The notes beneath the pieces are model-generated. The model saw only the letters and a list, made by a program, of their open reading frames with translations, was not told the DNA's origin and made no database searches. Shown here one piece after another: positions 1 through 31,390 of a stretch of 31,390 nucleotides of DNA. The first letter of the stretch is position 1; each line of letters begins with the position of its first letter. The DNA is from a virus. The position numbers and the translations under genes are program-made. The stretch is taken from positions 1 through 31,390 of IMG/VR virus record IMGVR_UViG_3300043773_000463, one strand, 5' to 3'.

Positions 1-11
1 GGTGTGCTCAT
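1..11 (-). CDS. Start of an unknown gene, cut by the window edge
   Basis: An ATG at 11-9 overlaps the TGA stop of the RecT-like gene in the ATGA arrangement used repeatedly in this genome. Only the first three codons (Met-Ser-Thr) are visible before the sequence ends. The product cannot be identified. In other phages the neighbour of a RecT-type annealing protein is often an exonuclease, but nothing visible here supports that. Confidence 0.35.
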
Positions 12-664
12 GCAGCACCTCCAATCGCGTCGCTCAATCCGCCTGCGACTTTCTCGGCGAGCGGCGTCACGTTAATCTCGGGCGCGATGTCGCGCGCTTC
101 CTCGACTGTGCGTAAGCCTTTCAGAATGTCGCCGAACTGATCACGAAGGATAAAGCCGCGAGCGCGGAACTTGAGCATCCGTTTCGGGAAGTCTGACCAA
201 GGGCCAGCCTTGCCCCAGAGCTTCGCACTCTTGGCGTCGGCGGTCGTAAACGTCTCCGAGGCGGCGTCGAATCCTTTGCGCTTCACAGTGATCTTGTAGC
301 CGTGCGAATCTTTGCCGGCCTCGCCGATCTCTTGCTCGGCGTAGCTTTCGAGCTGGCCGCTGGCGCGAACCAGAGCGAGAGCGGCGTCACCGTAGATCGC
401 GGGCCGTCCGTTGATGACCGCCGTGTTTTGCAGCGCGGCCATTGGCGTCAGGCCTAGCTCCATGCCGAGCTGAATCGCAATCATAACGCTCTCCGGTTTC
501 TCCATGCCGCGCGGAGCGAAGCCGCTTGCGACGACTGCCTTGGCGAAGCGGAAAGCCTCGTCGATGCTGGCGAGTTGCACGCCCTGATTGCCGAAGCTGA
601 TTTGAGCTTTCGGAGCGGTGTCTTGAACCGCGACTTGAGTTTCAGTTTTTACGTTCGTGTCCAT
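8..664 (-). CDS. RecT-like single-strand annealing protein
   Basis: The 218-residue product resembles phage RecT-type recombinases. After a polar N-terminal tail (residues 1-30) comes a core with a segment reading IAIQLGMELGLTPMAALQN, then a stretch around INGRPAIYGDAALALV, matching the RecT pattern in which a helix rich in G-L-x-P precedes a strand-turn reading xxGxPxxY/W. Such proteins bind single-stranded DNA and anneal homologous strands during phage recombination and replication. The next gene upstream in the transcript encodes a DUF3820-like protein with an SSB-type tail, which fits a DNA-metabolism module. The ATG at 664 lacks a Shine-Dalgarno motif and follows an A-rich leader. The stop overlaps the start of another gene in an ATGA. 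Assignment to the RecT superfamily is fairly sure; activity is inferred. Confidence 0.75.
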   Translation of the reverse strand: MDTNVKTETQVAVQDTAPKAQISFGNQGVQLASIDEAFRFAKAVVASGFAPRGMEKPESVMIAIQLGMELGLTPMAALQNTAVINGRPAIYGDAALALVRASGQLESYAEQEIGEAGKDSHGYKITVKRKGFDAASETFTTADAKSAKLWGKAGPWSDFPKRMLKFRARGFILRDQFGDILKGLRTVEEARDIAPEINVTPLAEKVAGGLSDAIGGAA

Positions 665-678
665 TGTGTTATCGGTTC

Positions 679-696
679 TGTTTTGTTTTGTGTTTT
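679..696 (-). repeat. A-rich 18-base leader motif, copy 1
   Basis: The minus strand reads AAAACACAAAACAAAACA, 16 bases before the ATG of the RecT-like gene. An identical 18-mer occurs at 10296-10313, just before the ATG of the tail chaperone gene. Both sit in otherwise Shine-Dalgarno-free leaders. A role as an unstructured A-rich ribosome landing site is inferred. Confidence 0.6.
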
Positions 697-697
697 G

Positions 698-727
698 CCG
701 CCCATCGTTAAGTCGGTGGGCGGTTTT
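698..727 (+). terminator. Intrinsic-terminator-like hairpin facing the plus strand
   Basis: Arms at 698-707 and 714-723 pair over 10 positions (CCGCCCATCG with CGGTGGGCGG, one T-G wobble) around a 6-base loop. On the plus strand the stem is followed by TTTTCCTTTT, the order expected of an intrinsic terminator for plus-strand transcripts. On the minus strand it is followed by CAAAACAC, so it should not stop the phage transcript but would form a hairpin in the leader of the RecT-like gene. No plus-strand gene is visible in the window. Confidence 0.5.
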
Positions 728-813
728 CCTTTTGGGAAATTGTTGCTCGCGTATTTTCGCACCGGCACGAGCGCCGTCGGAGGGTTCTGGTTTACGTCGT
801 TACCGGCGACAAA

Positions 814-1215
814 TTAGAACGGCACTTCGTCGCTTCCGGTTGGCGCGCTCGCGGCAACGTAGGTCGCGGCTCCTGCGACTCGGTCGTGCCAGAGCGTGCG
901 GCAAGCGTTCTTGAGTAGCGTGTCCTCGGCGCGCGGAGGAAATGGCGTGCCGTCATTTTTCAACTGAGGCTCACGGTCTGCACCATACCAGAGAAGCTGT
1001 TTCTCGGTGAGCGAGCCAATCGCCACGCCCTTATTCTTGCCGAAGTGAACCGTTACGCTGGCCGCGCCTTCGATCACTTGGTCGGGTGGCGGGAGCGACG
1101 TTGCGCTCGACGTGCTGGTGCTCGGTGCCGTGGCGACCGCGCGTGGTTTGGTTTCGAGAGCGGCACGGATTGCGCGCAGCTCGACGAGAATTTCGTTGTG
1201 TTGTTCGGGTGTCAT
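814..1215 (-). CDS. DUF3820-like protein with SSB-type acidic C-terminus
   Basis: The 133-residue product has three parts. Residues 1-22 form a short acidic helix. Residues 23-48 are a low-complexity Ala/Ser/Thr/Pro linker. Residues 50-115 contain HFGKNKG (57-63) followed by IGSLTEKQLLWYG, matching the FGKYKG...L...YL.W pattern of the DUF3820 domain, which is also found at the C-terminus of some exonucleases. The protein ends in GSDEVPF, closely resembling the D-D-x-I/V-P-F tip by which bacterial SSB recruits partner proteins. The ATG at 1215 overlaps the TGA of the upstream HTH gene, so the two are translationally coupled. With RecT immediately downstream, a role in recombination or replication is likely. 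No OB-fold is evident, so it is not a classical SSB. Confidence 0.6.
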   Translation of the reverse strand: MTPEQHNEILVELRAIRAALETKPRAVATAPSTSTSSATSLPPPDQVIEGAASVTVHFGKNKGVAIGSLTEKQLLWYGADREPQLKNDGTPFPPRAEDTLLKNACRTLWHDRVAGAATYVAASAPTGSDEVPF

Positions 1216-1409
1216 TTGTTTCTGAGTTTCTGCAAGAGTTTGATTTCGGAAGTGTTCACCAGCCGCGCGACATAGCCGAGGTCTTGCGCGATGCGGTAGG
1301 CGTAGCCGGTCGAGATGCCCAGCTCGTAGGCTGCGACCTTCATGGACTCGCCTCGATTGATTGCCGAGATAATACGCGGGCGGTTGCGCGGGTTGCTTGG
1401 GCGGCTCAT
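1212..1409 (-). CDS. Small helix-turn-helix protein
   Basis: This 65-residue basic protein is predicted from the ATG at 1409, which overlaps the TGA of the lysozyme gene in an ATGA. The open frame extends further upstream, but that extension is the shadow of the lysozyme gene and reads as low-quality arginine-rich sequence. Residues about 9-45 carry an HTH pattern: RPRIISAINRGESMKVAAYE, then LGISTGYAYRIAQDLG, resembling the resolvase or RNA-polymerase-sigma type of short HTH (a helix with an Ala-hydrophobic core, a Gly-Ile turn, then a recognition helix). It could be a small DNA-binding regulator or a packaging-type HTH protein. Its target is unknown. Confidence 0.6.
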   Translation of the reverse strand: MSRPSNPRNRPRIISAINRGESMKVAAYELGISTGYAYRIAQDLGYVARLVNTSEIKLLQKLRNK

Positions 1410-1789
1410 TTTTTCATTAAGGCTTTGACGCGCACGCCGTAACCCTTGGTTGCTGGTTTCGTCGCACCTTTCAAGCCCCCGTTGTGCACGCGGGCCAGCA
1501 CTTCGACGTCGCCCGCAGCCCAAGCCTTCGGCGCGTAGCGTTTAAGGTAAGCGGTCACGACGCGCTTCGAGTAATCGAGATCGGCGCACCGCGAGTAGTC
1601 ACCGGCAACGCGACTGTCGGCGTGGTAACCGCGGTGGATTTGAAGCGGGCCGAGTGCCTTGCCGTTGTCGCCGATTGTCGGGCCGAGCTTGCCGCTTGTC
1701 TCGACGATGTGCAGAGCGCGGAAGAAAGAAGCATCGGGCGCGGCTTGGGCGGTGAGAGTGAGCGCGAGGAGGAGGAGAGTGGATTTCAT
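1406..1789 (-). CDS. Exported lysozyme-like muramidase (endolysin candidate)
   Basis: The 127-residue product begins with a Sec-type signal sequence (MKST, a run of Leu/Ala, then AQAA at about residue 17). The mature part has the lysozyme-like layout: a candidate catalytic Glu30 in HIVETSG, the substrate-groove motif GPLQI (47-51), a middle DYSKRVVTAYL helix, and ARVHNGG (99-105), which matches the A-x-x-Y/H-N-G signature of transglycosylase or lysozyme folds. It probably cleaves the glycan backbone of peptidoglycan during lysis. Being exported by its own signal, it may not need a holin for release, unlike classical lambda R. The start overlaps the stop of the hidden 54-residue gene in an ATGA. 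The holin-like genes lie about 15 kb away. Confidence 0.75.
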   Translation of the reverse strand: MKSTLLLLALTLTAQAAPDASFFRALHIVETSGKLGPTIGDNGKALGPLQIHRGYHADSRVAGDYSRCADLDYSKRVVTAYLKRYAPKAWAAGDVEVLARVHNGGLKGATKPATKGYGVRVKALMKK

Positions 1790-1950
1790 TTTGCGAGTTT
1801 AGCTGCGTTGCGTTTCGCTTGGGCGATTTGTTTTGCGGTGCAGTCTGCGGCGATTGATTCGGCGAGAGCAACGGCCTTGTCGGCGCGAGCTTGGTCGGGC
1901 GCAAGCAGCGCGAGGACTAGAGCGTGGGTGAGTGCGGTGGTGGAGTTCAT
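1786..1950 (-). CDS. Small secreted protein in the lysis region (54 residues)
   Basis: Reading the minus strand from the ATG at 1950 gives a 54-residue frame whose TGA overlaps the ATG of the lysozyme gene as ATGA. Residues 1-23 look like a signal peptide: a short polar start, a hydrophobic ALVLALLA core and an ARA cleavage-like end. The rest is an Ala/Lys-rich helix with one Cys (position 37). The T-run of an intrinsic terminator ends two bases before the ATG, so expression depends on read-through or an unseen promoter. By position it could be a lysis accessory factor, such as a small spanin-like or antiholin-like peptide, but there is no lipobox and no family was recognised. Coding status rests on the overlap, the signal sequence and a gene-free gap otherwise. 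Confidence 0.55.
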   Translation of the reverse strand: MNSTTALTHALVLALLAPDQARADKAVALAESIAADCTAKQIAQAKRNAAKLAK

Positions 1951-1951
1951 T

Positions 1952-1981
1952 AAAAAAAATGCGCCTTAGTGACTTCGGCGC
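1952..1981 (-). terminator. Intrinsic terminator after the 71-residue conserved gene
   Basis: On the minus strand, GCGCC (1981-1977) pairs with GGCGC (1965-1961), with an inner AGT/ACT pairing. The stem is followed after one A by eight T residues (1959-1952). It lies a few bases past the stop of the gene at 1988-2203, and directly before the ATG of the small secreted gene. It is a convincing rho-independent terminator separating the regulator/conserved-protein segment from the lysis and recombination genes. Confidence 0.8.
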
Positions 1982-1987
1982 GTTTGA

Positions 1988-2203
1988 TTAGATAGCACGG
2001 AAAATCGGAGCCATCGAATACTTGCCCAAGCCGTAAATGTATTCGCCTAAGCTGTCGGAATAAACCTTCATGCGGCTGACGTTGCCTTGAGCTTTAACGG
2101 TTACGAATGAACCTTTGCGCTCTAAGACTTGAACCGAAAAGATGCAGTCGTAATCCGTAATGCTGCGGGCTTTGAGAACTTGTTCTGATTTGATCGTTTT
2201 CAT
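1988..2203 (-). CDS. Conserved small phage protein of unknown function
   Basis: The 71-residue protein starts MKTIKSEQVLKAR and ends with a motif reading GEYIYGLGKYSMAPIFRAI. The ATG at 2203 was preferred over one at 2251 because the upstream codons look non-coding and the ATG at 2203 has the AAAAC-ATG context common in this genome. The sequence alternates short beta-strand-like segments (CIFSVQVLERKG, FVTVKAQGNV), suggesting a small beta-rich fold, possibly nucleic-acid binding. The general type is familiar from phages and plasmids, but I know of no assigned function. A terminator follows immediately and a palindrome precedes it, so it may be an independently regulated small transcript. Confidence 0.65.
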   Translation of the reverse strand: MKTIKSEQVLKARSITDYDCIFSVQVLERKGSFVTVKAQGNVSRMKVYSDSLGEYIYGLGKYSMAPIFRAI

Positions 2204-2312
2204 GTTTTGGTTTTTTCTCTCAGGGTTAATTCCCTTCGATGTGAATACCAAATCACAACTCCGTCCTGATTAGAAGACTTTTCTTCTTATCTTTCTCAAC
2301 GCTGCCCGTTGC

Positions 2313-2327
2313 CTTTGATAATCAAAG
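2313..2327. promoter_or_regulatory. Perfect 15-base palindrome, candidate operator
   Basis: CTTTGAT and ATCAAAG form perfect 7-base arms around a single central A. The palindrome lies two bases past the stop of the small HTH gene (2330-2608), in the 126-base gap before the 71-residue gene. It lacks a following T-run on either strand, so it is not a terminator. A binding site for the adjacent HTH protein is a reasonable guess. Confidence 0.4.
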
Positions 2328-2329
2328 AC

Positions 2330-2608
2330 TTATGACTTTTCTTTCTTAACCATAACTGGCCGATGCCACGTCTGAATCCTGATTCCTGCGGGAGAAATTG
2401 CGGTGCCGGTGAACTTTTCCAGATGCCCCGAAGCGAGTCCGCGTCGAAGGTATTTGTGCGCGGTGCCGATGGCTATCTCTAGCGACTCGGCAAACTCCTC
2501 CGTCGTCATCCAGCCTTCGCCTTTTGGCTCGCGCGTTTTCGCGGTGAGCACTTCGCGCAGTTCGTGCGCCCAGTTAAGCGGCGAAGGTTTTGATTTCTGT
2601 CGCGGCAT
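2330..2608 (-). CDS. Winged-HTH-like small DNA-binding protein
   Basis: The 92-residue product contains, at about residues 33-62, MTTEEFAESLEIAIGTAHKY followed by LRRGLASG. This is a helix-turn-helix resembling MarR or ArsR-type winged helices: a first helix with E-E-F-A, a turn, then a recognition helix with AHKYLRR. It is followed by beta-strand-like ISPAGIRIQTWHR, a possible wing. It starts inside the 3' end of the metallophosphoesterase gene (35-base overlap). A GGAGGA motif lies 7 bases before its ATG, one of the few Shine-Dalgarno-like signals in the window, though those bases also encode the overlapping protein. A regulator acting on the palindrome just beyond its stop is plausible but unproven. 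Confidence 0.6.
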   Translation of the reverse strand: MPRQKSKPSPLNWAHELREVLTAKTREPKGEGWMTTEEFAESLEIAIGTAHKYLRRGLASGHLEKFTGTAISPAGIRIQTWHRPVMVKKEKS

Positions 2609-3323
2609 AAAATTGTCCTCCGATGTTTCGTGTCTGGAAAAGCTGATAGGTGCCGTCTGGAAATAAAAGACCGTACGCCCAGCCCTGCGCCCAACGTAGC
2701 TTTCCGGTTTTCTTGTTCACATAATCCATGTCGCGTTTGCAGAGGCAACCAATGCTGCGCGCCTCGGCGGGTTCGCGCGATGCCACGGACGCCGTCTCGA
2801 TGGTGTGAACGTGGCCGAAAATTGCGTTGCCGTAAATTGCCGCGTGCGTTCGACACGCGCCGACGCCCGCATGGAATCCGTGCAGCACCGAGAGCTTGCC
2901 GAGATCGAGCACGCCGAGATCGGAATCGTAAGGCAGCATCTTCGCGCGGCACTTCTTCACCGTCGCCTCTAGCTGTTTGATGCCGTCGTTGGCGTAGTCG
3001 CGAATCACGCCAGTCGCGTTGCCAGCAAAGTCATAAATTCGCTCGTCGTGATTGCCGCGCAGAAAATGATTGCTCGTGCCGCCGTCGAAGAAGCGATGCA
3101 GGAAATCGTTGCCCGCCTCCCAGTCGTCGGCCAGCGATGCGGCTTTCTCCTCGTCGCTCGCGCCCTTGCGTAGATTGCGGAAGTCGTAGTTGTCGCCAGC
3201 GTGGACGCGTATCTCAGGCTTCCACTCTTTCATGAACGACCAGAGTGCGCCGACGCTCGCCTCATCAGCCATGTCGCCATGATTGTCGCTGACGACGATG
3301 AAGCGTTGTGCGCCTTTAGACAT
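2574..3323 (-). CDS. Calcineurin-like metallophosphoesterase
   Basis: The 249-residue product shows the ordered metal-binding motifs of calcineurin-like phosphoesterases: S-D-N-H-G-D (12-17, replacing the usual D-x-H), G-D-N-Y-D (43-47), G-N-H-D-E (90-94), L-H-G-F-H (147-151) and G-H-V-H (170-173). The family binds two metal ions and hydrolyses phosphomono- or phosphodiesters; phage members act on nucleic acids, cyclic nucleotides or phosphoproteins. The substrate here cannot be told. The motif order and the full-length core suggest a catalytically competent enzyme. It sits between the tail genes and the small regulator genes, overlapping the tail-end gene by 8 bases, so it is probably expressed with the late transcript. 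Confidence 0.85.
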   Translation of the reverse strand: MSKGAQRFIVVSDNHGDMADEASVGALWSFMKEWKPEIRVHAGDNYDFRNLRKGASDEEKAASLADDWEAGNDFLHRFFDGGTSNHFLRGNHDERIYDFAGNATGVIRDYANDGIKQLEATVKKCRAKMLPYDSDLGVLDLGKLSVLHGFHAGVGACRTHAAIYGNAIFGHVHTIETASVASREPAEARSIGCLCKRDMDYVNKKTGKLRWAQGWAYGLLFPDGTYQLFQTRNIGGQFYAATEIKTFAA

Positions 3324-3648
3324 CGAGTGCGTCGCTTAGGTCGATCGAGGTAAGCCCACCGCCAGCAAGCAACGTCTCGGCCTTGGCTGCAACGTAGAGT
3401 TGAGCGAGGACTTGGTGGTCAGCGAGTGCGGCCGCTCCGAGATACTGCGTGAACTTCGCGCCGCTGAGTCGCAGCTTGGCGATGACTGGCACGAGGTAAT
3501 CGGCACCGGCCTGCGCGTGTGCTGCGTCGAGATAGAGCGCGAAGATCGCCGACGCTTCCAGCGTTGAACGGTCGTAGCGATACGACGTGAGGCGAATATA
3601 ATTGCCAGAGATACCGGACGGCAGAGCGATTGTTTTTTGGAGAGCCAT
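3316..3648 (-). CDS. Small tail-associated protein of unknown function
   Basis: This 110-residue protein directly follows the J-like tail-tip gene and overlaps the metallophosphoesterase gene by 8 bases. It begins with a beta-like stretch (TIALPSGISGNYIRLTSYRY) and continues into Ala-rich helical segments ending LSDALDV. Small proteins at this position in lambda-like phages are often tail-tip accessories, fibre attachment proteins or virion components. No family was recognised, so the role is by context only. Confidence 0.6.
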   Translation of the reverse strand: MALQKTIALPSGISGNYIRLTSYRYDRSTLEASAIFALYLDAAHAQAGADYLVPVIAKLRLSGAKFTQYLGAAALADHQVLAQLYVAAKAETLLAGGGLTSIDLSDALDV

Positions 3649-3650
3649 GA

Positions 3651-6600
3651 TTAATTGTATTCGGTGAAGTCGAGATTGAACCGGTAATTGCCTGCACCAA
3701 TGTTGCTACCGTCCAAGGTCGAGGCGCGAACGTAAGCAGTCGAGGAACTATTTGAGCCGTTGTCGAAATCGTAAGCCGTGAGCAGGTCAGCATTGACGCA
3801 ACCGCCGACGCCCACGTCTGGCTTGGTCGAGAATCCACGGTTTGAAATGTCCACCGAGAACGTCTCTGTTGGCGAACCACCTGAGAGCGCGACGACGTGC
3901 GATGCTTGAAACACGGCGGCGACTTGGCGCACGCTCGATGCAGCGGTCGCACCAGTCTTGATTCCGCTCACGGTCACGTCGTCTCGATCTTGTGATGAGA
4001 TGTCGCCCGCTCCATACGCTGCATTGTCGGCGCAGAATCCAAGATAAACCCAAGACGACGCGACGCCGCTGCGATTAACCGCGCGCAAGAAAGTGAATCC
4101 GCTCGTCGGAAACGTGTTGTAGAAACACATCGTCGTTGCCTTGGTTAAAACCAAACCATTGACGCCGGATTCTCCAAACCAGTTGTAGTCTGTCGCGCTG
4201 CTGCTGTTTGTCGCGGTCGCTTTGATTTCGTAGTGATCAAAATCAGTCTCGGTGTTTGCGTTCCAATAAGCGCGTGAGCCAAAGTAATACTGACGGGTAC
4301 TCTCGATCAGCTTTGGCGTAACGCCGACGTTCGTCAGACCTGAACCGCTCGGAGTAGCAGGAGCCGTCGAGTTGTTCGGCGCGGTCTGCGTACCACCGCT
4401 TACGATGTTGCTTGCGATGCCGAACGCGCTGAACGCTTGAACGGCAATTTCGTAAGTCACGTTCGGCGTTAGATCGTCGATTGAGGACGTGCTGCCGCCG
4501 GTGCTGCGCTGGTCTGCGACAATCCATCCCGCCGTTCCGCTCTTGCGGTAAAGCACGTTCATGATGACGCAGCGCGTTGTGAACGCTGGCACATTGACTA
4601 CGATACGGGCGAGCGTGGTTCCGTCGCCGCTCAAGTAAGTTCCGGTCGTGTTTACCGTTGGCGCGCTTGGGTCGGCTGGCGGCGTGCTGTCAGTTTGCCC
4701 AGCGGTCACGGCCACCGCGGTCGCGCTCGCGCCGGTGCTCTTTGCGCTTTGATTCTCGCTGCGGTCGTAGGCTGAAATCCAATAGTAATACGTCGTGCCG
4801 AGCGTGAGATTGACGTCCACGAATCGGCTCGCGCGCGTCTCGGCAATCTTCGTCGCGCCGCCGGAATCGTTGCTCGTGTTACGCCAAACTCCGTACTCGC
4901 CGAAGTCAGGCTCGGTGTTGTCGTCCCAGTCGAGTGATATGATTTGCCCAGTTCCGGCGATGGCCGTCAGTCCGGTTGGAGTCGCTGGCGGCGTCGTGTC
5001 AGGCGCGACCGTGACCGAGCTAGTGACGTAGCTCGTGCTGATCTTGAAATACGATTCGCCGAAGATTCGCACGTCGTAGTTGGTGCCGATCTTCACGTCG
5101 GAGCTGATGTAATCTTCGGTCTGCGCGCCTTCGACTCGGCTCCACGTTAGGTAGGTCGTGCTCGTGCTCGGCTTGTATTCGATGACGACGGCGCCACCGC
5201 TTTGGATGAACTCCTCGGCTGGCGGCGTCCACTTTACTTTGATGCGCGGAACCGCGGTGCCGTCGGCTTGGATGAATTGCGTGGTGCCGTCTGCGGTCAG
5301 CGCGAGAGCGGAAGGCGCGGACAACGTGAACGGATTCGGCAACGTGGTGTTGGGTGCGTCTGGAACGTAAATTTGATCGTCTGAAACACTCCACGAATAA
5401 ACCGACGACGCGGTCTCGCGCAGCGTCATGTCGATGTATATCTGCGGAGGATTTCCGTCAGTCGCAAAGTGCCACTCCATCACCTCGAAAACTTTCGACG
5501 ACCAACCGAGCTTTGCGTTGGTGATCATGACCGTGTCGCCCGCGCGAACTTGCATCGCTTCAAGACGAAAGCGGGCGGTGAATGTGATTTCTTCGCGCGC
5601 GCGGCGCAGCTCGATGACGGCCAAGCGTTGAGCGCAGGATGACGAGGTCGTGAACGGCAGCACAACGTCGCGGTAATAGCGCGTGTTGTTGTCGTTCGTG
5701 ACGTAGGTCGCCGACGAGATCGTCGGAAAGTCCGACACTTGCCAGCCGTTGCCTTCGCTGACGTAAACGCCTTTCACCGAGTTTACGCGGTCGCGCGCGC
5801 TCGTGCGCGTCTGGATGTTTAGCGGGCCGACGAAGTGCTTTTCGGTAAACGTCACCGTTGGGATGCGATAGCCGCCAGCGTAAGGAACGACCTTGCCTCC
5901 GGAGTATGCGATGAGTCCGCCCATCGCTGAGAGCAGCTTGCCGATGTTCTCGTCGGGCGACGCACTCGTGGCGATGACGCCGTTCGCCTCGTAGCGGTTT
6001 TCGTAGGTCGTCGGAGAGAGCGGAAGAATCTGCACTTGCTCGTCGCAGATGTTCGCGGCTGCGGTGATCGCGGTGTCGTCCACTTCGGCAGAGGTTAATC
6101 CCATGCCGAGCGCCGAGTCGGTGAGATAGTCGCGTAAGCACAGCGCGGCGTTTGCCGAGTAAACCGTCGTCGTCGTGCGTGGGTCGTAAACCTTTTTGCC
6201 TTTGATGACCGCCGAGATGTTCGGAATACCAGACGGAAATTTCTCTGTGTCCCAAGTGAGGCGGACATAAACGTAAGCGATGCCAGAAAGCTTGTGATCG
6301 CTCGTCCACTTGCCGTCCGTCAGGCTGGCCGTGTCATTGATTAGATCGGTATCCGCCGTCTGACCGCTCACGCCGAGATGCTTGTTTACGCGTGCGACGC
6401 CGTTGTAAAATCCGGTCGGCGTGTTGCTGACGAGCGGCACGAGTTCGTCGTTGAAATACACCTCCTCGATTTCCTCGATCTCGTGGCCGGCCAACGTAAC
6501 AACAATGTGAAGCCATTCATTTTTGCTTCCGGTCGTGGACAAATAAACGATGGTTCCAGAAACGCGACAACGACCATAAACCATGTTGCGCGCCGAAATC

Positions 6601-6818
6601 GGAGAGCGCACCATCTGAGAGCGATTAGTTAATGATGAGTCAGAAAAACTCGGAGGCTTTGGAGCCAGTAGTTTTGATGCGGCCATCGAAGCTGCGGTGA
6701 CCGCAACGAAAGTTACAACGCCAGTAACGAACGCTAAAGTCGTTGCGCTGACAACAACTGTGGTGCCAGTGGCAGTAGCGTAAGCAGTGAAAAGCCAAAT
6801 TGCGATTGATTCAGCCAT
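3651..6818 (-). CDS. J-like tail tip / central tail fibre protein with FN3 domains
   Basis: The 1055-residue product matches the organisation of lambda gpJ-type host-specificity proteins. It has an N-terminal hydrophobic Ala/Val/Thr-rich segment (about 1-55), then a hub-like region including RNMVYGRCRVSGTIVYLS and a GHEIEEIEEVYFNDELVPL segment typical of the phage tail protein 3 family. A long tail-tip body follows. From about residue 500 there are fibronectin type III-like repeats: Pro-rich starts such as DTTPPATPTGLTA, with D-W-D-D and YYYWISAYD strands. The C-terminus is beta-rich. It should form the trimeric tail tip that contacts the host receptor. It follows the usual tail-tip run of three smaller genes. 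At 1055 residues it is close to the size of lambda J. Confidence 0.85.
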   Translation of the reverse strand: MAESIAIWLFTAYATATGTTVVVSATTLAFVTGVVTFVAVTAASMAASKLLAPKPPSFSDSSLTNRSQMVRSPISARNMVYGRCRVSGTIVYLSTTGSKNEWLHIVVTLAGHEIEEIEEVYFNDELVPLVSNTPTGFYNGVARVNKHLGVSGQTADTDLINDTASLTDGKWTSDHKLSGIAYVYVRLTWDTEKFPSGIPNISAVIKGKKVYDPRTTTTVYSANAALCLRDYLTDSALGMGLTSAEVDDTAITAAANICDEQVQILPLSPTTYENRYEANGVIATSASPDENIGKLLSAMGGLIAYSGGKVVPYAGGYRIPTVTFTEKHFVGPLNIQTRTSARDRVNSVKGVYVSEGNGWQVSDFPTISSATYVTNDNNTRYYRDVVLPFTTSSSCAQRLAVIELRRAREEITFTARFRLEAMQVRAGDTVMITNAKLGWSSKVFEVMEWHFATDGNPPQIYIDMTLRETASSVYSWSVSDDQIYVPDAPNTTLPNPFTLSAPSALALTADGTTQFIQADGTAVPRIKVKWTPPAEEFIQSGGAVVIEYKPSTSTTYLTWSRVEGAQTEDYISSDVKIGTNYDVRIFGESYFKISTSYVTSSVTVAPDTTPPATPTGLTAIAGTGQIISLDWDDNTEPDFGEYGVWRNTSNDSGGATKIAETRASRFVDVNLTLGTTYYYWISAYDRSENQSAKSTGASATAVAVTAGQTDSTPPADPSAPTVNTTGTYLSGDGTTLARIVVNVPAFTTRCVIMNVLYRKSGTAGWIVADQRSTGGSTSSIDDLTPNVTYEIAVQAFSAFGIASNIVSGGTQTAPNNSTAPATPSGSGLTNVGVTPKLIESTRQYYFGSRAYWNANTETDFDHYEIKATATNSSSATDYNWFGESGVNGLVLTKATTMCFYNTFPTSGFTFLRAVNRSGVASSWVYLGFCADNAAYGAGDISSQDRDDVTVSGIKTGATAASSVRQVAAVFQASHVVALSGGSPTETFSVDISNRGFSTKPDVGVGGCVNADLLTAYDFDNGSNSSSTAYVRASTLDGSNIGAGNYRFNLDFTEYN

Positions 6819-6824
6819 TGTAGT

Positions 6825-7247
6825 TTAGATTTTCCAGCAGATTGAATTTTTAATCTCTGCGTTTGGTGCAAAGATCAGACCGTTTTTAGAAACAAACGCC
6901 GAATGATTTCCGAGGTTTATTCCAGCAGAGTCTCCATTTCCTGTGTCGAAAATTACAATGTCGCCGCGCGCAGCAAATCCTTGGCCGATTGCTTTGAATC
7001 CTAGCGGCTCCATTTGCATTTGAATAGTTCCGATCAGCCCACCGTTTTTTTCTAGCACGCGCACGCCAGAAAGCGCACGGTCATAAGTGCCGCGCAAGGT
7101 CGCCGCTGGGTCGAGTCCGGTGCAAAGCTGAATCCAGTCAGCACCGAACAAACAGCAATCGTTCACGCCCCAAGCGAAAGGCTCGTTGCGTTTGCGGTCG
7201 ATGTAGGCGGCGAGAGCTTCGGGCCAGTTTTCACAGCGAGTCGGCAT
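6825..7247 (-). CDS. NlpC/P60-like tail protein (DUF6950 type)
   Basis: The 140-residue product contains PFAWGVNDCCLFGADWI near residues 23-39, with a Cys in the N-D-C context of NlpC/P60-type cysteine peptidases as seen in the DUF6950 tail family. A later ARGDIVIFDTG segment matches the G-D-x-V/I-x-F motif of such folds, and LGNHSAFV supplies a likely catalytic His. Its position between the L-like gene and J corresponds to lambda gpK/gpI-type peptidoglycan-active tail components. It probably trims cell-wall peptides during entry or assists tail-tip assembly. Confidence 0.75.
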   Translation of the reverse strand: MPTRCENWPEALAAYIDRKRNEPFAWGVNDCCLFGADWIQLCTGLDPAATLRGTYDRALSGVRVLEKNGGLIGTIQMQMEPLGFKAIGQGFAARGDIVIFDTGNGDSAGINLGNHSAFVSKNGLIFAPNAEIKNSICWKI

Positions 7248-7249
7248 CG

Positions 7250-7882
7250 TTAATCGTAAGTTGTCGGGCCGTAATTTCCACCACTGTTATCATCAACTGG
7301 AGCTGCGAGTTTTGCGTTGCCCCAATAAATTTGTTTTTCTTGAATCGAGTTCACGAACTCCAAGCCCTTGTCTATCGGGTAAAGGTTTTTCTGCTCCTCG
7401 TCGGTATAACGAACCTCGCGCGGACGCCGAAAATCCACGAGCTTATTTTCGGCAGTCATGCCAATGGTCGCGTTTTGTCCGTCATCGTTAATCGACATGA
7501 CATCCATGCGACCAGAAAAGATCGTGATCGGAGTCGAGACAAGCGAGCCGCTGGAATCGAGCGCGCCAAACATGATCGAGCAAGCCTTGCCTTGGTAGTT
7601 CTCGGTAAGAGCTACGGCAATCAAAGCGGTCGGCACGCCTGACAACTGCATCGAGATACCACGGGCAGCAAGGTCGGTCGTCTCCTCGACTGGCGAGATC
7701 GTGCCGAGCGTGCCAATGCCGAGATAGCCTGTGCCGCTATAAGTGATCGTGCCGTAACCGCTCCAAAGATTGAGCGGAGTCTGAAAAGCAAGCGACGCGA
7801 GAATGATCGGCGAGAGTTGCGACGCGCTGACCTGCGTCGTCATGTCGTTGCTTAGAGAGCGTCCTGCGGTGGTGATACTCAT
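7250..7882 (-). CDS. Minor tail protein (tail-tip hub component)
   Basis: This 210-residue protein sits between the distal-tail-like gene and the NlpC/P60-like gene, the place of lambda gpL-type tail-tip proteins. Its middle is rich in beta-strand segments (ISMQLSGVPTALIAVAL, ITIFSGRMDVMSI). Near the C-terminus it has RRPREVRYTDEEQKNLYP followed by GLEFV, a motif I associate with phage tail-tip proteins of the DUF2163-like kind. The start overlaps the stop of the preceding gene by four bases (ATGA). The precise structural role is inferred. Confidence 0.65.
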   Translation of the reverse strand: MSITTAGRSLSNDMTTQVSASQLSPIILASLAFQTPLNLWSGYGTITYSGTGYLGIGTLGTISPVEETTDLAARGISMQLSGVPTALIAVALTENYQGKACSIMFGALDSSGSLVSTPITIFSGRMDVMSINDDGQNATIGMTAENKLVDFRRPREVRYTDEEQKNLYPIDKGLEFVNSIQEKQIYWGNAKLAAPVDDNSGGNYGPTTYD

Positions 7883-8460
7883 TGCGCGACGTCCTCCATC
7901 ACGTTAAACGAAACGCCGTAGAACTTGGCCGTGTCGATGCTCCACTGCGTAGAAGTATCTGTAAGACGAAACACGCCCTTGGCGTTGTTGTAAGTAATCG
8001 CGGTTCCGCCAGCGTAGGATGAGCGCAAGACTGGAAACACGTCCACCGATGACGACGAGTTTACTTGCACGACCTTGTAAAGCGAAGTCGAGATTTGCAG
8101 CCAATCGCCCGCAGCGAAGGAGCCGGTTGCGCCGCTGATGCCGAGAGTCGTTCCGTTGGCCGTAGCCGAGGACACAGTGAGAGTGCCGGTCACGTTTCCG
8201 CGTGGCGTCGGGTTTGCGAAGTCTTGAAAGTAGAACGTGCCGCGCTGGGCCATGAGCAGGAATGACACGACCTGTTCCGCAGCAGCGCGCGTCATTGGCG
8301 GACATTCAACTGTTCCAAGCCAGCCTTGACCAGACCAGTTGTATTGTTGCACCTGCATCGTGAACGGTGAGATGTTGCGCGAGATCGCGCTCATCCCAGT
8401 CATTGATAGGCGCGAGGCTTCAAGCGCAGCGGGCGGCGTGAGTGGATAGGAGATAGCCAT
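7879..8460 (-). CDS. Distal tail / minor tail protein
   Basis: The 193-residue product lies immediately after the tape-measure gene, the usual place for gpM or distal-tail-type proteins. It has an N-terminal segment ending SPFTMQVQQYNWSGQGW, a beta-rich centre (VTGTLTVSSATANGTTLGI), and a C-terminal stretch reading GVFRLTDTSTQWSIDTAKFY. I recognise the overall pattern from phage tail proteins, but no specific named family. It would form part of the ring that joins the tail tube to the tip. Confidence 0.65.
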   Translation of the reverse strand: MAISYPLTPPAALEASRLSMTGMSAISRNISPFTMQVQQYNWSGQGWLGTVECPPMTRAAAEQVVSFLLMAQRGTFYFQDFANPTPRGNVTGTLTVSSATANGTTLGISGATGSFAAGDWLQISTSLYKVVQVNSSSSVDVFPVLRSSYAGGTAITYNNAKGVFRLTDTSTQWSIDTAKFYGVSFNVMEDVAQ

Positions 8461-8465
8461 GAGGA

Positions 8466-9818
8466 TTAGGCGAAGGCTGAACGATACGCGCCACCACGTC
8501 GAACCATATCAGGAATCTCGGCTTTAAGGCGACGACGTTCTTGTTCCAAGATCGGGCCAAGTTCATTGCGCGTGACGCCAGCGGCAATGTTGTAGTTCAC
8601 ATTGATCGAAGGGCCAGCGGAGCCGCCTCCTTGGTTCATGTTGGAGTTTGAAACGATAGAGCCGCTGGCGTGTGGCACGAATAGTTCTGGGCCTTTTTCG
8701 CCGACGATATAAGGACTGTTTGCCGAGACTGGGCCACCCATAGCGCGCATACCCAAAATTGCGGTGCTGATTCCTTTTGCTAGAGGAGCGGTGATGGTAT
8801 GTTGAAAAACCATACGAAGCAAATCCATGCCAATTGCTTTGATCGTTTCGCTGAGTTTTTGACCGCTAAAAATTGCATCTTCAAAACCAGAGGCAATTAT
8901 ATCTCCAGCATTTTTTGCTATAACTTGAAGATCGGTTTCAATGACTTTTCTTTTTGCAAGTAGTTCGTTGATTTTAGGAAGTGCAATAAGCATCCGATCC
9001 ATTGCCTCAAGTTGAGCGACAGTTGCTTTTGCAGGATCAAAATTTTTCAACAAATCTTCGTCTGCACGTCGCAATGTTATTAAATTACGCAACTGCCCTT
9101 CAATTTGCATTTGCTGTTCTTTTTCGGTTTTTAACGAAAAATTGTATTCATCATAAATTTTGTTATGATCTAAAACAGCTTTTGTATATTGATCGAATTG
9201 ATCTGTCGCAATAGTTCGCTGATCGTTAATTAATCTTTGAATTTCTAAATCTTTTTCTAAAGCATTTAACTGAGAGCTTTTTGCCGGATCGCTTGGCCTT
9301 CCTTTAATTTCTTGAAAAGTCTTGAATAGCTGTTGAAACTTTTGAGCAGGAGTTTGACCGATTGCATCAAAACTCTTTTTCAATTCATCCATTTGTTTTT
9401 TCGCATCTTCAATTTTTGGAAGATCGCGATCTAGTAGAATTTTATCAGCAATAGAAAATGCTTGGGCTTTTGAAACACCCATTAACGCATCCTTTAAATC
9501 TAAAACTTTGTTAATCGTTCCAACGATTGTTCCCTTAAAAAAGTTCATTACGTCATCAACCGCTCCGGTTGCGCGTGTTACTTTATTAACTTCCTCGGAA
9601 CTTAAACCAAACTTTTTGGAGTTAGCCTCAATGTCCTCGAGAGTTGTGTTAAGGCTTCTGCCCATAGAAACAACTGCACCGAGACCAAAGAATCCTTTAA
9701 GACCCAGCGAAATGCTTCTCGTCGTTCCATGAATTTTTTGCAGCGAGTTTTGCACGCTCGCAAAAGCCTGACGCGTTGCGTCCACCGCCCTGAGTGTAAA
9801 TGTAGCTTCAGCTGCCAT
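8466..9818 (-). CDS. Tail tape measure protein
   Basis: The 450-residue product is predicted to be mostly helical. Residues 1-60 resemble the start of minor tail proteins (TFTLRAVDATRQAFASVQNS). A long Lys/Asp/Glu-rich coiled-coil region follows (about 60-300). Then comes the characteristic C-terminal part: ASGFEDAIFSG, AMGGPVSANSPYIVGEKGPE and a Gly/Ser/Asn-rich linker before NVNYNIAAG. Short tape measures set a short tail; if about 1.5 angstrom per residue holds, the tail would be roughly 65-70 nm. The region 8860-9640, encoding the coiled coil, is far more AT-rich than its neighbours (14 G/C in 9121-9180). The start overlaps the frame of the chaperone -1 extension. Confidence 0.85.
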   Translation of the reverse strand: MAAEATFTLRAVDATRQAFASVQNSLQKIHGTTRSISLGLKGFFGLGAVVSMGRSLNTTLEDIEANSKKFGLSSEEVNKVTRATGAVDDVMNFFKGTIVGTINKVLDLKDALMGVSKAQAFSIADKILLDRDLPKIEDAKKQMDELKKSFDAIGQTPAQKFQQLFKTFQEIKGRPSDPAKSSQLNALEKDLEIQRLINDQRTIATDQFDQYTKAVLDHNKIYDEYNFSLKTEKEQQMQIEGQLRNLITLRRADEDLLKNFDPAKATVAQLEAMDRMLIALPKINELLAKRKVIETDLQVIAKNAGDIIASGFEDAIFSGQKLSETIKAIGMDLLRMVFQHTITAPLAKGISTAILGMRAMGGPVSANSPYIVGEKGPELFVPHASGSIVSNSNMNQGGGSAGPSINVNYNIAAGVTRNELGPILEQERRRLKAEIPDMVRRGGAYRSAFA

Positions 9819-10292
9819 GTTGTTTTCTCAGTCGATTTTGGTGGTTAATATAAGCAAGCCAGCCGTTCATTTCGTCGGCTGGCATTGCGAGGACTTCGTG
9901 AGCGAATTTGCCGAGACGTTCAGCGATGGCATAGACGGCGAGGAGGTCGGCACCTTCATCGCCGCCGATTAGTTTTTTAAGTCGTCGAGCTTCGCGGAGC
10001 TGTCCGCAAGAATCTCATTGGCGACGCGAGCAACCACGTTGCTGTCGGCCTTGTTAAGCAAGGTTGGTTTGTGCTCGATGGTGAACAGCTTCTTACCGCT
10101 CTCGTCCGTGGCCTTCATAATCAGAATGTCCACGAGCAAATCCATATCGTTGTTCTGAGACTTTTTATAAACTCGGTTCTTTTCGGCCAAGGTCATTGGC
10201 GACGAGAAGATCACGAGTTTCCATTCAGGAACTTCGATTCGTTTAGTGCCGAGGTTGTTGAAGTGTTCGCGGACGAGGTCAATGGCTTCCAT
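9808..10292 (-). CDS. Tail assembly chaperone G-T fusion made by -1 frameshifting
   Basis: Near its end the 107-residue upstream frame reads GAC TTA AAA AAC TAA. Slipping back one base on AAAAAAC (9978-9972) avoids the stop at 9971-9969 and continues for 54 codons to a TGA at 9810-9808, giving a predicted 161-residue fusion. The extension contains ERLGKFAHEVLAMPADEMNG followed by WLAY, the Trp-containing style of the T-domain of lambda gpGT. Its stop falls inside the first codons of the tape-measure gene, as expected when the T domain recruits the tape measure. In lambda a similar -1 event yields gpGT at a low ratio to gpG, and both chaperone tail assembly. Frameshift efficiency cannot be judged from sequence. 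Confidence 0.8.
9969..10292 (-). CDS. Tail assembly chaperone, G-like short form
   Basis: This is the zero-frame 107-residue product, starting MEAIDLVREHFNNLGT. Sitting between the tail tube gene and the tape measure gene, it corresponds to lambda gpG. It is highly charged and helical in its second half (ILIMKATDESGK, NKADSNVVARVANEILADS). It would bind the tape measure together with the frameshifted longer form. The ATG at 10292 is preceded by the repeated A-rich 18-mer rather than a Shine-Dalgarno motif. Confidence 0.8.
   Translation of the reverse strand: MEAIDLVREHFNNLGTKRIEVPEWKLVIFSSPMTLAEKNRVYKKSQNNDMDLLVDILIMKATDESGKKLFTIEHKPTLLNKADSNVVARVANEILADSSAKLDDLKN
9972..9978 (-). promoter_or_regulatory. 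Programmed -1 frameshift slippery heptamer AAAAAAC
   Basis: The minus strand reads A AAA AAC in the zero frame, followed directly by TAA. This fits the X-XXY-YYZ rule for -1 slippage, and the following frame is open for 54 codons. It is the standard recoding element of long-tailed phage tail chaperone genes. A downstream GC-rich segment (CGGCGGCGATGAAGGTGCCG) might act as a stimulator, but no clear pseudoknot is evident. Confidence 0.8.
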
Positions 10293-10295
10293 GTG

Positions 10296-10313
10296 TGTTT
10301 TGTTTTGTGTTTT
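10296..10313 (-). repeat. A-rich 18-base leader motif, copy 2
   Basis: This is identical on the minus strand to the 18-mer at 679-696 (AAAACACAAAACAAAACA) and lies three bases before the start codon of the tail chaperone gene. It replaces any visible Shine-Dalgarno sequence. Two copies 9.6 kb apart, both before a start, argue for a functional or shared-origin leader element. Confidence 0.6.
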
Positions 10314-10321
10314 TCCTAGCG

Positions 10322-10708
10322 TTAAACGGTAAGGGTCGAGAGCGCGCCGTTGCCCTCAAAGGCAATCGAGCCTTCGACCAGCCCGTCAAAGCTGGCCGAC
10401 ACGTCGAACTTCGTGACGATAGCCGAGCCGCTGTAATAAACGTCGGAGGACGTCGCGCCTTCTGGGTAAAGGTTGAGCGTAACGGTCGAGCCGATGGTGA
10501 TCAGGAGTTGGCCGGCGTCGGCTTCGTCCCAGTAGAGATCGCCAGATGCAGACCAAGTCTTCATCGAGCCTTGGCGCGTGCGATAGACGTCGCCGATCAC
10601 GCTGTCCTCGACGGTGTCAGAGGAGTGCGAGAGCGAGTAATTGCGGAGTTCACCGATGGTGGTGGTCGAGATTTTGATAAGGCCATCGCGGCCAAGTTTG
10701 GTAGCCAT
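10322..10708 (-). CDS. Major tail tube protein
   Basis: The 128-residue product lies exactly between the terminator-like U gene and the tail chaperone gene, where long-tailed phages encode the tube protein. It begins MATKLGRDGLIKISTTTIGE and contains SHSSDTVEDSV and SGDLYWDEADAGQ, followed by GSTVTLNLYPEGATS. It ends in SASFDGLVEGSIAFEGNGAL, a strand-rich pattern common to phage tail tube folds. Hexameric rings of this protein would form the tube through which DNA passes. Confidence is high on pattern and location. Confidence 0.82.
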   Translation of the reverse strand: MATKLGRDGLIKISTTTIGELRNYSLSHSSDTVEDSVIGDVYRTRQGSMKTWSASGDLYWDEADAGQLLITIGSTVTLNLYPEGATSSDVYYSGSAIVTKFDVSASFDGLVEGSIAFEGNGALSTLTV

Positions 10709-10709
10709 A

Positions 10710-11141
10710 TTAGTCAGTTGTTAGATAAATTGCGTTAAAGGTATGACGAGCACTTCCCCAACGAGATGACTCGTCAGGCTCGATCACATATTCGACATTC
10801 GTCAAATGAAGGTCTTGGCAAGCGCCGCCGAGCGTAACGTCAGCCAAGACTGCCGCTTCGACGGCAGCGGAGCCAGTGTCGAAAAGATCGTCGATAAGGT
10901 AAGTGCCGCTCTCTGCCGTGAAGTAATCGACGACGAGTTGAAGCTGGCGGTACTGCGTGCGGTTGCTTGGGCCGAGCGTGCGAACTTCGATTTGCTCGGT
11001 GACGGCATAGACGGCGGCAGATGGAAAGCTAATGCTCGCGAGCGTGTTGTTGCGCCCGCGCAGGATGTTCGCCGTTGGCACGACTAGAGCGGACGTTAGT
11101 GCGGTTGCTGTGGCGTTGCGAATGTTTGTGCGTGTGCTCAT
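10710..11141 (-). CDS. Tail terminator protein (gpU-like)
   Basis: The 143-residue product lies between the Z-like and tube genes, the gpU place. It has an N-terminal helix (TNIRNATATALTSAL), a strand region (ISFPSAAVYAV, QLQLVVDYFTAE), a helix (GSAAVEAAVLAD) and a final strand region (VEYVIEPDESSRWGSARHTF, NAIYL). This is the alpha/beta layout of gpU-type tail terminators, which cap the tube and stop polymerisation. Its start overlaps the stop of the Z-like gene by four bases (ATGA). Confidence 0.72.
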   Translation of the reverse strand: MSTRTNIRNATATALTSALVVPTANILRGRNNTLASISFPSAAVYAVTEQIEVRTLGPSNRTQYRQLQLVVDYFTAESGTYLIDDLFDTGSAAVEAAVLADVTLGGACQDLHLTNVEYVIEPDESSRWGSARHTFNAIYLTTD

Positions 11142-12052
11142 GCTTCTTTGTTATAGGTCACGACTCCAGAGGATGAAATTTTGGCAAAGCCTAAGTTCAC
11201 GGCTCGATTGACAAGAATCGCGTTCACTTTTGAGAGAGTGATTTTTTCACGAATACGAAACGCACTATCAACCGCGCGCTGCAAATCGGGAATCTTATTC
11301 CCAGAAGTTGAGGCAATGACATAAGGATTGGTTTTGAAATTCGACTGAACTCGACCGGCCTTTGACGAGAATTTACGAATCCATGCGGGAACGCGAATAC
11401 CGCAAGACAACGCAGCAGACGCGAAACCAGCTTTTCCCCAGCCGACTTTTGCTTGAACGTATTTTAAATAAGCATCAGCCGATTGATCTGAAATCCACAT
11501 CTGATCTTGAACCTGCCAGCGTCCAACTTTGCTGCGTGAAACTGCTTTTGGTCGTCCGCGAGAATTTAAGTTTTGCTTGTGCCACGTTTCCATTTCGGAA
11601 ATTGAAGCACCTTCTCTCCAAAACTTTCGATAGATACCAATGCGCTTGTTGTTTTCAAATTCGTTACCAAGTTTGATGTAAGCAAATTCGCTTCGTTTTC
11701 TCTTTGGCGGAATCTCTTTTGAGTTACCGATGCGCTGGAATAAACCGATGTTTACTTCCTTGCCTAGATTTTTTCCACCAAACAAATCGCCTTTGATTGC
11801 GTTCTCTCCTTGTTGCTGCGCGTTTTTGCTGAGTCCGCTGGCCTTTGCTTTTTGAATAAATCCACCGCCAACCATGCGAACCATATCACCTCCGCTGGTT
11901 TTCTCGCCAGTCGGAGGAGTGATTTGCATGATAGTTTTTGCGAGATTTCCGCCCTCTTGCTTTATCACTAAACCGAGATCGACGTTTGCAGCAGCAGCTA
12001 GACGCGCCAATGCGAAATCCAGCTTCGTCGTATCTGTTCCGATAAAAATCAT
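11138..12052 (-). CDS. Tail completion / head-tail protein, gpZ position
   Basis: Predicted 304 residues from the ATG at 12052, which forms an ATGA with the stop of the FII-like gene; the open frame could extend 12 bases further to another ATG. It starts MIFIGTDTTKLDFALARLAA and contains a basic middle (KRKRSEFAYIKLGNEFENNK) and a Trp-rich part. Position and size match tail completion proteins such as lambda gpZ (192 residues) and the HK97 gp10 family, though it is longer than gpZ. Base composition is AT-rich relative to the neighbours (22 G/C in 11641-11700), suggesting horizontal replacement of this gene. Confidence 0.6.
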   Translation of the reverse strand: MIFIGTDTTKLDFALARLAAAANVDLGLVIKQEGGNLAKTIMQITPPTGEKTSGGDMVRMVGGGFIQKAKASGLSKNAQQQGENAIKGDLFGGKNLGKEVNIGLFQRIGNSKEIPPKRKRSEFAYIKLGNEFENNKRIGIYRKFWREGASISEMETWHKQNLNSRGRPKAVSRSKVGRWQVQDQMWISDQSADAYLKYVQAKVGWGKAGFASAALSCGIRVPAWIRKFSSKAGRVQSNFKTNPYVIASTSGNKIPDLQRAVDSAFRIREKITLSKVNAILVNRAVNLGFAKISSSGVVTYNKEA

Positions 12053-12369
12053 ATCGCTTTGCAAACTCCGATTTCGCAGCCCGCGCCCTCGGCGTCGAGC
12101 GTCACGCGTTCGATGAAATAGGTAATGCCCGCGCGCGAAAGCGTCTGCGTGACCTTCGGCGTCGCGCTCACGCTCGTCGTCAAAAGAAACACGGTGAACT
12201 TGGAATCGTCGCGGCGCTGATCTTCAAAGTCTGCGAACGCGTCGCGCGAGGCAGACCAGACGCCAGTGATGCTGTTGCCTTGGTAGGTGAACGCGATGCC
12301 AGCTTGCTCCAAGATTGCGGAGAAATCTGCATTGATCTGAGTCGGGTCAAAGTCTCGGACTGCGGCCAT
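12049..12369 (-). CDS. Head-tail joining protein, FII-like position
   Basis: The 106-residue product is predicted from the ATG at 12369; upstream frame extension is a shadow of the glycosyltransferase gene. It begins MAAVRDFDPTQINADFSAIL and contains GNSITGVWSASRDAFADFED and a strand-rich second half (FTVFLLTTSVSA, ITYFIERVTLDAEG). In the lambda order the gene before Z is FII, a small head completion protein linking the connector to the tail. Here it lies after two glycosyltransferases instead of after the capsid gene. Confidence 0.65.
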   Translation of the reverse strand: MAAVRDFDPTQINADFSAILEQAGIAFTYQGNSITGVWSASRDAFADFEDQRRDDSKFTVFLLTTSVSATPKVTQTLSRAGITYFIERVTLDAEGAGCEIGVCKAI

Positions 12370-12371
12370 AC

Positions 12372-13016
12372 TTATGCGCCTTTCGTTAAATACCACCGCG
12401 CGTGCAACTCGGGCCGATTCTCGCGCAACCAAGGTTCGGCGTCGTCCATGCACTTCTTGGCGTCGTTGCCGCAGGTCTGGCTTCCAACGTGGTGAACGTA
12501 GGCGCGCGAGATAAAATGCGGTCGCTTCATGTCGAGGCATTGCACGTCGTCGGAGAACCAGTTGAGCGGAGGGAAATCCACCCATGCGTCGCGGTGAATC
12601 CACGCGCAGATTGGCGCGATGACGCTTGCTTGAATAATGTTTCGCTCCGACGTGAACCGCAGGAAGTCAATTTGCCCGCGTCCGCTGCGGATGTTCTGTT
12701 CGCCGCGCGCGTAGTCCGAGCGAGTCGCCACCCAGCCGAGGTCTGGATAATGCTCGCGAAGTAATTTCACGTCGCCCATGAGCTTTGCCCACGTCGTCGG
12801 AGTGAAAACAATGTCGTCGTTGCAGATCACGAGTTGATCGTGTTCCTTGAACGCGATGCGCGCCGCCTCGTTGTAAGCCTCGCCGAAGGTCGGGCCGAGT
12901 CCGTGCGAAACGTAGGTGCGGATGCCGTGCGGAACGTAGGCTTTGATCGACGCTCTCATCACGTCGAGGCAACGCGCGTTCTTCGTGCAGACGACGATTG
13001 CGGGTTCTGGAATCAT
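12372..13016 (-). CDS. Glycosyltransferase-like protein (GT-A type, short)
   Basis: This 214-residue protein begins MIPEPAIVVCTKNA, a Rossmann-like first strand, followed by GPTFGEAYNEAARIA, then VICNDDIVF with a D-D at 67-68 fitting the DxD-type nucleotide-sugar and metal site of GT-A glycosyltransferases. It later has VATRSDYARGEQNI and APICAWIHRDAWV (acceptor-side region). It overlaps the stop of the longer glycosyltransferase gene by four bases (ATGA), so the two are coupled. The sugar and acceptor are unknown: virion proteins, host surface glycans or modified bases are possible. The placement between capsid and head-tail joining genes is unusual. Confidence 0.7.
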   Translation of the reverse strand: MIPEPAIVVCTKNARCLDVMRASIKAYVPHGIRTYVSHGLGPTFGEAYNEAARIAFKEHDQLVICNDDIVFTPTTWAKLMGDVKLLREHYPDLGWVATRSDYARGEQNIRSGRGQIDFLRFTSERNIIQASVIAPICAWIHRDAWVDFPPLNWFSDDVQCLDMKRPHFISRAYVHHVGSQTCGNDAKKCMDDAEPWLRENRPELHARWYLTKGA

Positions 13017-14398
13017 GGCTTTTTAGCTCCAAGGATTCGCTCGATGTTCTCCGCATCAATCACGGTTTCTCCGCACGTCAGCACGCGTTCGTCCCAGTTG
13101 TTCGGCGGCACCATGCCGTCCTCGACGTTCACGCGAATCACGGCGCGAGGCGTTTCAGTAGGCTCGCCGACGTAATGCAAGAACTGCTTCGCCATCGCCA
13201 ACGTCTCGGCGTCGTCGGCCTTGATCTGGAAATAGTGTTCGACGATTTCAGGCCGTGCCGCGGTCGAGAGCCAAGCGTCGCGGAATGAAACAGAACGCGT
13301 CGAGTTGCCGAGCGTCTTTTGCGTGATGCGGATGGTCGGCTCGGTGTGCTTATGATAAACCAGTTGGAGCGCGTTCGCGTCCGCCACCATGCCAGCCAAG
13401 CGATATGCACGCGCGGCGAGATCATGCCCAGCCCAGCCGTACCACTTCGATTCGTGCGTCCACGGACGATCTTTCTGCGCCGGTTCGGGCAAGGTCAGCA
13501 TCCGAGACGCCCACCACGCCGCGCGCTTGCCGTCGTTCTTCTCAAACGCCAGCATGATAATTGAGGCGATGGCTTCGCGGCACCACGGAAAGACGCCGTG
13601 CGCTCCCATTGCGAACTGCATGGACTCGCGACGACTCGCCGAGATGCGCGCAAGGTTGAGCTGAACCTCGTACCGGAAAGAGTCATCGAGGTTCGGAAAC
13701 GAAAGCGCGATGCGCCCGAACTGTTCGGCGGCTGGTTTATTGCCGGAGCAGTAGTGCTCTTGGTGGATATAAAAATACTGGGTCGCCGCTTCGCCTACGC
13801 TGCGACCTAGAATAGCAAGGTTACGCTTGCGGTTATCTTGTTTTATGCAAGCTGGCTCATGCCTCCAGACCGGCGTCGACCATTCGACGTGACGGTCGTT
13901 GGGCAACAGCAGAAGGTTTTCGTGCACGTCGTGATGCCAGACACGCCCAGATTGAAACGCGCTGCGACGGATGAACCGCTCGCGTTGCAGCTTCTTTCCG
14001 GTGCCGCGCACGTCGTAAGGACAGCGCACCATCAGCACCTCCTCGGAGAGTTCGGCGAGCTTGCTTTTGAGATCGTCGGCTTCGGCCAAGACGTCGTCGC
14101 AGTCCGCCCAGACTAGCCAATCGCCGGTCGCATACGCGAAAGCCTGATTGCGTGCCTTGGCGAACGAATCGACGTGCTTCCAAGCCTGCGCCGTGACTCC
14201 GTTGTGATACTCGCTGAAAACGAAATTGACGCCGTTTTCGATGCACCACCCGCGCGCAATTCGCTCGGTGTTGTCCGGCTCCTTTGAGCCGATGGCGCGG
14301 ACGAGTGAGAGTTCGTCGATCAGTCCGACGAACGATTTGAGCATTGCCTCGATGTGGTGCGCCTCGTTGCCACAAATTACGCAGAGTGAGATCGTCAT
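13013..14398 (-). CDS. Family 2-type glycosyltransferase with helical C-terminus
   Basis: I predict 461 residues from the ATG at 14398; a TTG at 14422 would add eight residues but is less likely. The N-terminus (TISLCVICGNEAHHIEAMLK) is the classic GT2 start, with VDSFAKARNQAFAYATGDWL followed by a W-A-D-C-D-D segment (D99-D102), the metal-binding site. Residues about 150-215 include RVWHHDVHENLLLL, a typical acceptor-region pattern. The C-terminal half is helical and Ala/Leu-rich with repeat-like periodicity resembling TPR proteins. It begins just after a strong terminator that follows the major capsid gene, so it needs read-through or its own promoter. The substrate is not evident. Confidence 0.8.
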   Translation of the reverse strand: MTISLCVICGNEAHHIEAMLKSFVGLIDELSLVRAIGSKEPDNTERIARGWCIENGVNFVFSEYHNGVTAQAWKHVDSFAKARNQAFAYATGDWLVWADCDDVLAEADDLKSKLAELSEEVLMVRCPYDVRGTGKKLQRERFIRRSAFQSGRVWHHDVHENLLLLPNDRHVEWSTPVWRHEPACIKQDNRKRNLAILGRSVGEAATQYFYIHQEHYCSGNKPAAEQFGRIALSFPNLDDSFRYEVQLNLARISASRRESMQFAMGAHGVFPWCREAIASIIMLAFEKNDGKRAAWWASRMLTLPEPAQKDRPWTHESKWYGWAGHDLAARAYRLAGMVADANALQLVYHKHTEPTIRITQKTLGNSTRSVSFRDAWLSTAARPEIVEHYFQIKADDAETLAMAKQFLHYVGEPTETPRAVIRVNVEDGMVPPNNWDERVLTCGETVIDAENIERILGAKKP

Positions 14399-14441
14399 GG
14401 TCGTGTGTTTTGCTTCGGTCAATAGAAGGCGCGCGAACCGT

Positions 14442-14480
14442 CAAAACAAAAAGCCCCACGCGGTTAGGCGTGAGGCTTTA
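14442..14480 (-). terminator. Strong intrinsic terminator after the major capsid gene
   Basis: On the minus strand a 12-position stem (AAAGCCTCACGC with GCGTGGGGCTTT, one T-G wobble, 6-base loop) is followed by TTTTTGTTTTGA. It begins 22 bases past the capsid stop codon. This is the clearest terminator in the window. A strong stop here would make capsid mRNA abundant and reduce expression of the glycosyltransferase and tail genes downstream. Confidence 0.9.
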
Positions 14481-14501
14481 GAACTAAAATCCGTTTAAGG
14501 A

Positions 14502-15467
14502 TTAGCTGTATTGGGTAGCGATGAGCTGACCAGCGTTCGTGTTCACAACCTTCTCGGCGGTGTAGTGCGAAGCGCGGACGATGTTCGATTTGATCGACTC
14601 GTCGCGGTAGGTGCTGACGCCGATGGCTGGGCCGTATTCAGACCAGTTGAGCGTGAAGCCAGCGCCACCACCGAAGAAGCCAGCGGAGGCCTCGGTGACG
14701 TTACCGACCCAGATGTAGGTGTTCGCCCAGACGTTGCTGGAGCTGAATGCCACGCCTTCGGGAGCGGAGTCATAGGCAGCGCGACCGATCAACACTTCGG
14801 CAACGCCGAACACTTCGGCAGCAGCTTGCGTCGAGGCGTTGAGGATGGTGTCGCTACTTAAACCAGTGCCACGCAAGCGGTTCTGGAATTTAGTAGAGGC
14901 GCGCAGGCGCGTCCAGACTGGGAATGGGATCACGACCTTGCAGTTGCTCGTGGATTCGCCCTTGGAAAGCATACGGTCGAGCGCGTCTTGAACGTCGGCA
15001 GCTGCGTCGAAGGTGGCGATGTTTGCCGTGGTGTAAGCCGTGGCAGAGTTCGTCGAGGTGAAGTTCGAGCTGTTGAACATCGCGCCAGCGACGCGGAGTT
15101 CGTGAGCGAGGAGCAGTTTACGTTTAGCGAGCTTGGCGGCAATCGTCTCGGCGTCGAAGAATCGAGCAACGTCGAGAGTTACGGTATCGTCGACTGCTTC
15201 CTCGTATCCGTATTCGAGCGCAGTGTAGGTGTCCTGATTGAAAGAACGCGTGCCGCGAGCGTAGGTGCTGTAAGGCGCGCGGTTCTTGACCTCGGACTTG
15301 AGCAGTTGGCCTTCTTTCAGAACGAAAGACGGATACTGACCAGCGCGGACAGGAACGTTGAGGACGGGCATCACAGCCGTACCGATCAAACCGGACTCCC
15401 AGTCCTTAGCTTGTTCGAGCACGCCAGCGATGTCGCCACGGAAGATTGCAGCAGAATTAGTATACAT
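14502..15467 (-). CDS. Major capsid protein
   Basis: This 321-residue protein lies between the decoration protein gene and a strong terminator. It starts MYTNSAAIFRGDIAGVLEQA and includes a long acidic-helix region (DTVTLDVARFFDAETIAAKL, AKRKLLLAHELRVAGAMF), a ATFDAAADVQDALDRMLSKG helix, VVIPFPVWTRLRASTKFQNR and a Gly-rich C-terminal region (GFFGGGAGFTLNW). These resemble HK97-fold coat proteins of the lambda gpE kind in order and length, although identity to gpE cannot be checked here. Position after protease and decoration genes is decisive. The start has the CTAAC-ATG context without Shine-Dalgarno. Confidence 0.82.
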   Translation of the reverse strand: MYTNSAAIFRGDIAGVLEQAKDWESGLIGTAVMPVLNVPVRAGQYPSFVLKEGQLLKSEVKNRAPYSTYARGTRSFNQDTYTALEYGYEEAVDDTVTLDVARFFDAETIAAKLAKRKLLLAHELRVAGAMFNSSNFTSTNSATAYTTANIATFDAAADVQDALDRMLSKGESTSNCKVVIPFPVWTRLRASTKFQNRLRGTGLSSDTILNASTQAAAEVFGVAEVLIGRAAYDSAPEGVAFSSSNVWANTYIWVGNVTEASAGFFGGGAGFTLNWSEYGPAIGVSTYRDESIKSNIVRASHYTAEKVVNTNAGQLIATQYS

Positions 15468-15490
15468 GTTAGTTTAGTAGATTGTTGAGA

Positions 15491-15841
15491 TTAGATGTTC
15501 TTAGGCAGCATCTCGATGATCGCACCAGCGTCAGACGCGGTGGTCAGCGATTTGCCAACGGTGACGGTGCCAGTGATGGCGACTTGGCCGGAAGCGACGC
15601 TGAAAAGCGTATCGCCAACGGTCACGGGGCCAGCGAGCAAGGTCGCTTTGACGGTGTTACCACCGAGGAATTGAACGGTGACTTGATCGCCAGAGGCGGC
15701 GTCGATGACGGCAACGCCGTCAGGAAGCGAAGCGGTAGCGGCAAGACCGACACCACGATTTGCGGAAATGGACACGAGGCGGAACGCGGTGATAGCCGCA
15801 TTAGCCACGAACGTGCCAGTGTTGTTGAATGAAGTAGCCAT
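15491..15841 (-). CDS. Capsid decoration protein (DUF2190-like)
   Basis: The 116-residue product is beta-rich and Ala/Val/Thr/Gly-heavy (FVANAAITAFRLVSIS, VTVQFLGGNTVKATLLAGPV, SVASGQVAITGTVTVGKSL), typical of DUF2190-type or lambda gpD-like small capsid-stabilising proteins. It lies directly upstream of the major capsid gene, as gpD does in lambda. It would bind to the capsid exterior after expansion. No cysteine or catalytic motif is present. Confidence 0.75.
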   Translation of the reverse strand: MATSFNNTGTFVANAAITAFRLVSISANRGVGLAATASLPDGVAVIDAASGDQVTVQFLGGNTVKATLLAGPVTVGDTLFSVASGQVAITGTVTVGKSLTTASDAGAIIEMLPKNI

Positions 15842-15855
15842 GTTAGGTTATAGGA

Positions 15856-16797
15856 TTAGAGTTTAACGATTTCGCCGCCTTGCACGCGCGCACGATAAGC
15901 GGCGTAAAGGTCAGCGTGATTCTTGATAGCAAACGAGATCGCGGCAGATTTGTCGCCTTTCAGCTCGGAGGCTTTGGCGGCGACGATCTCCTCGAATTTC
16001 TGCGATTGCACGGCAGGCTTGGGAGCCTCAGCCGAGGCGACGGGAGCGGCAGGCGCACCGAACGACTTGGCAAATTCTTTGACGGCAGCGAGCGCGGCGG
16101 TGTTCGCAGCGAGTTGCACGACTTCATTCTGCGCGCTCATAGCGGCAGGCTTGTCCTCGATAGGAGGAAGCGCGGATTCTAGTTTAGCGATTTTATCATT
16201 CATGCCCATCATGGCAGACTGAATCATGCCTTCGATGGCTTTTTTCATTTCTTCGTTCATAGGAAGTTCGATTTCGATTTTTGCTTCGGGTTGCTCAACT
16301 TCACCGCTCTGAAGTTGTTTCAGTTTACGGGCAAAAAATCCGCTAGGGTTTGCGGCAGGGCTATCCACCAAGTCCACCGAGTAGATTTCTGAGCAGCGTT
16401 GCAAAGTCGTTAGCTTGTCGGATGATTTTTCCGATGGGCCAGAGAACGCGATGGAAAGCCCGAACGTGTCAGGAATCCGGTCAGCGATCTCTAAAATGTA
16501 AGAGCGATGCGGAGAGTTTTGCAGCAAGTGCAGGTCGCCCAGTAGCTTCTCGCCATCGATGCGGAGCGTGTCGATAAAGCCGATAATGTCGCCCGCGCCA
16601 CTAGAGTGGTTCAGCTTTACCTTAAGTCCGCCAGCGTATTGCTCGGCGGCAGTCTTCACTTGCTCCAAGGTCTTGTCGTCAATCATGACGCCGTGGCCGA
16701 GAGCTGGGCCTTTAGTGATCAGCGAGACGCCACGGATGACGCCGGCTTCGGTGTCAATGGCTCCGGTCGAGGCTGCAAATGTGATGACTTGTTCCAT
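15856..16797 (-). CDS. Prohead protease with C-terminal scaffold
   Basis: Predicted 313 residues from the ATG at 16797; the frame continues upstream only to a TTG. Residues 1-155 fit the phage prohead protease pattern: KLNHSS (61-66) with candidate catalytic His64, FGLSIAFSG (112-120) with candidate Ser115, and EIYSVDLVDSPAANPSG, the conserved strand-turn before P-A. Residues 160-313 are Ala/Lys/Glu-rich and helical, including MNEEMKKAIEGMIQSAMMG, as expected for a scaffold domain fused to the protease. It would shape and mature the procapsid. It is separated from the portal gene by about 7.2 kb of fibre and lysis genes. Confidence 0.8.
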   Translation of the reverse strand: MEQVITFAASTGAIDTEAGVIRGVSLITKGPALGHGVMIDDKTLEQVKTAAEQYAGGLKVKLNHSSGAGDIIGFIDTLRIDGEKLLGDLHLLQNSPHRSYILEIADRIPDTFGLSIAFSGPSEKSSDKLTTLQRCSEIYSVDLVDSPAANPSGFFARKLKQLQSGEVEQPEAKIEIELPMNEEMKKAIEGMIQSAMMGMNDKIAKLESALPPIEDKPAAMSAQNEVVQLAANTAALAAVKEFAKSFGAPAAPVASAEAPKPAVQSQKFEEIVAAKASELKGDKSAAISFAIKNHADLYAAYRARVQGGEIVKL

Positions 16798-16824
16798 CGC
16801 TAGTGCGACGGACGTCAAAATCGC

Positions 16825-17433
16825 TCACCGCTTGGCTCGCTTCTTTACGATCTTCGGACGCTTGCCAATCCAAGGCGCGACCGCAAACACGATGCCAAGC
16901 CCAGCCGCGACGCTGGCGAACCGCTCAAAGGTCAGCAAAGCCGAGTCGGCGGCGTCTTTGTGCGTGCGCGAGACGGTGAGCTTGTCGAGCAAGAGCTTGT
17001 TAATAAGCGCGGTCATTGGCTCGATGACGCCATAAAGTTCTGCGGTCATGCTCGGCGAGTTCAGCGTTTCGATTTCGCCCTTGTCGCACGCCTCGCGCGC
17101 TTTCTTCAAATAGGCTTTGACGAGTTTATGCTGCGCCACGAGTTCCGAAGGCTGACCAAACTCCAAGATTAGTCGCTCGGCTTCGCTCTCCAACTTGGTC
17201 AGCGAAGCGCAAAACTCTTTTCCGTCGATCAGTCTTTTGCTCGCCTTCGCCTGACCGTCCACAATCGCCAAGCCGTAAATGTCGAAAAGCGGACTCAGGA
17301 CGTTACTCGTCAGCGCAAACTCTCGGTCGCTCGCCGCAATGTTCTCCGAAACCTTTTGCACCGTCATCACTCCGACGCCCGAAAAGCAGACAACAGTTGC
17401 GGCGAGCGCAGCAGTGATTAGCTTCGGGTTCAT
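16825..17433 (-). CDS. Two-TM protein with a four-helix-bundle-like periplasmic domain
   Basis: The 202-residue product has a TM helix near residues 5-25 and a second at about 170-190, with a basic tail (KRPKIVKKRAKR). The intervening ~140 residues are helical (DREFALTSNVLSPLFDIYGL, CASLTKLESEAERLILEFGQ). This is the topology of the ligand-binding half of a chemoreceptor or histidine kinase (4HB-type), but no HAMP or signalling domain follows. It is coupled by ATGA to the LydA-like holin gene upstream. A role as antiholin or lysis timer, or in superinfection exclusion, is possible; alternatively it may be an unrelated spanin-like membrane protein. The family name is uncertain. Confidence 0.5.
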   Translation of the reverse strand: MNPKLITAALAATVVCFSGVGVMTVQKVSENIAASDREFALTSNVLSPLFDIYGLAIVDGQAKASKRLIDGKEFCASLTKLESEAERLILEFGQPSELVAQHKLVKAYLKKAREACDKGEIETLNSPSMTAELYGVIEPMTALINKLLLDKLTVSRTHKDAADSALLTFERFASVAAGLGIVFAVAPWIGKRPKIVKKRAKR

Positions 17434-17759
17434 TTCTTCAATAGCTTGCTCGGATTCTTGGAATACTTCTTCGCTAAATTTGTAATGCCGTCGATAATCT
17501 CAGGAGAGATGACGCCCGCAACGCCGTAGGTAATTGCCTTCACGAATGAGCTTACCTCGATTTGCTCGACGACGAACCACGCGATTGAGCTGACGATTGC
17601 GGCCATCACGATGCGTCGAACGGATTCCCAGACGTCACCTTTGATCGGATTCGCCAGCAAACGCGCGGTCATTCCTGCGCCACCGATGACAGCCGTGAGC
17701 CATCCGGTTTCTTTCCAGAGGCGAGCCACCTCAACAAAGTCTTTGGGCTCCGTGCTCAT
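17430..17759 (-). CDS. LydA-like phage holin
   Basis: The 109-residue product begins with a polar segment (STEPKDFVEVARLWKETGWL), then three hydrophobic spans: LTAVIGGAGMTARLLA, IVMAAIVSSIAWFVV and VKAITYGVAGVISPEI. It ends in a Lys-rich tail. The Gly-Gly-x-Gly-x-x-x-R pattern and the small size fit the LydA holin family. Holins form membrane lesions that start lysis. Both ends overlap neighbours by four bases (ATGA), so translation of the three lysis-region genes is coupled. Confidence 0.72.
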   Translation of the reverse strand: MSTEPKDFVEVARLWKETGWLTAVIGGAGMTARLLANPIKGDVWESVRRIVMAAIVSSIAWFVVEQIEVSSFVKAITYGVAGVISPEIIDGITNLAKKYSKNPSKLLKK

Positions 17760-18154
17760 TTCTTGCGGGTCATCCTATCGCCAAACCACCATCCGATGCA
17801 GTTGAACGCGCAGAACTGAATTTCATCAATCATGTCGGCTTGCTCGGAAACGGTGACGCGAAAGAAAACGATGGTCACGAGCACGAGGAGGAGCAGCGTG
17901 ATGACTGGGCGAAAAAGCGTGATGGTGTTCGCAGCCCACGGCGAGATGTTGTCGGGAGGCGTGGCCGCTTGCTGACTAGCCGTGAACGCATCCCATTTCG
18001 CCTTGTCGCTGGCAATCTCAGCCATGACTCGTGCCTCCTCTAGCTTACGCTTGTGCTCTTGGGCCGACTTGTAGTTGTCGAAAAAGCCGTTGCCGATGCG
18101 GAGCAAGACACCGAGCGCACCGCCACCTAGAGCATTTGTGATAAGATCGAGCAT
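17756..18154 (-). CDS. Holin-like membrane protein (3TM-holin type)
   Basis: This 132-residue protein has an N-terminal hydrophobic region (LITNALGGGALGVLLRIG), a soluble charged coil (YKSAQEHKRKLEEARVMAEI), a hydrophobic span (ITLFRPVITLLLLVLVTIVF) and a C-terminal segment with IGWWFGDR before MTRKK. The W-x-F-G-x-R ending and the basic tail are recognisable from the 3TM-holin family (PF11351). It lies upstream of the LydA-like holin in the transcript, suggesting a holin/antiholin pair. Which of the two is the pore former cannot be said. Confidence 0.68.
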   Translation of the reverse strand: MLDLITNALGGGALGVLLRIGNGFFDNYKSAQEHKRKLEEARVMAEIASDKAKWDAFTASQQAATPPDNISPWAANTITLFRPVITLLLLVLVTIVFFRVTVSEQADMIDEIQFCAFNCIGWWFGDRMTRKK

Positions 18155-18157
18155 GGC

Positions 18158-18688
18158 TTATACAGATTTAGGATTCGTCAAACGACGGAACAAGAAATAC
18201 GGCAACCAAACCCACTTTGGTATCTTGACCAGTTTTACATTGGTATTCTGCACCACAGGCATCTCAGCATCCCACAGCTTAACGCGAACAGGCTCCCCAT
18301 CGGGCGAGCAACAGTTGATGAGGGACACATTGCGCGTAGGGGCGCGGCCCTTAGTCCAGTAGTTGTCATATTGACCTAGCTCCACTGTGCCGCTTATAAC
18401 GCAGTTCTTGAGCTTAAGCCCGTCAATGGCTCCCTTTATCGTCGTTGAGCCTTGAATGACGCAGGATTGGAAGGAATAGCCATTGCCGCGCACACAATCA
18501 ATGGAGTCCTCACGGCTAGCAGGAATAACCAGCCCAGTAGCCGTTAGGTTTTCCACATTGGAACATTTAAACAAGTCGTCCCATTGCTTAGGGTCGCTTG
18601 GAGCTTGCCAATCCTCAGACGTAACGACCTTGCCGTTGTCCGCAGGGCCAACGTAAGAACGCCAGTTAGTGTCCGAGGTGCCAGCCAT
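18158..18688 (-). CDS. Beta-helix-like protein of unknown function
   Basis: The 176-residue product opens with SDTNWRSYVGPADNGKVVTS, then contains short repeating strand-like units: LTATGLVIPA, SIDCVRGNGYSFQSCVIQGS, TIKGAIDGLKLKNCVISGTV. Such spaced strands with Cys/Asn at turns suggest a right-handed parallel beta-helix, as in pectate-lyase-type phage proteins, although it is small for one. The end (IPKWVWLPYFLFRRLTNP) is hydrophobic and aromatic. It sits between the fibre and the holin genes, so it may be a fibre accessory or membrane-associated factor. No catalytic motif was recognised. Confidence 0.6.
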   Translation of the reverse strand: MAGTSDTNWRSYVGPADNGKVVTSEDWQAPSDPKQWDDLFKCSNVENLTATGLVIPASREDSIDCVRGNGYSFQSCVIQGSTTIKGAIDGLKLKNCVISGTVELGQYDNYWTKGRAPTRNVSLINCCSPDGEPVRVKLWDAEMPVVQNTNVKLVKIPKWVWLPYFLFRRLTNPKSV

Positions 18689-18689
18689 G

Positions 18690-18833
18690 TTATTCGGCTT
18701 TCTTCTCTTCTTTTGGCTTCAGAGCTTCGACGAGCACTTCCGCAGACTTGCGGATGATTTCGTGTTGCTCGGCTGGCAGAGGAGCTAGGCGGGCGGCGGC
18801 GTATAGGTTGTTGAGGGCTTGTTCGGTTGTCAT
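18690..18833 (-). CDS. Small 47-residue protein after the fibre gene
   Basis: The ATG at 18833 opens a 47-residue frame starting MTTEQALNNLYAAARLAPLP and ending in Glu/Lys-rich KPKEEKKAE. Upstream extension of the frame is a shadow of the fibre gene. It looks like a short acidic helix pair. The ATAAC-ATG context matches other starts here. The gene lies tightly between its neighbours (one-base gaps), which supports its reality. Function unknown. Confidence 0.55.
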   Translation of the reverse strand: MTTEQALNNLYAAARLAPLPAEQHEIIRKSAEVLVEALKPKEEKKAE

Positions 18834-18834
18834 G

Positions 18835-21800
18835 TTATTTGGATTCGAGTGCCGCGACACGTTGTCGAAGCGACTGAATTTCAGCCCATAGAACTGGCAA
18901 TAATGCAGAGGTGTCAATCTGTTGATAGATCGGTTTTCCTTCAGCATCCACGGCATCCTTCTCGCCAGTGTGAGCATAGGCAGGAGTTTCATGAGCGATG
19001 AACATTGGGCGTTCTTGCGTAGCACCCTTCATCTTGCCCATGTAAACCGGAACAGAATCAATCAATGCACCGCTATCAACAACTGGGCCAAGAATGTCTT
19101 TTGAACGATAGTCAGACGTTGTTCCATAAACAACAAGACCAGTGCCGCGATTGTATGTAATTGAACCTCTTAGAGAACTTGGACTATCTGTGTAAAAACC
19201 TGCAAAGACTTGATTTCCTGAGTTTGCACTATTCCACAAAGATAAATTATCCGCAGTTACGCTTACTTGTTGAGCCAGAATAGTTGAACCACCATTTGCA
19301 TAGGCTTGAATTGGCGCATCTACACCAGCTATTTTACTCGTCGTCCCCACCAGCAGATTACCGCTGCTGTCGATGCGGGCGCGTTCGGTTGGAGTAGCGC
19401 CGGTGCTGAACAGAATTTTTCCGGATGCGTTCTTTGCAGAAACATAAGTTTCATTGCCGCTTTGCAAAACAAGGTTACCGCCCATTTTAATCTGGGTATC
19501 AGCATTTGGGCCTTGAATTGTGCTTTCATCCGTCGGCAGATGAATTGCAGGCTGAACACTGTTGGCTTGTGCGATAACAAGACGACCTCCCGTAGGGCTT
19601 GTCGTGTTGATGCCGACGTTGCCGCTGCTGTCGATGCGTGCGCGTTCGGTTCCACCAGTCGAAAACGCCATTGTCGATGCGGCTGCTCCTCCGCCGATGC
19701 GCCAATGTTCCGTGCCGCTAGTAGTTACAGAACGAATAAAATTGTAAATCGCTCCACCATCATTGTTTGCTGCAATGGTAATTTGAGACGCCGTGCCATT
19801 TGTCGTTTGTTGAATCCTTAGCTCTGCGTCATTAACGGCACTGCCAAAAGCTATGTGCAATGGAGCCGCAGGACTTGCAGTACCAATTCCAACTGACCCA
19901 CTGCTCGTCGCAAAGGTGGCTCCTGTGGTAGACGACAACGCGCCAGTAACAGCGAGTCCGGTGGAGGTGACTGTCGTAATGGCCGCTGTGCCATCTCCAA
20001 TGTAATTGCGAATAGAGGAAGAACCAGAACGAGCAGCAATGCTTATTCCTCCGGCAGTAACATTTGAAATAGTAAGGGCATTTTGAACATCCCAACCTAC
20101 AACCGAAGTATAAGACCCGCCAGACAGCCCGATGTTTGCTTGATTTGTACCACTACTGTTTGTTAGATAATATGCCGCAAAAGCACTAGTTCCAGTGCTG
20201 ACATTGCTGACGCTAAAAGAAGTTACGCCGTTAGTGCTTTTGGTAACAGAAGAATTATCCGTCGCGCTCAACGTCGTAAACGCGCCCGTGGATGCCGTCG
20301 TCGCTCCGATTGTGCCGTTGAAGGCAGACGCCGTAATCGTCTTATTGCTCAACGCCTCCGAGCCAGCCAATGTCGCCAGCGTGCCCGTTGTGGGCAGAGT
20401 CAGCGACGTGTTAGCCGTAGCAGTAAACGACTGCGTGAACGCGCCAGCATGGGTCACGTTGCCCGCAATCGTGATGGTGTTCGCGCCGTTGTTTACGCCT
20501 GTGCCGCCGTAGGTGCCCGTGATGGCTTGCGTGAGCGCAGCACTACCGTCGAAGTTGTTTCCGTAGATGGCGCGGGCCGTCGTAAGCGTGGCCGCGCTGC
20601 CAGTTGTGTTCTGGTTCAGCGTTGGCACGTCGCCCGCCGAGATCGCAGCCATGACGACGTTGGTGCCGTTGCCTCGCAGGAAATAACCCGAAGTCGTCGC
20701 GCCAGCCAAACTATTGATTGCAGCTTGAGCAGTCGTTTGTCCGGTGCCGCCGTTGCCGAGTGCAATGGTTCCCGTGATGCCCACCGTCACCGAAGCGTCA
20801 GCGTTCGTGATGGCGATGTTGGTGCCAGCAGTAAGTTGAGCGGCTTTCCAAAGTGCGTTCGTCGCATCGTAAACAAGCAGAGCGCCAGCCGAAGGCGGCG
20901 TGGTGATCTGAACATCGTGAATTTCGTTCAGCTCGTAGCCGTTCTGAACGCGGACATACAACTCGCCGTTTCCGTTATTCGCGCGCTCGACTATGCCGAC
21001 ATAAACGAGATGGTTCGGAGCGTAAGGCTTGACGTTCGTTAGCGAGCCAGCCGTCGCACCGAGATAAAGTTGGTCGCCGTCCGTGTAGCTTCCGAGCGTC
21101 AGACCATCGACTACGCCGACGAGCGTGATCGTTCCGGTTCCACCAGCCGAGATACTGGCGTCGCTCACGATTCCGAGTGTTTTCGCCGAGGTCGCGTCTC
21201 CCGTATTATACGCGAGTTTTACGCTCATGCGGTTGCCAGTCGCGCCGAAAGCATAAACGACTTGGCCTTTGGTGATCGTCGTAGATTCGGCGTTGGTAAC
21301 TGTGGCCGTCAGCGTCTCCGCCGATTGCGCGCCAGTCGTGGCAATCGAGATGCCGCCCGACGAGTTCGTGATCGTGACGCCGGTGCCAGCCGTAAGATTC
21401 GCCACCGTGTAGCCGGTGCCGTTACCGATTAGAAGCTGACCGTTAGCTGGTGTGGTTGAAACGCCCGTGCCGCCGTCCGCAACCGCGAGATCGGTGATGC
21501 CGGTGATGCTGCCGCCGGTGATGGAAACGCTCGCCGCGTTCTGAACCGCCATCGTGCCGAGTCCGAGATTGCTGCGAGCCGTGGTGACGCTCGCCAAGTC
21601 GGAGAGGTTATTGGCGACTTGCAGAAAATAAGTGTCGTTCTGCGTCGCTGCGCTGCCGAGTCCGAGATTGGTTCGCGCCGTCGAAGGCGAAACGAGATCA
21701 GAGAGATTCGACGCCTTGGCTAGTTTGTCGCCGTCCAGCTCATTGATCGCGGCCTGAACCTCCGTGGCGACGATGTTGCCCGCCGGCACGTTCGTGATGT

Positions 21801-24057
21801 TGCTCGCGGTGTAATCGCCGTTCGTGGCAGTCACGGTTCCGGTGCGACCAAAGACCGAGGCGACGGCGTCCGTGTTGTCCACCTTCGCCCAGCCGTCCGC
21901 GCCATTGCTGATAATCCAGTCGCCGACGTTGAACGTGATCGAGGCAAACGTGCCGCCGGTCGTGACAATGTAGTAATCGCCGAGGGTCGTCGTCGCAGGA
22001 GGATTCGCTAGCGTTGGCGAGTTCGTCGCAGCATTCCACGTTCCCATGTACGTCACTTGGCCGAGGATAGAATCGGGCAACTGTGTGAGCGGAATCTTGC
22101 CGCCAGAGTCGAGCGTAGCGACGCCAGAGTTGGCGCCTTTCTCGGTGCTCGGAATCTTCGACGCCAGATCGGTGACGAGGTTCGTGACTTGCGACTCAGC
22201 AATCAGAATGTTGATCGCCGATGCCTCCTTCGCGCGACCTTTCGAGTCGATCGTGATGACGACTGCGCTCGATGCGCTGCCATAGCCGCCAGCCGTGACG
22301 CCAGAGATCGTCAGGCTTGGGTTTGGATAGGTGCCGGTGAGATCGCCGCCAGCTGGGCCGGTAGGCGTGCGCGAGTCGGTAAAGCGTGCGTCGTCGCCAG
22401 CCGCAACGGTGCCCGCGGTCGTGCCAACGTCGCGCGTGGCGGAATTGCCAAGACCGAGATTGGTGCGCGCTAGAGCGACCGAGGCGACGTCGCTGAGATT
22501 GTTTGCGACTTGGAGAAAGTAGGTCGCGCTCTGAACTGCAGCGGATCCGAGTCCGAGATTGGTGCGAGCGTCCGTCGCGTTAGATGCGCCGGTACCGCCG
22601 TCGGCGATTGCCAAGTCGGTGATTCCAGTAATAGTGCCGCCAGTGATCGAGACGTTGCCCGCCGATTGCGTGGCGATGCTGCCCAATCCAAGGTTCGTGC
22701 GAGCAAGCGCAACGGATGCGACGTCGCTCAATGAGTTCGCGGATTGCAGGAAAAAGGTCGCGCTCTCCACCGCAGCGGAGCCAAGACCAAGATTCGTACG
22801 CGCCGACGTGACGCTGGCGAGATCGTTGAGATTGTTCGCGCGGTAAGCGTAAGTCGTATCTGCGCCGGTCGCGGTTACGCCGAGATTGGTGCGCGAAGTC
22901 GTGACGCTGGCGACGTCGCTCAGGTTCGACGCCTTCGCCAACTTCTCGCCATCGAGTTCGTTAATCGCGTCCTGCACGTTCGTCGCGGTGATGCTACCAG
23001 CGGCGGTGTTCGTGATCTGCGTGGCCGAGTAATCGCCAGCGGCGGCGGTGATCGAGCCAACGCGACCGAAAACGCTCGTAACGGATTCGCTGTTGTCCAC
23101 CTTCTGCCAGACTGAACCGTTGTAGATTGCCCAGTCGCCAACCTTCCAATCGGTGATGCCGTTCAGGTTCGTCGAGCCGTCCACGTTCACGACGTAGTAA
23201 TAACCCTTTGTTCCGACGCTCGACGTGAGCGTTGGGCTGTTCGTCGCCGCGTCCCAAGTGCCTTGGTAATTCGTGCCGCCGTCGGCTGAGATTTCAATGA
23301 AGCCAGCAGCGGTCGAGATTGCGATGCCATCGCCCGCAGTTAGATCAGCGTTCACAAACCCGCCATTGCTACCGATCAGAATTTGACCGTTCGTAGGCAC
23401 GCCAGTTAGTTCGGCGAGTGATACATTGTTGCCGCTACCCGCTGCACCGCGTGCCGAGTTGAGCGTCCACTTGGTCGAGGTGCGCGAGGGCTTCTGCGTC
23501 GTCTCCTCGTTGGCAACGTAGCTGTCGCCGTTGTAACCAACCAGATCGAGCTTGTAGTAAGTGACTCCAGATTCCCACTTGCCGCGCGGGTTCAATCCTT
23601 TCGGCTCGGCAAACTCTTTTCGCAGTTGATCAATTTCGCCAGCGCGAGGAAAGCGCGAGAGTTCGTCGGTGACAATTTCTTTGACCGCGTTCGGCAGCGC
23701 AGATGCGGCCTCGGCGATGCGCGCTTCGGCCTTAGCCAAAAGCGTTTCATTCTCCGCGCGCTCGGCCATCAACACAGAATACTTCGCAGCGGTCGTGTCC
23801 TCGAGTTGCACGGACAGCTCGGCGATCTTTTGCTTTAATACGTTGCCGAGCTTTGCGTGCTCGGATTGTGATTCTTGCGAGAGGAACTTTTGCAGTTCAT
23901 CGCGCATCGCTGGTTCAATCTCGTTTAAGTTGCGCTCGATCTCCACCGAGAGATGCGTGCGTAGTTCCGGCAGCGATTCGACGAGCTTCTTTAGCTCGAC
24001 GCGCTGAATGATTGCCAGCTCGATGAGGTTGTCGATTTGAGTCTGAGTGTGGATCAT
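18835..24057 (-). CDS. Giant tail fibre with S74-type C-terminal chaperone
   Basis: This 1740-residue protein has five visible parts. Residues 1-130 are a coiled coil. About 155-200 is a carbohydrate-binding-like module (GKWESGVTYYKLDLVGYNGD, then W-T-L). About 264-390 and 669-800 are two related modules beginning GTWxAATNSPTL and ending in I-N-E-L-D-G and K-L-A-K-A-S-N-L-S-D. At least seven copies of x-R-x-N-L-G-L/V follow these modules. Long Gly/Thr/Ser-rich shaft segments lead to the C-terminal domain (1648-1740) with S-D-Y-R-S-K-D, typical of the intramolecular chaperone of endosialidase (Peptidase S74), which trimerises then cleaves itself off. A host-range determinant is likely. Its location between portal and protease is unusual. 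Confidence 0.85.
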   Translation of the reverse strand: MIHTQTQIDNLIELAIIQRVELKKLVESLPELRTHLSVEIERNLNEIEPAMRDELQKFLSQESQSEHAKLGNVLKQKIAELSVQLEDTTAAKYSVLMAERAENETLLAKAEARIAEAASALPNAVKEIVTDELSRFPRAGEIDQLRKEFAEPKGLNPRGKWESGVTYYKLDLVGYNGDSYVANEETTQKPSRTSTKWTLNSARGAAGSGNNVSLAELTGVPTNGQILIGSNGGFVNADLTAGDGIAISTAAGFIEISADGGTNYQGTWDAATNSPTLTSSVGTKGYYYVVNVDGSTNLNGITDWKVGDWAIYNGSVWQKVDNSESVTSVFGRVGSITAAAGDYSATQITNTAAGSITATNVQDAINELDGEKLAKASNLSDVASVTTSRTNLGVTATGADTTYAYRANNLNDLASVTSARTNLGLGSAAVESATFFLQSANSLSDVASVALARTNLGLGSIATQSAGNVSITGGTITGITDLAIADGGTGASNATDARTNLGLGSAAVQSATYFLQVANNLSDVASVALARTNLGLGNSATRDVGTTAGTVAAGDDARFTDSRTPTGPAGGDLTGTYPNPSLTISGVTAGGYGSASSAVVITIDSKGRAKEASAINILIAESQVTNLVTDLASKIPSTEKGANSGVATLDSGGKIPLTQLPDSILGQVTYMGTWNAATNSPTLANPPATTTLGDYYIVTTGGTFASITFNVGDWIISNGADGWAKVDNTDAVASVFGRTGTVTATNGDYTASNITNVPAGNIVATEVQAAINELDGDKLAKASNLSDLVSPSTARTNLGLGSAATQNDTYFLQVANNLSDLASVTTARSNLGLGTMAVQNAASVSITGGSITGITDLAVADGGTGVSTTPANGQLLIGNGTGYTVANLTAGTGVTITNSSGGISIATTGAQSAETLTATVTNAESTTITKGQVVYAFGATGNRMSVKLAYNTGDATSAKTLGIVSDASISAGGTGTITLVGVVDGLTLGSYTDGDQLYLGATAGSLTNVKPYAPNHLVYVGIVERANNGNGELYVRVQNGYELNEIHDVQITTPPSAGALLVYDATNALWKAAQLTAGTNIAITNADASVTVGITGTIALGNGGTGQTTAQAAINSLAGATTSGYFLRGNGTNVVMAAISAGDVPTLNQNTTGSAATLTTARAIYGNNFDGSAALTQAITGTYGGTGVNNGANTITIAGNVTHAGAFTQSFTATANTSLTLPTTGTLATLAGSEALSNKTITASAFNGTIGATTASTGAFTTLSATDNSSVTKSTNGVTSFSVSNVSTGTSAFAAYYLTNSSGTNQANIGLSGGSYTSVVGWDVQNALTISNVTAGGISIAARSGSSSIRNYIGDGTAAITTVTSTGLAVTGALSSTTGATFATSSGSVGIGTASPAAPLHIAFGSAVNDAELRIQQTTNGTASQITIAANNDGGAIYNFIRSVTTSGTEHWRIGGGAAASTMAFSTGGTERARIDSSGNVGINTTSPTGGRLVIAQANSVQPAIHLPTDESTIQGPNADTQIKMGGNLVLQSGNETYVSAKNASGKILFSTGATPTERARIDSSGNLLVGTTSKIAGVDAPIQAYANGGSTILAQQVSVTADNLSLWNSANSGNQVFAGFYTDSPSSLRGSITYNRGTGLVVYGTTSDYRSKDILGPVVDSGALIDSVPVYMGKMKGATQERPMFIAHETPAYAHTGEKDAVDAEGKPIYQQIDTSALLPVLWAEIQSLRQRVAALESK

Positions 24058-24058
24058 G

Positions 24059-26239
24059 TTATTTGTTTTCAGCTTTAACCGTCTTGCTTAACTCGATGAT
24101 GGATTTTTCTCCGACGATGCTTTGTTTGATTTCATCGACGCGGCCATTTTGTTTCTTCCGATAATTCTGTACGGCATCCAGCCACTCCTCTGGCTCCGGT
24201 GGTTGTAGCGCAGCAAAACTTTGCCGCACTTCGCTCGATGCTGCTTTGAGTTCTTTCGAGTCTGCTTGCTTGTTTAGACGCTCGACGATCTGGTTTGCCC
24301 ACGAGTAACCCTGATCGCCACCCCAGCCCATCCACGCCTGCCAGCCCTTACCTTGCTCGTCCCAAGTCTCGCCGTTCTTGTCGGACTCGTGACGGTCAAA
24401 GTACGCCTTCATGCGGCGCACGGTTTCCTCGGAGAGCGGGCGGCGGTTCATCAGGTCACGCGCGCGAGCAATGCCCACGCTCGTCATGCCGCGTTGCGAG
24501 GCTGGTTTCTTGTCGCGTACTTCAAGAGCGCGCTTGGCGTTGTCGGCGATGGCGACCGTCGGAATGTAAGTGTTGGTCTCGAAATCAATCGTGACCAGCT
24601 TTGATTCGTTCTCGATTTTTTGCGTAGGCTCGGCTGGCGCAGCCGCGTCAGGCTTTGCCGTTGCGGCAATCGTTGCATCAACCGCATCTTGCGTGACGTT
24701 CGTACCGAGCGAAGCGGCCATCGAAGCGTTGGCAGGGAGCTGTTGCGTGACCATGCGGATGGCCGTTTCTGGCACGCCGTATTTCGTCGAGAGTTCTTTA
24801 ATGAAACCGGCTTCGATGGCGATTTGCTCCAAACGCGAGAAAGCGTCGGTGCCTTCTTCGGCTGCGATTTCTTGGAGAGACTTCGCGCCTTGGCGGTTCT
24901 CATTCATGTTTGCGGCGGACTCGCGACCAACGTCAATCGAGAGCTTCGCAGGAAAACGCCATTCGCCTTTCGTGGCGCGGCGCAGAGCTTGCACCATCGT
25001 CTCGCCCGCGAGGAGCGTCGGAGGCGGAATCTCTCCGCGCGCGATGCCGTCGAGGATTACGGCGTCTTTGATCGGGTCGAGAACCTTGTCGGTGAGGACG
25101 CCTTGCTGGCGCGTGAAAACACGGTCGGCGGCGGCGAACTCCGCGCGCACGCTTGGGCCTTTGTAATCTTGCGTTCCGAAAAGCACGCCCTCGGGCACGC
25201 CTACGCCCAGCGCAATCTCGTGCATGAGATGCTGCACGAAGCCGGTGAAGGCTTGCGACGGACGTGATGGCATAACCTCGACGCGGTCGCTGTTCTGGAA
25301 ATACCGAATCATGCCCACCTCGGTCAGCTCGTTCTTTTGCGTCTGGCCGCTCGGCAGCGACATGGCTGGGTTCGGCTGGAAAAGGTTGCGCGGATTGGCA
25401 ACGCCTCGGTCGTTGAAGATCAGCGCAGCTTGTTGCGACGAGAAACGCACGCCCGCTTTCTCGGCTTGGAGAATGTCATGCAGCATCCGCACGGTCTGAA
25501 TCGCCGAGTGGAAATCGGTGATACCTCGGTACTGATCGACGCGGAACGGGTCGAAGTAGTGGCAGAACTGATTCGCTGGAATGTCCTCTGCTCCAAAATA
25601 AACGCCGTTACGATCTACGCGGTAAATGCGGTATGCGATAGGCTGGCCGAAGTCGTCCGTTATGATGCCTTGGTAATAGTTGTTAGACTCGACCGCTGCG
25701 CTATTCGGATTGCCGATGCGCGTCGCAGGAACGAGTTGAAGTTTCAGACCTTCGCCTGCGCGACGAATCACGAAGCCGCAATCGCCGTCCACCGGACGCT
25801 CCTCGGCGGCGAGCTGCACGAGTTTCTTGAACGTGTGCCGATTGGTAACGTCGCAGTTCTTGCACCACTCGTGGAAATAATCGCTGACCGTCTGATTGTA
25901 ATCACGGTCGCCGGTCGTCGGCGAGTATTCGTGCGGCGTTAGATAGAGACCGAACTTGCGCGAGACTTCGCGCGCTTCTGGGCTGTTCTCGATTAGGTCG
26001 CGCGCCTCCCACATCATGACGACGCGGTCGCGCTGGTTCTGTGTGCTCTCGGCTGGTTGTCCGTATTGCTTCGGAGCGTAAAGACGGTTCGTGCGCGCGG
26101 CGTTATACTCGAAAAGCGATTTCTGCACGCGAGCTTCCAAACGCTTCAACGCCCACTGCGGCGCAATGTTTTCGAGCGCGCGGTCGAGCCACGGCTGATT
26201 TTTTACTAGCTTTGACGCGTCGAAGTTCTCGTGTTCCAT
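24059..26239 (-). CDS. Portal protein with C-terminal extension
   Basis: The 726-residue product matches lambda-type portal proteins (PF05136) over roughly residues 1-500: RNRLYAPKQYGQ-like region, ARDLIENSPEAREVSRKFGL, AAEERPVDGDCGFVIRRAGE, NQFCHYFDPFRVDQYRGITD and LMHEIALGVGVPEGVLFGTQ. The portal forms the dodecameric DNA entry channel. Lambda gpB is 533 residues, so about 170-200 residues are extra. Residues about 555-660 contain IADNAKRALEVRDKKP, SVGIARARDLMNRRPLSEET, VRRMKAYFDRHESDK and WMGWGGDQGYSWA, a helical domain I have seen in phage head-associated proteins. It may be an additional packaging or scaffold-interaction module. The start has the AAAC-ATG context. Confidence 0.85.
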   Translation of the reverse strand: MEHENFDASKLVKNQPWLDRALENIAPQWALKRLEARVQKSLFEYNAARTNRLYAPKQYGQPAESTQNQRDRVVMMWEARDLIENSPEAREVSRKFGLYLTPHEYSPTTGDRDYNQTVSDYFHEWCKNCDVTNRHTFKKLVQLAAEERPVDGDCGFVIRRAGEGLKLQLVPATRIGNPNSAAVESNNYYQGIITDDFGQPIAYRIYRVDRNGVYFGAEDIPANQFCHYFDPFRVDQYRGITDFHSAIQTVRMLHDILQAEKAGVRFSSQQAALIFNDRGVANPRNLFQPNPAMSLPSGQTQKNELTEVGMIRYFQNSDRVEVMPSRPSQAFTGFVQHLMHEIALGVGVPEGVLFGTQDYKGPSVRAEFAAADRVFTRQQGVLTDKVLDPIKDAVILDGIARGEIPPPTLLAGETMVQALRRATKGEWRFPAKLSIDVGRESAANMNENRQGAKSLQEIAAEEGTDAFSRLEQIAIEAGFIKELSTKYGVPETAIRMVTQQLPANASMAASLGTNVTQDAVDATIAATAKPDAAAPAEPTQKIENESKLVTIDFETNTYIPTVAIADNAKRALEVRDKKPASQRGMTSVGIARARDLMNRRPLSEETVRRMKAYFDRHESDKNGETWDEQGKGWQAWMGWGGDQGYSWANQIVERLNKQADSKELKAASSEVRQSFAALQPPEPEEWLDAVQNYRKKQNGRVDEIKQSIVGEKSIIELSKTVKAENK

Positions 26240-26247
26240 GTTTGTGT

Positions 26248-26484
26248 TTAGTTACCGTTGAAAGAAATAAAAACCGTATCCGTTGAGGTTCCGTTTACGT
26301 CATTGATCGCGTCCTGAATGTTGCCCAGCATATTATTGAGCTGCGCCAAATCCGCGCGCGAAACGCTTTTGCCGTTGAGCGAGTAGCTTTGATTTAACAG
26401 CACGGCTTGAATGGCATCGAGTGTTTTGGTTTTGAGCGTCGCCAGCGTCGCGCCATCGAGTCCGAGAAATGGGTTGTCGAGCAT
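26248..26484 (-). CDS. gpW-like head-tail connector
   Basis: The 78-residue product starts MLDNPFLGLDGATLATLKTK and contains NGKSVSRADLAQLNNMLGNI followed by QDAI. This resembles lambda gpW (68 residues), which binds the portal ring so that FII and the tail can join. Its place between the large terminase and the portal genes is the same as W in lambda, here separated from the terminase gene only by the HNH gene. The helix-turn-helix-like arrangement fits the gpW fold. Confidence 0.8.
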   Translation of the reverse strand: MLDNPFLGLDGATLATLKTKTLDAIQAVLLNQSYSLNGKSVSRADLAQLNNMLGNIQDAINDVNGTSTDTVFISFNGN

Positions 26485-26512
26485 TTGCTAATGCGCGGAA
26501 CGTCAAAAGGTC

Positions 26513-27106
26513 TTACTCTTTCGGCGGCGTGGCCCAACCGTGACTTCGGTAGCATTTAGGTAATACAAAGTCTATTTTTGCTCCTTTTCTGCTGTTAATT
26601 GAAAATGGCAAAACCTGTAAATTACGATGACAATGAGAGCCTCCAGCGAACAGCGGAATGATGTGATCAACCGCGTGTTTGATTCCGGTGCATTTGCTCA
26701 CTCGATTTGAAATCTCATAAAAACTATCAACAACAGATTTCCATGAATCGCTTGGAATGGCTTTCATTTGACGCGCCCTCCTAAGCTCTTGGATTGCCGT
26801 GCATCTATCTTTATTTTGAATCTTCCAACGCTTTAGGTTTTCAGTTTTTTTCTCTGGGTTTTTCTTAGCCCACGAAAGACTTTGCTGGCGTCTTTTTAAC
26901 AAGTTTTTTTGCCTATCGTTTTTTCTCCATATCCTGACGGCGTCTTTGTTTTTTGATCTCCATGCCTTCAATCTCTTGTTTTTCTTGCTACGCATTTCAG
27001 CAAATTTTTCCGCCGTAACCCAGTATTCATAATTAATCTTTTTTTGATAACACCAAAACACCATTCCGTCCTCTCTAGTTTCACCCTGTTTGTGTTTTGT
27101 TGTCAT
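26513..27106 (-). CDS. HNH homing-type endonuclease
   Basis: Predicted 197 residues from the ATG at 27106; the open frame begins earlier but overlaps the terminase more deeply. A basic N-terminal helical region (MRSKKNKRLKAWRSKNKDAV, RIWRKNDRQKN) resembles DNA-binding repeats. The HNH motif is visible as V-D-H-I-I-P-L (146-152) and H-R-N-L-Q-V-L (160-166), the expected catalytic His and Asn. It is AT-rich relative to flanking genes (23 G/C in 26881-26940) and overlaps the terminase 3' end by 26 bases, both signs of insertion. It is probably a free-standing mobile endonuclease, as is common next to terminase genes. Confidence 0.75.
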   Translation of the reverse strand: MTTKHKQGETREDGMVFWCYQKKINYEYWVTAEKFAEMRSKKNKRLKAWRSKNKDAVRIWRKNDRQKNLLKRRQQSLSWAKKNPEKKTENLKRWKIQNKDRCTAIQELRRARQMKAIPSDSWKSVVDSFYEISNRVSKCTGIKHAVDHIIPLFAGGSHCHRNLQVLPFSINSRKGAKIDFVLPKCYRSHGWATPPKE

Positions 27107-28898
27107 ACGCGGATTTGCTTGGAGTGTATCTAATAACGCCAGCAATGGTCGCAATGCAAATCATCATTGCTGAAGTATCTAGTCCATGATTCGGAGCATT
27201 GCTTTTCACTTCACGCCATTCAAAAACACCCGTCCGGATCTCGACCTTCGACTCGCCTTTGAGGTGTTCAAGGTAGAGCGGATTGACGTCGGCGGGCATG
27301 AGCCATTTGAGGTCGCCTTTGTTTTCGAGCGCGTTCGCCAAGATGTCTTTGAAGTAATCGCCGCTCCAATCGTAGTAGAATACATCTCCGCCTCGGTAGT
27401 CGCTCACGCGCGGCTCGCTGAATGGAAAGTTAATCAGCGCGTTCGTGTTCTCGTCGCGCATCGTCCACGTCTTGCGCGCGTGTCCGCGCATGCCGCGCCA
27501 GCCGAAGTCCGCGCAGTCACGATCAACGTCGGCGGGCCGGTAGCCTCTGTCCTGCGCCACGCACGAGTCCTGAACCTTGTAGCGATACTGCATTTGACGA
27601 AGCTGGTCGCGCGTCTCGATTCGCCCGAAGTAAAGTTGCTTGTATGTCGGGCCGGTCGCCGAGCTGAAGGCGCCGATCTCTAGCCACCAATGGTCTTGTT
27701 GGCGGTCGATTGCCATGAAACGAATCACCTCGCCCTCGATCTTTTCGCCATTTGCGAATTGCGAAACGGTGTAGTCGGACGCCTGCACGAATAGATTGAC
27801 CACCTTCTTCTCGACAATCCACGGACGCGCTTCGCGCTTGGTCTTGAACTCGATCTTCATCTTGTCGTCGCCTTGCCTGACGTGATGGTTGTCGGCGGCG
27901 CAAAACTCCTCGACGAGTAAACGCATTGGCCGCGACACTAGAGCCTCGACGCGGAAGGACTGAAACTCGATTGGCGCGTCGGGTCGCATTGCCACGAAGC
28001 GTCCGGTGCGCTTCCAAGCGTTGCGCGTCGCGTCTGAGTCCGCGGACTCATGGCCGCAATGCGGACAGCGGAAACGGCAGGACTCGACGGCGCGCGTCAC
28101 GTCCCACGTCTCGTCATCGCGCTTTGCTGCTGCATCCCAGACAACGCCTCCGCGCAGACCTGTCTCGTCGTTTTTTTCGAGAGTGAAAGCGACCGGATGA
28201 ACCTTGGCGCACGACGGACATTCTGCGCTCCACTCTTGTTGATTGCCTTGACGAAAAGACGTGTCCTCGACGTTGCCGGTTTCCAAGTCCATGATTGGAG
28301 CTTGTGACGTGTTGTAGATTTTTGACCGACCGACTTCCTCGAAACGAGACACGCGCGCAACCGCATGACCATAAACATCTTGCCACTTCGGGAGCCAGAT
28401 TTCGTCGTTGATCTTGTAGCGGATGGACTGACTTTGCTGCGAGGAAAGATTCGCGGGGTTGAGGATGAAAAAGAAACCGCCGAAGTAAATCTCAGTCGTC
28501 GTCTTCATCGGGCCAGCGCGCGGCAGCATCTTGGCGACCGGCTTGCAGCTTTCAAAGATCGGGTTAAGCCGCGACTTGGCGTGGCGGTCAATCATCTCGT
28601 CGGTCTGCATCGTCCACGAGATAGGGCCGGCGTCGTTACAGATGAGCCAAGGCACCCACACGTCGGCGACGAGCGTGCCGCCAATCTGCACCGCCTTGCG
28701 GAAATGCACGCGGCGCACGAGCGGGTTTTGCAGCGCGTCGAAGATCGGAATCAGCCACGGCGAAAGGCGCACGTTGAACGGGCCAGACGTAGCGTAGGAC
28801 TCGGGCAATACGATGTGCTTGCGCGCCCACTCGTAGATCGGCGAGCGGTCACGCTTGGGCAGCTTGAAGGCGGCGAGGCGGCGTTCGGTTTCGGTCAT
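27081..28898 (-). CDS. Terminase large subunit, GpA type
   Basis: The 605-residue product is a GpA-family packaging motor with endonuclease. Features include WARKHIVLPESYA and SPWLIPIFDALQNP near the start, K-A-V-Q-I-G-G-T (68-75) as a deviant Walker A, a Walker B-like Y-K-I-N-D-E-I (161-167, D165/E166), C-P-S-C and C-P-H-C-G-H zinc-like pairs in the middle, and a C-terminal nuclease region with VDRDCADFGWRGMRGHARKT and FYYDW. As in lambda gpA the Walker A lacks the usual K before T and keeps a leading Lys instead. It moves DNA into the prohead using ATP and cuts at cos or pac sites. The 3' end overlaps the HNH gene. Confidence 0.88.
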   Translation of the reverse strand: MTETERRLAAFKLPKRDRSPIYEWARKHIVLPESYATSGPFNVRLSPWLIPIFDALQNPLVRRVHFRKAVQIGGTLVADVWVPWLICNDAGPISWTMQTDEMIDRHAKSRLNPIFESCKPVAKMLPRAGPMKTTTEIYFGGFFFILNPANLSSQQSQSIRYKINDEIWLPKWQDVYGHAVARVSRFEEVGRSKIYNTSQAPIMDLETGNVEDTSFRQGNQQEWSAECPSCAKVHPVAFTLEKNDETGLRGGVVWDAAAKRDDETWDVTRAVESCRFRCPHCGHESADSDATRNAWKRTGRFVAMRPDAPIEFQSFRVEALVSRPMRLLVEEFCAADNHHVRQGDDKMKIEFKTKREARPWIVEKKVVNLFVQASDYTVSQFANGEKIEGEVIRFMAIDRQQDHWWLEIGAFSSATGPTYKQLYFGRIETRDQLRQMQYRYKVQDSCVAQDRGYRPADVDRDCADFGWRGMRGHARKTWTMRDENTNALINFPFSEPRVSDYRGGDVFYYDWSGDYFKDILANALENKGDLKWLMPADVNPLYLEHLKGESKVEIRTGVFEWREVKSNAPNHGLDTSAMMICIATIAGVIRYTPSKSAYDNKTQTG

Positions 28899-29113
28899 GC
28901 TTCGTCTTTGGTTGCTCCGCCACTCGATGAAAAGAAAGGTCGTTCGGATGTCAGCTCGATCTCGAAATGGTCATCGACGCAACGCCCAGCCCATGACACT
29001 TGGTAGAGCAAGCAGTTGGGGCGGTAAATCATGGCAATGATGACGCCCGCGTCGTCGCCGCAAGTGCGATGCCAGACCATGTCGCCGAGGCGAAACTTTG
29101 GTGTGTCGGTCAT
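28895..29113 (-). CDS. Small SH3-like protein between terminase genes
   Basis: The 72-residue protein contains FRLGDMVWHRTCGDDAGVII, NCLLYQVSWAG and CVDDHFEIELTSE. This resembles small beta-barrel proteins of the SH3 type (a G-D-x-V start, then G-x-I/V and a Y-x-V-x-W strand). It is coupled to both terminase genes by ATGA overlaps. Lambda has no counterpart in this place. It may help terminase assembly or be an unrelated small regulator; function not recognised. Confidence 0.55.
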   Translation of the reverse strand: MTDTPKFRLGDMVWHRTCGDDAGVIIAMIYRPNCLLYQVSWAGRCVDDHFEIELTSERPFFSSSGGATKDEA

Positions 29114-29751
29114 GCTTCGTCAGAGTTCGCCGACCGCGCCACCATCTCGCTTTGATAGGTCGCTATGTTAGAGTTTATCACCTCGCGGATTTCATCAAGG
29201 ATTAGGGCGCCCTCGACGTTTGCCTCGGCTGCGTTCTTGCCGATCACGCGCTGGCCCAGCTCGACCTCTAGCTTTAGGCGCAGGAGCAAGTCGAGTTTCT
29301 GCGCGAGCGTCGCGAACATATCGTCCACAATCTCCTTCGCAATCGTATCGCCCGCTTCGCGCGCAATCTTCATGTCGCGCAGCGTGATCTCGCGCTGCAT
29401 GAGTTGCGCCTTTAGCTCCGCGAGGTTCTTCGTCGCCGTGTCCTTGCCGATGAGGTTGTCGCCGCAGAATTGTTGCCACGCGACAAGGTTCTCGCGCTTG
29501 CCGTCCTCGTGCTTCTTTGGCGCATCTGGAAAGCGAGCGCGTGCGTCGTACACGGCTTGGCGCGTCAGACCGAGTTCCTTGGCGAGCGCGCTCAGGTCTT
29601 TGACCCAGCCGTCGTCGTTCTGAGATTGAAACTCGTTCAGGGCTTTGCGCTCCGATGTGCTGAGAGTTTTTCCCGCCTTGAGCTTCTTTCCGATGTTGGA
29701 AAGATTAGCGCGAGAAAGAATTTCAGCATCCGTTGGTTTAATCTCAGTCAT
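29110..29751 (-). CDS. Terminase small subunit (Nu1-like)
   Basis: The 213-residue product contains a winged-HTH-type DNA-binding segment, LSALAKELGLTRQAVYDARA with the following RFPDAPKK and ENLVAWQQF, the same layout as lambda Nu1 (winged HTH, then F-P...V-x-W). The rest is helical: NLAELKAQLMQREITLRDMK and DDMFATLAQKLDLLLRLKLE, likely the oligomerisation and large-subunit-binding region. It recognises the packaging site. The order small subunit, small SH3-like protein, large subunit fits a packaging operon. It overlaps the ABC-GNAT gene by 8 bases. Confidence 0.8.
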   Translation of the reverse strand: MTEIKPTDAEILSRANLSNIGKKLKAGKTLSTSERKALNEFQSQNDDGWVKDLSALAKELGLTRQAVYDARARFPDAPKKHEDGKRENLVAWQQFCGDNLIGKDTATKNLAELKAQLMQREITLRDMKIAREAGDTIAKEIVDDMFATLAQKLDLLLRLKLEVELGQRVIGKNAAEANVEGALILDEIREVINSNIATYQSEMVARSANSDEA

Positions 29752-30823
29752 GTTTTATGTATTCAAATCCTGCGCTTATTCTGCGATTAGAATTTGATTT
29801 CATGATTGAATTTTTTCCAGCTTTTGCAACGTGACCGAATCTTGAGCATCTCCATTTTTTTGATTTAGCTCTGCGATGAATCATTGCTGGGTGTGATGTT
29901 GTTGAAAAGTATCTGAAGCCAGACGCCACAACTAAATCAGCCACAAACTCGCTAAGAAAATTACCTATTCCTATTCCTTGAAAATCTGGAAGAACTACGG
30001 TGCGATGCTCTCTTTTTCCATTTGAAAAACTTGCGTGCGGAAAATGAATAAACGAAGTAAACGCAACGGGCTTATCATTCCATGTTGCGACATAACATTG
30101 TGCCGCGTCGCTTATTTTCGCATCTAGATAGTGATGTCCCTTAAAAAGAGTCCACGCTGAATTATTCGTTTTGTAAATTCTGAGGTTGATTGGTGGTCGT
30201 TGCCTAGGAATCCGCCACTCGAAATGATTTGTGCCAACATCAAACACCCAGTCTGGTTGAAGCCAGTCAATGATGTCGAAGTGACACGAAATCGCAACGA
30301 GTTGCGGTGCTTTCTTTCTTCTAATTGTTTTGCTCAACGCAGCGCAACAAACCTTGGCGACGTCTCGATCAACTACGCTTGTAAATTCATCAAATAAAAC
30401 GCGAGAATGATTCGACAACAGGAGACGAGCCAGCTCCACACGAAACTTTTGTCCATTCGATAAGTGTCCAAACGGTTTCAACCAATGAGGCGGAGAAGAC
30501 AAACCGACGCTTGAAAGCATTTCAACCACGTCTTTCGTCGCGTGATCTTTAGAAAAACCGTCGAGAATTGATTGGGTTGGATGCCAATCAAATGAGGTGT
30601 GTAAGTGATCGTTTTTGAATAGTTCGGTGGCGATGGTTGTTTTGCCGCTACCAGACGCACCAATGATTGCGCCGATTGACCACGATTTTTCATCACATGG
30701 AATCGCAACGTCCCATTCGGTCGCAATTTCTTCTTTGTGCGGAACATCAAACATTCCGCGCACTTGATCGACTCTGAAACTAGATTCGATCTTTGTGCGT
30801 CTTACAATGTGACCAGTCGGCAT
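29744..30823 (-). CDS. ABC-ATPase fused to a GNAT acyltransferase domain
   Basis: The 359-residue product joins two enzyme modules. Residues about 45-205 are an ABC-type ATPase: Walker A G-A-S-G-S-G-K-T-T (55-63), a possible Q-loop Gln84, signature L-S-N-G-Q (121-125), Walker B R-V-L-F-D-E (141-146) and an H-loop His181. No membrane segment follows, so it is not a transporter subunit. Residues about 213-340 look like GNAT: FTSFIHFPHASFSN, then R-T-V-V-L-P-D-F-Q-G-I-G-I-G (274-287), where Q-G-I-G-I-G is the acyl-CoA pyrophosphate loop. Mu Mom, which hypermodifies adenine, also has a GNAT-type fold, so base modification is a fair inference. The gene is AT-rich (24 G/C in 29821-29880 against 39 in 29221-29280) and overlaps ParB by 22 bases. 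Confidence 0.8.
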   Translation of the reverse strand: MPTGHIVRRTKIESSFRVDQVRGMFDVPHKEEIATEWDVAIPCDEKSWSIGAIIGASGSGKTTIATELFKNDHLHTSFDWHPTQSILDGFSKDHATKDVVEMLSSVGLSSPPHWLKPFGHLSNGQKFRVELARLLLSNHSRVLFDEFTSVVDRDVAKVCCAALSKTIRRKKAPQLVAISCHFDIIDWLQPDWVFDVGTNHFEWRIPRQRPPINLRIYKTNNSAWTLFKGHHYLDAKISDAAQCYVATWNDKPVAFTSFIHFPHASFSNGKREHRTVVLPDFQGIGIGNFLSEFVADLVVASGFRYFSTTSHPAMIHRRAKSKKWRCSRFGHVAKAGKNSIMKSNSNRRISAGFEYIKHD

Positions 30824-31335
30824 TTGAATCCTTTCTCTGTGAGTAAATCATAAGCCAATTTCTGTTGATCTTCGGATTCACATTCAGCAATCACCTCAAG
30901 AGCACTCACAATTTCGACGTCATTTTTGGATTCGTTTGCATCTTGTTTTCCTGATAACTCATCTAAATCAGAATCACTAAATCCAAGTTGCGTCAGATCA
31001 ACGTCGGCTTCCGACAAAGACTTGAGCACGTCCGCAAGCGAATCGTCCCACTCCGCCAGCTCCGCGCTCCGGTTGTCCGCAATCGCAAACGCCGTCGCCT
31101 CGACTCCTTGAAGCGTCGTGCGCGTGATCTCGATTTCTGTCCAGCCAAGTTCCTTCGCCGCCGTGAGCGTTCCGTTGCCAGCGAGTACGATTCCCTTGGC
31201 GTCCACGACGATGGGCTTTTGTTGCCCGAACTTACGCAGCGAAGCCTTGATCGCGTCTAAGTTTTTGCGGTCGTGTTTGCGTACGTTCGATGGGTCAAGC
31301 GATAGCTCGGCCACGTTAATGCGTTCGATTTTCAT
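30802..31335 (-). CDS. ParB-like N-terminal domain protein
   Basis: The 177-residue product starts MKIERINVAELSLDPSNVRK and continues NLDAIKASLRKFGQQKPIVV, then VLAGNGTLTAAKELGWTEI. This is the ParB/sulfiredoxin-like domain: P-x-N-x-R, L-x-x-S-I-x-x-x-G-x-x-x-P and G-x-x-x-x-x-A. The rest (FAIADNRSAELAEWDDSLAD, LSEADVDLTQLGFSDSDL) is acidic and helical. There is no HTH DNA-binding domain of chromosomal ParB. Phage members of this kind often lie beside DNA methyltransferases or other DNA-modifying genes. It overlaps the ABC-GNAT gene, implying a joint function. It may act as a nucleotide-dependent DNA clamp or nuclease; this is inference. Confidence 0.78.
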   Translation of the reverse strand: MKIERINVAELSLDPSNVRKHDRKNLDAIKASLRKFGQQKPIVVDAKGIVLAGNGTLTAAKELGWTEIEITRTTLQGVEATAFAIADNRSAELAEWDDSLADVLKSLSEADVDLTQLGFSDSDLDELSGKQDANESKNDVEIVSALEVIAECESEDQQKLAYDLLTEKGFKCRLVTL

Positions 31336-31390
31336 TTGTCTAGTTGTTGGAAAAAACCGTATGGGATTTCTTGCACGAGGTCGCTTAACC
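31332..31390 (-). CDS. C-terminus of an unknown gene, cut by the window edge
   Basis: An open minus-strand frame from the right edge ends in 18 codons reading LSDLVQEIPYGFFQQLDK and a TGA that overlaps the ParB ATG as ATGA. The same coupling is used many times in this genome, which supports it being a real gene end. Too little is visible for identification. Confidence 0.55.
   Translation of the reverse strand, partial: LSDLVQEIPYGFFQQLDK

Follow-up and report, generated by a model that had tools for sequence, protein, structure and literature searches.

We asked what an ABC-type ATPase fused to an acyltransferase does in a phage, and what part is played by the ParB-like gene that overlaps it. 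The window, that is, the whole 31,390-base viral record that was analysed, carries both genes on its minus strand: a ParB-like protein of 177 residues (30802..31335), whose gene begins 55 bases short of the record's end, and an ABC-GNAT fusion of 359 residues (29744-30823). Gene calls agree with the preliminary description of this locus on coordinates, strand and lengths, and on the 22-base overlap of the two genes (30802..30823). Judged by context, a non-transporter ABC-GNAT protein coupled to a ParB-like protein, this is most likely a DNA-modification module. More specifically, we propose on sequence-derived grounds, and with a probability of about 0.6, that the operon encodes an acyltransferase driven by ATP, together with a ParB-like protein as its helper, and that this enzyme would acylate an exocyclic base amine in the phage's own DNA.

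Part of this proposal has a history. An ABC ATPase-coupled GNAT, exemplified by Tenacibaculum phage pT24, was predicted to acylate a DNA nucleobase, according to a passage of a 2021 paper (PMC7824862), which cites Iyer 2013 (NAR 41:7635, doi 10.1093/nar/gkt573) as the source of the prediction. The pT24 system resembles that of the window in architecture and proposed function, and its homologous protein matches the window ABC-GNAT at 34.6% identity over 97% (E 1e-46); the core idea of DNA acylation is therefore prior art. ParB is not mentioned in PMC7824862, and its passage on ABC-GNAT says nothing of a ParB C-terminal domain, of an exchange in the Mom slot, or of PanD, CoA-transferase or formyltransferase. 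No experimental test of the prediction was found in the literature searched. Added here are the partner role of the ParB C-terminal domain, the exchange at the Mom slot and the clade-specific donor genes, some of which may be listed as neighbours in Iyer 2013.

The ABC-GNAT protein and its relatives

The ABC-ATPase domain (residues 1-212; 30188..30823, minus strand) has all catalytic motifs, a compact helical subdomain and no membrane partner. It is followed by a GNAT acyltransferase domain (residues 213-359; 29747..30187, minus strand), which is supported by Pfam, by the structural model and by conserved residues. The ABC motif set and the GNAT acyl-CoA loop first read from the sequence are all in place: Walker A at G55-T63, LSNGQ at 121-125, Walker B ending at D145-E146, H181, and QGIGIG at 282-287. 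Among the divergent relatives, K61, S122, G124, D145, E146, H181, Y232, R274 and G283 are conserved in 133 of 133 and H231 in 131 of 133; the conserved residues of the GNAT domain are F227, H231-Y232-L233, R274, P279, Q282-G283-x-G285 and W324. Both domains score above the Pfam cut-off (ABC_tran 8.6e-9, Acetyltransf_1 8.5e-6), and the phrog_11143 profile, annotated as function unknown, covers residues 5-357 (E 5.5e-110). Structure prediction, proposed in the preliminary description as a check, gave a confident AlphaFold2 model of two globular domains (about 1-212 and 213-359; pLDDT 92.7, pTM 0.86) from an alignment of 66 sequences, the window protein and its relatives. By VIA, the ABC domain matches ABC NBDs with a Z of 16 over 177 residues; the match list is filled by ABC domains and speaks to the ABC part, barely to the GNAT. 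COG2401, which we take to be an 'ABC-type ATPase fused to a predicted acetyltransferase domain', shares this architecture by name, and a literature search for its name and number found no functional study.

The ABC-GNAT module is real, old and widespread. Relatives were found in 47 phage records (coverage of at least 80%). Exact peptides located them in 44 viral contigs and a profile in at least 590, and bacterial genomes hold them at 415 places; these last are likely prophages, because most of the genomic loci inspected are close to terminase or portal genes. Among the hosts are Actinobacteria, Firmicutes, Proteobacteria, Bacteroidetes, Planctomycetes and Spirochaetes. The two domains can be encoded by separate adjacent genes, as in Streptococcus phages, Lactococcus P335 and pT24 (the published exemplar of which is presumably QAX98348.1); such split genes occupy L046:6001-7070, L049:6001-7055, L217:4004-5176 and L222:4001-5070. 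The SSU5-like phage-plasmids carry a related locus without acyltransferase (L053:4383-7803), made up of two ParB-like genes, a 212-residue ABC protein lacking a GNAT domain, an 84-residue phrog_796 protein and a second ABC-type protein (phrog_886). As for plasmids, 876 records match, nearly all through the ABC part alone.

In the window, the gene directly downstream of ABC-GNAT encodes a 213-residue protein with an HTH-like N-terminal part (29110..29751, minus strand), probably the small terminase subunit (cluster c10, between ABC-GNAT and TerL), and the large terminase subunit (GpA ATPase, PF05876 at 2.9e-24) lies at 27081..28898 on the same strand; both are neighbours outside the module. From this arrangement the preliminary description had drawn a link to DNA packaging. 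Many relatives do sit before the terminase, but members of the clade with a formyltransferase sit after tail genes and others lie far from the terminase in T4-like phages, and a packaging role was rejected on the position of these relatives. The AT-richness taken as a sign of recent acquisition fared better for the window copy than for the family. ABC-GNAT has 43.1% GC against 54.7% for the window, and the drop begins within the ParB gene (57.7% at 31036-31335, 41.5% at 30802-31035), the shift in composition falling between the ParB N domain and the C-terminal domain. Recent acquisition fits this copy, but AT-richness is not a family trait, since the difference between ABC-GNAT and its flanks averages only -1.8 points over 134 loci. 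The window has a second low-GC stretch at 9001-10000 (40.9%).

Coupling to a ParB-like partner

The ParB-like protein belongs to phrog_620 (7e-39), with a Pfam ParB_N match (4e-4) below the cut-off, and the ParB profile A4 finds structures of Noc/Spo0J (2.4e-15). As first described, the 177-residue protein gave no match to the central HTH of partition ParB; it consists of a ParB/Srx N domain and a short C-terminal domain of about 40 residues (about 137-177; 30805..30927, minus strand), ending EVIAECESEDQQKLAYDLLTEKGFKCRLVTL. Its structural model, built from the single sequence, reached a pLDDT of 37 and was unusable.

A survey of ParB co-occurrence, which the preliminary description had also suggested, brought out a tight coupling. 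Upstream sequence was long enough to judge in 191 distinct ABC-GNAT loci, and in 177 of them a ParB-like gene immediately precedes ABC-GNAT or is fused to it. For the other genes of these loci, counted from 150 residues upwards, such a gene stands at that place in only 3 cases out of 577. Of the 177 linked loci, 104 have an overlap of exactly 22 bases (ATG in 85, GTG/TTG in 19), which is kept even where ABC-GNAT identity to the window copy has fallen to 37-45%. In two loci (L109 and L179) ParB, ABC and GNAT form a single in-frame fusion, and in L079 the ParB gene overlaps an extended ORF of its ABC-GNAT. Loci without a linked ParB include the T4-like PX29, VmeM-32, P12024S, pT24, L033, L110 and Enterococcus 9184. 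Tandem ParB-like genes precede ABC-GNAT at L018:1311-2344 and L019:4490-5532, with one 22-base overlap between the two ParB genes and another between the second of them and ABC-GNAT.

The last 40 or so residues of the ParB-like protein, with a motif of approximately xVIxxCxxExxQxxxYxxLxxxGxxCRxxTL, are kept in all partnered loci, and in seven loci they occur without the ParB fold. In Komp_PAO1_1 (L048), L036, Porphyromonas 008a (L258) and the gut phages L220 and L221, the domain is a small gene that ends at the ABC-GNAT start, and L125 and L132 carry short forms of it; the ParB profile had missed L048, L220 and L221, which have the C-terminal part alone. The invariant partner is therefore the domain of about 40 residues and not the ParB fold. 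The initial reading of the locus as a DNA-modification module keeps the support of the ABC-GNAT/ParB context and of the published prediction, but the ParB fold drops out of it as an essential partner. The 42-residue 'acr candidate' of Porphyromonas phage008a (L258:5676-5804) is such a stand-alone ParB C-terminal domain, so that its anti-CRISPR label is doubtful.

The pairing of an ABC ATPase with a ParB-superfamily protein has a counterpart in Dnd-type systems, in which both, the latter as DndB, are found around DNA modification. Compared by description, those systems share this pairing with the window module and differ from it in their phosphorothioate chemistry, which involves no GNAT acyl transfer (PMC10853773).

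The Mom slot and the predicted target

We then considered which molecule is acylated. Ten Porphyromonas phages have the last tail gene in common. Behind it, five of them (006a, 007a, 008a, 009a and 011a) carry ABC-GNAT with a formyltransferase, four (012a, 013a, 014a and 015a) carry a Mom-like protein of 289 residues in the same slot, and the tenth (010a) has fewer than 200 bases left. Phages 015a and 008a have flanks with 83-86% identity as far as the last tail gene, and over the final 93 bp the identity is 82%. Relative to the ABC-bearing 008a, the tail gene is 95% identical in the Mom-bearing 013a, against 93% and 83% in the ABC-bearing 011a and 006a, and these identities suggest that the Mom and ABC-GNAT cargoes do not track phage lineage. 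In Mu, Mom lies likewise at the right end. The exchange suggests, on the strength of gene position, that Mom and ABC-GNAT may do similar work, and it is a separate argument for expecting DNA as the target; the slot may alternatively be a general cargo site, the swap then not reflecting equal function.

Mom of phage Mu (phrog_1384), the product of which is N6-(carbamoylmethyl)adenine, is, like the window protein, a phage GNAT-type acyltransferase, and an HY motif followed by a strand is found in both. However, Mom has no ABC domain and no significant sequence similarity to the GNAT domain: hhalign gave a P of 0.099 for this domain against ten Mom sequences and no significant result for the whole protein against Mu Mom, and phrog_1384 did not match ABC-GNAT at E 0.1. 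It also tells against the proposal that the T4-like Aeromonas phage PX29 carries both a Mom-like gene (36309-36881) and ABC-GNAT (53236-54291). In Microbacterium phage Pickles13 (L259:2469-3621), a ParB-like gene overlaps a Mom-like gene by 8 bases; its product has a zinc-finger-like tail in place of the C-terminal domain of the ABC-GNAT partners.

For a DNA target, the following scenario can be proposed. Dimers of the ABC domain would clamp or scan DNA, the ParB C-terminal domain would dock on the ATPase, and the ParB fold, where present, might add DNA or nucleotide handling. The GNAT domain would then take an acyl-CoA and acylate the base, and the modification may protect phage DNA from restriction, as Mom does.

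A different nucleic acid may be envisaged. The best PDB Foldseek match of ABC-GNAT is TmcA (2zpa; E 7e-9, TM-score 0.30 over 431 columns), the tRNA(Met) cytidine acetyltransferase, and the TmcA/NAT10 enzymes acetylate an RNA nucleobase by means of an ATPase and a GNAT domain, a pair that ABC-GNAT likewise has in one chain. As a base acetyltransferase of this make-up, TmcA lends the DNA proposal some support; its RNA substrate, a cytosine in tRNA, its different type of ATPase and the low TM-score weigh against that. Several ABC-GNAT loci also lie near phage tRNA genes. By analogy, ABC-GNAT could acylate tRNA or rRNA, either to favour phage translation or to resist an RNA-targeting defence. We nevertheless regard an RNA target as unlikely. 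The ATPase of TmcA is of another class, helicase-type and not ABC, and the likeness, with its low TM-score, is one of analogy; moreover, the coupling to a ParB-like protein and the exchange with Mom point to DNA.

The substrate could also be a protein of the host (its RNA polymerase, or a protein of the ribosome or of a defence system), which would make ABC-GNAT a takeover or anti-defence enzyme. Rac-type phage GNATs modify host RNA polymerase (PMC7824862), and the 'acr candidate' label of the stand-alone C-terminal domain in the Porphyromonas phage would fit an anti-defence role. Such a target seems improbable to us: it leaves the ParB coupling, the invariant ABC ATPase residues and the PanD and CoA-transferase donor genes described below unexplained, and the PADLOC match at the ABC level is a weak one, to mad3 (at the ParB level, PADLOC matched a ParB-fused methyltransferase).

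Donor genes and the predicted acyl group

If ABC-GNAT acylates DNA, what acyl group does it transfer? The window's own clade has neither PanD/CoA-transferase nor formyltransferase, and a search of the window with PanD and CoA-transferase profiles found no donor genes. The window copy, lacking these genes, would therefore use host acyl-CoA. Across 121 downstream neighbours no recurrent Pfam enzyme family emerged; a PF01144 CoA_trans match on one of these 121 ORFs was not recovered in three further Pfam scans and was set aside.

Other clades carry candidate donor genes. In a strongly supported clade of 14 members, 8 have PanD and/or a CoA-transferase-III-like gene, as does L071 outside it. When viral contigs were scanned for the CoA-transferase-like protein alone, 38 loci were obtained, three of them cut at the contig end; the remaining 35 all adjoin ABC-GNAT, and 30 also have PanD. 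In L280 and L282 the best match to ABC-GNAT comes 716 bases past the CoA-transferase start, while in similar contigs it precedes that gene; two copies may therefore flank the donor genes there. All complete PanD copies keep the G-S cleavage site and the equivalents of Lys9, Arg54 and Tyr58 of E. coli PanD, residues that serve cleavage and the binding of aspartate, and the best solved relatives are aspartate decarboxylases (PDB match 4.6e-15). PanD is not exclusive to ABC-GNAT, since Achromobacter phage 2-1 has panD and is absent among the ABC-GNAT matches listed. The CoA-transferase-like protein, of about 230 residues, is shorter than known class III enzymes and resembles them weakly (CoA_transf_3 2.2e-8, PDB E 0.005); the Asp of its G-D-T is invariant in 9 of 9 and is a candidate catalytic residue. 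The activity of this protein is the least certain step of the predicted donor pathway.

These genes point to a putative beta-alanine-derived acyl-CoA donor in the PanD clade: aspartate would be decarboxylated to beta-alanine, the CoA-transferase-like protein would load beta-alanine on CoA, and the GNAT domain would transfer the group. In a separate clade (4 of 4 members on the tree), a formyltransferase gene immediately follows ABC-GNAT. The best solved relatives of this enzyme are 10-formyltetrahydrofolate dehydrogenases; the PurN catalytic Asn is absent, and His and Asp are kept in the alignment to 10-formyl-THF dehydrogenase. We tentatively suggest, as a possibility that we would put at clearly under one half, that phages of the first clade make their own beta-alanine-derived DNA hypermodification (PanD, CoA-transferase-like protein, ABC-GNAT), that the second clade adds a 10-formyl-tetrahydrofolate-dependent step, and that the acyl group varies on a conserved core of ParB domain, ABC and GNAT. 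No literature linking PanD or CoA-transferase to phage DNA modification was found.

PanD and CoA-transferase are small-molecule enzymes, and the product of ABC-GNAT could accordingly be an acylated small molecule, made from beta-alanine for instance, the ParB-like protein being a nucleotide-dependent regulator. However, few clades have these genes, and most members, that of the window included, keep the ParB partner without any metabolic gene, which makes a metabolite product quite improbable. Finally, some database labels, among them 'ABC iron siderophore transporter', and the ABC NBD fold matches might suggest an ABC transporter component. This is hardly credible and was rejected, in line with the preliminary description: the AlphaFold2 model shows no membrane helix, the operon lacks a permease gene, the genes beside ABC-GNAT are those of ParB and terminase, and the GNAT domain is fused in most members or encoded next door in the split versions.

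Acylation of phage DNA is the preferred reading. The prediction that ABC-GNAT acylates DNA is more than a decade old, and the donor genes now give a specific mass to look for; the Gordonia phages Jace, which has PanD and CoA-transferase, and Axumite, which has the formyltransferase, are fully sequenced and open to direct assay. If true, our proposal would add a CoA-dependent class of DNA hypermodification, found in phages whose hosts belong to at least six bacterial phyla, and would name a partner domain of about 40 residues that is now unannotated or labelled an anti-CRISPR candidate.
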